Shown here: piece by piece, positions 1 to 64,000 of the stretch
How positions within the stretch are numbered: position 1 is the first letter of the stretch
Layout of the letters: each line of letters opens with the position of its first letter
Assembly (NCBI RefSeq): GCF_004346685.1
Contig: NZ_SMCO01000003.1
Coordinates: 1 to 64,000, forward strand
Source of the DNA: Sulfurirhabdus autotrophica
GTDB taxonomy: Bacteria; Pseudomonadota; Gammaproteobacteria; Burkholderiales; SMCO01
Direction of reading: 5' to 3'
Length of the DNA stretch: 64,000 nucleotides
Notes under the pieces: generated by a model
The model's database searches: none
The model's input: only the letters and a program-made list of their open reading frames with translations
Told to the model about the DNA's origin: nothing
Made by a program: the position numbers and the translations under genes

Positions 1-120
1 ATTGAACAATCGCCCCAGAAAACGACTTGGATATCAAACGCCCAATCAGGTATTCTTCGAATCAACAGGCCTTGCACTTCAAACTTGAATCCGCGTCCTA
101 TTTTTCCCCGATACTTCAGT

Positions 121-148
121 TTGAGATAGAATCTCTCTGGCTTATACT
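121..148 (+). promoter_or_regulatory. Possible sigma-70 promoter of the FKBP lipoprotein gene
   Basis: TTGAGA at 121-126 and TATACT at 143-148 are separated by 16 bases. The predicted start site would leave only about a dozen bases before the start codon, with GGAG at 157-160 as ribosome binding site. That leader is very short, so the call is tentative. Nothing else is seen in bases 1-166. Confidence 0.35.
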
Positions 149-166
149 TTTTATCTGGAGCAAACC

Positions 167-625
167 ATGCAAAGAATCACCACTTTAACCGCAGTACTTT
201 TACTCGCATTTTCCATTTCGGCATGCGCAGACAACAACACTGCAAACAACGGTTCTGATAAAACCAAACAAACCCAAGTATCCCAATTAATCAAAATTGA
301 CCAAAAGGTCGGCACCGGAAAAGAAGCTGTTAGCGGTAAAATGGTTTCTGTTCATTATACTGGTTGGCTGTTTGACGCAAGCGCACCAAAAAACAGAGGA
401 ACGAAGTTTGATAGCTCCGTAGACCGAGGCGAGCCGTTTACCTTCCGCTTGGGTGGTGGCCAGGTTATACGTGGATGGGATGAAGGGGTTGCCGGAATGA
501 AAGTTGGCGGAAAACGCACCCTGACCATACCACCAGAAATGGGTTATGGTGCCAACGGCGCAGGTGGGGTCATCCCTCCTAACGCAACACTGATTTTTGA
601 TGTGGAATTACTTAAAGCACAATAA
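167..625 (+). CDS. FKBP-type peptidyl-prolyl cis-trans isomerase, lipoprotein
   Basis: This 152-residue protein should catalyse cis-trans isomerisation of prolyl bonds and help fold exported proteins. Residues 1-20 form a lipoprotein signal with a lipobox ending ISAC, so Cys20 is the predicted lipidated residue and the protein sits on the periplasmic face of a membrane. A low-complexity Asn/Thr/Lys linker follows, then one FKBP domain from about residue 45, with the family blocks [21 protein letters not shown] and PPEMGYG. The start is supported by GGAG seven bases upstream. It is a single gene, convergent with the GH57 gene. The family call is firm; its clients are unknown. Confidence 0.93.
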
Positions 626-703
626 TCTACTGTTTTGGGGGAAGCGCAGAGAGTCGCCAGCAACTTTAAATTAGCCGCTCTTAGCGCATTTCCACAAAGA
701 AGA

Positions 704-2461
704 TCAGCTTGCACGCCGCATCGCACCACCTGCTTCTGCATGCCCACCACCATGACTGACAGGCTGGCTAAGTACCTCCGGCACTTCGAGTTTCAGCAGC
801 TGATACAAATTGGTCAGATTTTCCCGGTATAACTTATCAAAACTTTCCACACTATTCTGTGGATTGTAGTCACCAAACCACCAGAACCAGTCAGAGCTTT
901 CGCAATCTGACAATTGTTTATAAGCTGCCTCCTGCTCGGCTTGAGTCAGCCTACCACTAGCTATCACATGGTCAAAGCTTCGTTTTGCAGCGCATAACAA
1001 GTCCCAGGCACGGTTTTTATCTGTGGAGCCTATCCACGTTGAAAAATCACCATACACCCAACTACCTGCAACCAATCCAGGCAAATTACCCATTTTCGCA
1101 AAGTGACCCGAACCAGCCTTGCTTGTAGCCGTAGATTCAGACTTCTCAGCAGCATCCAGATAATCTTTGAATGTTGTCATGTTGATAGATGGATGTGCTG
1201 ATAAAGCCTCATAAAGTTCAGACAGGAAAAAATACCCATTGTACGGATAATATTCCCATGCATTTTCTCCATCCAGAATCACACTGACAACAGGGTTTTC
1301 GCCTTGTGGCGCTTGTTCAAGGATCCCTTCCAGAAGATGAACAAAATTATTAACGGCATCGCGCCCATACCATTTTGCATACTCAAAGCCAATCAAATCC
1401 GACAAATGATCATCACGGAAAAAGCAGGTCACTTTATTTTCCTGACCAGTCACTTGATAGGGTCGATATAAATACTGTTTTTTCTCAGGTGGGGGTGAGC
1501 CAGGACTTGCTTTACGCAAGCTGCTTACCAGCACACCCTCGCCGGTAGCCGTCCAGCGAACACCAAAATGTGCCAGCAAATTGAGCAACGGGTCAGAAAC
1601 ACCCCCTTCTGCAGGCCAAAAACCATGAGGCTTTTCACCAAATCGCGCCTCATGGCTTGCTATGGCGGACTCAATATGAAATGCAACCCGGCTTTTACCT
1701 CCGGGATAAGTTGGCGATTCTGGCAAAGCAACATCGGGAGTGCATTCCCTTGCCGCCTTAAAATCTATTAATAGGGGTGCGATGGGATGATAATGGGGGG
1801 TACTGGATAATTCAATCCGCCCAGCCTTAACTAAAGCTTTATAGCGTGGAATAAGACCGCGCATCAGATTACCAATTAAATCGTATAGCCCCATACGATC
1901 GCTATAGCTAAAATGTTCACCCTTGGCCATAAGTTGCGTTACCAGTACGTGTTCACGCCGGACACTCTCTCCCGTCCATGCCAGGTGATACCATACCAGC
2001 AGATCGGCCAGGTATTGCCCGGAAAGGTAACTCATACAGGCTTCACCCTGCTCGTCTATCACATTAAAAAAATCTTGCAGACGTTTATAGGATGGAAAAG
2101 GGTGGACCATGGTCACATGATTGCAGCGAAAGCATTTTTCCAGAATCAGTTCACGCTGAGCATCGCTAAGCGAATTCATATCTTCATGCGCCAGCAAACC
2201 AAGTAAAGGGTCCGACATCTTTTTGCTGTCAAAATCTGCTACATACGCTTCCAGTTGGTCCAGCAAAATAGGGACAAAATTGAAAACCGCTTTTGATTTT
2301 GGACTTTGCTCCAGGTGATACACCATATCCGTATAATCTTTTATGGCGTGAAGATAAGTCCAAGGCAACTCAAATTCGCCTGACATATAGTTGCGATAAT
2401 CCGGCTGGTGCATATGCCAGCAAAGGATAAGGTTCAGCTTTCTGTCTTGCTTAGCAGTCAT
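704..2461 (-). CDS. Glycoside hydrolase family 57 protein (glucan-active)
   Basis: This 585-residue protein has the GH57 signature: HMHQP at residues 16-20, WPAEGG near residue 286 whose Glu fits the catalytic nucleophile, and LDGENAWE near residue 397 whose Asp fits the acid/base. GH57 enzymes hydrolyse or transfer alpha-glucan chains; amylase, 4-alpha-glucanotransferase and branching activities all occur, and the sequence alone does not decide. No signal peptide is visible, so it should act in the cytoplasm. It lies 48 bases downstream of glgC on the same strand and is probably co-transcribed, which fits a role in trimming or remodelling storage glucan. The ATG has no strong ribosome binding site. 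Confidence 0.9.
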   Translation of the reverse strand: MTAKQDRKLNLILCWHMHQPDYRNYMSGEFELPWTYLHAIKDYTDMVYHLEQSPKSKAVFNFVPILLDQLEAYVADFDSKKMSDPLLGLLAHEDMNSLSDAQRELILEKCFRCNHVTMVHPFPSYKRLQDFFNVIDEQGEACMSYLSGQYLADLLVWYHLAWTGESVRREHVLVTQLMAKGEHFSYSDRMGLYDLIGNLMRGLIPRYKALVKAGRIELSSTPHYHPIAPLLIDFKAARECTPDVALPESPTYPGGKSRVAFHIESAIASHEARFGEKPHGFWPAEGGVSDPLLNLLAHFGVRWTATGEGVLVSSLRKASPGSPPPEKKQYLYRPYQVTGQENKVTCFFRDDHLSDLIGFEYAKWYGRDAVNNFVHLLEGILEQAPQGENPVVSVILDGENAWEYYPYNGYFFLSELYEALSAHPSINMTTFKDYLDAAEKSESTATSKAGSGHFAKMGNLPGLVAGSWVYGDFSTWIGSTDKNRAWDLLCAAKRSFDHVIASGRLTQAEQEAAYKQLSDCESSDWFWWFGDYNPQNSVESFDKLYRENLTNLYQLLKLEVPEVLSQPVSHGGGHAEAGGAMRRAS

Positions 2462-2509
2462 AATCTATACGCCTGATTAACGATCATATTTCAAATGACG
2501 AATGCAGAA

Positions 2510-3784
2510 TCAGCGAACATGGTGGACAGGTTGGCCCAGCATTTCCGGTGTAATCAGCACAATTCCTTTTTCTGTAACATGGAAGCGTTTTGCATCTTCA
2601 ACAGGATCCACCCCAGCCACCAACCCATCTGGAATAATACAACCCTTATCAATCAGCACTCGCTTCAAATACACATTCTGGCCAATTTTCACATCCGGCA
2701 GCACCACAGAATCCACGACTTCTGAAAAGCTCATTACATATACATTGGAGAAAAGCAGTGATCGGGTAATTTTGGCACCACTGATAATGCACCCACCTGA
2801 AACCATGGAATCTACTGCCATACCCCTTCTTTCTTCATCATCGAAGATGAATTTAGCAGGGGGCAGCTGCTCCTGATAAGTCCAGATCGGCCACTTTTTA
2901 TCGTATAAATTGAGCGCAGGAGTCACCTTGGTCAGCTCCATATTCGCTTCCCAAAATGCATCAACAGTACCCACATCACGCCAATAGGGCACATCGTCAG
3001 GTTTGCAGACGCAACTCTCACTGAAGGGGTGGGCAACTACTTTATATTTCTTGACCAAATGAGGAATAATGTCTTTACCAAAGTCATGAGACGAATGCCG
3101 AACATCAGCATCCCGAATCAGTTGTTCATATAGAAATTTGGCATTGAAAATATAAATACCCATACTTACCAGGGCGTTATCCGGATTGTCTGGCATGGGC
3201 GATGGATTTGCCGGTTTTTCATTAAAATCGATGACACGATTATCTTTGTCTACCGTCATGATGCCAAATGCCGATGCTTCAGCCAGCGGTACTTCAATAC
3301 AAGCAACCGTCATATCTGCCTCATGAGACACATGATAGGCAAGCATCTCGCCATAATCCATTTTGTAGATATGATCCCCGGCCAAAATCAGCACATGCTC
3401 TGGTTCATAGGCGCGGATAATATCCATGTTCTGATAAACCGCATCTGCCGTACCTTTATACCAGTCGGCTTCAAGTCGTTGCTGTGCAGGTAGCAGTTCT
3501 ACAAACTCATTGAACTCACCCCGCAGAAATCCCCAGCCACGCTGAATATGCTTGATCATGCTATGGGCTTTATACTGAGTGATGACACCCACACGCCGGA
3601 TGCCTGAATTCAGGCAATTGGAAAGCGGAAAATCAATGATACGAAATTTGCCGCCAAATGGCACTGCCGGTTTGGCGCGCCAATCTGTCAGCTGTTTTAA
3701 TCGGCTGCCACGGCCTCCGGCAAGAATCAATGCAACTGTATTTTTTGTCAGCAGACTGACAAAGCGCGGTAAATCTTTTTGCAA
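2510..3784 (-). CDS. glgC: Glucose-1-phosphate adenylyltransferase (ADP-glucose pyrophosphorylase)
   Basis: GlgC makes ADP-glucose from ATP and glucose-1-phosphate, the committed step of bacterial glycogen synthesis. The 424-residue protein has the nucleotidyltransferase block AGGRGSRL near residue 20, the activator/substrate-binding region just after it ([15 protein letters not shown]), [12 protein letters not shown] near residue 113, and a C-terminal left-handed beta-helix region. The start codon is TTG, well supported by AAGGAG at the right spacing (about 3791-3796 on this strand). It heads a two-gene unit with the GH57 gene and is divergent from glgB across 288 bases. GlgC enzymes are usually allosterically controlled by sugar phosphates; the sequence does not show which effector is used here. 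Confidence 0.97.
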
Positions 3785-4072
3785 GAGCCTCTCCTTAGCC
3801 TATTAATATTTAATTCAATACTACTGCAAATCCCACCAACACAACAATCCTGATGTGAAAAAAGTTCAAATGCATCTGAGAACAATACGCATTCTTCCGA
3901 TTTCATACCAAAAACACCTAAAATTTAACATTTTACTCAAACATCTATTTTTTATTTTAGCCGATGGCTGGTAGGATGATAGCTATCGGGCTGAAATATT
4001 CCTTGCATGAAGCTTCCCGTAATATTATGTAATTTTAGAGCTACAATTAAACAATACTCAAATGACATAGCT
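3785..4072. promoter_or_regulatory. Divergent glgC/glgB intergenic region
   Basis: These 288 AT-rich bases must carry the promoters for both glgC and glgB. No convincing -35/-10 pair stands out. A perfect 10-base palindrome GATAGCTATC lies at 3978-3987, nested in a longer imperfect inverted repeat (CCGAT at 3961-3965 and ATCGG at 3985-3989), so it could be an operator or a leader hairpin for glgB. An in-frame ATG at 4007 opens a 22-codon extension of glgB that I consider untranslated. Confidence 0.4.
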
Positions 4073-6256
4073 ATGAAACAGGATACAAAGCCTAAGCTCA
4101 ACACCAAAACTGAACTCCTTATACAGGCACGTTTACATGACCCACACCAGTTTCTCGGCCAGCATTGGGAAGGTAATGGCTATGTATTGCGTGTCTTCCT
4201 GCCCTACGCACAGCAAGTATGGGTTGAAACTGAAACGGAATGGACATCCCTGACCAAAACCGACCCTCATGGCCTTTTTGAATGGCATGGAAAACAGGCT
4301 TTGCCTGCAACTTATCGCTTGCGCGCAGCGGCATATGGCGAGTTGCATGAATTTCATGACCCTTACGCCTTCCCCGCCCAAATCACTGACCTCGATCTGT
4401 ATTTATTCAACGCGGGGAACCTGCACCAGACATACAACACTCTTGGCGCACATCTCATCACTGTTAATGGTGTAGCAGGTGTTCACTTCGCTGTCTGGGC
4501 GCCAAATGCGGAACGTGTCAGTGTTATCGGAGATTTTAATCACTGGGATGGCCGTACGCATCTTATGCAGGTGCACGGTTCAAGTGGTGTATGGGAGTTA
4601 TTTATACCCGGCCTGGCTGACAGTGCCTTATACAAGTTCGAAATTCGTAATCGCCATAATGGGCATATCCTGGTCAAAACAGACCCCTATGCCCAATATT
4701 TCGAAAAACGCCCTGGCACTGCGTCCAGTGTTGCCGCAATAAGTACCCATCACTGGCAAGATAACGAATGGCTGGCAAAACGCGCCAAACACGACTGGCA
4801 GCATGCACCGTGCAACATCTACGAAATGCATGCCGGATCATGGAAACGTCATGCCAATGATGATTTTTTCACCTATCGTGAACTGGCTGAATCGCTCATC
4901 CCTTACATCAAAGAGATGGGCTACACCCATATAGAGCTCATGCCAATCAGCGAGCATCCGCTGGATGAGTCATGGGGATACCAGACAACCGGATATTTTG
5001 CACCGACAAACCGTTATGGCTCACCAGATGATCTTCGTTATTTTGTAGATGCATGTCATCAGGCTAACATTGGCGTCATTCTTGATTGGGTACCGGCACA
5101 CTTCCCTCAGGACAGTTTCGCATTGGCCAGATTTGACGGCACCGCACTGTACGAACACGAAGACCCGCGCATGGGTTTTCATCAGGATTGGGGCACTTAT
5201 ATTTTCAATTTTGGCCGCAATGAGGTAAAAAGTTTTCTGCTCTCAAGTGCCCATTACTGGCTTTCTGAGTTCCACATTGACGGTTTACGGGTAGATGCGG
5301 TCGCCTCTATGCTTTATCTGGACTACTCCCGACAAGCAGGCGAATGGATACCCAATAAATTTGGTGGCCGTGAAAATCTGGAAGCCATTGAGTTTCTGCG
5401 CGAACTCAATATCATGGTGCACGATGCCTTCCCCGGTGCCCTGACATTTGCTGAAGAGTCTACTTCCTGGCCCATGGTATCTCGCCCGGTCTACCTTGGC
5501 GGACTTGGCTTCTCCATGAAATGGAATATGGGTTGGATGAACGACACGCTGGCCTATATTTCGCAAGACCCAGTCCACCGACGCTATCACCATAACCAGT
5601 TAACTTTTGGTCAACTCTATTCCTACACCGAAAATTTTACCCTGCCCTTCTCTCATGATGAAGTTGTGCATGGCAAACGCTCGCTACTGGACAAAATGCC
5701 CGGTGATGCCTGGCAGAAATTTGCCAATTTACGCTTGCTGTATACCTACCAGATGGCCTACCCTGGGAAAAAATTGAATTTCATGGGAAATGAATTTGCC
5801 CAGGGCCGGGAATGGCGGGTAAAAAACGGTCTTGAATGGCAACTTCTGGACATCGGACTGCATCAGAATATTCAGACACTTTGCCGCGATCTGAACCACC
5901 TGTATGCAAATAATCTGGCAATGCATGATCTTGATTTTTCGTCAGATGGTTTCTCCTGGATTGATTGCCACGATGCGGATCAGTCCATACTAAGCTTCAT
6001 GCGACGTGCGCGCGATGGGTCATTTGTCGTGGTCGTTCTGAATTTCACTCCCGTACCACGCAATAATTACCGAATTGGCGTACCTGAAGGCGCGGAGTAC
6101 AAAGAAATATTCAACAGTGACTCCAGCTATTATGGCGGCACCAATAGCGGAAATGGTGGCGGACTTTTTGCTCAGGATAAGACCTGGATGGGTTTTCCTC
6201 ACTCCATGGAAATCACGCTACCCCCCCTCGCTGGTATTATTCTTGCAAGAGCCTAA
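4073..6256 (+). CDS. glgB: 1,4-alpha-glucan branching enzyme
   Basis: GlgB cuts alpha-1,4 chains and re-attaches them through alpha-1,6 bonds, creating glycogen branches. From the ATG at 4073 it is 727 residues, the usual length. It has an N-terminal branching-enzyme domain, a CBM48 domain ([18 protein letters not shown]), a GH13 barrel with the nucleophile Asp in [10 protein letters not shown] near residue 405, the acid/base Glu in FAEEST near residue 460 and the transition-state Asp in SHDEVVHGK near residue 528, and a C-terminal beta domain. The frame is open to an earlier ATG at 4007, but family homology begins around 4100. Neither start has a strong Shine-Dalgarno site. It precedes pgi by 29 bases and is probably co-transcribed with it. 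Confidence 0.97.
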
Positions 6257-6285
6257 AATACAAACAACAACTTAAAGGTTTTCGT

Positions 6286-7929
6286 ATGACGCAACCTACC
6301 CAAACCAAAGCATGGAAGGCATTAAAAAGACATCAAAAAACGATTGCGCACACCCATATGCGCGATCTGTTCGAGGCTGACCCGCAACGGTTCGAAAAAC
6401 ATTCCATCACCTTCAACAATATCCTGTTCGATTTTTCCAAAAATCGATTCACAGATAAAACGTTAGCCTTACTTTTCAACCTGGCAAGAGAGATGGACGT
6501 ACCAGGCTGGAGAGAAAAAATGTTTACCGGCGAACCCATTAATTTCACAGAAAATCGCTCTGTTCTGCACGTTGCACTGCGTAACCGCACCAATCGGCCT
6601 GTTATGGTCGATGGCAAAAATGTCATGCCTGAAGTCAATGCTGTACTCAGTAAAATGCGTAAATTTACCAATGCTGTTCGTTCCGGTGAATGGAAAGGAT
6701 ACAGTGGCAAAACCATTACGGATGTAGTCAATATCGGTATTGGCGGTTCTGACCTGGGGCCGGCCATGGTGACTGAATCACTCCTTGCCTATCATCGTCA
6801 CAATGTAAAATTTCACTTTGTTTCCAATATTGACAGCACCGACCTGTTTGAAACAGAGCGCCATCTCAATCCGGAAACTACGCTTTTCATCATTGCTTCA
6901 AAGACTTTTACTACACAGGAAACCATGACCAATGCCCGCTCAGCGCGGGACTGGTTAATGAAAGCCGCGCTTGAAGAAAGCGCCATTTCACAGCACTTTG
7001 TTGCCATCTCTACTAACACCAAGGCAGTCACCGAATTTGGAATTAATCCTGATCAAATGTTCGAGTTCTGGGACTGGGTGGGTGGACGTTATTCACTGTG
7101 GTCCGCCATCGGATTATCCATTGCGTTGGCGATCGGCATGGCCCGATTCGAAGAGCTACTTCAGGGTGCTCATGAAATGGACGAACATTTCCGTTCTGCG
7201 CCACTTGAAAAAAACCTCCCTGTCATATTCGGAATGTTAGGTATCTGGTACAACAATTTCTTCGGTTCCGATACCCAAGCCTGCATGCCGTACAGTCAGT
7301 ATTTGCGCAGGCTTCCGGCCTATCTTCAGCAACTGGATATGGAAAGTAATGGCAAGCGCATCGACCGGGATGGCAATTTGGTCAATTACCCGACAGGCCA
7401 GATCATTTGGGGTGAACCTGGTACCAATGGCCAGCATGCGTTTTTTCAGCTTATTCATCAGGGTACGCGCCTCATTCCTGCTGATTACATCGCTTTGGTT
7501 GAGAGTCATCACCCTGTTGGTGAACACAACGCCATTTTATTGGCAAACTATTTTGCCCAGACTGAAGCATTAATGCGCGGCAAAAAACCTGAAGAAGCCA
7601 TGCTGGAAATGCAAGCAGAAGGTCTCAGTGAAGAAGATATTAAACGCTTGCTGCCGCATAAAGTTTTTCCTGGCAATGAACCTAGCAATTCAATATTAAT
7701 GCAAACCCTGGATCCCAAATCGCTAGGTTCTCTCATTGCTTTTTACGAACATAAAATTTTTGTCCAGGGCATCATCTGGAACATTAATTCTTTTGATCAA
7801 TGGGGTGTAGAACTCGGCAAACAATTAGCCAAAGTCATTCAGCCTGAACTCACCGGAACCAGCGAGGTAAGCAGCCATGACACCTCCACAAACGGCTTGA
7901 TTAATTCTTACAAATCGCAAAGAATTTAA
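6286..7929 (+). CDS. pgi: Glucose-6-phosphate isomerase
   Basis: Pgi interconverts glucose-6-phosphate and fructose-6-phosphate in the cytoplasm, linking glycogen turnover to glycolysis/gluconeogenesis and the pentose phosphate pathway. The 547-residue length is typical. Visible family blocks are [15 protein letters not shown] near residue 155, the signature [13 protein letters not shown] near residue 270, the [18 protein letters not shown] block near residue 380 that carries a catalytic His, and the C-terminal GVELGKQLA block. It follows glgB by 29 bases with AAAGG upstream of the ATG, and is followed by a small cupin gene on the same strand. Confidence 0.97.
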
Positions 7930-7974
7930 CTTTGGTGCATCAGTCTTGTAATTTAAATTTCAACTGGAATACAC

Positions 7975-8250
7975 ATGAACGGAATTACTATTGAACACAA
8001 CCCATCAGAAGCCAGATTAATGGAACTGGAAGTGCCTCGCTGGCCAATATGGGATAAAGAAACCTCCACCTTTCCATGGACGTATGACAGCAGGGAAACC
8101 TGTTACCTTCTGGAGGGAGAGGTAATTGTCACTCCCACCAAAGGTGAACCAGTGAAAATTGAAAAAGGCGATCTTGTTACTTTTCCCGCTGGCATGTCCT
8201 GCACCTGGGATATTAAGCAATCAGTCAAAAAACATTACAGTTTCGATTGA
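7975..8250 (+). CDS. Small cupin-domain protein (DUF861/cupin_3-like)
   Basis: This 91-residue protein is a single cupin barrel. The central block CYLLEGEVIVTPTKGEPVKIEKGDLVTFPAGMSCTW is, in shorter segments, the pattern of the cupin_3 (DUF861) family. Members bind small acids or sugars, some with a metal, but the His and Glu expected of a metal site are only partly present, so an enzymatic role cannot be stated. It lies 45 bases after pgi on the same strand and may be the last gene of the glgB-pgi unit. It ends one base from the converging pgl gene. Confidence 0.8.
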   Translation: MNGITIEHNPSEARLMELEVPRWPIWDKETSTFPWTYDSRETCYLLEGEVIVTPTKGEPVKIEKGDLVTFPAGMSCTWDIKQSVKKHYSFD

Positions 8251-8251
8251 T

Positions 8252-8938
8252 TCAAGGGGCCAGACAAGCCTCTTCCAGCAGAATATCCACCCCTTTTTTG
8301 GGCGCTATTAGCGAGGCCGGGATAGGCTTTCCCGAACGCCAGTCACTAACGGCCAGACGTTTGGATTCCCCTGTTACCAGGTAAATCACTTTTTTAGCAT
8401 CGCTTAAACAACGGGCGCTTAAACTGATTCTTTCCGAGGGTGGTTTGGGCGCATCGTGGACCGCTTGTGCAACAGGCGCATCGGGTGCCAAGCCAGGATC
8501 ATGTCCGGGAAACAAGCTGGCGGTATGCCCGTCTTCTCCCAACCCTAGCAAGACCAGATCAAATGTCACATCATTTAACAGTTTGCTATATGCTTCAGCA
8601 CCCATAGTTGAACCTTGCTCGGCGGGAATAATGAAAATCTGACAATGGGGAACAGTGGCATAATTAAGCCAGGCCGTCAGCGCCATCACACTATTACGAT
8701 CCGGGTGATTAGCAGGCAAGCAACGCTCATCCCCAAAATAAATGTACCAGGCTGACCAGTCAGTCTTGATATCACGCAGTTTTTCGTAGACAGCACGGGG
8801 CGTCGTGCCGCCAGCCAGCACCAGATTAAACACACCACGCTGCGCGATGGCCTCATCTGCCGCTTTGACGATTTCTTTAACAGCCTGTTTCTTTAATGCT
8901 TTAGTATCTGGAAAAACGTGCCAACGACACTTTTGCAT
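8252..8938 (-). CDS. pgl: 6-phosphogluconolactonase
   Basis: Pgl hydrolyses 6-phosphogluconolactone to 6-phosphogluconate, the second step of the oxidative pentose phosphate pathway. The 228-residue protein is of the DevB/SOL type, with AGGTTPRAVYEKL near residue 45, the strongly conserved FGDERCLP near residue 75 and LLGLGEDGHTASLFPG near residue 135. An in-frame GTG three codons earlier (ending at 8947) is possible, but the GGTGA preceding the ATG at 8938 gives better spacing. It is downstream of zwf and gnd on the same strand, matching the reaction order of the pathway. Confidence 0.95.
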   Translation of the reverse strand: MQKCRWHVFPDTKALKKQAVKEIVKAADEAIAQRGVFNLVLAGGTTPRAVYEKLRDIKTDWSAWYIYFGDERCLPANHPDRNSVMALTAWLNYATVPHCQIFIIPAEQGSTMGAEAYSKLLNDVTFDLVLLGLGEDGHTASLFPGHDPGLAPDAPVAQAVHDAPKPPSERISLSARCLSDAKKVIYLVTGESKRLAVSDWRSGKPIPASLIAPKKGVDILLEEACLAP

Positions 8939-9014
8939 AAATTTCACCGCCCTTCAGAATAAGATCAGCAGTACAAAAAACTCAAAAGCCATACGCTAAT
9001 CGCTTATAACCGGG

Positions 9015-10496
9015 TCATAACTCATTACGCCACTGATGATCTTCGCTATCAAACAGTCGATTGGCTTCTTCTGGCCCCCATGTACCGGCTGGATAAGTAT
9101 GAATAAAATCCCGTTCCTGCGCCCAGTGTTTCAGTATAGGATCAACAACGCGCCATGCCCACTCCACTTCATCAAACCGGATAAACAAGCTGCGGTCACC
9201 CTCAATGATATCCAGCAGCAGGGTTTCGTATGCGTCCAGAGGCACTTCGTCGGTTTTACGATATGAGGCATTGAGTGAGATAACCCGCGTATCCATTTCC
9301 AGTCCTGGCCGTTTCACATGAATTTCCATATGCATGCTTTCACTGGGTTGAATAGACAACAATATCCAGTTAGGCGCAATGCTTTCAACAGGTGTTTCCC
9401 GAAATAACTGCTGTGGCGGATAACGAAACCGGATAGCAATAAGCGACATCTGTTTTGCCAGGCGCTTACCCGTACGGAGATAAAAAGGCACGCCACGCCA
9501 GCGCCAGTTATCGATGTAAAATTTGGCAGCCACCATGGATTCCGTGGCTGATGCTTTTTCTACGCCTTCTTCATCCTGATATCCGGCTACAGATTTGCCA
9601 TTCACGAATCCTGCAGCATACTGCGCGCGGAAAGCATGGGCGCTGATCGAGCGTTTTGAAATGGGCCTGATGGAGCGCAACACCTTTACTTTTTCGTCGC
9701 GCAGCGCATCGGCTTCCAGTGCTGGAGGCGGCTCCATTGCAACAACCGCCAGCAACTGCATCAAATGGTTCTGTAACATATCCCGTAAAGCACCCGCTTT
9801 ATCATAGTAGTCTGCACGTTTTTCAATGCCAATATCTTCAGCAACGGTAATCTGCACATGGTCAATAAAATTGCGGTTCCAAAGTGGCTCAATCAAGGTA
9901 TTCGCAAAACGGAACACCAACAGATTTTGAACGGTTTCCTTCCCAAGATAATGATCAATACGAAAGATCTGTTCCTCATCAAACGAACGGTGCAACACTT
10001 CATTCAACAAATGGGCACTTTCAATATCTTCACCGAAAGGCTTCTCCAACACAATACGATGAAGTCCACGGGGTTTGTTCAACCCCACTGCATCCAGATT
10101 TTTAACGACTGAGTTATATTCGGTTGGCTTAATCGCAAGATAAAAAATCATGTTGGAGCAGACACCTTCTTTAGGCTTTGATAGTTCTTCATATAGCCGT
10201 TTATAGGAATCTAAATCGTGCAACTCCCCTTGCAAATAACTGAATCGTGCTGAAAATTTCGCAAAAATTTCTTCATCAAAATTCTCACCAATTTTATCTT
10301 GCAGTGTCAGTTGCATATGCTTTTTCCAATCTTCCTGCCCCCAGTCTCGGCGGGAATAAGCGGTAAAATTCAAAGCTGGCGGCAAGCGATTGGCCACTTC
10401 AAGATGATATAGCGAGGGCAATAATTTATTGGAAGCCAGATTACCAGTGGCGCCAAAAATCACGAAGTTACAAGGAAACTGTGATTGATCCTTCAT
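9015..10496 (-). CDS. zwf: Glucose-6-phosphate 1-dehydrogenase
   Basis: Zwf oxidises glucose-6-phosphate to 6-phosphogluconolactone, with NADP+ or NAD+ as acceptor, and is the entry to the oxidative pentose phosphate pathway. The 493-residue protein has a dinucleotide-binding motif [12 protein letters not shown] near residue 13, a slight variant of the usual GASGDLA form, and the active-site signature RIDHYLGKE near residue 177 with its His and Lys. An in-frame TTG two codons earlier overlaps the gnd stop, but GGGAG sits 7 bases from the ATG at 10496, so I choose the ATG. Gene order gnd-zwf-pgl on one strand suggests an operon. Confidence 0.96.
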
Positions 10497-10498
10497 GT

Positions 10499-11407
10499 TC
10501 AATCTCCCTTAACTGCGTGACCACCAAACCCTTTGCGCATCATTGCAAGCATCTTGGCGGGGTAATCATTGGCACCTTGACTAGCGAAGCGCATCATTAA
10601 CGCAAGACTCATTACCGGCGCAGGAACGCCCTGTTCAACTGCCTCAAGCGCAGTCCAGCGACCTTCTCCCGAATCTGAAACGAAGGGTTTGATATTATCC
10701 AGCGACTGATCTTCTTTCAAAAACTCTGCAGTTAAATCCAGTAGCCATGAACGCACTACACTACCATGACGCCACATCTCGGTAATGGCAGCAAGATCCA
10801 TATTAAAATCTTCACGTCCTTTGATGAGCGCCAAACCTTCTGCAAAGGCTTGCATCATGCCGTATTCAATACCGTTGTGGACCATTTTCACAAAATGTCC
10901 GGAACCCACAGGCCCGCAATGATGCCAGCCTGCATCTGCGCCGGGAGCCAGCACTTTGATGAACGGCTCAATCCGTTTCATCGGGCCAGCCTCTCCCCCG
11001 GTCATGATAGCGTAACCATTTTCCAGCCCCCATACCCCACCTGACACACCGGCATCAATATAATGAATACCGGATTTAGACAATTCAGCACCCCGTCTCA
11101 TGGAATCTTTGTAGTATGCATTTCCGCCATCAACCAGAATATCATCCGCACTCAGCATGGGGGCTAGTTGATCTATCGCATTCTGGGTTGCGTCTCCTGA
11201 AGGGAGCATTAGCCAGACAATGCGGGGTGCAGCCAGCTGTTTAATCATTGCCTCGAATGACTCAACTGCCGTCAGGCCCGTTTCTTTTGCAAGTTGCTGT
11301 GTAACTTCAGCACTACGATTATAGGCCACGACTTCCATACCACCCCGACGCAACCGACGTGCCATATTTGCGCCCATTCGACCCATTCCGATCATGCCTA
11401 TATTCAT
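10499..11407 (-). CDS. gnd: 6-phosphogluconate dehydrogenase (decarboxylating), short form
   Basis: This enzyme oxidatively decarboxylates 6-phosphogluconate to ribulose-5-phosphate. At 302 residues it is the short (YqeC/GndA-type) form rather than the roughly 470-residue form. It starts with the Rossmann motif [12 protein letters not shown]; further on are [14 protein letters not shown] near residue 118 and [15 protein letters not shown] near residue 170, which carries the catalytic Lys and Asn. Short forms are often NAD+-dependent, yet the sequence after the second beta strand is YNRS, an Arg-containing pattern more usual for NADP+; cofactor use is therefore open. The ATG has GGGAGG 5 bases upstream. 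It is divergent from glgA. Confidence 0.94.
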
Positions 11408-11571
11408 AATGCCTCCCAGTTAGTCTATGTGTGGTACAAACCTACACCCCTAAAATAGATGGATAATCGGTTTAAATCAATACCCCACATGACTTATATA
11501 GCGAATTCACCCACTCGGCACAAAAATATGCGTTAGAATTAATCGTCTTAATTTTTGGCAAAAATATCATC

Positions 11572-13053
11572 TTGCAAGCAAATTCTCGCAAAAATAAAAA
11601 ACCCAAAGTTCTTTTTGTCACCTCAGAAATTCACCCGTTAATCAAGACTGGCGGGCTGGCTGATGTGAGTGCAGCGCTTCCCGTTGCTTTACGTGCTATT
11701 GGGGTGGACGTAAGAGTATTGGTGCCGGGCTATCCTAAAATTTTGTCTGTCATTAAAAACAAACGCAAACTGGCACGCATCATAGATATTCCAGGCCACG
11801 GAGAAGTAAATCTCCTGTCAGCAAAAATACCCGGTAGCGATGTTCCAATCATAATCATAGACTATCCAGCGTTTTATGAGCGTACAGGCGGACCTTATTC
11901 TGATAAAAGCGGGCTGGACTGGCCGGACAATGCACTTCGATTTGGGTTATTGTCCCGCATTGCAGCGATATTAGGTTCAGAAAAAAATCCGCTGGCATGG
12001 AAGCCTGATATTGTTCACTGCAATGACTGGCAGACTGGCCTTGCACCCGCCTATCTGCATTTTGCCAAGGGAACCAAGGCTGCAACAGTCATGACTGTTC
12101 ACAATCTCGCCTACCAGGGTATATTTCCGCCAGAAGTATTCCCCCAACTCAACTTACCCGAAGAAAGCTTTGACATGCACGGGGTGGAATATTATGGCAA
12201 CATTTCCTTCCTTAAGGCCGGGCTTTATTATGCCGACCACCTCACTACCGTTAGCCTAACCTATGCAAAGGAAATTCAATCAGAGGCGTTAGGTTTTGGT
12301 TTACAAGGTTTACTGGCTGAGCGCTCAACCCAGCTGACCGGCATTCTGAATGGTGTCGATGCCGAGCATTGGAATCCCGCATGCGATACCCACCTTGCTA
12401 CAACTTATAGCCCGACAAGATTGAATGGAAAAAAAACCAATAAGCAGGCACTGCAACAGCAATTAAATTTGCCCGTTTCTGCTGACATTCCTTTATTCGG
12501 TGTGGTAAGTCGCATTACGCACCAGAAAGGCCTGGATCTGCTTCTGGAAATCCTGCCATCCATTGTGCGCGAACCCGCACAAATAATCCTGCTTGGAACA
12601 GGTGAACTCGAACTTGAACAAGCCTTTCTGCTCTTGGGTGAACAATACCCCAATCATTTCCGGGCAGTCATCGGATTTGATGAGGGGCTATCCCATCAGG
12701 TTGAAGCGGGTGCGGATATGTTTCTGATGCCATCCCGCTTTGAACCATGCGGACTTAATCAGATGTATAGCATGCTTTATGGAACGCCACCCATTGTGAC
12801 ACCAACCGGTGGTCTGGCTGATACTGTGGTTGACCTCACGCCTACCAGCCTGAAAGATGGCAGCGCAACGGGATTTATGTTGCAGTCATTTACTGCGGCA
12901 AACCTCCTCCAGACCGTTAAACGCGCTATTGATGCATATCATGATAAAAAAACCTGGCGGAAACTGCAGCTAAACGGCATGCACCGAGATTTCGGCTGGA
13001 CAAAAAGCGCCGAAACCTATTTATCGCTTTATTCATCGCTTATTCAGAAATAG
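11572..13053 (+). CDS. glgA: Glycogen synthase (ADP-glucose-type)
   Basis: GlgA extends alpha-1,4-glucan using ADP-glucose supplied by GlgC. The 493-residue GT5 protein has the N-terminal ADP-glucose-binding motif KTGGLADVSAALP near residue 25, the HNLAYQG block near residue 180, and in the C-terminal GT-B domain SRITHQKGLDLL and the block RFEPCGLNQMYSM with a conserved Glu, followed by GTPPIVTPTGGLADTV. The only usable start is the TTG at 11572; homology begins within 12 codons and there is no ATG. No strong Shine-Dalgarno is seen, so translation may be weak or the transcript may be leaderless-like. It converges with the phosphorylase gene across 11 bases. Confidence 0.95.
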   Translation: MQANSRKNKKPKVLFVTSEIHPLIKTGGLADVSAALPVALRAIGVDVRVLVPGYPKILSVIKNKRKLARIIDIPGHGEVNLLSAKIPGSDVPIIIIDYPAFYERTGGPYSDKSGLDWPDNALRFGLLSRIAAILGSEKNPLAWKPDIVHCNDWQTGLAPAYLHFAKGTKAATVMTVHNLAYQGIFPPEVFPQLNLPEESFDMHGVEYYGNISFLKAGLYYADHLTTVSLTYAKEIQSEALGFGLQGLLAERSTQLTGILNGVDAEHWNPACDTHLATTYSPTRLNGKKTNKQALQQQLNLPVSADIPLFGVVSRITHQKGLDLLLEILPSIVREPAQIILLGTGELELEQAFLLLGEQYPNHFRAVIGFDEGLSHQVEAGADMFLMPSRFEPCGLNQMYSMLYGTPPIVTPTGGLADTVVDLTPTSLKDGSATGFMLQSFTAANLLQTVKRAIDAYHDKKTWRKLQLNGMHRDFGWTKSAETYLSLYSSLIQK

Positions 13054-13064
13054 GCATAAGAAAC

Positions 13065-15617
13065 TCACAGCCAAAACATCATGCCCGTTTCATGAGAATT
13101 GGTCAGCAACTCGTGCCAGGGATAAATTCGTACCATGTATTGCAGCTTGCCACACAAATCTGGTGCCAGTTCCAATGCAAAAACCTGTTCATGGCCTGTA
13201 CCTGTCGCTTCCTGACTTACAAAACTATAATGTTGCATCTCACTGGCATTGACGTTCCCGGGCCTGCCAACGAGCAATTCCACCCTTACATCTTCTGATT
13301 TTAATCCGTTCAGTTGCACGCCAACCTCAAAACGCATTGCATCTCCAAATTGAATACGCTTTTTCGGTTCATCCAGCCTGCGTAAAGCAACCCCATGCCA
13401 TGCTGCTTTAACGCGTGATTTCCAGACTGCCAAACGCTTGGCATTTTCAAAATCATTTTGAGCGAATATTTTTCCTTGTGTGCTGGCTGAGGTGTAAAAA
13501 CGTGAAACATATTCCCCTACCATTCGCGTGGCATTGAACCGCGGCAGTACAGTTGCAATGGAATGCTTGGCCATCTTGACCCAGCCTTCCGAATAACCAA
13601 ATTTTCCACGATCATAATAGAGTGGTAATACGTGATCCTGCAGGATTTCATACAGAGTCTGGCTTTCTTCTTTATTACGACGGTAATCATCATAATGCTC
13701 CGGCGAAGGTTTGATCGCCCAACCATTTTTACCGTCGTATCCCTCGCCCCACCACCCATCAAGCACGCTTAAATTAATAGCGCCATTAATTCCTGCTTTC
13801 ATACCCGATGTCCCGCTCGCTTCCAACGGGTAAACGGGGTTGTTCAACCAGATATCCACACCCGAAACCAGCCTCCTGGCCAGCCCCATATCATAACCTT
13901 CCACCAGTAATATTTTTCCTTCAAATTCAGGTAAACGGGAAATGTTATGCACTTGCCTGATCAACTCCTGGCCGGGTTTATCTGCAGGATGTGCTTTGCC
14001 TGCGAACACAAACAAAATGGGTCGATCTTCATCTGCAATAATTTCACGCAACCAATCAAGATTATCAAACAACATGGTCGCCCGTTTATAGGTTGCAAAA
14101 CGACGCGCAAAGCCAATTGTCAGAACGTTAGGATTGATTGGATCTGTGTATTTAAGCAAGCGGTCCAGATGCGCCTCAGAACCATGATTTCGAAAGTGCT
14201 GGTTAGAAATGCGGTGTCGTAGCTGATACAACATTTGCGATTTGAGAGACTGGCGAACACTCCAGAACAAATGATCCGGAATCATGTCGATTTTTGACCA
14301 AAATTCTGTATCACACAATCGATGCCGCCACTCGTAACCCAAATAGGTATCAAACAAATCCACCCATTCATCCGCAAGAAAACTGGGAACGTGCACGCCG
14401 TTAGTGACATACGTGATAGGGCTTTCTTCCGGCCCGACTTGTGGCCACAAATCTCCACAGATTTTGGCCGAAACATCACCATGAATACGACTTACACCGT
14501 TATGGTAACGCGAACCATGAATCGCCAAGGTCGTCATATTAAATTCATGACTGTCCGCAGATTGCCCCAGCGCCAGAAACTCCTCTTTTTCAATTTTCAG
14601 ATCATGAAGCATCTCACTAAAATACTCAATCATCATATCCGGGGAAAAATGATCATGCCCAGCAGGTACTGGCGTATGGGTTGTAAAAACTGTATTCACT
14701 GCAACAGCCTCAAGCGCACTGGCAAAATCCAGTCCTTCCCTTACCAGACTTCTGGCGCGCTCAAGTATCTGGAATGCAGCATGCCCTTCGTTGATATGCC
14801 ATACAGTAGGCTTTAACCCAATCTCCTGCAAAGCACGCACCCCACCCACCCCCAGCAGAATTTCCTGCTGCATCCGCATATAACGATCACCGCCATAGAG
14901 CTGGTGAACAATGTCACGATCTGCCAAAGAATTGACTTCAAGATCCGTATCCAGCAAATAAAGCCACACATGCCCTATTCTGGCCTGCCAGACTTTCACA
15001 ATGACAGTACGTCCAGGAAAACCCACGTTAATATGCACTTCATTACCATCGTCACGCAGCACGGGAGAAATAGGCAAATCATCAAAATCAGAATCTGCGT
15101 AAGTTGCGACCTGATTACCTTCCGCATCGATCAACTGGGAAAAATAGCCCTGTCGATACAAAAGGCCCACGGCAATAAAGGGCAGGCGCATATCGCTGGC
15201 AGCTTTACAATGGTCACCCGCCAATATTCCCAGCCCACCTGAGTAAATAGGAAAACTCTCGTGAAAACCAAATTCAGCACAAAAATAGGCTACCAGATCA
15301 CTTTGATGCAACCCTGTGCCATTCTGGCGCATAGGTTCAGAATGGTAAGTATCGTAGGCGGATAAAACACGATTAAAATTTGCAAGAAATACCTGGTCAT
15401 CCACCGCATCCACTAACCGCTGCTCATTGACTCGCTTTAAAAACGCCTTGGGACTATGCCCTACAGCATCCCAAAGACTTGGGTGCAAACGGGCAAAAAG
15501 CGTGCGGCTGGTACGATTCCAGCTGTACCATAAATTACCTGCCAACTCATCCATCCGCTTTAGTCGTCTTGGAATTTTTGGATTTACTTCAACGATGAAA
15601 GGTGTGCCTTCCTTCAT
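13065..15617 (-). CDS. Alpha-glucan phosphorylase (GT35, short alpha-glucan type)
   Basis: This 850-residue enzyme should release glucose-1-phosphate from alpha-1,4-glucan by phosphorolysis with pyridoxal phosphate. It belongs to the alpha-glucan phosphorylase branch seen in Thermotoga and many other bacteria, not the canonical GlgP branch. The N-terminus carries a DUF3417-type segment (LAGNLWYSWN near residue 26). The PLP lysine block is EASGTSGMKAGINGA near residue 602, where canonical GlgP has GTSNMKLALNG. GGGAG lies 8 bases before the ATG. It converges with glgA. A second, canonical phosphorylase is encoded at 21089-23575, so the cell has two; division of labour on long and short glucans is an inference. 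Confidence 0.94.
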   Translation of the reverse strand: MKEGTPFIVEVNPKIPRRLKRMDELAGNLWYSWNRTSRTLFARLHPSLWDAVGHSPKAFLKRVNEQRLVDAVDDQVFLANFNRVLSAYDTYHSEPMRQNGTGLHQSDLVAYFCAEFGFHESFPIYSGGLGILAGDHCKAASDMRLPFIAVGLLYRQGYFSQLIDAEGNQVATYADSDFDDLPISPVLRDDGNEVHINVGFPGRTVIVKVWQARIGHVWLYLLDTDLEVNSLADRDIVHQLYGGDRYMRMQQEILLGVGGVRALQEIGLKPTVWHINEGHAAFQILERARSLVREGLDFASALEAVAVNTVFTTHTPVPAGHDHFSPDMMIEYFSEMLHDLKIEKEEFLALGQSADSHEFNMTTLAIHGSRYHNGVSRIHGDVSAKICGDLWPQVGPEESPITYVTNGVHVPSFLADEWVDLFDTYLGYEWRHRLCDTEFWSKIDMIPDHLFWSVRQSLKSQMLYQLRHRISNQHFRNHGSEAHLDRLLKYTDPINPNVLTIGFARRFATYKRATMLFDNLDWLREIIADEDRPILFVFAGKAHPADKPGQELIRQVHNISRLPEFEGKILLVEGYDMGLARRLVSGVDIWLNNPVYPLEASGTSGMKAGINGAINLSVLDGWWGEGYDGKNGWAIKPSPEHYDDYRRNKEESQTLYEILQDHVLPLYYDRGKFGYSEGWVKMAKHSIATVLPRFNATRMVGEYVSRFYTSASTQGKIFAQNDFENAKRLAVWKSRVKAAWHGVALRRLDEPKKRIQFGDAMRFEVGVQLNGLKSEDVRVELLVGRPGNVNASEMQHYSFVSQEATGTGHEQVFALELAPDLCGKLQYMVRIYPWHELLTNSHETGMMFWL

Positions 15618-16268
15618 GCGATGCTCCCTTGCTTAATTCTGTTCTTTTCAGAAATGCTCACTAGCATTTAAGTTTTGCAGTGTTCTGAATTAATATTAGA
15701 CGTTTTTTTCAGTTTGAGAATTTTACAGGAAGAAATATTACAAAATTTAGGGATTCAGAATTTTACTGTGGGTAGAAGCGTAATCAGAGTCAATGAAGCG
15801 CCCGGTTTTATCTCCGTCTCTATTCTCAAGCCCACAAAATGGGCTCCTGATGCATACCCAATTATTTCTCAATGAGAGAATGAAGCGGCTTTGAAATCAT
15901 TTGCTGGTGAGGAGTGGAAGCATGCTGCAATTTCTCCTGGAATGGAAAAATTCGTTGTTAAATGCTGGGTACATCACTATGAATCGTGGGCTTAAGCACA
16001 ATCCGTGCTTCGTGAGGAACGCTCCGCCAGCAAACTGCACGTTGAGGTTATAGAAACCCCCTGTTTTCCTCCCTGAATGACTGTTGTTCGCCATACCTGA
16101 CTTTAATCCAACCTTGCCAGAATGACCCCTTATGGCACCTAGTTGCCCATACGAAGGTTAACTAATTCCCACATTTCATTCGCCCTACCCACATCATTCA
16201 ATAAAATAGCCCTTTGGACAATTTAACAGTCGAAAATCCGGCAGCCCAGAACTAAAAACAAGTTAGGA
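15618..16268. other. 651-base gap with no convincing gene
   Basis: No ORF here has a ribosome binding site or a recognisable family. The longest is a 65-codon minus-strand frame at 15897-16094 with no motif and no clear start signal. Short inverted repeats are present: AAGCAC/GTGCTT at 15994-16010 and TTCTC/GAGAA near 15867-15881. The first part, 15618-15780, is AT-rich and should contain the promoter of the phosphorylase gene. The middle, 15880-16130, is less AT-rich than the flanks and looks like former coding sequence or a structured RNA; I cannot tell which. Confidence 0.4.
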
Positions 16269-16781
16269 CTAAAGTGGTTTAAGAATCAACTGATCGTTAC
16301 GTTGCGTAAATTCCAGTTGTTTTAGAAAGCTCATCCCTAGTAATACCATGCCATCATCCATACCATCGCTTACGATAGCGCTGACATTGTTCACTTCTAT
16401 AAAACCCAGACGCACCGAATCCAGCCGAGTGGTAAAACCTTGCGCCATACCATTTGCCGTCTGAACAGTGACGTTCGCTCCTCGCCTTAAGCCCAACTGA
16501 CTGGCCAGCTTGGCTGACATTGCAACCTGTGTGGCTCCGGTATCCAGCAAAAAGGTCACAGGTGTGCCATTGATCTCGCCATCCGCCACGTAATGTCCGG
16601 CACGATTTCGCTGCAAAACCACTTCACCTGTCTGGCTTTGCAGCGCTCCATGAGGGTTAGGGTTGGTTTGCCGCATATACCATCCATTAAAAAACCAGTA
16701 TATGCCAGCGAACACCAGCAACCATGCAATGACCAGCATGGTCATGCCTGTTCTGCGATGAGGGTTAGGGTTTGAATCCAT
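16269..16781 (-). CDS. Membrane-anchored retropepsin-like aspartic protease
   Basis: This 170-residue protein has one transmembrane anchor at about residues 13-32 and a single retropepsin-like domain, with the active-site block FLLDTGATQVAMS near residue 78 and the second family block VLLGMSFLKQLEF near residue 147. It matches the TIGR02281-type clan AA aspartic proteases of proteobacteria, which would act as a dimer with one Asp from each subunit, on the periplasmic side. It is 18 bases downstream of orn on the same strand and probably co-transcribed. A 15-base direct repeat brackets the anchor and gives the peptide NPNPH twice (residues 4-8 and about 40-44). Confidence 0.85.
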   Translation of the reverse strand: MDSNPNPHRRTGMTMLVIAWLLVFAGIYWFFNGWYMRQTNPNPHGALQSQTGEVVLQRNRAGHYVADGEINGTPVTFLLDTGATQVAMSAKLASQLGLRRGANVTVQTANGMAQGFTTRLDSVRLGFIEVNNVSAIVSDGMDDGMVLLGMSFLKQLEFTQRNDQLILKPL

Positions 16782-16799
16782 TTATTGATTTAATCAGCG

Positions 16800-17348
16800 T
16801 TAATCAAGCTTAATGAAATGTTCACGGTAATATTTCATTTCCTCTACGGATTCGTAAATATCAGCCAGTGCTTCGTGCTTATTTGCTTTTACAAATCCCG
16901 CTTTCAAGCTAGGTTTCCAACGCTTCGCCAGTTCTTTCAGCGTACTTACATCCAGATTGCGGTAATGAAAGTAGGCTTCCAGTTCTGGCATATAACGCGC
17001 CATAAAACGCCTGTCCTGACAAATGGAGTTACCACACATAGGAGAAGTTTTGGCTGGCACATATTCTTTCAGAAACGCAATCATCTGTGCTTCCACATCT
17101 GCGTCATTCAGCGTTGAAGCCTTTACCTTCTCGATTAATCCCGATTTACCATGGGTACCCTTATTCCAGGCATCCATACCATCCAACACTTCATCTGATT
17201 GATGCACTACCAGTACGGGTGCTTCAGCAACTGTTTCCAGGTTTGCATTAGTGATCACCAGCGCCACCTCCAAAATTCGGTCGCCATCCGGATTAAGACC
17301 GCTCATTTCCATATCAATCCAGATGAGGTGATTCGCATCTTGTGCCAT
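16800..17348 (-). CDS. orn: Oligoribonuclease
   Basis: Orn degrades di- to penta-ribonucleotides, including pGpG from cyclic-di-GMP breakdown, to mononucleotides in the cytoplasm. The 182-residue protein is a DEDDh exonuclease: exonuclease I motif [17 protein letters not shown] starting near residue 11, motif II around [19 protein letters not shown] near residue 105, and motif [16 protein letters not shown] near residue 158 with the general-base His and final Asp. An AAGG site precedes the ATG at 17348. It is divergent from the M48 protease gene, as in several betaproteobacteria. Confidence 0.97.
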
Positions 17349-17436
17349 AATATTGCCTTACTCGGTTTTCAAAGTCTGTATTGTGTCATATCCACGAAAG
17401 AATCGTCACTACAGACAGATCATTTAAGGACAATTC

Positions 17437-18687
17437 GTGCAAACTTTTACGTTGGTTTTCTTGATAGCGCTGCTACTTACCACCCTGACAAAATTGTGGC
17501 TGGCAGCAAGACACGTTCGACATATTCAGGCTCATCGTGATGCTGTGCCTCAGGAGTTTTCAGAACAAATCGCTCTGGATGCTCACCAGAAGGCCGCAGA
17601 CTACAGCAGCACTAAAACCCGCCTCAGTTTTATTCAGATCATGCTGGATGCGGTTTTGTTACTGGCTTTCACCCTGGGTGGCGGCTTGCAAATACTAAGC
17701 GATTTCTGGGCTACCATTTTTAATGCCGGCATAGCGCACAGCATGGCGCTCATCATCAGCCCAATTCTGATCATTAGTATTCTCGAGTTTCCCTTGAACG
17801 TTTATTTTACCTTTGTGGTGGAAGCACGGTTTGGTTTCAACAAAATGACACCGGCATTGTTCATCGTGGATATGTTCAAGCAACTTTTGCTTGCTTCCCT
17901 GTTTGGCCTGCCTTTCCTTGCCGGCGTCCTTTGGCTTATGGATAAAATGGGTGAGAAATGGTGGTTATATGTCTGGTTTGCCTGGATGGGTTTCAATCTG
18001 CTGGTGCTGGCCATCTACCCTACGTTTATTGCACCGTTTTTCAACAAGTTCACACCCATGGAAGACATGCAGCTCAAAACCCGCATCGAACAGTTTTTAA
18101 CAAAATGCGGATTCAAGGCTGAAGGGTTGTTTGTGATGGATGGCTCCAAACGCAGTAGCCACGGCAATGCCTACTTCACCGGTTTCGGAAAAAGCAAGCG
18201 TATTGTCTTTTTCGACACGCTGCTTACCCACCTGACGCACAATGAAATTGAAGCCGTGCTCGCCCATGAACTAGGCCATTTCAAACGCCGCCATATTATT
18301 AAACGCATCGTCTGGACGTTTATTCTGAGTCTCGGATTTTTATGGCTGCTGGGATGGCTTATGGACAAAACCTGGTTTTATCAAGGGCTCGGCGTGACTA
18401 CCCAAAGCACGGGTATGGCATTGATTCTGTTTTTCATGATCATTCCGGCATTTACTTTCTTGTTTCAGCCTTTATCCAGTTTCTATTCACGCAAGCATGA
18501 GTTTGAAGCGGATCAATATGCTGCGCAAAACGCAAACGCCAATGACATGGTGCAAGCACTGGTCAAGCTTTACAAAGACAATGCTTCCACTTTAACCCCT
18601 GACCCACTGCATTCGGTATTCTATGATTCCCACCCACCAGCCGCGACACGTATAGCGCGATTGCTAAATGCAGGGCATAATACTTGA
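17437..18687 (+). CDS. M48 family zinc metalloprotease (Ste24/CAAX protease-like)
   Basis: This 416-residue integral membrane protein is a Ste24-type peptidase. It has several hydrophobic segments (near residues 1-15, 70-130, 150-195, 290-345), the zinc motif HELGH near residue 277 and the third ligand Glu in HEFEADQYA near residue 357. Bacterial members probably cleave membrane or misfolded envelope proteins; prenylated substrates are not expected. The GTG start is backed by AAGGA 6 bases upstream. The next gene, a cytochrome c, follows after 34 bases and may share the transcript. Confidence 0.93.
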   Translation: MQTFTLVFLIALLLTTLTKLWLAARHVRHIQAHRDAVPQEFSEQIALDAHQKAADYSSTKTRLSFIQIMLDAVLLLAFTLGGGLQILSDFWATIFNAGIAHSMALIISPILIISILEFPLNVYFTFVVEARFGFNKMTPALFIVDMFKQLLLASLFGLPFLAGVLWLMDKMGEKWWLYVWFAWMGFNLLVLAIYPTFIAPFFNKFTPMEDMQLKTRIEQFLTKCGFKAEGLFVMDGSKRSSHGNAYFTGFGKSKRIVFFDTLLTHLTHNEIEAVLAHELGHFKRRHIIKRIVWTFILSLGFLWLLGWLMDKTWFYQGLGVTTQSTGMALILFFMIIPAFTFLFQPLSSFYSRKHEFEADQYAAQNANANDMVQALVKLYKDNASTLTPDPLHSVFYDSHPPAATRIARLLNAGHNT

Positions 18688-18721
18688 GTGAACCAATCAG
18701 GTTTAATGAGAAGGAGAACAC

Positions 18722-19030
18722 ATGAGAATTTTTCTGACAACCTTAGTGCTATGTCTGGCCGTTGTGCCGGCCTTTGCAGATAATTTTGCCAAAGGCGATC
18801 CTAAAGTAGGTAAATCCCTCGTGGATAAATCCTGTGCTGCCTGCCATATTTCCATGTTTGGCGGTGACGGCTCTAAAATCTATACCCGTCCAGACCGCAA
18901 AGTAAAAAATGCGCAACAACTGCTTTCCCGTATCCGTATCTGCAATACCAACGCTGGTGCAAACTGGTACCCTGATGAAGAAATGCACGTTGCTGCTTAT
19001 TTAAACTTGAATTACTACCATTTTAAATAA
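18722..19030 (+). CDS. Small periplasmic c-type cytochrome
   Basis: This 102-residue protein has a Sec signal peptide (cleavage after AFA, about residue 19) and one CAACH haem-attachment motif near residue 39, so it should be a mono-haem cytochrome c exported to the periplasm. The Met in DEEMHVAAY near residue 88 is the likely sixth iron ligand. It resembles the class I cytochromes that carry electrons to terminal oxidases, but its partner cannot be told. GAAGGAG lies just before the ATG. It sits between the M48 protease gene and the pterin dehydratase gene, all on the same strand with short gaps. Confidence 0.9.
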   Translation: MRIFLTTLVLCLAVVPAFADNFAKGDPKVGKSLVDKSCAACHISMFGGDGSKIYTRPDRKVKNAQQLLSRIRICNTNAGANWYPDEEMHVAAYLNLNYYHFK

Positions 19031-19045
19031 ATTAAGGAATAGGCA

Positions 19046-19384
19046 ATGAGCCAAGTCTGCGACCTCACCAATAAAAACTGCAAACCTTGTGAAGGCGGTG
19101 TTCCACCCTTGACAGAAAGTGAAATCCAGCACTTTCTCAAAGAGTTGAAAGGGTGGGAAGTTGTCAACAATACCATCAGTAAAACCTACCAGTTCAAGAA
19201 TTATTATGAAACCATGGCTTTCGTCAATGCCACAGCTTGGGTTTCTCACCGTGAAGATCACCACCCGGATCTGGAAGTGGGTTACAACAAATGCAGCATT
19301 CACTATACGACACATGCCATTAGCGGGCTTTCAGAGAACGATTTTATCTGCGCAGCCAAAATTGACGCACTGTTAGAAATTTAG
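19046..19384 (+). CDS. phhB: 4a-hydroxytetrahydrobiopterin dehydratase (pterin-4a-carbinolamine dehydratase)
   Basis: The 112-residue protein should recycle the pterin cofactor by dehydrating 4a-hydroxytetrahydrobiopterin. The active-site block of the PCD/DCoH family is clear: WVSHREDHHPDLEVGYN near residue 67, with the catalytic His residues, followed by a Thr-rich strand (IHYTTHAISGLSENDF). The N-terminus carries three Cys within the first 15 residues (VCDLTNKNCKPC), an extension seen in some bacterial members. No phenylalanine hydroxylase lies nearby; many bacteria keep the dehydratase for molybdopterin or other pterin uses. It starts 15 bases after the cytochrome gene. Confidence 0.93.
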   Translation: MSQVCDLTNKNCKPCEGGVPPLTESEIQHFLKELKGWEVVNNTISKTYQFKNYYETMAFVNATAWVSHREDHHPDLEVGYNKCSIHYTTHAISGLSENDFICAAKIDALLEI

Positions 19385-19404
19385 CCTCCACACCTGTCTG
19401 CGTT

Positions 19405-20313
19405 TTGCACAAACAATCCAATAAAAAAAATCAGGATACTTTGCTAGAAGGCCAGGTTGTTGCCAACTATGGCAGGCGTTATGAAGTTGAGTTAGACAGT
19501 GGCAAGCTGATCAGCTGTGTCATGCGAGGCAAAAAAGGCGGGGTGGCTTGTGGTGACCGCGTTTTCATCACACCAAGCGGAACTGAACAAGGTGCCATTG
19601 AACGCATTGCCCCGCGCGCTTCCTTACTATACAGATCAGATACTTTTCACACAAAAATCATCGCTGCCAATGTCACTCAGATTATTATCGTGGCAGCAGC
19701 TGTACCCAGCTTTTATGAAGAGCTGCTCAATCGCTGCCTGGCCGCCGCTGAAGCCAACAATATCAAAGCGTTGATCGTCCTGAACAAATGCGATTTGTCT
19801 GAAGAATCAAAGCAGGCTTTAAATAACCTGCAACTCTACCGTGATTTAGGTTATGAAGTTTTGCAACTCTCTGCGAAACAGGATATCAGCCCGCTCAAAC
19901 CCTATCTGAAAGGCCACACCAGCGTATTGGTAGGGCAATCTGGCATGGGTAAATCCAGTATCATTAATGCACTCTTACCCGAAGCCCGAGTAGTGACGGC
20001 TGAAATATCAGAGGCACTGGATTCCGGCCGACACACTACCACCCACACACGACTCTACCATCTGGATGAACAAAGCCAGATTATTGATTCTCCCGGGTTG
20101 CAAGAGTTTGGTTTACATCATCTTTCCCCCACTGAAATCGATCATGCTTTCATTGAGTTCCGCCCCTACCTTGGCCACTGCAAATTCAATAATTGTCTGC
20201 ACATATCAGAACCCGGTTGTGCATTACTTGAAGCGCTTGAAAAATGCGAAATCAGCAAACGGCGCATCTCCGCTTACCATAAACTGATTCATGCAGGCCA
20301 CAGCAGGTTGTAA
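19405..20313 (+). CDS. rsgA: Ribosome small-subunit-dependent GTPase A
   Basis: RsgA is a circularly permuted GTPase that helps mature the 30S subunit by releasing assembly factors. The 302-residue protein has an OB-fold at residues about 10-75, G4 VLNKCDL near residue 128, then G1 GQSGMGKSS near residue 177 and G3 DSPGLQ near residue 228, the permuted order that defines the family. A C-terminal zinc-knuckle follows (C-x5-C-x-H-x5-C around residues 270-283). The start is uncertain: a TTG at 19405 is the first available and lacks a clear Shine-Dalgarno site; a TTG at about 19441 is an alternative. Confidence 0.95.
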   Translation: MHKQSNKKNQDTLLEGQVVANYGRRYEVELDSGKLISCVMRGKKGGVACGDRVFITPSGTEQGAIERIAPRASLLYRSDTFHTKIIAANVTQIIIVAAAVPSFYEELLNRCLAAAEANNIKALIVLNKCDLSEESKQALNNLQLYRDLGYEVLQLSAKQDISPLKPYLKGHTSVLVGQSGMGKSSIINALLPEARVVTAEISEALDSGRHTTTHTRLYHLDEQSQIIDSPGLQEFGLHHLSPTEIDHAFIEFRPYLGHCKFNNCLHISEPGCALLEALEKCEISKRRISAYHKLIHAGHSRL

Positions 20314-20375
20314 AACTCTCCCTGCTAATTTACCGAAATTGTCTATACTTGAACTCCGTGCAAGAGAGTTAAGCG

Positions 20376-20885
20376 ATGACACTAGCTAAACTGTTTTATA
20401 CGATCGTTCTGATTACGGCCCCTGGTCTGTCATTTGGTGAGGGAAAAGTAGTCGACACCCCCTACCAGCCCCAAAAAGTGCTATATGACTTTTATTTCGA
20501 TCATCCTCAAAAAATCAACAGTGCTTTATATTGGCTGCGTTCGCTGATCAATACGCTAGGGGAAGAGCCCTATTCATTCAGCCCCGAAGCGCTCAATATC
20601 AAAGTCGTTATTCACGGCACTGAGATTGTCACCGTAATCAAGAAAAACTATCCTAAATATAAAGATGCTGTAGACAGAATGCGCTATTACGCCAGCTTAG
20701 GTGTGGAATTCAAAGTATGTGGATTAGCCGCAAAGGATTATGATTATCAACCCAAAGACTTCCAGGACTTCATTCAAATTGTGCCTTCCGCCATGACTGA
20801 ATTAGCGCACTGGCAAAATCAGGGATATGCGCTCATTGCTCCCAACATTATGGACAAACGGTTTTCAATTGAGGAAATACGCTAA
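20376..20885 (+). CDS. Exported DsrE-family protein
   Basis: This 169-residue protein has an N-terminal signal peptide (about residues 1-21) followed by a DsrE-like alpha/beta domain. The recognisable part is the strand-helix region around residues 78-115 (VVIHGTEIVTVIKK, then GVEFKVCGLA) in which Cys113 or so sits where periplasmic DsrE-like proteins keep a single conserved Cys, and a C-terminal amphipathic LIAPNI strand. Cytoplasmic DsrE proteins relay sulfur; what exported ones do is not established. A paralogue lies at 55014-55547. The upstream TATACT box at 20344-20349 lies in an 11-base sequence also found before glgP. Confidence 0.75.
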   Translation: MTLAKLFYTIVLITAPGLSFGEGKVVDTPYQPQKVLYDFYFDHPQKINSALYWLRSLINTLGEEPYSFSPEALNIKVVIHGTEIVTVIKKNYPKYKDAVDRMRYYASLGVEFKVCGLAAKDYDYQPKDFQDFIQIVPSAMTELAHWQNQGYALIAPNIMDKRFSIEEIR

Positions 20886-21088
20886 ATTTGTCCTTTTGCT
20901 TTTTTCCAAACACTTGTTATAGCGCTGAAACAGTCAGCATCGTACTTTTTATAAACTTCAAACAGGCATATCTTACTAATTCATCTATTTTAATCTGTTT
21001 TGTCTATACTCTAGTCTTTTGCTTGATTTAACTTAAGCGATCATATTCAACTGATCACAATAACAAGTCATTCCAACCGGGGAATCAC
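20886..21088 (+). promoter_or_regulatory. Upstream region of glgP
   Basis: The 203 AT-rich bases before glgP contain TATACT at 21005-21010 as a likely -10 box, within the sequence TTGTCTATACT that is repeated exactly before the DsrE-like gene (20339-20349). No good -35 match lies 16-18 bases upstream. The palindrome-like sequence GATCATATTCAACTGATC at about 21041-21058 could be an operator. GGGG just before the start codon is the ribosome binding site. Confidence 0.35.
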
Positions 21089-23575
21089 ATGAAAAAAACC
21101 ACCAAAACCACCTCTTTCAGCACCGAACCTCTTGGGCTTGACGCCATCGCCATCAAACAGTCCCTCGCTAACCGCCTTACATTTTCTGTCGGAAAAGACC
21201 CTCGCACTGCAACTGACCGAGACTGGTTTAATGCGCTCTCTTACACAGTCCGCGATCGGCTTATCGAACGCTGGATGGAGACCATGCGCAGTTACTACCA
21301 AGAGGATTCCAAGCGCGTCTATTACTTTTCCCTTGAGTTTCTGATTGGCAGAGTACTCATAAACAGCCTGAATAACGTTGGTTTTTACGATGAATGCGTG
21401 AAATCTCTTGAAGAATTTGGCCTTGATATTGAAGATTTGCGTGAACTTGAACCTGATGCAGCGCTTGGCAATGGCGGACTAGGCCGGCTTGCAGCTTGTT
21501 TCCTCGACTCAATGGCTAGCATTGGCATCCCAGGGTATGGTTGCGGCATTCGTTACGAATATGGCATGTTTCATCAGCGCATTGAAGATGGAAGGCAGGT
21601 TGAGCACCCTGATAACTGGTTACGTTATGGCAACTCATGGGAATTCCCGAGGCCTGAAGTGCTTTTCCCAGTCAGTTTTTATGGGCATGTTGTTGATTAT
21701 AAAGACAGTAAAGGCAACACCCTGCATCATTGGGAAGACGCAGAAGAAGTCATGGCCATGGCTTACGACACCCCTGTACCAGGTTATCGCAATGGCACGG
21801 TCAACAACATGAGGCTATGGTCAGCCAAGGCTTCCCGTGACTTTAACCTGAAATATTTCAACGAAGGCAACTACATTAAAGCCGTCGAAGATAAAAACGA
21901 CTCCGAGAATCTTTCCAAAGTTTTATACCCGGACGACAGCACCGAAATGGGGCGAGAACTGAGGCTCAAGCAACAATATTTCTTTGTCAGCGCCTCGCTG
22001 CAAGATATTATTTTCCGCTTCCACAAACATCACAACTCCTTTGACACCTTGCCTGACAAGGTCGCCATCCAGCTCAATGACACGCATCCTTCCATAGCCG
22101 TTCCGGAATTGATGCGTTTGCTTCTGGATACTTATCACTTGGGGTGGAATAAAGCCTGGAGCATTACTCAACGTACTTTTTCCTACACCAACCATACTCT
22201 GATGCCTGAAGCCCTGGAAACTTGGCCGCTATCGATGTTTGGCACAATATTACCGCGTCACCTACAAATTATTTACGAGATAAACCACCGTTTTCTGAAA
22301 GACGTTATGCACCAACATCCCGGCGATTGTGATCTTCTGCGCCGCATGTCAATCATTGATGAAACGGGAGAAAAGAAGGTACGGATGGCACATCTTGCTT
22401 TTGTTGGTAGCCATAAAGTAAATGGCGTGGCGAGAATTCATACAGAATTAATGAAAACCACCATATTTGTTGATTTTCACCGATTCTTTCCAGATCGTAT
22501 CATCAACATGACCAATGGAGTCACACCCCGGCTTTGGCTGCAACAGGCCAACCCCTTATTATCCAAGGTCATTAATTCACACATCGGGGACAAATGGGTC
22601 ACTGACCTTACGCAACTCAAAAAATTGATTCCACTCGCAGATAATGCAAAGTGCCGCAAACAATTTCGTGAAGTAAAGCATGCAAACAAGGTCAGATTGG
22701 CCAGCCTTATAAAACAGCACATGGACATTGAGGTCAATCCGCATTCTTTATTCGATGTGCAAATCAAGCGCATTCACGAATACAAGCGCCAGCTGCTCAA
22801 TATATTACACATCATCACTCGCTACAATCGCATCCGCCACAATCCCGATAGTGACATGGTACCTCGCACCATTATTTTCGGTGGCAAAGCGGCGCCGGGA
22901 TATGCCCTGGCCAAGCTCATTATCAAACTGATCAACGACGTTGCAGACATCATCAACAACGACCCGGCTGTGCGCGGGCTACTTAAAGTGGTGTTCATTC
23001 CCAACTATGATGTTTCCACCGCTCTGGATATTATTCCGGCCGCAGACCTTTCGGAACAAATATCCACTGCCGGCACTGAGGCATCAGGAACCAGCAACAT
23101 GAAGCTGGCACTCAATGGCGCACTCACAATTGGCACAATGGATGGCGCCAATGTTGAAATCTGTGAAGAAGTGGGAAAAGATAATATCTTTATATTCGGC
23201 CTGAATACGGAGGAAGTTGCAGAGCGATATAACCAAGGCTACCAGCCTTGGGATTATTATCATGGAAATCATGAATTAAAAGCCGTACTCGATATGATCA
23301 GTAATGGCTTTTTTTCACCAGAAGAACCCAGTCGTTTCCGGCCGATAATGGACAACCTCACCACCCATGGCGACCATTATTTACTGCTGGCTGACTATGA
23401 CGCTTATATTTCCTGCCAGCAAAACGTTGACGTGCTCTATCGCGATACTGATGAATGGTCACGCAAAACAATTATCAACATCGCCAATATGGGAAAATTT
23501 TCCAGCGACCGTACCATACAGCAATATGCTTCAGAAATATGGGGGATTAAAACAGCAGGTCCGCAAAAAGGCTAG
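21089..23575 (+). CDS. glgP: Glycogen/starch/maltodextrin phosphorylase
   Basis: The canonical GT35 phosphorylase, 828 residues, releases glucose-1-phosphate from glycogen chain ends. Family blocks are EPDAALGNGGLGRLAACFLDS (in part) near residue 125, a phosphate/glucose-binding region TNHTLMPEALE near residue 370, IKRIHEYKRQLLN near residue 557, and the PLP-lysine motif GTSNMKLALNG near residue 667 followed by GTMDGANVEI. It is a single-gene unit between the DsrE-like gene and the convergent PilZ-like gene. Together with the phosphorylase at 13065-15617 it makes two GT35 enzymes in this window, from different branches. Confidence 0.97.
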   Translation: MKKTTKTTSFSTEPLGLDAIAIKQSLANRLTFSVGKDPRTATDRDWFNALSYTVRDRLIERWMETMRSYYQEDSKRVYYFSLEFLIGRVLINSLNNVGFYDECVKSLEEFGLDIEDLRELEPDAALGNGGLGRLAACFLDSMASIGIPGYGCGIRYEYGMFHQRIEDGRQVEHPDNWLRYGNSWEFPRPEVLFPVSFYGHVVDYKDSKGNTLHHWEDAEEVMAMAYDTPVPGYRNGTVNNMRLWSAKASRDFNLKYFNEGNYIKAVEDKNDSENLSKVLYPDDSTEMGRELRLKQQYFFVSASLQDIIFRFHKHHNSFDTLPDKVAIQLNDTHPSIAVPELMRLLLDTYHLGWNKAWSITQRTFSYTNHTLMPEALETWPLSMFGTILPRHLQIIYEINHRFLKDVMHQHPGDCDLLRRMSIIDETGEKKVRMAHLAFVGSHKVNGVARIHTELMKTTIFVDFHRFFPDRIINMTNGVTPRLWLQQANPLLSKVINSHIGDKWVTDLTQLKKLIPLADNAKCRKQFREVKHANKVRLASLIKQHMDIEVNPHSLFDVQIKRIHEYKRQLLNILHIITRYNRIRHNPDSDMVPRTIIFGGKAAPGYALAKLIIKLINDVADIINNDPAVRGLLKVVFIPNYDVSTALDIIPAADLSEQISTAGTEASGTSNMKLALNGALTIGTMDGANVEICEEVGKDNIFIFGLNTEEVAERYNQGYQPWDYYHGNHELKAVLDMISNGFFSPEEPSRFRPIMDNLTTHGDHYLLLADYDAYISCQQNVDVLYRDTDEWSRKTIINIANMGKFSSDRTIQQYASEIWGIKTAGPQKG

Positions 23576-23611
23576 GACTAACTTAGCTGCCGCAAAATTA
23601 TGAGGCTACCT

Positions 23612-25282
23612 TCAGCGATACAGGGACGCACTTTTTTTGAGATCTTCTTTTTTTACCTCAGAAAAAGCAACGCGATCCAATCGTTTGAAATTTTCTTCGC
23701 AAAAATCCAGACGTATTAGCCGGGTTCCCTCGCTCGTTATAAGCTCATAAATTCTATGCAGATGATACGAATTCATCTCAACGAGCAGGGTATCAACACT
23801 CTCAGTTGGAGGCTCCGCTTTCAATAACAACGCATCAATATTTTGAGCTGAGGATGTATGTTCTTTAGATTCCCAAACAGTCGAATCAGTAATAACCGGG
23901 CGCAATCTGACTGCAACAGGCTGGAGAGACAAAACAGAAATTCCTACGCGCGTATCAGCCTTTTTATCTACTTCAATACGCCGAATAACGCCGATTGCCC
24001 AAGGTGACTCTGAAAGTTTCACCGCTAACACGACCGACCCCTGAACCCAGTCCTGTTTAAGAGAAGGAATGGTCAACCCATAACCTCTTTTACTGACATT
24101 TTCTACCACCCAGCTTTCAACCTGAATGGAAGCATCAATATTTTTTTGCATCAATTGATTAATATCGTTTTCAGCATGTGCGTTATTAAAAACGTCTGAG
24201 AGACTGTGCAGTTTCTTATGTATATTCCCTAATCCGTGAATCACATCCAGATAAGAAAAAGCCTTCTTGCGTTGTGAATCACGCTTATTGTCAAGAGCAA
24301 GTTCTTCCTGAGACTTTGACTTAGCTTTACCCCAAGCCTGTGAAAGATGCAAAAGCACCTCTAAAAGGTCTTCCCGTTCAAAATCCCTAAAGCGCTGAAT
24401 ATCGAACCCCTTTGGAATAGCACCAGACTCAAGCTGTTTCAACGCAATCACCATAGAGCTGACTATTTTTCCGGGACCAAAGCAGCGGGTCATAAAATGC
24501 GATTGCGTCATTTGGCTTAAACGGAGAGGCGGATTGCGAGAGGCAAAATCCATGTGAAAAACCGTACCACCCGCCGGCAAATCCTCCCATACGAAGGAAG
24601 TGGCATAGTCTTCAATCAACAGTCTGGCAATCTCTATCTGGGATTTAGTTAGCTGATCCGGGGACGAAACCTCCATCATCAGAATTTTCAGCATTTCCAC
24701 CAAGACGCTTGTTTCTACTTTAGCGTAAGCATTCAGCGAAACAGCCAGCCGGCTAAAACCATACTGTTCAGACACATTAAAGATGGCATAAATCTTGTCC
24801 CAGAAATCTTCCGGGAGGGACTGATAACGTAAATGCAACCAATGTACCTGCATCGTCAGCGCGCGCATAGCCCTGACAGCTAACAAGGCAATTTCTTCTG
24901 CGCTGACGCCCTCGGCATCTTTTTGGTAATCAGCAAGACAGCGAAAATCCGCAAGATTTACCGCCGATTCAAACTGTTTACATGTATTCCAGATAGTTTC
25001 ATCGCGCGCTTTATTCATTCTGGGGGTTTTAATATACTCAACCAGCAGTTTACGTACATGTTGTTGAGCCGACTGATCAAAACGTTCAGCCAGTTGAATA
25101 CGCTTTTTTAACTTGAAATTTTCTTTGGTTGCGAGCTGATTGAGCCAATGAGTCAGTTCTTGCAACGACTGGACAGGATCTGTGACTGGAAGGTAATCCA
25201 GAATACGTGTAACTTCTTCCACATTGGCAAGCGGACTTTCGTCTTTCTCACCAAAAAATTTCTTGAAATTGAACATCATCAT
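23612..25282 (-). CDS. Large conserved protein with degenerate C-terminal PilZ-like domain
   Basis: I do not recognise the N-terminal 370 residues, which are mostly helical (many Leu/Gln/Lys repeats, Trp-rich LTHWLNQLA and MQVHWLHLRY). Around residues 400-500 the sequence ESWVVENVSKRGYGLTIP carries an N-x-S-x-x-G motif, and GVIRRIEVDKKADTRVGISVLS follows with the spacing of a PilZ barrel, but the arginine pair RxxxR that PilZ uses to hold cyclic-di-GMP is missing. It might therefore bind another ligand or a partner protein. The start has three ATG codons in a row with a weak GGAT site. It lies between glgP (convergent) and the Fur-family gene (same strand, 175 bases away). Confidence 0.6.
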   Translation of the reverse strand: MMMFNFKKFFGEKDESPLANVEEVTRILDYLPVTDPVQSLQELTHWLNQLATKENFKLKKRIQLAERFDQSAQQHVRKLLVEYIKTPRMNKARDETIWNTCKQFESAVNLADFRCLADYQKDAEGVSAEEIALLAVRAMRALTMQVHWLHLRYQSLPEDFWDKIYAIFNVSEQYGFSRLAVSLNAYAKVETSVLVEMLKILMMEVSSPDQLTKSQIEIARLLIEDYATSFVWEDLPAGGTVFHMDFASRNPPLRLSQMTQSHFMTRCFGPGKIVSSMVIALKQLESGAIPKGFDIQRFRDFEREDLLEVLLHLSQAWGKAKSKSQEELALDNKRDSQRKKAFSYLDVIHGLGNIHKKLHSLSDVFNNAHAENDINQLMQKNIDASIQVESWVVENVSKRGYGLTIPSLKQDWVQGSVVLAVKLSESPWAIGVIRRIEVDKKADTRVGISVLSLQPVAVRLRPVITDSTVWESKEHTSSAQNIDALLLKAEPPTESVDTLLVEMNSYHLHRIYELITSEGTRLIRLDFCEENFKRLDRVAFSEVKKEDLKKSASLYR

Positions 25283-25308
25283 CGAATCCGCACTATCGCT
25301 GTTGTCAC

Positions 25309-25326
25309 CGTCACACTATAGTGACG
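25309..25326. promoter_or_regulatory. Inverted repeat upstream of the PilZ-like gene
   Basis: CGTCAC and GTGACG are separated by six bases. On the minus strand the spacer reads TATAGT, a good -10 box, so the repeat may be an operator covering the promoter of the 556-residue PilZ-like gene that begins at 25282. No matching -35 is clear. Confidence 0.35.
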
Positions 25327-25457
25327 ATAAATAACACTTATTAATATCTTGTTGATTATAGCTTGAATATCCCTTAGAAGAAAAAGGGAATGATGCATTA
25401 CCAACCTGATATGTCGTGATAACTGCATCACAACAAGTAATGCTTCAGAAGTTACAC

Positions 25458-25880
25458 TTAACTTAAGATGTTCTGAGGACGTACTCGGACAATGACATCG
25501 ATTCCCTCTGTCACCAAACCCTCTGGTAAATTAGGCAAACTTCCGATGGAAATGGCAGACACATCAATATCCGTTAATTCACCGCTAACAACATTGTAGA
25601 TATGATGGTGTTCCTGCGTGTTCGGGTCATAAAACACCTTACTGGGGTCAACAATCACCTCACGCACCAGTTTCTTTTCAACAAACAAATTAAGCGTGTT
25701 ATAGACCGTCGCTTTCGAAGTTTCACTAAAACGGGTATTCACCAACGACATAATCTGATCCGCAGACAAATGCTCTTGCCGAGAAAAAAGTGCAAAAGCG
25801 ATCTCAATCCGCTGATGAGTCGGATTAATACTGTGGCTACGCAAAAGCTCAGCCATGTTGTCGCGGGTATATTGCTGCAT
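25458..25880 (-). CDS. Fur-family transcriptional repressor (PerR/Irr-like)
   Basis: The 140-residue protein has the Fur-family winged helix (SINPTHQRIEIAFAL near residue 17; recognition helix region SKATVYNTLNLFVEKKLV near residue 55) and the His-rich EHHHIYNV motif near residue 90 that links the DNA-binding and dimerisation domains and holds a metal. It has no cysteine at all, so it lacks the structural CxxC zinc site of classical Fur and PerR; Irr and some betaproteobacterial repressors also lack it. It probably senses metal, haem or peroxide. A perfect 15-base palindrome 46 bases upstream of its start suggests autoregulation. Confidence 0.9.
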   Translation of the reverse strand: MQQYTRDNMAELLRSHSINPTHQRIEIAFALFSRQEHLSADQIMSLVNTRFSETSKATVYNTLNLFVEKKLVREVIVDPSKVFYDPNTQEHHHIYNVVSGELTDIDVSAISIGSLPNLPEGLVTEGIDVIVRVRPQNILS

Positions 25881-25926
25881 AAAGAAAGATCGTAACGATA
25901 ATAACAGTTTGATATTAATATATTAC

Positions 25927-25941
25927 TTAGACAATGTCTAA
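25927..25941. promoter_or_regulatory. Perfect 7-1-7 Fur-family operator before the repressor gene
   Basis: The sequence TTAGACAATGTCTAA is a perfect inverted repeat of 7 bases around one central base. The 7-1-7 geometry is that of Fur/PerR boxes, and the core TTAGA-N5-TCTAA also fits the Irr-type ICE pattern. It lies 47-61 bases upstream of the Fur-family start codon, so autoregulation is the obvious reading. Binding is inferred, not shown. Confidence 0.65.
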
Positions 25942-26007
25942 TTTTTATAAAACAGTTACAATTTCGCTAAATAAATCGTAAAAACAATGACTTTTTCCAA
26001 GCTATAC

Positions 26008-27093
26008 CTACGTTTCAGATGGCCAGCCATAGGGTGAAACATCAAATGGCTGAGGCTGATCAAAAATCAAATTACTCAGTATCTTAGCGCTTCCCGGTGC
26101 CATAGTGACGCCATAACGAAAATGGCCGCTATTCACATACAGGTTTTCAATATCAGGATGCCGGGCAATGATCGGGATGTTATCAGGCGAACCGGGCCGC
26201 AACCCGGCCCAGTGCTTCACTGGGTTCTCATTCTTTAAACGAGGAAAAATACGTGCCGCTGCTGCATGAAGTTGCTTTGCCGCTTCTTCGGTTGTGGATT
26301 TATCAAAACCCACATCTTCGAGTGTACTTCCAACCAGAATGTGACCGTCCCTACGTGGAATCAAATAAACGCCACTCTGCAATACAATATGAGAAAGTGC
26401 ACTTGGTTCGAGCTTAAACAATAGCATTTGACCCCGTATAGGCTTAATATTTAGAGCTCCGCTTTTTGAGCCAAACAACTCCCTGCTCCAGGCGCCTCCA
26501 GCCACAATGTATTGAGAAGCAGACACGCTCTCTTCAGCAACTTTCATTGCTGATACCTTATTCCCATCATATTCAATTGCCGATACTTGCGTATACGGTC
26601 TGATCTCCACACCCAGCATTTCAAGGCGCTTTACCAATGCCTTAATCAAGAGCGGGTTTCGCACCTGATTCACTTTGGGCAACCATAGAGAATTACTATG
26701 TTGAGTTAGCACAGGCATCACTGATTGCGTTGCTACCCGGGAAGCTTCCCAGTCGTTATCCCGGCACCAATTTCGTGCTTTCTCTGCATCAAATGGCGGC
26801 AAAACCAGCATACCACTCTCAGCAAATTCAGGATCCACGCCCGTTGAACCAAGCAACTCAGAGACCCAGTTCAAGTAAAGAGAAGTACTCCATTGTGTAA
26901 GCCGAGTCACGGGCGGCAAATAATCCCACGGCAACAAAGGAGACAAAATGCCTCCACCTGCCCATGATGACTCACTGCCCACCAGCCCACGATCCAGCAT
27001 TGTTACGCGCGCCCCTTGCAAAGCCATCTCTAGCGCAGTAGCACAACCAATAACCCCACCACCAACAATAATGAAATCCAAGTTCAAAAACAC
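26008..27093 (-). CDS. thiO: FAD-dependent glycine oxidase ThiO (D-amino-acid oxidase family)
   Basis: The 361-residue flavoprotein begins with the FAD-binding motif VGGGVIGCATALEMA and has the DAO-family blocks SSWAGGGILSPLLPW near residue 42, IKPIRGQMLLF near residue 217, LIPRRDGHILVGST near residue 245 and WAGLRPGSPDNIPI near residue 294. ThiO oxidises glycine to dehydroglycine for the thiazole ring of thiamine. No thiS, thiG or other thi gene is nearby, so a different amino-acid oxidase role cannot be excluded. It stands divergent to the minor pilin operon, a neighbourhood seen in other Nitrosomonadales. Confidence 0.85.
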   Translation of the reverse strand: MFLNLDFIIVGGGVIGCATALEMALQGARVTMLDRGLVGSESSWAGGGILSPLLPWDYLPPVTRLTQWSTSLYLNWVSELLGSTGVDPEFAESGMLVLPPFDAEKARNWCRDNDWEASRVATQSVMPVLTQHSNSLWLPKVNQVRNPLLIKALVKRLEMLGVEIRPYTQVSAIEYDGNKVSAMKVAEESVSASQYIVAGGAWSRELFGSKSGALNIKPIRGQMLLFKLEPSALSHIVLQSGVYLIPRRDGHILVGSTLEDVGFDKSTTEEAAKQLHAAAARIFPRLKNENPVKHWAGLRPGSPDNIPIIARHPDIENLYVNSGHFRYGVTMAPGSAKILSNLIFDQPQPFDVSPYGWPSET

Positions 27094-27209
27094 CTTCCTG
27101 TTAAGCTTTTACCACTCATTCTAACAAATTGACCGCCCATCGGATGTGATTAGCTTAATTTACACTTTTTATTTAATATGAAAATCATAAAAAAGGAGCG
27201 GACACTGAA

Positions 27210-27674
27210 ATGATCCAAAACTGTAAAGATACCTTTAGTTTTCACAGGCAATATTCAGGATTCACTTTAATTGAAGTGATGGTCGTTGTCGCCATTATAG
27301 GCATACTCTCTGCCATTGCAATGCCGGCCTACAATGGTTATGTATTACGAGGAAAGTTGACTGAAGCTTTTGCTACCTTAGCCGACACCCGAGTAAAACT
27401 TGAACAGTATTATCAGGACAATCGAAGTTACGCGGGTGCATGTGCAACTGGCACATCAGTTCCATTGCCAACCGGCAAGTATTTTGTTTTCTCTTGCCCT
27501 ACTCTAAGTACGACTGCGTTTAGCGTAGTAGCTACTGGCGTAGCTGCTCAAGGTACTGGTGGCTTTGTTTATACTATTAATGATGCTAATGTTCAGGGCA
27601 CTTCAACTGTGGGCAGTGGATGGTCTGGCACAGGTGCTACTTGCTGGGTCAGAAGGAAGGACGGATCGTGCTAA
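27210..27674 (+). CDS. pilE: Type IV pilin, PilE-type minor pilin
   Basis: The 154-residue prepilin has a 17-residue leader ending in Gly; cleavage at G-FTLIE gives a mature N-terminus with the usual Glu at position 5 and a long hydrophobic helix (VMVVVAIIGILSAIA). The DTRVKLEQYYQDNRSYAG segment is typical of PilE-type pilins that sit at the end or start of minor pilin operons. Two C-terminal Cys, near residues 145 and 154, may form the usual disulfide loop. AAGGAG lies upstream of the ATG at a rather long spacing of about 11 bases. It overlaps fimT by 7 bases. Confidence 0.9.
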   Translation: MIQNCKDTFSFHRQYSGFTLIEVMVVVAIIGILSAIAMPAYNGYVLRGKLTEAFATLADTRVKLEQYYQDNRSYAGACATGTSVPLPTGKYFVFSCPTLSTTAFSVVATGVAAQGTGGFVYTINDANVQGTSTVGSGWSGTGATCWVRRKDGSC

Positions 27675-28195
27675 GCGATTCACGCACCATACAAAAAGGA
27701 ATGACGCTAATAGAGCTGATGATCGCGATTGCGGTCTTCGCTCTTCTTATCGGCATTGCCCTACCCTCTTACCAAAGCTGGATACAGAATACAAAAGTAC
27801 GCAACGTAGCCGAATCTCTGCAAAACGGGTTACAGCTATCCCGAGCAGAAGCAGTTCGGCGCAACGCATCCGTCACATTTACACTTGGGCCTGGATCAGG
27901 CTGGACTGTTGGCTGCGCGACAGCAACAGCCAACTGCCCTGCAATTTTACAATCACGGTCATCAACTGAAGGCTCAACAACAGCAGTTGTGGTTACCCCT
28001 TTACCCAGCACGGCAACCAGTATCACTTTCAACAGTTTTGGCGCCATAGCATCCGCAGGTCTTACCCAAATGGACGTATCCACCCCTCAAGGTAACCGCC
28101 CACTACGTATATTGATAGTTGGCGGAGGGGGGACGGTTAAAATGTGCGATCCAAGCACCTCACTCCCTTCAAGCGACCCTCGTAAATGCCCTTAA
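27668..28195 (+). CDS. fimT: Minor pseudopilin FimT/GspH family
   Basis: The 175-residue protein starts with GTG inside the end of pilE, preceded by AAGGA; the frame is open further upstream but that part overlaps pilE and lacks a start signal. A short 11-residue leader ends in Gly, followed by MTLIELMIAIAVFALLIGIALPSY, the prepilin signature with Glu at position 5. The ectodomain has LSRAEAVRRNASVTF, the common FimT/GspH block, and four Cys. It is the initiating-tip type of minor pilin and should be cleaved by PilD. Overlap with pilE implies translational coupling. Confidence 0.9.
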   Translation: MLSDSRTIQKGMTLIELMIAIAVFALLIGIALPSYQSWIQNTKVRNVAESLQNGLQLSRAEAVRRNASVTFTLGPGSGWTVGCATATANCPAILQSRSSTEGSTTAVVVTPLPSTATSITFNSFGAIASAGLTQMDVSTPQGNRPLRILIVGGGGTVKMCDPSTSLPSSDPRKCP

Positions 28196-28206
28196 GGAAA
28201 ACAGTA

Positions 28207-28602
28207 ATGAAGAATCGCAAACCGAAACTTCCTGCCACTTTTGCCACTTCTCAGCAGGGTGTTGTATTGCTGGAAGCGCTGATTGCAATGCTGATTTTTT
28301 CCATGGGCATTCTTGCCGTCGTAGGCATGCAAGCAGCCATGATCAAAAACACCACTGATTCAAAATTCCGTTCTGAAGCCAGCTTTATTGCCCAGAAGCG
28401 TTTAGGGGATATGTGGGCTAACCCCACAAATCTGGGTGGTTTTGTTGAAACGAATACAGATATTTCAAACTTGCTGCCAAGTGGCACACGCACAGTTGTG
28501 TTAAATAGTGCCACCCAGGTCACCGTTACAGTTACCTGGGCACAGCCGGGGCAGTCTGGAACACATAATTATCAAACCACTGCCCGCATTGCCGGAGGCT
28601 AA
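28207..28602 (+). CDS. pilV: Minor pilin PilV
   Basis: From the ATG at 28207, supported by AAGGA, the protein is 131 residues. Its leader ends in QQG and the mature protein begins VVLLEALIAMLIFSMG, with Glu at position 5, followed by GMQAAMIKNTTDSKFRSEASFIAQKRLGDMW, the segment typical of PilV. It is one of the tip-complex minor pilins that prime pilus assembly. It lies 11 bases after fimT and 4 bases before pilW in the same operon. An in-frame ATG at 28186 is less likely because it overlaps the end of fimT without a ribosome binding site. Confidence 0.9.
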   Translation: MKNRKPKLPATFATSQQGVVLLEALIAMLIFSMGILAVVGMQAAMIKNTTDSKFRSEASFIAQKRLGDMWANPTNLGGFVETNTDISNLLPSGTRTVVLNSATQVTVTVTWAQPGQSGTHNYQTTARIAGG

Positions 28603-28606
28603 AAAG

Positions 28607-29656
28607 ATGCCCTTTAACAACAAAATCACAATTAGATACCATTCTGGTTTTACCTTGGTAGAAATTCTGGTAGGTATGGTCATTGGCCTGCTTGCAGTAA
28701 TGGTTATCATGCAAGTTTTTTCTGTATTCGAAGGTCAGAAACGCACCACCACTGGCACGGCAGATGCTCAGACAAATGGCGCAATCGCCCTATATAATAT
28801 TCAGCGCGAAGCGCTCATGGCAGGGTTTGGACTCCCTGTATTCGATGGGAACAACACACCTCTGGCATGTACGGCGTTTTCCCCTGCAGGCACAAACATT
28901 TCACCCATTTCCATTACCGATGGTGGCACAGGCAGCGACTCCATTACCATTCGCTACGGCGATGCGCCTAGCGGTGGTATTGCCGTTAAAATTGTAGGTC
29001 TCTCAGGTAACATTATGGGTGTAGATACCAATATGGGTTGCCGTGTTGGCGATACCGCACTTGTTGTTACTGGCTCGAGTTGTTCCTTATCAACCGTCTC
29101 AGGCCCAACAGACATTGCCATTCCCCCGGTACCTTCTGGCACACCAGACACCACCCATGTCAATCTGGCAACAGCCATTAGTGGCGTTATACCTACCACT
29201 TCCAGCCTTTCCTGCCTGGGAGTCTGGAATACGATCACTTATGCTGTTAGCAGTAATGAGTTACAAAGAGCTGGTTTCTCCAGCGTGGCAGATATCGTAA
29301 ATATCCAAGCGCAATACGGAATTTCTGCGGCTCCCAACAGCAATATAATTACTGCGTGGGTAAACGCCACAGGAACTTGGGCGGCTCCTTCTACAGCAGA
29401 CCGCAATCGCATCAAAGCCATTCGAGTAGCGGTTGTTGCCAGAAACAACCTGCTGGAAAAGGCCCCTGTAACCAACACATGCTCTTCTACCACGGCAGCA
29501 TCACCTACAGGTTTATGCGCTTGGGGGGGTACGGCTGGGTCTCCCGCTCCAACGATAGATGTGAGCGCCATCCCTAACTGGCAACGTTATCGCTACAAGG
29601 TTTTTGACACTATTATTCCAATTCGCAACATGATCTGGTCATGGGATAAACTATGA
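28607..29656 (+). CDS. pilW: Minor pilin PilW
   Basis: The ATG at 28607 has GGAGG 9 bases upstream; the longer frame from 28508 runs through pilV and is not used. The 349-residue protein has a leader ending HSG and a mature start FTLVEILVGMVIGLLAVMVIMQVF with Glu at position 5, then a large Ser/Thr/Gly-rich ectodomain with several Cys. The size and position between pilV and pilX are those of PilW, a minor pilin of the PilX/PilY1-associated tip complex. Its stop codon overlaps the pilX start as ATGA. Confidence 0.88.
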   Translation: MPFNNKITIRYHSGFTLVEILVGMVIGLLAVMVIMQVFSVFEGQKRTTTGTADAQTNGAIALYNIQREALMAGFGLPVFDGNNTPLACTAFSPAGTNISPISITDGGTGSDSITIRYGDAPSGGIAVKIVGLSGNIMGVDTNMGCRVGDTALVVTGSSCSLSTVSGPTDIAIPPVPSGTPDTTHVNLATAISGVIPTTSSLSCLGVWNTITYAVSSNELQRAGFSSVADIVNIQAQYGISAAPNSNIITAWVNATGTWAAPSTADRNRIKAIRVAVVARNNLLEKAPVTNTCSSTTAASPTGLCAWGGTAGSPAPTIDVSAIPNWQRYRYKVFDTIIPIRNMIWSWDKL

Positions 29657-30267
29657 ACGCCAATTACAATACATTTGCCATACAACCCGCTCTTCCCGAA
29701 CAGCAACGCGGGGTAGTGCTCTTTATCGCTCTTATTGCACTGGTAGCCATGACTCTTGCCGGCATTGCCCTGATGCGCTCAGTTGATACCAGCACCATTA
29801 TTTCCGGCAATCTTGCGTTCAAACAAGCCGCAACCTCTTCTGGTGACAGCGGACTGGAAACGGCTGTTTCATGGATTAGCCTGCAAAGCAACTCAGTGCT
29901 CGAAGCTGGTGATGCAACACAGGGATATTACGCCACTTCTGGTAGTAAGGTTTTTACAAATGACGCAACATGGGGCGCGACTGTCAGTGTAGCTGCAACC
30001 GGCATTGATATTAATGGTTATGGTACAGATAGTTCTGCAAACACTACCCGTTATATCATCGAGCGCATGTGCAACAGCACTGGACCCACATCGTCAACGA
30101 CATGCCTGTTTGGGGCAGAAACGCCACTTGATAACCAAAGACAAATTGAAGGGGCTGACCTTGCAGGTGCAAATGTTGGATCTGCCCTCAGCCCCATGTA
30201 TCGCGTAACAGCCAGAGTAACCGGCCCGAGAAATACCATCAGCTACGTCCAGGCATTCGTCTACTAG
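29653..30267 (+). CDS. pilX: Minor pilin PilX
   Basis: The 204-residue protein has a 20-residue leader ending QRG and the hydrophobic stretch VVLFIALIALVAMTLAGIALMR of the PilX N-terminal domain. Position 5 of the mature protein is Ile, not Glu, so it resembles the PilX/GspK class that departs from the usual Glu. The next block STIISGNLAFKQAA is also typical of PilX. It overlaps pilW by four bases and precedes pilY1 by nine bases. In Neisseria and Pseudomonas PilX-type pilins affect aggregation and bridge PilY1 to the pilus tip. Confidence 0.88.
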   Translation: MNANYNTFAIQPALPEQQRGVVLFIALIALVAMTLAGIALMRSVDTSTIISGNLAFKQAATSSGDSGLETAVSWISLQSNSVLEAGDATQGYYATSGSKVFTNDATWGATVSVAATGIDINGYGTDSSANTTRYIIERMCNSTGPTSSTTCLFGAETPLDNQRQIEGADLAGANVGSALSPMYRVTARVTGPRNTISYVQAFVY

Positions 30268-30276
30268 GAGACAACC

Positions 30277-33200
30277 ATGAAAAACAAATCAGTCACTTAC
30301 TCCAAAGTTTTGCGCTGGCAAAAACTGGCGCTTGCTGCCAGCCTGGCCCTGCCACTTTATTCTTTTGCGGCCACAGTCAATCTGGCTACAGAACCACTGA
30401 CCAAATCCACCTCTGGCGCCAAGGTACTCCCTAATATTTTGTTTATTCTGGATGATTCAGGCAGTATGGATTGGAATTACTTGCCGGATTGGGCGAACTC
30501 CAGCCTTCCCTGGTTGCGAAATAACGCAGAATATAACGGTGTAGCCTATAATCCGGGGACACGTTATTCTCCGCCTGTAAAATATGATAGCAACGGCGCA
30601 CTCAACTATGCCTATGACTCGGCTGGAGCGGTCAATACTTCGGCAACATACCAGACACAAAGAGGTCAGGACACCACATCGGGTGCTGACTCATCCACCA
30701 AGCCAAACTGGAGAAAAGTCAAAGATGATGCCTATGGCATTCAATCTACTTCAACCAGCAATCTGGAAGGCAATGCTTCTTACTATACCTTTGTAGCGGG
30801 TGAATATTGCACTTCACCTGATCTGAAAACATGTACTACCGCTTCAGCAACATCCACCTCATACCCGTACGCAGCTAATTTACGCTGGTGTAACTCCACG
30901 GCCCTGACTACTTGCCAGGCAACCAAGAATGGTACATTCAAATATGCACGTTATGCTGGCATGCCATCAACCACTACTATTACTGTGAATAACCCCACAT
31001 CATCAAATTCAGCGGTTAGCAGCATTACAGTTAACGGAAAGCAAATACTTTCCGGCACTACTTCCCCAGCTTCAACCAACAGAAACGATGTCGCCTCTTA
31101 TATAGCCAGCAATATCAATAACTGCACCAGCGCCATCAGCGGAAACTGTACCGTGGCAGGTTATAGCGCTACCGTGTCAGGCCGAGTAGTCACCATTACC
31201 TCTCCACCAGGGGGTATGAATACCTATACACCAAATATCACTAGCTCCGGCTCTATTACATACGCTACTTCTGCGTTTTCCGGTGGCACACCTGGATCAA
31301 TCCCATTAACAACGATTACATCCAGCACCACGAGCTACCCTTTTCCGGGAACCACCAGCAAAGGAATAAGCCGCACTGACTGCTCTGGCACGACTTGTAC
31401 CTATGCGGAAGAAATGACCAATTATGCCAACTGGTGGGCCTATTACCATACCCGCATGCAGTCCATGAAAACCTCGGTAAGCCGCGCTTTCAAGGACATT
31501 GATAACCGCTATCGCGTTGGCTATAGCACCATTAGCAACACGGGTGCCGCAGACAGCTCAGAATTTCTCCACATCGATAAATTTGAAACCACCCACAAAT
31601 ACAATTGGTTTACTAAATTGTTTGGTGCCAACCCAACAGGCTCCACTCCCCTGCGTAGCGCACTAGCCAAAGCCGGAAAAGTGTTTGCCCATAAAGTTTC
31701 CAGTTCTGCGCCAGACCCTGTGCAATTTTCCTGCCAACAAAACTTTGCCATTCTATCCACTGACGGTTACTGGAATACAGGATCGGAATTTGGCACTCTC
31801 AGTCTGGATAACGGCAATGTAGGCAATCTGGATAGCGGCACATCTGTAGACCGCCCTATGAGGGAAGGAGTTGCTGCATCCGATACACTGGCTGATATTG
31901 CCAAATATTACTATGACACCGATCTACGCACCACTGCACGCGGTAATTGCACTGGTGGCCCAGACGAATCTGGTAATACCCATGATGTCTGTGAAAACAA
32001 CGTATATGTCAGCACTACAGACAACAATCCTCAACAGCATATGACTACGTTTACCATGGGTTTGGGCGCTGATGGCACCTTGGCCTTTTACACTGATTAC
32101 ACCAGCGTAAAACAGGATGACCTTACCAGCACACCCAACGTTACCTACACTGCACCATCAGGGGTGCCGCTGGATTGGTACAACCTGCTCAATGGTTACG
32201 CTGGCGTAAATTGGCCTGACCCCATCAACAACGCAAACGAAGAAAGGATTGATGACCTGTGGCACGCTGCAGTAAACGGCCATGGTGTTTATTTCAGCGC
32301 CAAGCAGCCAGATGAAATTGTGGCTGGTTTTACCAAAGCGCTGGCTTCCATTACCGCTAAACTGGGTGCAGGCGCTGCTGCAGCCACCAGTACTTTGAAC
32401 CCGGTGGCAGGTAACAATTTTGCCTATGTAGCCAGCTACACGACTGTAAAGTGGATTGGTAATCTGGAAGCCCGCACCATTAATATTACAACGGGTGAAG
32501 TCAGTAAAGATGCTACCTGGTGTGCAGAAGATGTCATCGCTACTACCTGCACCTCACCATCTTCGATTGTGAAGGAAATAACTACCTCCGGCACTGTCTA
32601 TTATTGCGTAACCCCTAACTCTTCTACCGCTACTTGCTCAGGCACCTTGTCTGGTACGGATTGCAAGGTGCAAGCTGCAACTTCTTGCTCCGGCACCATG
32701 TCCAGCAAAGTAAGTGATACAAGTGACACTCGCACAATCTATATGAATGTCTCAGGTTCACTGGCTAGTTTCAACTATTCCAACCTTACCGCTGCAGGAT
32801 TGAATTCAACTTTTGACACGAGCTTCCTCTCCAGCAATCTGTATCAATGGTCGTCATTTACCTCTGCACAAAAAACAGCCGCAGCAGGTGCCAATCTGGT
32901 AAATTATCTGCGCGGTCAGGTTGGTTATGAGAACCGTTCCGGCAATCTGGTTGGTACTACGGATAACCGACTGTTTCGTTTCCGCGAAGCTGTGATGGGT
33001 GATGCCATAGACTCAAAACCGGCTTTTGTGGGCAAACCTACTTTTAGCTATACCGACCCCGGATACACTGCCTTCAAAACAGCCAATATAAATCGTTCTG
33101 GCACGATTTATATGGGTACAAACGAAGGTATGCTACATGCTTTTAACGCTTCCAATGGTCAGGAACGCTGGGCTTATGTACCTTCTCTGGTTATTCCGAA

Positions 33201-34464
33201 CATGTGGAAGCTGGCAAACAGCAACTATGCGAGCAACCATGTCTTTTTTACCAATGGCAGCCCCCTTATTTCTGATATCTGCACGGCAAACTGCACTGAC
33301 GCTACAACCGCCGTCTGGAAAACTATTCTGGTAGCAGGCCTAAGCTCAGGTGGCCGTGGCTACTATGCTCTGGACATCACCAACCCAAACTCTCCTTCCT
33401 TACTGTGGGAATTCAACCCTACCAATGACATGGGGTATACCTACGGAAGCCCTATTGTCACCAAAAAGGCAAATGGAACATGGGTAGTAATGTTGACATC
33501 CGGATACAACAACACCACAGGTACCTATCCTGGCAAAGGCATTCTTTATGTGCTGAATGCAAACTCAGGCACGGTGATTGACACTTATCCTACCAGTGTA
33601 GGTAGTGCCACCACACCTAGCGGCCTAAGTAAAATCAGTGCTTGGGCAGAAAATGCTGAGAAAAACAACATCGTCAGCTATACCTACGGTGGTGACCTAT
33701 TGGGCAATGTCTGGCGTTTTGATATCAATACAGCACCAGCATCAGGCACCAACCCATTCCTTTTTGCAACCTTGTATAGCGATGCTGCGGCTACCATGCC
33801 TCAGGCCATTACTACACGCCCAGTGTTAGGTCTGATTTCCGGAAAACGGGTTGTGTACATCGGAACGGGTAAATATCTTGAAACTGGTGACCTGGATCCG
33901 GATAGCAGTGTTGATAGGGATCCAGCTGCAGGTAAGTTTCAGACACAATCAATTTATGCCATCAAGGATGACAATGCGACGGCAACGTTTACCAATCCAC
34001 GTACCTTTACTTCAGGCACTAACAAGATGGTGCAACAAACGATTACTACGTCTGGATCAAATCGCACGGCAACATCCAACCCAGTAGATTTCGCAACTGG
34101 AAGGGGGTGGTATGCTGATCTTCCTGATAACGGAGAACGTCAGCATGTAGATGGATTACTGGTATTAGGTACATTGCTGTTGCCGACTACCGTACCATCT
34201 AACACAACCTGCGCGCCAGGTGGTTACGGTTGGCTTAACTACTTAAATTTTAAAACTGGCTCAGCCGTTAGTCCTACCAATCTGGTTTCAACCAGGGCAA
34301 ATGCACCAATTGTGGGTATTAACGTTTTTTACATCAATGGACAACCGGTGGTAGGTGAAGTAACTGCTGATGACCCAACACCTAAAATTGTTAAACCGCC
34401 TTTCACTGGTACTCCTGCCGGATTCCAGAAAAAACGCGTGATCTGGCGCGAGCTGATCCAATAA
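30277..34464 (+). CDS. pilY1: Type IV pilus tip adhesin/assembly protein PilY1 (PilC)
   Basis: The 1395-residue exported protein has a signal peptide ending near residue 31, then a von Willebrand A-like domain beginning ILFILDDSGSM, whose MIDAS residues would be D59, S61 and S63. A Ser/Thr-rich segment of about 130 residues (near 235-365) interrupts that domain before it resumes at ANWWAYYHTRMQSMK. The C-terminal half is the PilC/PilY1 beta-propeller, with the calcium loop DLDPDSSVDRD near residue 1204 as in the P. aeruginosa protein. PilY1 promotes pilus extension, adhesion and surface sensing. AGGAG precedes the ATG. It ends the operon, followed by a terminator. Confidence 0.95.
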   Translation: MKNKSVTYSKVLRWQKLALAASLALPLYSFAATVNLATEPLTKSTSGAKVLPNILFILDDSGSMDWNYLPDWANSSLPWLRNNAEYNGVAYNPGTRYSPPVKYDSNGALNYAYDSAGAVNTSATYQTQRGQDTTSGADSSTKPNWRKVKDDAYGIQSTSTSNLEGNASYYTFVAGEYCTSPDLKTCTTASATSTSYPYAANLRWCNSTALTTCQATKNGTFKYARYAGMPSTTTITVNNPTSSNSAVSSITVNGKQILSGTTSPASTNRNDVASYIASNINNCTSAISGNCTVAGYSATVSGRVVTITSPPGGMNTYTPNITSSGSITYATSAFSGGTPGSIPLTTITSSTTSYPFPGTTSKGISRTDCSGTTCTYAEEMTNYANWWAYYHTRMQSMKTSVSRAFKDIDNRYRVGYSTISNTGAADSSEFLHIDKFETTHKYNWFTKLFGANPTGSTPLRSALAKAGKVFAHKVSSSAPDPVQFSCQQNFAILSTDGYWNTGSEFGTLSLDNGNVGNLDSGTSVDRPMREGVAASDTLADIAKYYYDTDLRTTARGNCTGGPDESGNTHDVCENNVYVSTTDNNPQQHMTTFTMGLGADGTLAFYTDYTSVKQDDLTSTPNVTYTAPSGVPLDWYNLLNGYAGVNWPDPINNANEERIDDLWHAAVNGHGVYFSAKQPDEIVAGFTKALASITAKLGAGAAAATSTLNPVAGNNFAYVASYTTVKWIGNLEARTINITTGEVSKDATWCAEDVIATTCTSPSSIVKEITTSGTVYYCVTPNSSTATCSGTLSGTDCKVQAATSCSGTMSSKVSDTSDTRTIYMNVSGSLASFNYSNLTAAGLNSTFDTSFLSSNLYQWSSFTSAQKTAAAGANLVNYLRGQVGYENRSGNLVGTTDNRLFRFREAVMGDAIDSKPAFVGKPTFSYTDPGYTAFKTANINRSGTIYMGTNEGMLHAFNASNGQERWAYVPSLVIPNMWKLANSNYASNHVFFTNGSPLISDICTANCTDATTAVWKTILVAGLSSGGRGYYALDITNPNSPSLLWEFNPTNDMGYTYGSPIVTKKANGTWVVMLTSGYNNTTGTYPGKGILYVLNANSGTVIDTYPTSVGSATTPSGLSKISAWAENAEKNNIVSYTYGGDLLGNVWRFDINTAPASGTNPFLFATLYSDAAATMPQAITTRPVLGLISGKRVVYIGTGKYLETGDLDPDSSVDRDPAAGKFQTQSIYAIKDDNATATFTNPRTFTSGTNKMVQQTITTSGSNRTATSNPVDFATGRGWYADLPDNGERQHVDGLLVLGTLLLPTTVPSNTTCAPGGYGWLNYLNFKTGSAVSPTNLVSTRANAPIVGINVFYINGQPVVGEVTADDPTPKIVKPPFTGTPAGFQKKRVIWRELIQ

Positions 34465-34477
34465 CAAGCTTCAAAGT

Positions 34478-34511
34478 AAAAAAAGGGTGGCTACTTAGCC
34501 ACCCTTTTTTT
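34478..34511. terminator. Bidirectional Rho-independent terminator between pilY1 and ispH
   Basis: An 8-9 base stem GGGTGGCT(A)/(T)AGCCACCC at 34485-34504 with a small loop is flanked by seven A on the left and seven T on the right. It can stop both the pilus operon and the converging ispH cluster. Confidence 0.93.
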
Positions 34512-34576
34512 ACTAAAACCACAAATTTAATATCTAACCTTATAAGTAAGAAGTGACAGTAAAAACAGTAGACTTA

Positions 34577-35506
34577 TCAGGAAAGACTTGCTAAACCCTT
34601 AGGCAGGGGAAACACCGTATTTTCTTCAATCCCTTTCAGCTCTTCTATCTCAAGCGCACCCAAATTTTGCAAAGCAGCTATCACTTCCTGCACCAGTATC
34701 TCCGGTGCTGAAGCTCCAGCAGTAATACCCACCTTCTGCTTATCCTGCAGCCATTCCGCTTTCAATTGGCTGGCATTATCAATCATGTAGGCTTCTACCC
34801 CAAGATTTTTTGCCACTTCACGCAAACGGTTGGAATTCGAGCTGTTAGGCGAGCCCACCACAATCACCAGATCACAATCCTTTGCCAATACCTTCACAGC
34901 ATCCTGCCGGTTTTGGGTTGCGTAACAGATATCATCCTTTTTAGGGCCGGCAATACCAGGGAAGCGCGATTTAAGCGCATCAATGACTTTATTGGCATCA
35001 TCCACTGAAAGCGTGGTTTGCGTTACAAAAGCAAGATTGGTTTCATCAGTGACTTTCAACTGCGCTACATCTTCCGGGGTTTCTACCAGATACATCCCGC
35101 CATCTGCCTGCCCCATGGTGCCTTCCACTTCAGGGTGTCCTTTGTGCCCGATCATGATGATTTCTTTACCGGAAGCTCTCATTTTAGAAACTTCCACATG
35201 CACTTTGGTTACAAGTGGGCATGTCGCATCAAATACTTTCAGCCCTCTTGCTTCAGCTTCCTTGCGAACGGCTTGCGATACGCCGTGTGCACTAAAAATC
35301 AGGGTATTACCTGACGGTACATCTGCCAGGTCTTCAATGAAAATGGCGCCTTTCTTTTTCAGGTCTTCCACCACAAATTTGTTATGGACGACTTCATGGC
35401 GGACATATATGGGTGCACCATAAAGTGAAAGCGCACGTTCTACAATTTCAATGGCACGATCGACGCCGGCACAAAATCCACGGGGGTTGGCGAGTATTAC
35501 TTGCAT
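34577..35506 (-). CDS. ispH: 4-hydroxy-3-methylbut-2-enyl diphosphate reductase
   Basis: IspH performs the last step of the non-mevalonate isoprenoid pathway, making IPP and DMAPP with a 4Fe-4S cluster. The 309-residue protein shows the three cluster Cys: C12 in [11 protein letters not shown]96 or so in [12 protein letters not shown], and one near residue 194 in [11 protein letters not shown]. Other family blocks are the HEVVHN and the [10 protein letters not shown] motif. It is the last gene of the murJ-ribF-ileS-lspA-fkpB-ispH cluster, 115 bases after fkpB. Confidence 0.97.
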
Positions 35507-35621
35507 AGTTTCAGAACTTAATTTTCAAAGTTGAAGGGATGATTAAGGGTAATAATAGTTGGTTTATATTTAAAAAAACAGTTAAAGCAGAACTAGATAT
35601 CGACGAGCAGAGCAGTAAACC

Positions 35622-36059
35622 CTACAAAACTTTCAACACTTCTACTTCAAATAAAACAGGGCAGTCACTTAAGGGGTGATTAAAATCAACAGTAGCAACT
35701 TCTTGGTTTTTACTCTTTACCTCACCAGCCATAACCGTACCATTCGGCATGCCAAATTCAATCAAGCTTCCAATTTCTGCAGGCATATCTTCTGGAAACA
35801 TGTCTAATGGGATTTGTTGTATTAGCGACGAATCACTCTCACCAAAAGCCTGCTGCGATTCAAGCTGAAAAACATACCGCTCACCTGTTTCAATACCTAT
35901 CAGCCATTGCTCCAGATTTGCAGGGATATCTCCATTGCCAATTGTCAATTGCAAGGGTTCAGCACCAAATGAATTTTCAAATTCAGTTCCATTTACTGCG
36001 CTGATTTTATATTGCATCAGCACAGTATCGCCAAGCTTTACGGTTTTAATATTTTCCAT
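35622..36059 (-). CDS. fkpB: FKBP-type peptidyl-prolyl isomerase, SlpA-like
   Basis: The 145-residue protein lacks a signal peptide and has the SlyD/SlpA arrangement: an N-terminal FKBP half (VKLGDTVLMQYKI; GNGDIPANLEQWLIGIETGERYVF) and an inserted flap region (GSLIEFGMPNGTVMAGEV), then VDFNHPLSDCPVLFEVEVLKV. SlpA-type isomerases act in the cytoplasm, often near the ribosome. Its place between lspA and ispH is a strongly conserved proteobacterial gene order, which supports the fkpB name. Distances to both neighbours (51 and 115 bases) allow one transcript. Confidence 0.94.
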   Translation of the reverse strand: MENIKTVKLGDTVLMQYKISAVNGTEFENSFGAEPLQLTIGNGDIPANLEQWLIGIETGERYVFQLESQQAFGESDSSLIQQIPLDMFPEDMPAEIGSLIEFGMPNGTVMAGEVKSKNQEVATVDFNHPLSDCPVLFEVEVLKVL

Positions 36060-36110
36060 CTTTAGAAATGAACAGAAAGTGTCTAAACAAACGCTGAATT
36101 CTGAATAATG

Positions 36111-36584
36111 CTATGACTTATCAACCGGCTTTTTAAAGCTGTCCCAGATAAGCAAGGCTGCCCCGACCGTAATCGCTGAATCGGCCACATTAAAGGCAGG
36201 GAAGTGATAACCTGCTGCGTAAAAATCCAGAAAATCCACGACATGCCCCAGCACTACCCGGTCAATCAAATTACCAACGGCCCCGCCCAGAATCAGGCTG
36301 ATTGCAAAGCTGAACAATCGTTCCTGATAATGTTTATGCAGCAGATAAAACATGACAACAGAGGCAACCACCGCTATACCTGCGAAAAACACCTTCTGCC
36401 AGCCACCTGCATTGGCAAGAAAGCTAAATGCTGCCCCAGTGTTATAGGCCAGCACCAGATTGAAGAATGAAGTGATCGCAACGCCTTCGCCTAAAGCAAA
36501 GGATTGTGTGATGGCATACTTGCTGACCTGATCCAATACAATAATGACAACGCTAATCAAAAACCAGGGAGTAGGATTACGCAT
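36111..36584 (-). CDS. lspA: Lipoprotein signal peptidase (signal peptidase II)
   Basis: LspA removes signal peptides from prolipoproteins, such as the FKBP and NlpC/P60 lipoproteins in this window. From the ATG at 36584 it is 157 residues, with four transmembrane helices and the catalytic Asp pair in NLIDRV near residue 113 and [11 protein letters not shown] near residue 137. The open frame reaches back to 36707 but that part lies in ileS and is not LspA-like. The gene overlaps the ileS stop by 8 bases, so the two are probably translationally coupled. Confidence 0.96.
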
Positions 36585-39357
36585 AGTGACGAGCTTCACC
36601 TGCACCAAACAGATTGGAAGCACAACGCCCGCACAGCGCAGGGTGTTCAGCATGGCTACCCACATCGGCCCGATAATGCCAGCAACGCTCGCATTTTTGA
36701 TGCGCACTGGCTACAGCATGCACTTTTTCAGCCGCCTCATCTGCTGCTTCCACGGCTTTTGCCTGGGAGGTAATTAGCACAAATCGCAAATCATCATCCA
36801 GGGATTTCAACAATGTATATTTATTCCCGCTTGCATGGATTTCCACCTCTGCCGCAAGTGAAGAGCCAATCACACCAATGGCACGTAAGGTTTCCAATTG
36901 TTTTTGTGTATTGGAGCGAATGTCCCGCAAAGCTTCCCAGCGGGCCCGCAGGTTTTCGGTATCCGGCACTACCGGAATATCATGCCAGGCATGAACAAAC
37001 ACACTATCCTGATCATTCCGGGTTAATACAGCCCATACTTCTTCGCCGGTAAAACTGAGGATTGGCGACATCAGACGCGTAATCGCGTGCGTGATGTGAT
37101 ATAGCGCATTTTGTGCAGAACGACGCGCCAGCGAATCTTCACCGCTGGTATACAACCGGTCTTTCAGAATATCCAGATAAAAGCCGCCGAGATCTTCCGA
37201 ACAGAATGTCTGTAGTTTTTGCACCAAATGATGAAACTCATATTTTTCATAATGCCCAAGCAGCTCTGCTTGCAAATCGCTCGTCATGACTAGTGCATAG
37301 CGATCAATTTCAAGCCATTTATCCTGCGGCAACTCATGTTTAGCCAAATCAAAATCGTCGATATTAGCTAGTAAAAACCGCAATGTGTTGCGAATACGAC
37401 GATAACCTTCTGATACCCGCTTCAAAATTTCATCAGAAATGGTCAATTCACCGGAGTAATCGGTGGAGGCCGTCCACAATCGCAGAATATCCGCGCCCAT
37501 GCTATTGATCACTTTTTGCGGCGCAATCACGTTACCCTTGGATTTGCTCATTTTGTGGCCGTGTCCATCCACCACAAATCCGTGCGTCAGCAAGGAATTA
37601 TAGGGCGCACGTCCGTCGGTGGCACAACCAGTCAACAAACTGGACTGAAACCAGCCTCGGTGCTGATCCGAACCTTCCAGATAAAGATCAGCAGGATATT
37701 GCAGTTCAGGTCGACGCTTTAACACGCTGGCATGGGTAGATCCGGAATCAAACCAGACATCTAGTGTATCTGACACTTTCCGGAATATTTTCGCCTCTTC
37801 ACCCAGCAACTCTTCTGCTTCTAAGCTGAACCAGGCTTCAATACCTTGCTTTTCTACGCGCAGCGCGACTTCTTCCAGCAACTCCTGTGTCCGTGGATGC
37901 AATTCTTTGGTTTCATCGTTGATAAACAGGGGCATAGGCACACCCCAGTTACGCTGTCGAGACACACACCAGTCCGGCCGATTATTAATCATCGATTCCA
38001 GTCGCGCGCGTCCCCAGGCAGGGAAAAACTGCGTTGCTTCTACAGCACTTTTGGCCTTTTCGCGCAAGCTTTTCTGATCTATTCCAACTGTTTCCATACC
38101 TATGAACCACTGGCTGGTTGCCCTGAAAATAATCGGGGTCTTGTGTCGCCAGCAATGAGGATAGCTATGTTGCAGCTTGACATGATGAAGCAGCAAACCG
38201 CTTTGCTCCAGCGTTTCAATCACGGTTTTATTAGCTTGCCAGACACTTTGGCCGCTCACCAAGGGAATACCCTCGTAAAACCTGCCGTTTGCATCTACCG
38301 GATTATCCACTGGTAAGTTATACCGACTACCTACTACATAGTCATCCAGACCATGTGCCGGGGCTGTGTGCACCAAACCCGTTCCGGCCTCAGTGGTAAC
38401 ATGGTCACCACAAATGATCGGCACTACCCGATCGTAAAACGGATGTTGCAACTCAATATGCTCCAGTGCACTACCTTTGCAATGCCCCAGGACTTCCACT
38501 GATTCAAAATCGTAGCGTTTGATAGCCGATTCAGCCAGATCACGAGCGAGTATCAGGATCCCTTTGGGCGTCTGAATAAAATCGTATATAAATTCAGGGT
38601 GCACACTTACCGCCTGATTGGCGGGCAATGTCCAGGGTGTGGTGGTCCAGATTACGGCATACACAGGCTCGGTGATGTGCGGCACCCCCAAAACTTTGGC
38701 CAGGGCACCAAGATCTTTCACAGCAAAAGCCACATCAATAGCAGGCGAAGCTTTGTCCTCGTATTCCACTTCTGCTTCTGCAAGTGCCGAGCCGCAATCC
38801 ACACACCAATGCACAGGCTTGCTACCCTGATACAGATAGCCATTGGCTTCAATCCGCCCCAGTTCGCGCATGATATCGGCTTCTGTCTTGAAATCCATGG
38901 TGCGATAAGGATTTTCCCAATCGCCCAGTACACCAAGCCGAATGAAATCTGCTTTCTGCCGCTCGATCTGAGTTTGCGCGTATTCGCGGCATAACTCGCG
39001 GAACTTCGCCGCAGGTATCGCCTTGCCGTGCTCTTTTTCTACTTGCAGTTCAATCGGCAGACCATGACAATCCCAACCCGGCACATAGGGCGCGTCATAG
39101 CCGGAAAGAGTTTTGCTCTTAACAATGATATCTTTCAGAATTTTATTAACTGCATGCCCAATATGAATATCCCCGTTAGCATAGGGTGGGCCATCATGCA
39201 GAATAAATTTCGGACGGCCTTTTCTGGCCTCCCTGATTTGCTGATAGAGTTTTCTTTCCTGCCAGTTTGCCAGCATGCCGGGCTCTCGCTTGGCGAGGTC
39301 TCCCCGCATGGGAAAGGCCGTATCAGGGAGGTTGAGTGTATCTTTATAGTCAGGCAT
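36577..39357 (-). CDS. ileS: Isoleucyl-tRNA synthetase
   Basis: IleS charges tRNA-Ile and edits mis-activated valine. The 926-residue class I synthetase has the HIGH motif ([10 protein letters not shown]) near residue 64, the CP1 editing domain with [14 protein letters not shown] near residue 243, the KMSKS motif near residue 603, the [12 protein letters not shown] block near residue 540, and a C-terminal zinc finger built from [12 protein letters not shown] and CGRCASN. This is the normal bacterial type. It lies between ribF (96 bases upstream) and lspA (overlapping). Confidence 0.98.
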
Positions 39358-39453
39358 TTAAATTTTCCAACGAAACAATCTTACCGCAGAGACCAAGTAG
39401 CTGAGAAAACAATCAAATTTGCATTTCTATATATCCCAGAGGATATTTGTTCT

Positions 39454-40389
39454 CTATTCTTTGGTGTCCCTGCAGTTAAAAAATGATTTAGCATTTTCAA
39501 CATCACGACCGATCTGTGCGATTAACGAATCCAGATCGGGATATTTTTCTTCGTCGCGCAGCTTATGCAAAAAGTCTACGCGTACATGCTCACCGTAAAT
39601 TTGCCGGTTAAAATCAAACAAATGCACTTCAAGCGTTGGTTTGCCATTCTGCTTCACAGTTGGCCTCACGCCAAGACTGGCAACACCTTTTAGATTACCT
39701 TCTTGCAAACCACATAATTCTACAGCAAAGATACCCCCTAGCGGCGCCTTGTTGTGCTTTAACTGGATGTTAGCGGTAGGAAACCCTATTTGTTTCCCCA
39801 GTTTATCCCCATGCTCCACGCGACCGCTCACACTATAAGGGCGCCCCAGAAGTTTGCGCGACAATAGCAAATCGCCTGAAGCCAACGCTTCACGAACGGC
39901 TGTACTTGATACTCTAAGCCCCTCCTGCAGCACGCTATGCATGGCAACCACTTCAAATCCATATTCTTTTCCAGCTTCCTGCAACATGGCAAAATCACCA
40001 GCGCGCTTTGCGCCAAACCGGAAATCATCGCCAACCAGCACCCATTTTGCTTTCAACCCCTTCACCAGAATGCGCTCGATAAAGTCCTGTGCTGACAATT
40101 GAGAAAACTGACGGGTAAAGCGACAAATATGGGCGCGTTCAATACCAAACTGGCTAAGCAGTTCCATTTTTTCCCGCAAATTAGTCAAACGCGCTGGCGC
40201 CTGATCTGGCGTAAAAAATTCTCGAGGATGCGGCTCAAAAGTCAGTACGCAAGGCACCAGCGCCAAAGCATTTGCTTTTTCAACCAGCAATTTCAATATC
40301 GCCTGATGCCCGCCATGCACACCATCAAAATTACCGATCGTCACCGCTGCCGGAAGATTATTTTCGGGAATACCGTGAAAAACTTTCAT
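39454..40389 (-). CDS. ribF: Bifunctional riboflavin kinase / FAD synthetase
   Basis: RibF converts riboflavin to FMN and then FAD. The 311-residue protein has an N-terminal nucleotidyltransferase domain with GNFDGVHGGHQAIL near residue 18 and VLVGDDFRFGAKRAGD near residue 115, followed by SSTAVREALASGD, and a C-terminal flavokinase domain with GRVEHGDKLGKQIGFPTANI near residue 185 and the LEVHLFDFNRQIYGE block near residue 260. It stands between murJ and ileS in the conserved order. No strong ribosome binding site precedes the ATG. Confidence 0.97.
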   Translation of the reverse strand: MKVFHGIPENNLPAAVTIGNFDGVHGGHQAILKLLVEKANALALVPCVLTFEPHPREFFTPDQAPARLTNLREKMELLSQFGIERAHICRFTRQFSQLSAQDFIERILVKGLKAKWVLVGDDFRFGAKRAGDFAMLQEAGKEYGFEVVAMHSVLQEGLRVSSTAVREALASGDLLLSRKLLGRPYSVSGRVEHGDKLGKQIGFPTANIQLKHNKAPLGGIFAVELCGLQEGNLKGVASLGVRPTVKQNGKPTLEVHLFDFNRQIYGEHVRVDFLHKLRDEEKYPDLDSLIAQIGRDVENAKSFFNCRDTKE

Positions 40390-40449
40390 TAATCAGAGCT
40401 TAAACTTAAAGTATCAAATATTAAAATAGTAAAGTGCAAATTTCAAAAA

Positions 40450-41988
40450 TCATTCAGCCGCCCGTTTAGCAAAATGGCTGGGGCGTAATCCTGACAGGCC
40501 CAGTGTCAGAAAGTAAGATACAACACCGAGCGCCAACAGCCAGGACAAATGAGAGATTCGCGCAACAAATCCCGCCGCCAGCCAGCTTTCATTGCCACCC
40601 ATTCCATACCAGAGCACCACAGCCATCACACTCACCCCTGCCAGTATCTGCAAAATGTATCTCAACCAACCAGGCTGAGGCTGATATATATTGGCGCGCC
40701 GCAAATGGTAAAACAATAAGCCTGCATTCACGCAAGCCCCTAAACTGATAGACAAAGCCAGTCCAGCATGTTTAAAAGGCCCGATAAAAGCCAGATTCAT
40801 CGCTTGAGTGGCAAACAAAGTAAATATGGCAATTTTTACCGGTGTTTTAATATTCTGTCGCGCATAAAAACCCGGGGCCAGTACTTTGATCAAGATCAAC
40901 CCCACCAGTCCAACACTGTAAGCCACTAATGCCTGACGTGTCATCCACACATCATTAGCAGTAAAATTACCGTATTGAAACAAAGTAGAAATTAAAGGCA
41001 CTGCAAGTATTGCCAACGCGACTGCAGAAGGGAGTGCCAACATCAGAATCAAACGCAACCCCCAGTCCATGAGCTTGGAATATTCCTCATGGGATTTATC
41101 CGCATAATGTTTTGACAAACTCGGCAACAGAATCGTCCCAAGCGCCACACCCAGCATTCCTGTAGGAAACTCCATCAAACGATCCGCATAATAAAGCCAG
41201 GAAACACTCCCGGTTATCAAGAAAGAAGCGAAAATCGTATTTATCAACAAACTGATTTGGCCAATAGAAACCCCAAACACAGCCGGCCCCATCAGTTTTA
41301 AAATGCGCCACACACCCTCATCTTTCAACTGGAAGCGCCATTTTGGCATCAACTCTAGCCGTTTTAGATGTGGCAACTGAAAAGCCAATTGCACCACACC
41401 ACCTATAAACACCCCCCAAGCCAAAGCCAGAACAGGAGGATGAAAATAAGGCGCTAACCAGACTGTGCTAACAATAAGGGAAATATTCAACAACACTGGC
41501 GTAAAAGCCGGCACAGAAAACCGACTATACGTATTCAAAATTCCGCCAGACAACGATACCAGTGATATAAAAAATATATAGGGGAAGATGATACGGAGCA
41601 TATCTACAGTCAGCTTGAACTTGTCAGGCTCGTCAGTAAATCCTGGTGCGCTGATATAGACCACCATAGGTGCCGCAAGAATGCCGATGGCTGTGATCAC
41701 GAACAATATAATTGACAGCAATGTAGCCACATGATCCACCAGAAGTTTGGTCTCTTCATGGCCACGTCTATTTTTGTATTCAGCCAGAATAGGCACAAAA
41801 GCTTGCGAAAAAGCACCCTCCGCGAATAGGCGACGCAACAGATTAGGAATTTTGAACGCGACAAAAAAAGCATCTGTATATATTCCCGCACCAAATATGC
41901 GCGCCACAACAGTGTCACGCACAAAGCCAAGAATGCGAGACATTAAAGTCATACTGCTGATGGTCGCTAACGCTCTTAAAAGGTTCAT
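40450..41988 (-). CDS. murJ: Lipid II flippase MurJ
   Basis: MurJ moves lipid II across the inner membrane for peptidoglycan synthesis. The 512-residue protein is hydrophobic throughout, with about 14 predicted transmembrane helices, and begins with the family signature [22 protein letters not shown] followed by [34 protein letters not shown], in which the Arg residues line the central cavity. It is the first gene of the minus-strand cluster and is divergent from rpsT, the usual betaproteobacterial arrangement. Confidence 0.97.
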
Positions 41989-42106
41989 CTGTATCGGGAT
42001 TATGGACGAGACTAAAATGGCGTATGTTATAGCGTTTATACTATGTATGCCAACAAATCATCAGAGCTTAAAGAGTGATTCAATGAAAACCCTTAGCGAG
42101 TTGTCC

Positions 42107-42135
42107 TTGCAAAACTCAAACATTCAACGTATGAT
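42107..42135 (+). promoter_or_regulatory. Sigma-70 promoter of rpsT
   Basis: TTGCAA at 42107-42112 and TATGAT at 42130-42135 are separated by exactly 17 bases. The predicted start near 42142 leaves a leader of about 40 bases before the TTG start of rpsT, with AAGGAG inside it. Confidence 0.75.
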
Positions 42136-42183
42136 GTTGCGTTTTACCGAACACCCCCTGAATACAGGTTTAAGGAGTTAAAA

Positions 42184-42447
42184 TTGGCAAATACGGCACA
42201 AGCCCGCAAGCGTGCAAAGCAAGCCGAAAAGCAGCGCGCTCATAATAGCAGCCTGCGTTCAGAGCTGCGCACTGCAATCAAAAAAGTAGTTAAAGCAATC
42301 GAAATCGGCGATAAAGTTGCTGCGCAAGCTGTATACAGCACCTCTGTCGGTACCCTAGACAGCATTGCTGACAAGAAAATCATTCACAAGAACAAGGCTT
42401 CTCGCCACAAGAGTCGCCTGTCTGCCGCTATCAAAGCGATGGCCTGA
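42184..42447 (+). CDS. rpsT: 30S ribosomal protein S20
   Basis: S20 is a primary 16S rRNA-binding protein. The 87-residue basic protein starts [18 protein letters not shown], the normal family start, and has three helices full of Lys/Arg. The start codon is TTG with AAGGAG 6 bases upstream. Enterobacterial rpsT also uses a weak UUG start, which is part of its autogenous control; the same may hold here. The gene has its own promoter and a strong terminator and is divergent from murJ. Confidence 0.98.
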
Positions 42448-42466
42448 ATTTAAGGGCTTGAATACC

Positions 42467-42495
42467 AAAACCCCCAGTTATTAACTGGGGGTTTT
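42467..42495. terminator. Rho-independent terminator of rpsT, bidirectional
   Basis: CCCCCAGTTA at 42471-42480 pairs with TAACTGGGGG at 42482-42491, flanked by four A and four T. The actual loop will open to at least three bases. It also lies at the end of the converging DUF3579 gene. Confidence 0.9.
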
Positions 42496-42541
42496 GTACT
42501 TATATGCCCAAGAAAACTCGACTCTTAATTGCATTCAGCGT

Positions 42542-42844
42542 TTAAGATGCCGGACGCTCAGAACAACGCCTCCCATCCAGAACCTGCAAATCATTGTCCT
42601 TGGCAAAACCCATTAAAAAAGCATGGGCTTTAGGTTGGGCTTCTTTTAGTTTGTTATCCACGACCACACACTTCACACCATCAATCGTTACAGGCCTGAC
42701 ATAAGGCGAATAACACATGCGGTGATCTTTGCCAAACGTCGACAACACCCCTGAAAGCCGCTCAGCCCAGTCGCTCGGCCTGAAAGCCTTACCTGCGGAG
42801 GTTAGCCCCTGAATAATCATTTCGGCTGGTTGTGTGTCAGGCAT
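42542..42844 (-). CDS. DUF3579 domain protein
   Basis: The 100-residue protein belongs to DUF3579, a small family largely confined to betaproteobacteria and commonly found next to argD/argF or rpsT as here. Recognisable parts are IIQGLTSAGKAFRPSDWAERL near residue 10, MCYSPYVRPV near residue 43 and GVKCVVVDNKLKE near residue 56, with a C-terminal helix. No catalytic motif is visible and the function is unknown. The gene is divergent from argD, so the intergenic region could serve both; a regulatory link with arginine genes is only a guess from context. Confidence 0.85.
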   Translation of the reverse strand: MPDTQPAEMIIQGLTSAGKAFRPSDWAERLSGVLSTFGKDHRMCYSPYVRPVTIDGVKCVVVDNKLKEAQPKAHAFLMGFAKDNDLQVLDGRRCSERPAS

Positions 42845-43018
42845 ATCAAATATTTACTGTTGAATTAATTGCGCCATTTTAACAGATGCAAAGTTACTGC
42901 GTACATTTCTCCACAGCAATAAAAGCATCTGCTGATTTGCAGCGCCCAGAATTAGCCCGGAATTAGTATCAGCATTATAATTGTACCGAATCCCTGACAG
43001 GGACTTCATAGCTGCAAG

Positions 43019-43049
43019 CTGACACATCGCGCGGTTTTCGGGTTATAAT
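43019..43049 (+). promoter_or_regulatory. argD: Probable sigma-70 promoter of the argD transcript
   Basis: A perfect TATAAT lies at 43044-43049, with CTGACA at 43019-43024 as a five-of-six match to the -35 box, 19 bases apart, slightly longer than the optimum. Transcription should begin near 43056, giving a leader of about 95 bases before argD. The rest of the 42845-43151 gap holds a second TATAAT at about 42975 and a small palindrome CCCTGACAGGG, without other recognisable features. Confidence 0.6.
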
Positions 43050-43086
43050 TCAAGTAATTCTTCTTTTGTAGTATAGTTTTATAAAA

Positions 43087-43112
43087 AGCACGGCGGCGTT
43101 TGCCGCCGTGTT
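43087..43112 (+). promoter_or_regulatory. GC-rich hairpin in the argD leader (possible attenuator)
   Basis: CACGGCGGC at 43089-43097 pairs perfectly with GCCGCCGTG at 43102-43110 around a GTTT loop; one A-T and one G-U pair extend it. It is followed by TTGCATTTCTTTTT, an imperfect T tract. The structure lies between the promoter and the argD start codon, so it could terminate a short leader RNA or attenuate argD. No leader peptide ORF is seen. Confidence 0.55.
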
Positions 43113-43151
43113 GCATTTCTTTTTAGGTAACGTTAGGTAAACAAAAATAAA

Positions 43152-44333
43152 ATGTCGCATTTAATGAACACCTATGCCAGGCTACCAGTCGCATTCGTTC
43201 GCGGGGAAGGCGTGTGGCTTTGGGACGAAAACGGCAAACGCTATCTTGACGCTGTAGCCGGTGTAGCCGTAAATGGCCTCGGCCATGCGCATCCCAAGTT
43301 AACACATGCCATTTGCGAACAGGCAAAAACACTGATTCACACATCCAACCTTTATGGGGTGAAGAAACAGGAAGAATTGGCAGACAAACTTGCCAGCATT
43401 TCCGGGATGGATGAAGTGTTTTTTTGCAATTCCGGTGCCGAGGCTAATGAAGCAGCCATCAAAATTGCCAGATTGTATGGTCATGGCAAGGGAATTGAAA
43501 TTCCTACTATTATCGTCATGGAAAAGAGCTTCCACGGCCGGACAATGGCTACACTGACCGCAACCGGCAGCCGCAAAGTTCAAGCTGGCTTTGAGCCATT
43601 GCTTTCGGGTTTTGTACGCGTCCCCTATGATGATATAGAAGCGATTACTCAGGTTGCAGCGCATAATAAAAATATTGTCGCTATATTGGTAGAGCCAGTT
43701 CAGGGCGAAGGGGGCGTTCACATCCCTACCCCGCTAACAGACTATTTCACCGCATTACGACGCGTCTGTGATGAAAATGGCTGGTTGTTGATGCTCGATG
43801 AAGTGCAAACAGGGATTGCCCGTACCGGCACCTGGTTTGCCCATCAACACACGGCAATCAAACCCGACGTGATGTCACTGGCGAAAGGATTGGGTTCTGG
43901 CATGCCGATTGGCGCTTGCCTGACTGCCGGCAAAGCGAAGGACACCTTCAAACCGGGGAATCACGGTTCCACTTTCGGAGGCAATCCGCTTGCCTGTGCA
44001 GCAGCTTTGGCTACGTTGGCCGCTATCGAAGAACAAAATTTACGTGAACACTCAGTCGAGCTCGGTCAATACATACAGGATGGCTTCAATAAATCACTTG
44101 CCGGCATCGCCGGGGTGACACAAGTTCGCGGCCTGGGCCTTATGATCGGTATTGAACTGGATCGTCCATGTGGTGAACTGGTCAAGTTGGCGTTGGCAAA
44201 GGGTTTATTGATCAATGTCACCGCCGATAAAGTGGTCAGACTTCTGCCGCCAATGATCATGAGCCAGGAAGAAGCAGCGCAGTTAATCGATATTCTCAGC
44301 GCACTGATCAAGGAATTTTTGAGTCACCATTAA
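43152..44333 (+). CDS. argD: Acetylornithine aminotransferase
   Basis: ArgD transfers an amino group from glutamate to N-acetylglutamate semialdehyde in arginine biosynthesis, and often also serves lysine synthesis as succinyldiaminopimelate transaminase. The 393-residue class III PLP aminotransferase has CNSGAEANEAAIKIAR near residue 95, the Asp block LMLDEVQTGIARTG near residue 213, and the PLP Lys in SLAKGLGSGMPIGA near residue 246. It leads the cluster argD-argF-(DUF2283)-argG. An AGGTAA before the ATG is a poor ribosome binding site. Confidence 0.95.
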   Translation: MSHLMNTYARLPVAFVRGEGVWLWDENGKRYLDAVAGVAVNGLGHAHPKLTHAICEQAKTLIHTSNLYGVKKQEELADKLASISGMDEVFFCNSGAEANEAAIKIARLYGHGKGIEIPTIIVMEKSFHGRTMATLTATGSRKVQAGFEPLLSGFVRVPYDDIEAITQVAAHNKNIVAILVEPVQGEGGVHIPTPLTDYFTALRRVCDENGWLLMLDEVQTGIARTGTWFAHQHTAIKPDVMSLAKGLGSGMPIGACLTAGKAKDTFKPGNHGSTFGGNPLACAAALATLAAIEEQNLREHSVELGQYIQDGFNKSLAGIAGVTQVRGLGLMIGIELDRPCGELVKLALAKGLLINVTADKVVRLLPPMIMSQEEAAQLIDILSALIKEFLSHH

Positions 44334-44451
44334 CAAATCCGGCACCATCTCTGCTAAACGTCAAGGCTATTAAGCAACAAATAGACGCTTCAAAGGGATA
44401 GTGCCACTTTTTCAAGGCTGGTATTTTTCACAAAATGCCATTCGAGGTTTT

Positions 44452-45375
44452 ATGCAAGTAAAGCATTTTCTGCAACTTAAAGATTTAGAGCAATCAGAGC
44501 TGGACTATCTTTTCAAGCGCGCACGCACAATGAAACAGCGTTTGGGCAAGGGTGAGTTATACCAGCCCCTGCGTGCTAAAACACTGGCCATGCTTTTTGA
44601 AAAAAATTCGACTCGCACCCGCGTTTCTTTTGAAGTCGGCATGAATCAACTTGGTGGCTCTGCCATGTTTCTTAGTCCCCGTGATACCCAATTGGGGCGT
44701 GGAGAACCCATTGAAGATGTGGCAGAAGTCATCTCCCGAATGGTGGATATTGTCATGATACGCACGTTCGAACAAGACATCGTCGAACGCTTTGCTGCAC
44801 ATTCCAAAGTCCCCGTCATCAATGGACTGACTGACGAATACCACCCTTGCCAGATTTTGGCCGATATTTTTACTTATATTGAGAAGCGTGGTTCTATTAA
44901 GGGCAAAACCGTCGCATGGATCGGCGACAGTAACAATGTATGCAACACATGGTTGCAAGCTGCCAAAATACTTGATTTCAATATGCACATTGCCACGCCG
45001 CCAGAGTATGAAGTAGAACCAGAGCGCGGCGAAAGTTTTGAAAGCATGCACATGGAGTGCTTTTCAGACCCGCATGATGCAGCTCGTGATGCAGATCTTG
45101 TCACGACGGATGTATGGACAAGCATGGGCTACGAAGACGAAACAGAAGATCGAAAACAGGATTTTCAGGATTTTCGCGTTGATGAGGAAATGATGGCACT
45201 GGCCAAACCCGATGCGCTTTTCATGCATTGCTTGCCCGCGCACCGTGGAGAAGAAGTTTCTGCCGGCGTGATTGATGGTCCGCAAAGCGTTGTATGGGAT
45301 GAAGCAGAAAACAGGTTGCATACACAAAAAGCACTGGTGGAATATCTCTTGCTCGGAAAAATCAAGGAGCAGTAA
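44452..45375 (+). CDS. argF: Ornithine carbamoyltransferase
   Basis: ArgF makes citrulline from ornithine and carbamoyl phosphate. From the ATG at 44452 (GAGG 5 bases upstream) it is 307 residues, the normal length; an upstream in-frame GTG at 44401 would add 17 residues unlike the family. The carbamoyl-phosphate motif STRTR is near residue 53, HPCQ near residue 130, the ornithine-binding DSNNV block near residue 160 and HCLPAHRGEE near residue 259. It lies 118 bases after argD. Confidence 0.97.
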   Translation: MQVKHFLQLKDLEQSELDYLFKRARTMKQRLGKGELYQPLRAKTLAMLFEKNSTRTRVSFEVGMNQLGGSAMFLSPRDTQLGRGEPIEDVAEVISRMVDIVMIRTFEQDIVERFAAHSKVPVINGLTDEYHPCQILADIFTYIEKRGSIKGKTVAWIGDSNNVCNTWLQAAKILDFNMHIATPPEYEVEPERGESFESMHMECFSDPHDAARDADLVTTDVWTSMGYEDETEDRKQDFQDFRVDEEMMALAKPDALFMHCLPAHRGEEVSAGVIDGPQSVVWDEAENRLHTQKALVEYLLLGKIKEQ

Positions 45376-45456
45376 GCAGGTAGTTTTGTCCAACACATCA
45401 ACTTCCGTCACGATCAAATACCTGCAACGAACATTAATGACAATAGGTTCTAGCAC

Positions 45457-45690
45457 ATGAATATTGTATATTTCGAAGAAACTGATTCACTCTATATCGA
45501 ACTGGTTCCTCAGGAAGCCACAGGCGCCTGGGAAGCAGCACCAGGTGTCATCATCAATTATGGTGCTGATGGACAGCCCGTTGGCATTGAAATAGATCAG
45601 GCCAGCGAAAAGGCCAATCTGGACAGTCTGAAAATCGGCAATTTTCCTGGATTGGTTGAAAACATCACAAAACGTGACCTCACACATTAA
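45457..45690 (+). CDS. DUF2283 domain protein
   Basis: The 77-residue protein is a DUF2283 member: the N-terminal YFEETDSLYIELV and the block VIINYGADGQPVGIEIDQAS are the family pattern of a small beta-rich fold. Function is unknown; many relatives sit beside toxin-antitoxin genes, but here no partner is visible and the gene lies cleanly between argF (81 bases) and argG (24 bases) on the same strand. It is probably expressed with the arginine genes. Its role there is not evident. Confidence 0.82.
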   Translation: MNIVYFEETDSLYIELVPQEATGAWEAAPGVIINYGADGQPVGIEIDQASEKANLDSLKIGNFPGLVENITKRDLTH

Positions 45691-45714
45691 ACAAGCTATC
45701 GAACGGAACAAATC

Positions 45715-46938
45715 ATGAGTGAAATCAAAAAAGTCGTACTCGCCTACTCTGGCGGACTGGATACATCAGTCATTTTAAAATGGCTACAGGATGTCTACCA
45801 ATGCGAAATCGTCACTTTCACCGCTGACATTGGTCAGGGTGAAGAACTGGAACCTGCGCGCGAAAAAGCAAAAAAATTCGGCGTCAAAGAAATATATATC
45901 GATGACTTGCGTGAAGAGTTTGTGCGCGACTTTGTTTTTCCTATGTTCCGTGCCAATACCATCTACGAAGGTGAATACCTGCTAGGCACCAGCATTGCAC
46001 GCCCGCTTATTGCCAAGCGCTTGATTGAAATTGCCCGTGATACCAAAGCTGATGCTATATCTCACGGCGCAACCGGTAAGGGAAATGATCAGGTGCGATT
46101 TGAACTGGGTGCATATGCCCTGAATCCGGATATTAAAGTCATCGCGCCATGGCGCGAATGGGATCTGCTTTCCCGTGAAAAGCTGCTGGCCTATGCTGAG
46201 CAGCATGGCATTCCCGTAGAGATGAAACACAAAGCCGGCGGCAGCCCCTATTCCATGGATGCCAATCTATTGCACATCAGCTACGAAGGCCGCCATCTTG
46301 AAGATCCCGCTGCTGAGCCGGAAGACGATATGTGGCGTTGGACTGTTTCACCTGAAAAAGCACCAGACCAGGCGGAATATCTGGATGTTGAATACAAGTA
46401 TGGCGACCCGGTAGCACTCAATGGCAAGCAACTTTCTGCAGCAGACTTGCTGGCAGAACTGAATCGCATTGGTGGAAAACACGGTATTGGCCGACTGGAT
46501 TTAGTAGAAAACCGCTATGTAGGCATGAAAGCACGCGGCTGCTATGAAACACCGGGCGGCACCATTATGTTGAAAGCACATCGTGCTATCGAATCCATTA
46601 CGCTCGATCGGGAAGTTGCGCATCTGAAAGACGAATTGATGCCGCGTTACGCTTCGCTCATTTACAACGGCTACTGGTGGAGCCCCGAGCGCGAAATGCT
46701 GCAAACCATGATCAACCATTCTCAAGTAAACGTAAATGGCTGGGTCAGGGTCAAACTTTACAAGGGAAATGTCACTGTCGTTGGTCGCGATTCTAAAACC
46801 AATTCTTTATTTGACCCTGGTATTGCCACATTTGAAGATGATCAAGGTGCCTACAACCAGGCAGATGCAGCGGGCTTCATCAAATTGAATGCATTACGTT
46901 TACGTATTGCCGCTAAATTCAAAAACAAAGCCAAATAA
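45715..46938 (+). CDS. argG: Argininosuccinate synthase
   Basis: ArgG joins citrulline and aspartate using ATP, the penultimate step to arginine. The 407-residue protein has the N-type PP-loop motif [12 protein letters not shown] near residue 10, the signature [15 protein letters not shown] near residue 115 and the C-terminal synthase signature region around [16 protein letters not shown] near residue 180. It is the short (type I) form of the enzyme. argH is not in this window. It ends 16 bases before ppnP. Confidence 0.98.
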
Positions 46939-46954
46939 GTCTTAAGGAAATAAA

Positions 46955-47266
46955 ATGTCTCAATTTGATAATGTGAATGTTGTAAAAAAAGCCAATGTCT
47001 ACTTTGACGGAAAATGTGTTTCTCATACAGTCAATTTCCCTGACGGCACAAAAAAAACCATCGGTGTTATTTTCCCAAGCAAATTAGTGTTTAACACTGG
47101 CGCGCCTGAAATCATGGAAATAAACAGCGGTGAATGCAAGGTCAAACTGGCCGGCGAAAACGAGTGGAAAACCTACAAAACAGGTGAGAAATTTACCGTT
47201 CCTGGTAATTCTTCATTCGACATTGAAACCGTTGAAATGCTGGATTACGTTTGCCACTTCTGCTGA
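46955..47266 (+). CDS. ppnP: Pyrimidine/purine nucleoside phosphorylase PpnP
   Basis: The 103-residue protein is a small cupin of the YaiE/DUF1255 family, shown in E. coli to be a broad nucleoside phosphorylase. Family blocks are [18 protein letters not shown] near residue 24, [10 protein letters not shown] near residue 50, and the tail [12 protein letters not shown] with YVCHFC at the C-terminus. AAGGAAA precedes the ATG. It is 16 bases after argG and 7 bases before the proteasome-homologue gene, so these genes probably share one transcript. Confidence 0.93.
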
Positions 47267-47273
47267 TATCGCA

Positions 47274-47852
47274 ATGACGACCATTGTTGTAGTCAAAAAA
47301 GACGGATATGCGGCGATTGCGGCAGACACGCTAACCAAGTGGGGTTCCGGCAAAGAATCCGCAGAGTATATTGTTAATCACGAGAAAACCATCCTGGTTG
47401 GCAACAGCCAGATAGCCATTACAGGTTCAGCGACCTTTAAACTAATTCTTGCTGATTATTTTGCGACGTCAGAAGAAGAAATCAAGCTCGACACCGTTCC
47501 CAATATTTTCAAGACCTGGAACAAACTGCACGCTGAACTCAAAGAACATTATTTTCTCCAGACTGAGGAAGATAAAGACGATGAACTGGAGTCTACCCGC
47601 ATGGATGTGCTGATTGCCAACCCATTCGGTATTTTCGGTGTTGCTGCACACCGGACAGTCCAGGAATTTTCAAAGTATTATGCTTATGGCAGCGGTAGTG
47701 ATTACGCACTTGGCGCACTCTACTCCACCTATGATCAAATGGGAAAATCTGCCGAAGAAATAGCACGTCATGCAATCGAGGCTGCGGCTGAATTCGATGA
47801 TCGTAGTGGATTGCCTATTATTTCCTATAGTATCAAGCTGGTTAACAGCTAA
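47274..47852 (+). CDS. Proteasome-type Ntn-hydrolase, betaproteobacterial proteasome homologue (BPH)
   Basis: The 192-residue protein begins [18 protein letters not shown]. After removal of Met, Thr1 would be the nucleophile and Asp17 falls at the same position as in HslV and proteasome beta subunits; Lys37 (in HEKTI) is the best candidate for the catalytic Lys, four residues later than Lys33 of HslV. The N-terminal strand TTIV-V-GDG-like pattern and the [16 protein letters not shown] helix fit the family. It matches the BPH group known from betaproteobacteria rather than HslV or Anbu. No hslU or other unfoldase is near. The track frame opens earlier at 47130, but that overlaps ppnP. No strong ribosome site is seen; coupling to ppnP is likely. 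Confidence 0.82.
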
Positions 47853-47872
47853 TTTATCAAGAAGGAACCATC

Positions 47873-48358
47873 ATGCCCTCTTTTGACATTGTTTCAGAAG
47901 TCGAAAAACAGGAAGTTAAAAACGCTGTAGAGCAGACCAATAAAGAGGTCAGCACCCGCTTTGACTTTAAAGGCTCAGATGCACGTGTAGAACAGGCCGA
48001 ATATGTACTGACAGTTTTCGCGGATGATGATTTCAAGATCACACAGGTGCTGGATGTGCTGAACAATAAATTGATCAAGCGCGGTATAGATATAAAATGC
48101 ATCGAATTGGGCAAGATAGAAAAAATTAGCGGCAACAAGGTAAAGCAGTCTATAACCGTCAAAACGGGTGTTGAAACTGAACTGGCTAAAAAAATAGTCA
48201 GAATTATCAAAGACAGCAAACTCAAGGTTCAGGCCAGCATTCAAGGTGAAACCGTTCGTGTCACAGGGGCCAAGCGAGATCTTCTGCAGGATGCCATCCA
48301 GTTAGTAAAAAAATCCATCGGTGACTTTCCGCTTCAATTTGGTAATTTTCGGGAATAG
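47873..48358 (+). CDS. yajQ: YajQ family nucleotide-binding protein
   Basis: The 161-residue protein is a standard YajQ (DUF520) with the N-terminal [21 protein letters not shown] pattern (first 13 residues are diagnostic), [12 protein letters not shown] near residue 24, and [22 protein letters not shown] (in parts) near residue 122. Xanthomonas and related YajQ proteins bind cyclic-di-GMP and act with a transcription factor; others bind nucleotides or RNA. AAGAAGGA precedes the ATG. It is 20 bases after the BPH gene. Confidence 0.95.
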
Positions 48359-48579
48359 CTTTATTTTCATAGTCTTTAACCCCATACAGGGTGGGTAAAC
48401 TGACCGGCTATAGTAGCAACCATAAATGCTTTCATAAACCGCCCCACTTTCTTATTTGTTCCCCCTCCCGAATAAAAGTCATTCTGAAAATTGCGCAATG
48501 TATTGCGCTTTTACTTTACCAAACAGAAATCAGCATAAAAATAACTGTCAACAAACCCAAACCCTATCCCTAGCCCTGT

Positions 48580-48597
48580 AAATATGCTATTTATACA
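48580..48597 (+). promoter_or_regulatory. Promoter-like element of the first ycgR gene, copy 1
   Basis: AAATATGCTATTTATACA at 48580-48597 differs at one base from the sequence 49565-49582 before the second YcgR gene; the distances to the start codons are 34 and 38 bases. TATTTAT is a plausible -10 region; no standard -35 box is obvious. The preceding 48359-48579 holds no gene, only a short TTGCGC repeat pair near 48493-48511. Confidence 0.45.
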
Positions 48598-48631
48598 AAC
48601 ATTATTGAATTGGTAGATTTGCCGGTTAACT

Positions 48632-49396
48632 ATGCCTGACAACGAAAACACAACACAATCACTTGTGATCACGTCTGAAGATGATAGCCAATATTTGGTG
48701 ACATCGCAGGTTGAGATTATTTTCATCATGCGTGACCTGATTGAAAAAAAATCCATGTTCACCATTTATTTCAATTCCGGGAAAAGTTTCATTCTTTCGG
48801 TCTTGTTGACTGTATTACCCGACAGGGTTGAATTTGTGTTTGATTGTGGCGGCAATGATGCTATGAACGCGCAGCTATTGAAAAGTGAAAGGCTGATTTT
48901 TGTTGCCACCATAAACGGCGTCAAAGTCCAGTTTGCGACAGACAAAGCCAGAGCGATTCAATTCAAAGGCAGAGATGCTTTTATTGCGCATCTACCAAAA
49001 CAACTACTTCGGCTACAGCGTAGAGAATATTACCGACTGGAAGTACCAGGTTTTGCTCGCATAGGCTGCGACATTCCTGAGCTCTCAGGCGATTCTGCAA
49101 TTATTCTGGCAGTTCGCGATATCAGTCTTGGTGGCCTCGGCCTTTTCACCAATAAACAGCTTGATAGCAGCGCTATCATGGAAACATTCCACGACTGTCA
49201 TCTAGACCTGAAAAATGCCGGTACCATCACAGTAGATCTTGAAGTGAGAATTGCCATTGCACTATCCCAAAATAAAAGTGGTCTGGCTACGCGCGTGGGT
49301 TGCAGATTTGCAAAGATCACACCTGCTAATCAGGCAATACTACAACGATTTATAGTTATGGTAGAAAAAGAAGAACATGATTTGTTTTCTAAATAA
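48632..49396 (+). CDS. YcgR-type PilZ-domain protein (first of tandem pair)
   Basis: The 254-residue protein has an N-terminal YcgR (PilZN) domain, about residues 20-120, and a C-terminal PilZ domain with the cyclic-di-GMP motifs LQRREYYRLEVP near residue 128 (RxxxR type) and DISLGGLGL near residue 164 (DxSxxG). YcgR slows flagellar motors in enterobacteria; no flagellar gene is in this window, so the target is open and pili are possible. It is about half identical by eye to the next gene and each has the same upstream element, indicating a tandem duplication. Confidence 0.9.
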   Translation: MPDNENTTQSLVITSEDDSQYLVTSQVEIIFIMRDLIEKKSMFTIYFNSGKSFILSVLLTVLPDRVEFVFDCGGNDAMNAQLLKSERLIFVATINGVKVQFATDKARAIQFKGRDAFIAHLPKQLLRLQRREYYRLEVPGFARIGCDIPELSGDSAIILAVRDISLGGLGLFTNKQLDSSAIMETFHDCHLDLKNAGTITVDLEVRIAIALSQNKSGLATRVGCRFAKITPANQAILQRFIVMVEKEEHDLFSK

Positions 49397-49564
49397 CACC
49401 GCTCTACTCGCCTATCCCCTAAAATAACAAACACGCTCGTTACTGTACGTATTCATACCTATTACGCGTGTTATGTCCATTTTTTTTCAAAAGCCGCCAA
49501 TATTCAATCCAACACCTTGCCTCCACTTGTCATTCTGCAGGCATAGAACTATCACAAATAAAAT

Positions 49565-49582
49565 AAATATGGTATTTATACA
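49565..49582 (+). promoter_or_regulatory. Promoter-like element of the second ycgR gene, copy 2
   Basis: AAATATGGTATTTATACA repeats the element before the first YcgR gene with one change (C to G). The region 49397-49564 between the two genes contains an inverted pair ACACGC/GCGTGT about 27 bases apart followed by a T-rich run, a weak terminator candidate. Confidence 0.45.
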
Positions 49583-49620
49583 TAAATATCGATATTAAAT
49601 CAGGCAAAACAGCCAACGCT

Positions 49621-50388
49621 ATGCCCATTAAAGATAATACAACACAGCCGCTCCAAGCTTCGGGGGATGATAGCCAGTATCTTGTTCATACTCAAAATGA
49701 AATCGCTTTCATTATGCGTGAATCCATCGAAAAAAAAGCCATGTTCACTGCCTATTTCAACCGAGGGTCAGAATTTATTCTGACCTCTCTGCTAACCGTA
49801 CTTCCTGGGCGGGGTGCTTTTATATTTGATTGCGGCAGCAAAGACAATGCGAATAAAAAATTACTCGAAAGTGACAGAGTCATATTTGTCACCACCTTGA
49901 ACGGTATCAAAATTCAGTTTGTGGCAACAGATGTCCGTGAAGTTCAATACAAGGGTAGTGATGCATTAATCGCAAAATTGCCAAGGCAATTGCTCCGTCT
50001 GCAACGTCGCGAATTTTTTCGATTGGAAATACCTGGATTTGCTAAAATACATTGCGAAATTCCTGACTCATTAAACAACACAACCACCTCGTTGCACATC
50101 CATGACATCAGCCTTGGCGGTCTTTCTCTGAACGCCACCAAACGCTTTGAAAAGAGTGTCGTACTGGAGAAATTCCGCCACTGCCAAATTACGCTGAAAG
50201 AGTTTGGTGTCATTACCGTTGATATTGAAGTACGTTACACGATAGTACTGACACAGCCCCGGGGCGAGCCCGTTACACGCATCGGATGCCGCTTCATCAG
50301 CATCACTCCTCACGATCAGGTGTTGATTCAAAGGTACATGGCAGCAGTAGAGACTGAAGAGCGGGGATTAATGCCTGAAAAACCTTGA
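49621..50388 (+). CDS. YcgR-type PilZ-domain protein (second of tandem pair)
   Basis: The 255-residue paralogue of the preceding gene has the same layout: a YcgR N-domain and a PilZ domain with LQRREFFRLEIP near residue 127 and DISLGGLSLN near residue 162. Both arginines and the D-x-S-x-x-G are intact, so both proteins should bind cyclic-di-GMP. The two copies diverge most in the C-terminal third. It faces a convergent small gene at 50442-50723. Confidence 0.9.
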   Translation: MPIKDNTTQPLQASGDDSQYLVHTQNEIAFIMRESIEKKAMFTAYFNRGSEFILTSLLTVLPGRGAFIFDCGSKDNANKKLLESDRVIFVTTLNGIKIQFVATDVREVQYKGSDALIAKLPRQLLRLQRREFFRLEIPGFAKIHCEIPDSLNNTTTSLHIHDISLGGLSLNATKRFEKSVVLEKFRHCQITLKEFGVITVDIEVRYTIVLTQPRGEPVTRIGCRFISITPHDQVLIQRYMAAVETEERGLMPEKP

Positions 50389-50441
50389 GCTACAGGTGTT
50401 TTACCCTTGAGAGTCGAATTCCGCTACCTACAGTTACACTT

Positions 50442-50723
50442 TCAATCTTCCAAACGATGCGACTCTTCACCAAGCTCACCTGTTTCAGGATCAATCCAGT
50501 CCGATATACCCAGTTCATCTTCTACTTCCTTTAGCGTTTCTCCAGGTTCGAAGTCAGATTCAGGGTTGTACTGCATATCCTGAACGGCCTCATTCAATGT
50601 TGCAAAAGGGCCAAATAACTGGTCGGTCACTTTATCTTGCCAGAAAAAACCATCGGGTCGTTCAATTACGCGTGTTTCATCAAAGTTAGGTGGCGTTTCT
50701 GGAATATCACTACCCATTTTCAT
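50442..50723 (-). CDS. Conserved small acidic protein, unknown function
   Basis: From the ATG at 50723 the protein is 93 residues and strongly acidic. The start is set by AAGGAG about 7 bases upstream; an in-frame ATG 8 codons earlier lacks such a site. The sequence RPDGFFWQDKVTDQLFGPFATLNEAVQDMQY looks like a small WWE- or DUF-type beta domain, followed by an acidic helix and ISDWIDPETGELGEE. No signal peptide or membrane segment is visible. I do not recognise a named family. Confidence 0.7.
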   Translation of the reverse strand: MKMGSDIPETPPNFDETRVIERPDGFFWQDKVTDQLFGPFATLNEAVQDMQYNPESDFEPGETLKEVEDELGISDWIDPETGELGEESHRLED

Positions 50724-51045
50724 ATCCCTCTCCTTCAATCTAAACAACTAACATCGCAATCTATTCTTCCTTCAAGGAAAAACAGGCTACCCCTGTTTTG
50801 GTTAGAGCCGAATCAAGCTATCCACAGAGGAACCTGATTCTTTAGTTTAATAATAACAACTCCATAGTTTACTTTCCACCTGAAATCAATCAGGTAAAAA
50901 CAACTTTGCCCTACCATAAACAGAAACAGGGGGTTCTGGAACCTTCTCGCCTTAATATGTTTAAATTTACAAGACCCAAAAGTAAGAAATCTGCATGGAC
51001 CCAGCTTCATGAAGAGCAGGTACATCATTTCAATACATTTCCAGT
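50724..51045. other. 322-base gap between arginase and small acidic gene
   Basis: The gap carries two hairpins. AAAACAGG/CCTGTTTT at 50779-50799 (8-base stem, loop of 5) resembles a short bidirectional terminator; ACCTGA/TCAGGT at 50878-50895 is a 6-base stem. The rest is AT-rich with no ORF of note. Confidence 0.45.
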
Positions 51046-51924
51046 TCACAAGTTATTCCTTGGCAACATTGCTGCCAATAACTGAATAGCCCTATTCGCC
51101 GTCACTGTATTTTGATCGCGATCAGGATTATATTCAACGACTTCAATCCCCAGCAAATTGACACATTCTTTTATTTGCTTAAGCGCATCCAGCAATTCCA
51201 CGCCCATAATACCATCCGGAGAAGGGCTGCCTACTCCAGGGTCTTCAAAGGGATCAAGCGCATCCAAATCAATGCTGACACCAAATCCAGCGGTACCTTG
51301 CTGAGCTATATTCAAAGCATCTTGCATGACCACACCGACACCACGACGGCGTACTTCATCCATAAAAAAAATCCGCACACCAAGCTTTTTGAGTAACTCA
51401 GACTCACCCGCTTCAAAACTGCGCACACCAACCAGGCACACATGTTGCGGTAAAAGTTTGGGATAAAAACCGCCAAGCTCAACAAGAGAAGTAATGCCAT
51501 AACCTAACAAACAAGCTAAAGGCATACCGTGTAAGGCACCGCTTGGCGATGTTTCTGGTGTGTGGCTATCCATATGGGCATCAATCCAGATCAACCCGAG
51601 GGGCCCGCTATTCCGGGTAGCCAAAACAACGCCACTCCATGTGCCTATCGCACAGGAATGATCACCCCCTAAAATAACCGGCAAGCTGCCATTGACAATC
51701 ATGCCACTGACTTTACCGGCCAGCCTCTCACAAAGTGAGGATATCAGGTGTATTTTATTCTTTTCAGGCACGGGAAAAAGAGTTTCATCCCAAGCTACCG
51801 AAATTCCATCAGCCAGGAGCTGCGCTTGAAGGCCATGTTCGCGAAGCACCTCTGGGCCCTTGGCGCATCCTTGATCCTGTGCGCCCCAACCCGAAGCCAC
51901 ACCAATTATTTTAATATCTCGCAT
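51046..51924 (-). CDS. Arginase-family ureohydrolase
   Basis: The 292-residue protein has all metal-binding blocks of the ureohydrolase fold: GGDHS near residue 87, DAHMDSH near residue 113 and SIDLDALDP near residue 215, which hold the two Mn ions. The pattern DxDxxDP followed by PGVGSPSPDGI fits arginase rather than agmatinase, so arginine to ornithine plus urea is the likely reaction. The ATG at 51924 is chosen; the frame opens 10 codons earlier with TTG but without a clear ribosome site. It is not linked to the arg biosynthetic genes, and no urease is in the window. Confidence 0.88.
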   Translation of the reverse strand: MRDIKIIGVASGWGAQDQGCAKGPEVLREHGLQAQLLADGISVAWDETLFPVPEKNKIHLISSLCERLAGKVSGMIVNGSLPVILGGDHSCAIGTWSGVVLATRNSGPLGLIWIDAHMDSHTPETSPSGALHGMPLACLLGYGITSLVELGGFYPKLLPQHVCLVGVRSFEAGESELLKKLGVRIFFMDEVRRRGVGVVMQDALNIAQQGTAGFGVSIDLDALDPFEDPGVGSPSPDGIMGVELLDALKQIKECVNLLGIEVVEYNPDRDQNTVTANRAIQLLAAMLPRNNL

Positions 51925-52000
51925 ACCATTCACTATAGCAACGCATTGTTTCAAAGTCTCGATTTTGCATAAATTCAGCCAAATACGTTATGATTAACCG

Positions 52001-52543
52001 ATGAGCCTTGAACAACCTCAATTCCTGAACAGTCAAAAACCGACTGTCAGCCACTTGATGAAGCTAACCGCATTATTTTTGGCGGGCCTGCTAGCTTCCT
52101 GCGCCAGTGCGCCACCCACAAACAAATCTAACCTAAAGGGATATCAAATCACTTTACAGGACCCTGCAAAGAGCAAAGAAGTGGTTATGTATGCTATGGG
52201 GCTGATGGGCATAGACTACCAGTTTGGCGGCTCCAACCCAGAGAGTGGACTGGACTGTAGTGGCATGGTCAGCTACATTTTTAACAACGCACTAGGCATG
52301 AGCCTCCCACATAACGCTCAACAAATTGCCCAGCTAGGCCGGGAAATCCCCCTTGCTAAAATGCAACCTGGCGATCTGGTCTTCTTTAACACACTAAATC
52401 GTTCTTTCTCCCATGTGGGCATTTATATCGGCGATGATCGATTTATTCATGCACCCAGTACAAATGGTAAAATCCGCATCAGCAGCCTTAAAACCAGCTA
52501 TTACGCTCAACGCGTTGAAGCCGCAAGAAGTTTTTTCTATTGA
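52001..52543 (+). CDS. NlpC/P60 (C40) peptidoglycan endopeptidase, lipoprotein
   Basis: The 180-residue protein has a lipoprotein signal whose lipobox LLASC places the lipidated Cys near residue 34 of the long form (residue 15 from the alternative ATG at 52058). The NlpC/P60 domain follows with YQFGGSNPESGLDCSGMVSY (catalytic Cys) near residue 85, SHVGIYIGDDRFIHAPS (catalytic His) near residue 138. It should cut cell-wall peptides from the periplasmic side. Neither start has a good Shine-Dalgarno site; the 52058 start gives a more typical signal peptide. It is convergent to nothing close and divergent from arginase. Confidence 0.92.
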   Translation: MSLEQPQFLNSQKPTVSHLMKLTALFLAGLLASCASAPPTNKSNLKGYQITLQDPAKSKEVVMYAMGLMGIDYQFGGSNPESGLDCSGMVSYIFNNALGMSLPHNAQQIAQLGREIPLAKMQPGDLVFFNTLNRSFSHVGIYIGDDRFIHAPSTNGKIRISSLKTSYYAQRVEAARSFFY

Positions 52544-52740
52544 ACAGCTAAGCGGCCTGGCCTTGTTAACCTCAATCTCTTGGCTGAGTAAGGGGCGTTT
52601 CACTTTCAAATTCACGGAACATCAAGAGCTGCAACACACATAAAGTAAAAATCGAGTCAACCTATCAGCGGTTTTGTGCGTTATTGTAGTGCTATATCGG
52701 TAAATATCATTGGCTTTTACTTAATGTATAAGGATGGGAC

Positions 52741-53052
52741 ATGAACAAACTAATTTCTGCACTGATTTTTTCAGCTATTGCCACACTAAGTGTGAATGCA
52801 TTTGCTGCCGGCCCTGAAGCCGCAGCTAAACCAGCTGCTGCAGCGAAATCTGCCGTAGAAGATAAACTGGACATTAATACTGCTTCTGAAGAACAATTGC
52901 GCGATTTTCATGGCATCGGAGAAGCGCGAGCCAAAGCGATTATCAAAGGCCGCCCTTACAAAGCTAAAGATGACTTGGTGAAAAAGAAAATTATTCCTAA
53001 AGGTGTCTACGACAAAATCAAAGACAACATCATTGCAAAGCAAGCGAAATAA
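52741..53052 (+). CDS. Exported ComEA-like helix-hairpin-helix protein
   Basis: The 103-residue protein has a signal peptide (cleavage after AFA, near residue 22), an Ala/Lys-rich linker, and a ComEA-type HhH domain: DINTASEEQLRDFHGIGEARAKAIIKG near residue 44 in the usual pattern, then KAKDDLVKKKIIPKGVYDKIK. Such small periplasmic proteins bind double-stranded DNA and serve DNA uptake where pili and competence genes exist; the type IV pilus genes in this window make that plausible. AAGGATG lies before the ATG. A palindromic terminator follows. Confidence 0.92.
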   Translation: MNKLISALIFSAIATLSVNAFAAGPEAAAKPAAAAKSAVEDKLDINTASEEQLRDFHGIGEARAKAIIKGRPYKAKDDLVKKKIIPKGVYDKIKDNIIAKQAK

Positions 53053-53068
53053 TTGTATTTCAGCAAAT

Positions 53069-53096
53069 AAAAAACCCCGCAGCTGCGGGGTTTTTT
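53069..53096. terminator. Perfect palindromic bidirectional terminator
   Basis: A 28-base perfect palindrome: six A, then CCCCGCAG paired with CTGCGGGG, then six T. It ends the HhH gene on the plus strand and the membrane HExxH gene on the minus strand. Confidence 0.93.
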
Positions 53097-53100
53097 GTGC

Positions 53101-53610
53101 CTAAAATCTCGCCGACATCCCTGATTGGATAAGATAAAAATAGCCAGCTACCGCCATGACTGGCAAAACCCACCACACTGACACTGCTGCTATCCGGATA
53201 TCCTGCGTGGAAGGAATACAGCCGTGAATGAGGTTTGCCGCACAATATACCCATAGCAATTCGTGAGCAAAATACACAACCGGATGGCTTGCAACACGCC
53301 ACTTGATCAGAAGTATTGCCGCAGGTAATAACAAAAGTGGTGCAAAGCCGATAAACAGTCCGTTATACCAACGCACATTGGCCAGAGAAACAGAGCCTAA
53401 AACATACCCCTCACCTTGTCTTTTCGGAATAATACTAAAATTCCTGGGCCGACCAAAAGTTAGCGCACCCAACAAGAAATGGCTTAATTCATGCGCAATG
53501 GTTCCCGGTAACACCATCAGGAAAAATACCCCTAAATAACGCTGCAAGAACCTTAACAGCAAAACGAATCCGCCTACAACAGCAAGATAAACAACTAATG
53601 ACGTTTCCAT
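53101..53610 (-). CDS. Integral membrane protein with HExxH zinc motif (M50-like)
   Basis: The 169-residue protein is strongly hydrophobic, with about four or five transmembrane segments, and has HELSH at about residues 40-44 inside the second helix, the position expected for an intramembrane zinc protease. A later conserved-looking stretch IPSTQDIR near residue 131 could give the third ligand Asp. It resembles M50-type or related small membrane metalloproteases, though I cannot match it to a named family. It is 16 bases downstream of the methyltransferase gene. Confidence 0.72.
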   Translation of the reverse strand: METSLVVYLAVVGGFVLLLRFLQRYLGVFFLMVLPGTIAHELSHFLLGALTFGRPRNFSIIPKRQGEGYVLGSVSLANVRWYNGLFIGFAPLLLLPAAILLIKWRVASHPVVYFAHELLWVYCAANLIHGCIPSTQDIRIAAVSVWWVLPVMAVAGYFYLIQSGMSARF

Positions 53611-53626
53611 CGGATTTATTTTATGT

Positions 53627-54445
53627 TCAATTAGGCTTAATTCCTACCGAAATCAACACTTCAACATTTAACCACAAACCTTCATCACTGGTATCTGACT
53701 GAAGTTCGGCAAAATGATCTTCCTTGAAACGCGTTAATTCCTTCTCCGATAGTTGGCTCAGCATCCCACGAAAACCACTGTTCCACAGTATGTCCCACCA
53801 TTCATCAAAACCAGTCAAAAAGTAGCCAACCTGCTGTGATCTGGTTTCAACCTGGGTAATGCCAGCCATCGCAAACAAAGATTGATGTTTTTCAGCGTCA
53901 TCCAGCCTTTTCCATGAAAGCGGTGGCATCTCAATACCATATATCTGCAAACGATCCACAAACTTCTGCGACATCGGCTCCATCATGTCCCCGGTGAAAC
54001 TTGATATTCCTATGCGACCGCCGGGTTTGATAACCGATGCTATGCAGCGTAATGCAGCTTCCATATCTGGCATAAAGAAAATGCCAAATCCACATACAGC
54101 ATCATCAAACTCAGCAGGAGGGAAAGGCATTGCTTCCAAATCCATGCAATGAAATGTGAGGTTATCAAGATGCTGTAAAGCTGCTTTTGAACTTGCCTGC
54201 TTTAGCATACCATCAGACAGGTCAATCCCGGTAACATGACCATTCACTAGCTGCTTCGCACATGCCAAAGCAACTGCACCGGTTCCAGTTGCCACATCGA
54301 GTATGCGCTCACGGCCTTCAAATCTCATCTGGTTGGCCAGATGCTCGGCACTTGATCTGAAAAAACGTAACGCTGGTTTGTCGTATCCCGCAGAAGCGAC
54401 ATTAAAGGTTTCTTTAATTTTGTATTTGCGATTTTGATCATTCAC
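53627..54445 (-). CDS. Class I SAM-dependent methyltransferase
   Basis: The 272-residue protein has the SAM-binding motif ILDVATGTGAVALACA near residue 49 (after a leading NVASAGYDKPALRFF like UbiE/COQ5-type enzymes), the acidic residue in GIDLSDGML near residue 73, and the later MDLEAMPFPPAEFD and VIKPGGRIGISSF blocks. The type 11 methyltransferase class is clear; the substrate is not. The start is GTG with a weak GAGG site. It precedes the membrane HExxH gene by 16 bases. Confidence 0.88.
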   Translation of the reverse strand: MNDQNRKYKIKETFNVASAGYDKPALRFFRSSAEHLANQMRFEGRERILDVATGTGAVALACAKQLVNGHVTGIDLSDGMLKQASSKAALQHLDNLTFHCMDLEAMPFPPAEFDDAVCGFGIFFMPDMEAALRCIASVIKPGGRIGISSFTGDMMEPMSQKFVDRLQIYGIEMPPLSWKRLDDAEKHQSLFAMAGITQVETRSQQVGYFLTGFDEWWDILWNSGFRGMLSQLSEKELTRFKEDHFAELQSDTSDEGLWLNVEVLISVGIKPN

Positions 54446-54560
54446 AGCAAAACAACCTCTTATTTAAATCAGTTAGTCTGGCTTTCTCCACTTTTTGCAG
54501 AACTATTGCAGAAAATACTAGCCAATTTCAGTGCGAGGAGGTGTTGAAGCTTGCTAAATG

Positions 54561-54995
54561 CTAATTTGCTTTAACACTTGCCAGACGTTGCATCATTTGC
54601 CCTACTGTATTGGGATCCAGATCCATACCCACTTCCCACCCTGGATTCACAGCTATCGCCATGCAAGTGTCCATGCGCTCCAATACCCATTTAAAATCTG
54701 CAAGCAAACCGCCACCAAAAGCGGGAAAATCCTTCACAAATGGCTTTGCTCGATCGGGACTGGTAAACAGCACCAGCACATTACTGCCGTCTTCATCTTG
54801 AATCACCATTGGACTCGCGCTGGTAGAACGCTGAAATCCCTTGATCTCGTTAGCTTCATCCTTCACCGGCATAAACACCTGCGCTGTAAACAACTGGGTC
54901 ATAAATTCATCGCTGGAAAGGTCGCCGTTAATTGCATCTAAAAGCTGCTTTTCCAGTTCGTTCTTCACTTCAAATATGTCTTCACTCATGTGCAT
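54561..54995 (-). CDS. SseB-family protein
   Basis: The 144-residue protein matches the SseB N-terminal domain: LEKQLLDAINGDLSSDEFMTQLFTAQVFMPV, then VLVLFTSPDRAKPFVKDFPAFGGG and CMAIAVNPGWEVGMDLDPN. In enterobacteria SseB modulates serine-related enzymes, but the family role is poorly known. A second Met at codon 3 is an equally possible start; neither has a good ribosome site. It lies 18 bases downstream of the DsrE-like gene at 55014 on the same strand and may share its transcript. Confidence 0.85.
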   Translation of the reverse strand: MHMSEDIFEVKNELEKQLLDAINGDLSSDEFMTQLFTAQVFMPVKDEANEIKGFQRSTSASPMVIQDEDGSNVLVLFTSPDRAKPFVKDFPAFGGGLLADFKWVLERMDTCMAIAVNPGWEVGMDLDPNTVGQMMQRLASVKAN

Positions 54996-55013
54996 TCTTT
55001 ATAAAAAAATCAG

Positions 55014-55547
55014 TTAAAATCGAATATAAGCATATCCCTTTTGCTGCAAATCAATCAACCGTGTATAAGCATCATGCACAATTGTGACTCCGGGCAACAA
55101 ATCCTCCGCCTGCCAGCCTTTGCCTTTCATGGTTGAATAACAAATTTCAACACTTACACCATGGGCTAGCAACTCTTTAACAACCTGTTCATTAGGATTA
55201 TAACCAAAAGGATCTTGCTTATACTCCTGATAAGTTTCATCTTTTAATAACCAGTAGGCTGTCGCACCATGCATGATTACGCTGATATGTAATTGTTCCG
55301 GCTTTACACCCATGGATTTATACGAATCAAGCAGGCCTCGAACATAATAAAGCGCCTTCCCGATCCCAGCATCCCACACATCATCTTTTACGTCGTAAGC
55401 AACGCGAATATCCTGGCGCTTCTCAATACTGATAATGGGACGAAGCGAAAATTCGTCTACTTTATCAGCTGCCAAAGTAAATCCTGCGGTCATTGAACAG
55501 AAAAATACCATGCTGGACACTACAATCGCTTTAATAGAAACAAGCAT
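55014..55547 (-). CDS. Exported DsrE-family protein (paralogue of 20376-20885)
   Basis: The 177-residue protein has a signal peptide (cleavage near residue 27, after LAA) and a DsrE-like domain: DIRVAYDVKDD, GKALYYVRGLLDSYKSMG, LHISVIMHGATAYWLL near residue 96, then HGVSVEICYSTMKGKGW with one Cys near residue 137, and a terminal GYAYIRF strand. Layout and the single Cys match the protein at 20376. Such exported DsrE proteins occur in sulfur-oxidising and iron-oxidising betaproteobacteria; their role is not established. Confidence 0.78.
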   Translation of the reverse strand: MLVSIKAIVVSSMVFFCSMTAGFTLAADKVDEFSLRPIISIEKRQDIRVAYDVKDDVWDAGIGKALYYVRGLLDSYKSMGVKPEQLHISVIMHGATAYWLLKDETYQEYKQDPFGYNPNEQVVKELLAHGVSVEICYSTMKGKGWQAEDLLPGVTIVHDAYTRLIDLQQKGYAYIRF

Positions 55548-55677
55548 TTCGCAACCTCCACACTGACAGATGCTTCAAAAATGAAGTTGTAGTCATGAAG
55601 TATAACCTACCTTTCTGATTACCCAAGGCACTTGGCATAATCAATGCTAGATTAGTCAATTAAGCTAGCTGATCCCA

Positions 55678-55706
55678 TTGACTACATATTATGACGTATG
55701 TATAGT
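55678..55706 (+). promoter_or_regulatory. Strong sigma-70 promoter of the DMT transporter gene
   Basis: TTGACT at 55678-55683 and TATAGT at 55701-55706 have 17 bases between them. The predicted start near 55713 leaves a leader of about 170 bases before the transporter start codon. Confidence 0.75.
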
Positions 55707-55712
55707 TGAAAC

Positions 55713-55882
55713 ATGGCACAAAATTTACATCCATTTACGATATCACATCCACTGCTGTGGCTATGGAAGCTTTCCATCACCGCGGCTGTTCCTACATGAC
55801 GTAAATTTAATTCAGCAACCGCGGACTTTACCGCGATTGCTTAGCTCCGCCATAAGGTCCGCCAGAAAACTATAAGGACTTT
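55713..55882 (+). promoter_or_regulatory. Structured 5' leader before the DMT transporter, possible riboswitch-like element
   Basis: The leader contains ATGGAA/TTCCAT (55763-55777, loop of 3) and two copies of CCGCGG, at 55780-55785 and 55819-55824, which pair with each other because the hexamer is self-complementary; adjoining CTG and CAG extend that stem. No ORF of size and no known riboswitch class is recognised. Long leaders before transporter genes often regulate them, but this is inferred. The rest of the 55548-55882 gap, 55548-55677, shows no gene. Confidence 0.45.
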
Positions 55883-56797
55883 ATGGATACTGCTATCTCA
55901 CACCCCTTGTCAAAAAACCAGGTAACTTTAGTGGGTTTTACCTTTGCCCTTTTGGCTGCCATCGGATTTTCTGCCAAAGCCATTTTTGTCAAACTTGCCT
56001 ATGTCTACCCAGTCGATGCTGTAACTTTACTAGCACTGCGCATGGCGTTTTCCGCGCCTGTCTTTTTGGGCTTAGCACTATGGTTTGGTTTGAACAAAAT
56101 GTCCCCCCGACTTACCCGTAATGACTGGTTTGCAGTCGTTGGACTGGGTTTATTGGGCTATTACCTTTCCAGTTTATTGGATTTTCTTGGTTTGCAATAT
56201 ATTTCTGCTGGCCTGGAACGCTTGATATTGTTTTTGTATCCCACCATTGTTATTATCCTGAGTGCGCTATATTTCAGTCACAAAATCGATAAAAAAACGA
56301 TTATTGCAATCTTGTTAAGTTACGCAGGGATAGCACTCGTCTTTTTGCAAAATATTACTTTAACGCAAACAGGCATTGTGCTCGGCTCGCTGCTCGTATT
56401 CGCCAGCACTATTTCTTATGCTATATATCTGATTGGTGCTGGGCAATCAATAGCACGAATCGGCGGAATGAGATTTATGGCCTACGCCATGTCGGTAGCG
56501 AGCATTGCCACACTGATTCAGTTTGCAGCAATTCACCCCCTGTCAAAATTACAGTTACCCCTTCAGGTTTATGAACTGGGAATGGCAATGGCTGTTTTTT
56601 CAACCATTTTACCGGCATTTTTTCTCGCTGCCAGCATACGTAAAATGGGATCTGGGCGCACTTCGATGATCGGCTCAATTGGCCCTGTAACAACCATATA
56701 CATGGCGCATTTATTTTTGGGAGAATCTATTACAGCATTACAAATAGCCGGTTCCGGACTTGTGCTTATTGGTGTGCTAAGTATTTCCAGACATTAA
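55883..56797 (+). CDS. EamA/DMT-family transporter
   Basis: The 304-residue membrane protein has ten predicted transmembrane segments in two EamA repeats; the first begins with TLVGFTFALLAAIGFSAKAIFVK and the block VTLLALRMAFSAPVF. The second ends in HLFLGESITALQIAGSGLVLIG, the usual EamA repeat pattern. Members export amino acids, metabolites or drugs; the substrate cannot be told. The ATG has AAGGA 6 bases upstream. Its strong promoter and long structured leader suggest control by a small molecule or stress signal. Confidence 0.9.
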   Translation: MDTAISHPLSKNQVTLVGFTFALLAAIGFSAKAIFVKLAYVYPVDAVTLLALRMAFSAPVFLGLALWFGLNKMSPRLTRNDWFAVVGLGLLGYYLSSLLDFLGLQYISAGLERLILFLYPTIVIILSALYFSHKIDKKTIIAILLSYAGIALVFLQNITLTQTGIVLGSLLVFASTISYAIYLIGAGQSIARIGGMRFMAYAMSVASIATLIQFAAIHPLSKLQLPLQVYELGMAMAVFSTILPAFFLAASIRKMGSGRTSMIGSIGPVTTIYMAHLFLGESITALQIAGSGLVLIGVLSISRH

Positions 56798-56895
56798 ATG
56801 AGGCTCACAACATCACGCATATTGAAAAAAACTGATTATTATTGGAATGCCGATGTGAACAAAGGCTTTACCCGCATTGGCATTCCATTGCACCG

Positions 56896-57708
56896 CTATG
56901 CTGCAGTACTCCAGTCATCCACAGACCAGCGCCGCAACACAATTTTCCCACCTCTATTCATTTTTAAAAGAGCGCCGCCGTCTTTTGAAAGCGCTTCAAA
57001 CCCGCCCTCAGTCATCAACGGCTTGCCTTCCCTGAACGGCAAGGTAGAAAGTTTAATTTGCCAGGGCATCTCTCCTGAGCGCCGCACCCCAAATGACACT
57101 TCAAAATCCAGCAGTTCCACGATTTGCTTGAGGCCATATTCCCTGCACTCAATCAAGGTGCTCAGCGATTCTGATTGAGGCACAAAATAACCGCGATCAC
57201 GGACGTACATGAAATAATCGCCCACCACCAACAACAATCCTTTACGCTGCCCGGAAATGTCTGTGATATCGCCTTCATCCTGGAACCGTAAAGCAATCGA
57301 TTCAGCGCCGGGTTCACTGATCTTTCGCCACACCAGATGCTCAGTACTATTGGGCGATCCTTCCCACAAGTTTTCGCCTTCGAAACGCATTTCCCTGTCG
57401 TTGGCCTTTCCCCGAGAGGGCTGATAGTCAATCTGCCGTCGGCGATGCAACAAACCATCCCCCACTATGCAGGCACCAGCAATGGCTTGCTGGCTTGCCA
57501 GCCACATCAATTCTTCCTGATTCATTTCTGACAAGGATGCTTTTCCGGAAAAATCCGGGCGCCCAGCAGGAACCAGAAGACTTGCATGCAGCCGCTTTGT
57601 CTGCAACCAGAATGAACGAGCAACCTCTTCTGTTTCTCCCCCCGATGGAAGTTGCTGCCAAGCCCCTCTGTATTTGTCCGGTACATCTTCTGTGGTTTTC
57701 ATTTGCAT
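56896..57708 (-). CDS. Conserved hypothetical protein
   Basis: From the ATG at 57708, with AAGGG upstream, the protein is 270 residues; the frame opens further to 57762 but without a ribosome site. It begins near YRGAWQQL and contains WLQTKRLHASLLVP near residue 50, RQIDYQPSRG near residue 105, REMRFEGENLWEG near residue 120 and LLLVVGDYFMYVRDR near residue 175, which I recall as a conserved pattern in uncharacterised proteobacterial proteins. No signal peptide or helix is visible. It is divergent to the next gene. Confidence 0.68.
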   Translation of the reverse strand: MQMKTTEDVPDKYRGAWQQLPSGGETEEVARSFWLQTKRLHASLLVPAGRPDFSGKASLSEMNQEELMWLASQQAIAGACIVGDGLLHRRRQIDYQPSRGKANDREMRFEGENLWEGSPNSTEHLVWRKISEPGAESIALRFQDEGDITDISGQRKGLLLVVGDYFMYVRDRGYFVPQSESLSTLIECREYGLKQIVELLDFEVSFGVRRSGEMPWQIKLSTLPFREGKPLMTEGGFEALSKDGGALLKMNRGGKIVLRRWSVDDWSTAA

Positions 57709-57889
57709 TTGCACACCCTTCTTTACAGAAATTATTCTGAAAAACTTCCGCACGCAAAACAATACTTTTTATGAAAGTATATCAAGCACAAATACTCTTC
57801 TTCTAACAGTTTCGGCTTAAACTGTTAAAAAGAGCAAAATCATTTGAGAATTTTACATATTTTCTGGGTGAAACCGGCACTGGAGCGCT

Positions 57890-58501
57890 ATGAATGAACG
57901 CATAAGACATATACTCAACCAAATATCAACCCTTGAAGACGAGCTCAGAACTGCGCTTTTTGAGCAGGAAGCCAAAATGCGGTACCGCATCGAAGGCAAG
58001 CGCGTCAAATTTGAACGCGCTATCAAAGAAGCCCACCAGCGGTTGAAATTAGGCATTTTACGCTGGTTCTTAACCGTCCCCCCCCTAAACTATCTCACTG
58101 CGCCCATCATCTATGGCATGATTATCCCGCTGGTTTTTCTGGATATGACCGTCACAATCTATCAACTGACTTGTTTTCCCATTTACAAAATCCCGAAGGT
58201 CCGGCGCTCACAATTCATTATCTTTGACCATCAGCACCTGTCATATCTGAATGCAATTGAAAAATTCCATTGCCTGTATTGCTCCTATGCTAATGGTCTC
58301 ATGGCCTATGCACGTGAAATTATCGCACGTACCGAACAGTATTTTTGCCCTATTAAACACGCCAGTAAATTACTGCATTCACACTCTCGCTATGCGCAGT
58401 TTCTTGACTATGGCGATGCAACAGACTTCCAAACCAAACTCAATCAGTTCCGGACTGAACTTGCCAACGAAAGAAAGAAGAATAAAAATACAGATAGTTA
58501 G
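57890..58501 (+). CDS. Conserved membrane protein with Cys cluster, unknown
   Basis: The 203-residue protein starts with a coiled-coil-like helix (STLEDELRTALFEQEAKM), then a hydrophobic stretch at about residues 58-100 (ILRWFLTVPPLNYLTAPIIYGMIIPLVFLDMTVTIYQLTCF) that can form two membrane segments, then the soluble part with FHCLYCSYANGLMAY near residue 125 and YFCPIKHASKL near residue 152. The C-x-x-C plus later Cys/His could bind zinc or haem, or be redox-active. I have no named family. It starts with ATG at 57890 without a clear Shine-Dalgarno site. Confidence 0.7.
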   Translation: MNERIRHILNQISTLEDELRTALFEQEAKMRYRIEGKRVKFERAIKEAHQRLKLGILRWFLTVPPLNYLTAPIIYGMIIPLVFLDMTVTIYQLTCFPIYKIPKVRRSQFIIFDHQHLSYLNAIEKFHCLYCSYANGLMAYAREIIARTEQYFCPIKHASKLLHSHSRYAQFLDYGDATDFQTKLNQFRTELANERKKNKNTDS

Positions 58502-58631
58502 CGCAACATACAAGCGCGTTACCCGCGCTCCACGAATTTGGCCCAGTTTACTATTTTGATGTTCGTAAACGATTTAGATAAAACCATGTAAAATAGTCGG
58601 ACATTGATTTAAAGAACCAAGGAGAGCTGTT

Positions 58632-59234
58632 TTGACTACGAACACCACTGAACGCTTCGCCCAGGCGATTGCGGGCTTCGACGCTGCCAATGCAGAAGAC
58701 CCAAACAAAGAAATTTCCGAAGGGGCAGAACACCCCAAGGAACTGCTTTACGCGCAACGTATGAGCGCCATGTTGAAACGATTTGCACCAGAGGCATCTG
58801 AAGCGGTTCAGCTTGCTGTCCGTTGCCAGCACATTCAGCGTTGGAAAAGCGCGCGTACCGATTATCCTGCTACGCCTGAAGGATACAAAAAATGGCGTAC
58901 CGATCTGCAAAAATTTCATGCTGAAACAGCCGGTAATATCATGCGCGAGGCTGGCTATGATGATGAAATGATCACTCGCGTGCAATCTTTGTTGCGCAAG
59001 GAAGGCCTGAAGCGTAATCCTGAAACACAATTACTGGAAGACGTAGTTGACCTGGTTTTCCTGGAATATTACATGGATGATTTTGTCAAAAAATATAGCC
59101 ATTATGACGAAGCAAAATGGATTGATATCATCCAGAAAACCTGGAGAAAAATGTCTCCGGAAGGGCATAAGTTTGCACTGACACTTAATTTGCCTCCGGC
59201 GCATGTTCCGCTGATATTGAAGGCGGTAGGGTAA
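58632..59234 (+). CDS. DUF4202 domain protein
   Basis: The 200-residue protein is DUF4202: FAQAIAGFDAANAEDPN at the start, PKELLYAQRMSAMLKRF near residue 35, AVRCQHIQRWKSARTDYPATPEGYKKWRTDL (in parts) near residue 62, and LLEDVVDLVFLEYYM near residue 133. The His/Asp distribution suggests a relative of HD-domain hydrolases, but activity is not established. The start is TTG, supported by AAGGAG 7 bases upstream. Its last 50 bases overlap, on the opposite strand, the end of the next gene. Confidence 0.85.
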   Translation: MTTNTTERFAQAIAGFDAANAEDPNKEISEGAEHPKELLYAQRMSAMLKRFAPEASEAVQLAVRCQHIQRWKSARTDYPATPEGYKKWRTDLQKFHAETAGNIMREAGYDDEMITRVQSLLRKEGLKRNPETQLLEDVVDLVFLEYYMDDFVKKYSHYDEAKWIDIIQKTWRKMSPEGHKFALTLNLPPAHVPLILKAVG

Positions 59235-59670
59235 TCAGGGCTTTTTTTCCTGGGGCTTCCTTTTTTGGACAAACCATCGCGAATTCCTCTTCGGCAATTG
59301 TGCCGGGAGGAATTGCGTCCATTTTAATCTGCGCGGCTTCAAGAGAAATTGACGTAATAAAGCGACCGCCTTCGGCATAGGTTATCCCGTAACTGTACCC
59401 TTGCGTTCGCTCCTTGCAATTGATTATACGACGTACCTTTTTCTCTTTGATTTTTTTACCGGAAGCCTGATCAATGATCTCTGGCTCCCTATATTGCAGT
59501 TTTTCCCAAAATTCAACATTTTCTCCATTCTGCTTAACATCCCCTTTATCAACAGAAAAAGTGATGTTGGGAGTGTTTGTGGTAATGGTCACCCACTCTT
59601 CTGCTGCATGTGCCGTTTTGACACCAAAAAGAAACAACAAAATCGCCAGGTTAAAAAAAACTCTACTCAT
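59185..59670 (-). CDS. Exported protein, surface-adhesin E-like
   Basis: The 161-residue protein has a signal peptide (cleavage after AHA, near residue 22), then a domain with EEWVTITTNTPNITFSVDKGDV and KKVRRIINCKERTQGYSYGITY, a pattern like that of the surface-adhesin protein E family (PF16747), and two Cys. The C-terminal tail overlaps the DUF4202 gene on the other strand by 50 bases; such convergent overlaps are unusual but the frame is intact. The start codon overlaps the stop of a frameshifted upstream ORF as ATGA. Confidence 0.7.
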   Translation of the reverse strand: MSRVFFNLAILLFLFGVKTAHAAEEWVTITTNTPNITFSVDKGDVKQNGENVEFWEKLQYREPEIIDQASGKKIKEKKVRRIINCKERTQGYSYGITYAEGGRFITSISLEAAQIKMDAIPPGTIAEEEFAMVCPKKEAPGKKALITLPPSISAEHAPEAN

Positions 59671-59836
59671 TCTTGCCTCCCCATGGCTTTATATAAATTG
59701 AATACTTGTTGCGTTAGCCATACCACGACAGCAATCAGGCTTGCAGCGCCTAATCTCAGGCCCATCTACCAGGATCAGGATTAATACCGCGTTCCATCTG
59801 TTCAATACCACTTCGTCTTAAATCGCGCCAGCGCAT
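59667..59836 (-). pseudogene. Frameshifted small membrane-protein ORF
   Basis: A 26-codon frame begins with ATG at 59836, with GGAG 8 bases upstream (59845-59848), and stops at 59756. One base out of frame the sequence continues as RLGAASLIAVVVWLTQQVFNL and ends in TGA at 59667-59669, which overlaps the next gene's start. Adding a single base after GRWA would restore a protein of about 56 residues with one transmembrane helix. The start MRWRDLRRS faintly resembles the N-terminus of YpfJ-type neutral zinc metallopeptidases. Either a recent deletion or a sequencing error is possible. Confidence 0.6.
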
Positions 59837-59929
59837 CGTACTTTCTCCAAAAAGTAAGCATTCATTCTAACCAAACCCAATACGCTTGTGGTAAAAGAAA
59901 GCACTGACAGATAACAATAAACTGCCGAC

Positions 59930-60160
59930 ATGAATACACCGCATAATATGTTTGAGTTAAAAGACATTTTCACAGTTATACCAAATTGGGCCAACTGGAT
60001 TGCTCAAGATGAAGATGGTGCATGGTGGGCCTATGAAGCCCATCCAAACCAGCATGATATCGGGTGGTATGAAAATGAAGTGGGTAGAATTAAAAAAATT
60101 GGGCATGATATCCAAAACCCAGATTGGGAAAACAGTCTAACGCGGATACGTGAGAAGTGA
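59930..60160 (+). CDS. Small conserved hypothetical protein
   Basis: The 76-residue protein is acidic and aromatic-rich, with four Trp in PNWANWIAQDEDGAWWAYE and IGWYENEVGRIKKIG. It has no signal peptide, membrane segment or Cys. The pattern, a small beta sheet with exposed Trp, occurs in short betaproteobacterial hypotheticals. It is divergent to the frameshifted ORF and converges with the HD-GYP gene. No ribosome site is strong. No function can be given. Confidence 0.65.
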   Translation: MNTPHNMFELKDIFTVIPNWANWIAQDEDGAWWAYEAHPNQHDIGWYENEVGRIKKIGHDIQNPDWENSLTRIREK

Positions 60161-60177
60161 ATCCGCTCCTAACCCTA

Positions 60178-61389
60178 TCAAATACCGGTTACTCTCTTAA
60201 GATCAAGTCCCCATTTAGCCGGATCTTCTACACACTCAATAGCATCCTGAGAACGCGACATATCCAGAATTTCCATCGCAATAGGCGCTTGTGACCGTGT
60301 AGAAAAAAAGATTTTAACAAACGGCTTCAAAAGACTACTTTCACTCTGATCCGTTACAACGCCCAATCTGCCGGAGCGTAACTTAAGCAAAGTACCTGTT
60401 GGGTAGATTCCCACCGTTTTGACGAAAGATTGGAACACCACCGGATCAAAATGACCTTGCCATTCAGCCATTTTACGCAATGCCTCCGCGGGCGCCCAAC
60501 CTGCCTTATAGCAACGGTTAGAAGTAATGGCATCATATACATCACATACGGCACCCATACGCGCAAAAAGCAGCAAGTCATTGCCTGATAATTTATCCGG
60601 GTAGCCGCTGCCATCCACTTTCTCATGGTGATGCAAACAAACTTCAAGTGCTATCTCATCCACACCATAGGACGCTTTCAAAACTTCCCACCCTCTTACA
60701 GGATGGGTTTTAACCACGTCAAACTCCTGATCCGTCAGGCGACCTGGTTTATTCAGCACATCATCCGGAATCGCCATTTTCCCCACATCATGAAGTAACC
60801 CTGCCATCCCCAATGACTTCAAGGTATCGCCTTCAATCCCCATATGCTTACCTAATGCAATCATGAGCGCACAAACTGCAACAGAATGGAGGTAGGTATA
60901 GTCATCCTTGGTTTTCAATCTTGCAAGACTTAATAGTGCACCAGGATTACGGGAAACAGACTGGTTAATTTCATCCACCAGCGAAGTCGCTTCTCCAAGC
61001 TGCAACGCCTTTCCCATTCGTGCTTCCTGAAACATGGACATCACTGCTTGCTTGGCTTTGCCCTGAATTTTTTTTGCTCGATCCATCTCCTGATCAAGAG
61101 AAACACGGGCTTTTTCTTGCGTTTTTTTAACTACTGCCTGCAGCAGAATATCATCTGTTTTCTGCTTAGCTTCCTCAACAGAAACCTCTTTTACCTGAGC
61201 GGGCACATCCAGTCCCTTTGAAGTATCTATCCATACCTCATGGACACCACTTTTCTGAATTGTCACTAGGTCTTTTTGCTCCGAAAGCTTAAATTTGGAC
61301 TTCCAGAACGGATGGTCCATCCAGCTCCCGCAAAACTCATCGACAAACATCCCGGTTTTCAGATCGCTGACGTTAATTTTTTTTCGCAT
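60178..61389 (-). CDS. HD-GYP domain cyclic-di-GMP phosphodiesterase
   Basis: The 403-residue protein has an N-terminal DUF3391-type domain (about residues 1-130, KINVSDLKTGMFVDEFCGSW) and an HD-GYP domain: LLHDVGKMAIPDD near residue 198, CLHHHEKVDGSGYPDKL near residue 255 and the conserved Lys/Asp residues between them. HD-GYP enzymes hydrolyse cyclic-di-GMP to GMP or pGpG, the latter a substrate of Orn, also in this window. No response-regulator receiver is attached; DUF3391 is probably the sensor. Confidence 0.93.
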   Translation of the reverse strand: MRKKINVSDLKTGMFVDEFCGSWMDHPFWKSKFKLSEQKDLVTIQKSGVHEVWIDTSKGLDVPAQVKEVSVEEAKQKTDDILLQAVVKKTQEKARVSLDQEMDRAKKIQGKAKQAVMSMFQEARMGKALQLGEATSLVDEINQSVSRNPGALLSLARLKTKDDYTYLHSVAVCALMIALGKHMGIEGDTLKSLGMAGLLHDVGKMAIPDDVLNKPGRLTDQEFDVVKTHPVRGWEVLKASYGVDEIALEVCLHHHEKVDGSGYPDKLSGNDLLLFARMGAVCDVYDAITSNRCYKAGWAPAEALRKMAEWQGHFDPVVFQSFVKTVGIYPTGTLLKLRSGRLGVVTDQSESSLLKPFVKIFFSTRSQAPIAMEILDMSRSQDAIECVEDPAKWGLDLKRVTGI

Positions 61390-61593
61390 AAACCAACCAA
61401 TCCCAAAGCCAACATCTGGCGTATAAAATAACCCTTATGTGCCAATTAATTCATAGGGTCAATTATTATCTCTGAAAAACACTCAGCTTATATGTTTAGT
61501 CTATGCCTGAATATTCAACTCATCAATTCCAGTATTCAAATCAACATTACGGCAATTCTGAATAACATTTGGTTTCTTCAGCTGTGTGGCATA

Positions 61594-63075
61594 TTAGCGC
61601 CCTTTCCCTCCCATAATAGCACCAAGTACTCCGCGTAAAATTTGTTTGCCCAACTGGCTCCCAATAGCACGGGCTGCACTCTTGGCCAGGGCTTCAACCA
61701 CGCCTTCCCTGCTACGTCCTGATTTCGCGCTGCTCCCACCAAACATGCCGCCCAACATTCCCCCGGTCTCTGCTGGTTCTTCTTGAGCCTTCACAACTTG
61801 CTCCGCTCGCGCTTTAAGAACTTCATAAGCAGATTCCCGATCCACTTCTGCTTCATAATGCCCATAAAGTACTGAAGCTCTAATCAGTTGCTGACAGGTA
61901 GCTTCGTCAACCGGACCAATCTGGCTTTGTGGCGGTACAATCAAGGCTCGTTCGACAACTGTTGGCCTGCCCTTTTCATCCAGGGTAGAAACCAAAGCTT
62001 CCCCCACGCCCAACTCTGTAATGGCACTTGCCACATCCAGATCCGGATTGGCCCGCATCGTTTGCGCAGCGGCTTTAACGGATTTTTGATCACGCGGCGT
62101 AAATGCACGCAATGCATGCTGAACTCGATTACCCAGTTGGCCAAGTATATTATCTGGAATGTCATCCGGATTTTGGGTGACAAAATACACCCCGACCCCT
62201 TTAGAACGGATCAGCCTTACAACCTGTTCAATTTTATCCAGTAAAGCTGATGGCGTATCCTTGAACAAAAGGTGGGCTTCATCAAAAAAGAACACTAACC
62301 GTGGTTTTTCAGGATCACCAATTTCCGGCAGATTTTCGAAAAGTTCCGATAACAATCCCAACAGGAAAGTCGAATAGACGCTTGGGGACTGCATCAATTT
62401 GTCCGCTGACAAAATATTGATCATTCCGCGGCCCTGGTTATCTGTTTGCATGATATCGCTAATATTAAGCGCCGGCTCACCAAACAGCTTATCTCCACCT
62501 CCCTGCTCAATACTTAACAACCCGCGCTGAATAGCGCCAATACTGGCTGCAGAAACATTTCCATAGTCTGTAGTAAATGTTTTCGCGTTATCCCCCACAT
62601 ACTGCAACATCGCACGTAAGTCTTTCAGATCAAGCAACAACATCCCATTATCATCAGCAATTTTGAAGACCAGCATCATTACGCCAGATTGGGTATCGTT
62701 CAGGTTAAGCATGCGTGAGAGCAGAAGAGGGCCAAATTCCGACACTGTTGTTCTGGCAGGGTGCCCCCTTTCTCCAAAAACATCCCAGAATGTGACCGGA
62801 CAAGAGGAGAAAACGTAGTCAGTGAGGCTCATTTTTTCAACACGCTCTGTGATTTTTGGGTGGGTTTTACCTGGTTGACTAATACCAGAAAGATCACCTT
62901 TTACATCAGACATAAATACTGGCACGCCCATGCGACTGAAATTTTCAGCTAGCACTTGAAGCGTAACCGTTTTTCCCGTACCAGTTGCACCTGCAATCAA
63001 GCCGTGTCGATTCGCCATTTTTGGCAGCAGAAAAACTTCCTTGTTTCCTTTTGCAATCAGTATAGGATCCGACAT
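61594..63075 (-). CDS. HerA-like/DUF853 ATPase (YjgR-type)
   Basis: The 493-residue protein has Walker [13 protein letters not shown] near residue 29, Walker [12 protein letters not shown] near residue 265 and the sensor block [31 protein letters not shown] (in parts) near residue 300, all of the DUF853/YjgR branch of HerA-FtsK ATPases. The C-terminal tail is Gly/Ala-rich ([16 protein letters not shown]). The GGAG 5 bases before the ATG supports the start. The cellular role of YjgR is not known; relatives act on DNA or in translocation. Confidence 0.92.
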
Positions 63076-63397
63076 GCCATCTCCGAATTAATCATCAAAT
63101 TTATTTCCTTCTGATTATCATATCATTATCCCATACAGGCGGCGAACCATACCAATTGCGTCACCCGTTTTACGATTGTTCAGACTTGCATCCTGATTCT
63201 GCATTTATCGCGTTTATCTGCCTTGCTTTTCAATAGATATGAAGATGACTCAAATTCAATTTCTCAGCCATTTTAGGAGGAAACTCTAGACCGACAGAAT
63301 CACCCAGATTTGAATGATCGGCATCCAGTGAGAAATTGAGCGAAAAAAAAAGGGCCAGGTCGTTAACCTGGCCCTTTTGGCTTTTTACCCCTTCAGC
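63076..63397. other. 322-base gap upstream of the HerA-like gene
   Basis: This gap should hold the promoter of the HerA-like gene on its left side and, on its right, the terminator at 63348-63378. A 16-codon frame at about 63240-63290 ends close to an AGGAGG but no start codon follows it. Nothing else is recognised. Confidence 0.45.
63342..63378 (-). terminator. Rho-independent terminator of the exported Ig-repeat protein
   Basis: On the minus strand a perfect 13-base stem of AAAAGGGCCAGGT and its complement around a five-base loop (63361-63365) is followed by an unbroken run of T (63342-63350 on the plus strand is A). It lies 20 bases downstream of the stop codon. Confidence 0.92.
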
Positions 63398-64000
63398 TTA
63401 TTTAATAACCTGTATGGAACTTGTTGCCGCATTACCGCTGGTATCCACAGCCTTAACACTGATTACATGGGTACCGGAACTCACTCTGCGCATGTTCCAA
63501 TTATAGGAAAGAGTGCCTCCAGTGACAGTCGTTGCGAGCAATCCATCTATGTAAAGGCTGGTATTGGCAACAGCAACATTATCTTTTGCTTCGGCTAATA
63601 TCAAAACCTTCGTCGCAATTTTGCTGCCATTTATCGGACTGGAAATAGTCACAGTAGGAGGTGTAATATCAACAGCGTTTTTAACATTCACCATTACAAC
63701 GGGTGAAGCGCTGTAATTACCTGCTGCGTCATAAGCATAAGCCACCAATTGCGCCTCACCATCCGATACCTTTGTTGAATCCCATGAGAATGCATATGGC
63801 GAAGCGTTATCACTAGCAACCAAAACACCATTAGCTAGCAGATCAACATGCGTCACCCCCACATTATCCGATGCAGAGGCATCAACAGAAACCCACCCTG
63901 ATACGGTCGCATTATTTCCTGGAGAACCGATTGCTACCACTGGCGCGCTCAAGTCTCTCGACACTGATAGAGCAGCAGCCTGCACCGCAGCAAAAGTATT
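63398..64000 (-). CDS. 3' end of exported protein with two Ig-like repeats, probably a subtilase (S8)
   Basis: The frame is open to the right edge of the window; about 200 residues are visible. The edge sequence NTFAAVQAAALSVSRD resembles the end of a subtilisin catalytic domain (GRVNTFAAV type), followed by two bacterial Ig-like repeats: APVVAIGSPGNNATVSGWVSVDAS...VGVTHVDLLANG, and PPTVTISSPINGSKIATKV...VAVANTSLYIDG, each ending in an aromatic/Gly strand such as YAYDAAGNYS and VKAVDTSGNA. This pattern is common in exported S8 peptidases of betaproteobacteria. The catalytic part is outside the window, so the protease call is inferred. Confidence 0.8.
   Translation of the reverse strand, partial: NTFAAVQAAALSVSRDLSAPVVAIGSPGNNATVSGWVSVDASASDNVGVTHVDLLANGVLVASDNASPYAFSWDSTKVSDGEAQLVAYAYDAAGNYSASPVVMVNVKNAVDITPPTVTISSPINGSKIATKVLILAEAKDNVAVANTSLYIDGLLATTVTGGTLSYNWNMRRVSSGTHVISVKAVDTSGNAATSSIQVIK

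Follow-up and report, generated by a model that had tools for sequence, protein, structure and literature searches.

The window analyzed here, a stretch of 64 kb of DNA from Sulfurirhabdus autotrophica, contains the genes argD-argF-argG-ppnP-BPH-yajQ, all in the same orientation; 16 bases separate argG from ppnP, 7 separate ppnP from BPH, and 20 separate BPH from yajQ. The product of 47274–47852 is a BPH (betaproteobacterial proteasome homologue), a proteasome-fold N-terminal-nucleophile hydrolase, which belongs to a known family and lies in a published setting. The features of this region are as follows:

43152–44333, plus strand: argD, acetylornithine aminotransferase (TIGR00707, E 4.2e-144)
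44401–45375, plus strand: argF, ornithine carbamoyltransferase (NCBIfam, E 5.2e-141)
45715–46938, plus strand: argG, argininosuccinate synthase (NCBIfam, E 3.5e-192)
46955–47266, plus strand: ppnP, pyrimidine/purine nucleoside phosphorylase (Pfam PF06865, E 8.9e-38), 7 bases 5′ of BPH
47274–47852, plus strand: BPH of the arg-linked (Td) subfamily, 192 amino acids
47277–47279, plus strand: codon of the nucleophile Thr1 (numbered after Met removal), the same residue as Thr1 of Td-BPH (PMC5777263)
47325–47327, plus strand: codon of Asp17 (GAC), invariant in BPHs
47385–47387, plus strand: codon of Lys37 (AAA), equivalent to proteasome Lys33
47565–47591, plus strand: acidic pore loop E97–E105 (EEDKDDELE), the lowest-confidence stretch of the structural model
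47691–47693, plus strand: codon of Ser139
47873–48358, plus strand: gene for a YajQ-family nucleotide-binding protein (NCBIfam PRK05412, E 1.1e-65), 20 bases 3′ of BPH
48493–48508, plus strand: terminator-like hairpin after yajQ, a weak candidate for the transcript end, as such sites are no more frequent in the region than expected by chance

Just 3′ of yajQ, two adjacent genes (48632–49396 and 49621–50388) encode YcgR-type PilZN-PilZ proteins, which appear to be a tandem duplication.

The BPH reading frame was confirmed to run from the ATG at 47274 to a stop codon ending at 47852. Upstream of this ATG, the frame is open back to a GTG at 47130. In 90 of 132 distinct relatives, a stop codon precedes the same Met with no other in-frame start between them, and we therefore place the start at the ATG, which leaves no propeptide. 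The alternative start at the GTG, which would add a propeptide, was rejected because an upstream start is impossible in most relatives. Once Met is removed, residue 1 of the protein is Thr.

An earlier note on this DNA had proposed that the protein is a BPH and neither HslV nor Anbu, a view which is supported by database searches and phylogeny. In a phmmer search of the PDB, its best solved relative was Td-BPH (5OVS; E 4e-81, 68% identity over 188 residues). Cm-BPH (5OVU) was matched with an E value of 3e-37 (40% identity), both matches lying far beyond chance; the best HslV match had an E value of 0.14, and no Anbu was among the matches. Identity to the HslV of the same genome is 24%. The generic Pfam Proteasome model (PF00227) is passed marginally (24.4 bits, cut-off 22.4). 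On the other hand, the NCBIfam HslV equivalogs (25.7 and 25.0 bits vs. cut-offs of 137 and 157.75) and the archaeal and bacterial 20S beta equivalogs (26.9 and 16.1 bits vs. 224 and 191.9) fail, all of them falling more than 100 bits short. Phylogenetic analysis placed the arg-linked BPHs, including Td-BPH and the window protein, in one clade (SH-aLRT 98; 87/91 in the other tree). The find itself is ordinary, a typical further member of a described family in its published arg location. The description of this family as little studied was overstated: crystal structures of two BPHs, covalent adducts with epoxomicin and MG132, SAXS, and EM have been reported (PMC5777263).

The AlphaFold model (pLDDT 84.9, pTM 0.85) has a proteasome beta-like fold, whose best PDB matches are 5OVS and 5OVT (TM 0.90), followed by Cm-BPH, HslV, and proteasome beta chains. 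The active-site residues named for Td-BPH, Thr1, Asp17, Lys37, Gly50, and Ser139 (PMC5777263), are found position for position in the window protein, and the Thr1/Asp17/Lys37 triad anticipated from the sequence is present in full. Lys37 and Gly50 are invariant in 101 aligned BPHs, as is Asp17 in the 100 that cover its position; Ser139 is Ser in 92 of the 101. Between H2 and S7 lies the acidic pore loop (net charge −5 over residues 92–108), which is present in nearly all aligned BPHs and replaces the basic pore cluster of HslV. Residues 97–107 are uncertain in the model, and the corresponding loop of Td-BPH is disordered.

The short gaps make it plausible that BPH is cotranscribed with the arg-ppnP-yajQ block. 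The argD-argF-argG-BPH setting has already been published for Thiobacillus denitrificans (PMC5777263); the ppnP and yajQ flanks are added here, as the text of that paper names the arg genes only. In nearly all cases, the gene of a Td-type BPH is preceded by argG, whether or not ppnP is also present, and followed by yajQ. From these neighbors, the earlier note had suggested coexpression and a link to arginine or nucleoside metabolism; BPH might, for example, serve the turnover of ArgG or PpnP. Both the tight spacing and the slot of BPH after ppnP/argG and before yajQ, which is fixed in one whole clade, would fit such a role. However, argG and ppnP are also adjacent in 19 of 20 BPH-less control genomes, a biased choice of relatives picked for holding ppnP, and in 16 of the 20 yajQ lies no more than 180 bases after ppnP and BPH is missing from between them. 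The BPH-less blocks, whose median ppnP-yajQ gap is 36 bases, contained no detectable BPH remnants, and in one further BPH-less relative the slot is filled by an unrelated protein of ~229 amino acids. Considering that the block is intact without BPH in most of these controls, BPH is an optional member of a block that also stands on its own. The block either predates BPH or is unrelated to it in origin, and the neighbors are poor functional evidence. In addition, the genes of Cm-type BPHs have other neighbors, such as pyruvate dehydrogenase genes or hsp33 (partly published before), which also argues against a metabolic role. Thus, cotranscription stands as plausible, whereas the functional link does not, and we consider a service to arginine or nucleoside metabolism very unlikely.

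The divergence of BPH parallels that of argG, yajQ, and argF (Mantel-type r 0.59–0.75, with no permutation as high), which is consistent with vertical inheritance of BPH with the block once in place. A phage or mobile origin was rejected, as searches of phage and plasmid collections gave no match to BPH, its GC3 resembles that of its neighbors, and its divergence tracks the block. In one relative with a one-contig genome (G483:C1:1041124-1041683), BPH is split into three reading frames, whereas it is intact in another member of the same genus (G343); thus, BPH seems dispensable there.

As stated in the earlier note, the window contains no unfoldase gene, which holds for the 20 largest other open reading frames of the window. 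The only ring-type ATPase among them is a HerA-like protein (61594–63075, minus strand), which was rejected as a partner of BPH because it is 14 kb away, on the opposite strand, and of a different ATPase class. Elsewhere in the genome, hslV and hslU are adjacent on contig C10 and clpX is on C5, and the lack of hslU in the window therefore says little. An Anbu gene is also present (G000:C33:1-16000, L034), with duplicated circularly permuted ATP-grasp and Alpha-E neighbors, so that BPH, HslV, and Anbu represent three proteasome-family members in one genome.

To relate BPH to HslU, we analyzed their occurrence across the order in a set of 300 genomes; BPH is present in 116. With HslU matches no better than E ~1e-31 treated as background AAA+ proteins, 107 genomes have both, 9 have BPH only, 123 have HslU only, and 61 have neither, a positive association which is uncorrected for kinship and genome size. 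This association, together with the presence of hslUV and clpX in the same cell and the descent of BPH from HslV (PMC5777263), would agree with the possibility that BPH receives its substrates from a borrowed general unfoldase, either HslU or ClpX. However, HslU dependence based on co-occurrence was rejected, as the association is confounded and is contradicted by the BPH carriers among the HslU-less genomes (9 of 70), some of which are near-complete and also lack HslV. Examples with neither HslU nor HslV are G024, G204, and G250. A PF00227 re-search of seven HslU-less carriers, a loose first look that missed the BPH of the window's own genome, detected no HslV in any of them. BPH was the sole match in G024 and G250, G202 gave no match, and the other four each gave a single match, a longer frame similar to the Anbu hit of the window's genome, presumably an Anbu. 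The presence of BPH in relatives without HslUV fits a protease that lacks an ATPase of its own, and is better evidence of independence than absence from the window. Fuchs et al. (PMC5777263) found no ATPase partner of BPH by genome search or pull-down; HslU was not recovered from C. metallidurans extracts with or without nucleotide and crosslinker, and the HslU-contact residues are not conserved in BPH. Considering also the acidic loop in place of the basic pore cluster, borrowing of an unfoldase is unlikely.

In a published generalization, Ser1 is the first residue of BPHs outside Betaproteobacteria and of those only (PMC5777263). A set of 29 BPHs from other orders of the GTDB class comprises 28 with Ser1 and a single one with Thr1 (L179). 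The latter (L188, 4865–5431, minus strand, genome G505), an exception to the Ser1 rule, is on a long branch of the tree. Within the order, two arg-linked betaproteobacterial BPHs have Ser1 (L013, 1501–2064, minus strand, AGT; L030, 1501–2076, plus strand, AGC), contrary to the published generalization, and Ser1 is also present in three divergent copies (L080–L082). Two of these (L080, 5333–5896, G156; L081, 5435–5998, G117) are second BPHs in assemblies that also have an arg-linked Thr1 BPH, and their pore loop, with a net charge of +1 in the aligned region, is near neutral instead of acidic. As these genomes are mostly metagenome assemblies, the second copies may result from misbinning. A Ser1 BPH with 47% identity to the window protein was also observed on a Firmicute chromosome (Candidatus Formimonas warabiya; L078, 5001–5540). 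In a tree built without the first residues, the Cm-type BPHs with Thr1 are joined (100/95) to the gammaproteobacterial Ser1 BPHs and not to the arg-linked BPHs with Thr1. This tree requires a minimum of four Thr/Ser changes at residue 1. The comparison of relatives shows that the active-site Thr of BPH has been swapped for Ser more than once.

A probable explanation of all these observations is that the arg-linked BPH is a 14-mer Thr1 hydrolase without a dedicated ATPase, encoded by an optional gene of the block. The subunit would be made without a propeptide and activated by loss of the start Met, which exposes Thr1. Based on the 68% identity to Td-BPH, it would probably assemble into a homotetradecameric double ring with the Thr1 sites inside, where Thr1, predicted from close homologues to be activated by Lys37 and Asp17, would cut chains. 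We infer that chains enter unaided past the acidic pore loop, without ATP, and that substrates are probably unfolded or damaged proteins or peptides of a restricted kind. The gene would ride in argD-argF-argG-ppnP-yajQ, probably cotranscribed but not necessarily functionally linked.

Two points stand against this explanation: the positive BPH–HslU association described above, and the inertness of both purified BPHs, which cleaved neither peptides nor casein whether SDS was present or absent, and of acidic-loop mutants (PMC5777263). Given this inertness, BPH may depend on an activator or require a particular substrate. It might also be that BPH is a specific amide-bond enzyme (a ligase, amidase, or trimming peptidase) rather than a protease, similar to archaeal connectase, a proteasome fold able to ligate (PMC8665760). 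BPH was inert in every published protease assay although its Thr1 is exposed and reacts with inhibitors (PMC5777263), which, together with the alternation of Thr and Ser, would agree with this idea. However, no assay supports ligation, and the closed 14-mer with internal sites and proteasome-like binding of epoxomicin (PMC5777263) make it highly improbable. A related proposal, that the arg-linked BPH acts on amide bonds with narrow specificity and can use either Thr or Ser as its nucleophile, rests on the separate origin of Ser1 in the arg-linked clade (L013, L030) and the coexistence of Ser1 and Thr1 in G117 and G156. It is a long shot; if true, BPH would be specialized for processing or ligation and would not be a housekeeping protease.

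The comparison weakens guilt by association with the arg operon as a clue to BPH function and yields matched pairs of relatives that differ in whether this block contains BPH. HslUV-less carriers are identified as well; G024 and G250, in which BPH was the only proteasome relative that the search returned, are clean hosts for substrate finding.

Several known systems can be compared with the window protein. Anbu, which forms a split-ring assembly (PMC8665760), shares the proteasome fold but is a separate family, with ATP-grasp/Alpha-E neighbors in the genome's own copy instead of arg, ppnP, and yajQ. The HslV of this genome (G000:C10) shares the fold, the N-terminal TTI, Asp17, and the catalytic Lys; however, it is paired with hslU, whereas BPH has no adjacent hslU and has a long acidic loop. 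Cm-BPH (Cupriavidus metallidurans, 5OVU) shares the fold, triad, and acidic loop but belongs to another clade, and its gene lies between aceF and lpdA in a pyruvate dehydrogenase operon. Td-BPH (5OVS/5OVT) is the closest system, sharing active-site residues and numbering, the acidic loop, the argD-argF-argG setting, and the clade. The two proteins differ in 32% of residues. Td-BPH, whose oligomer and reactivity are known, forms, as does Cm-BPH, a homotetradecameric double ring (PMC5777263).
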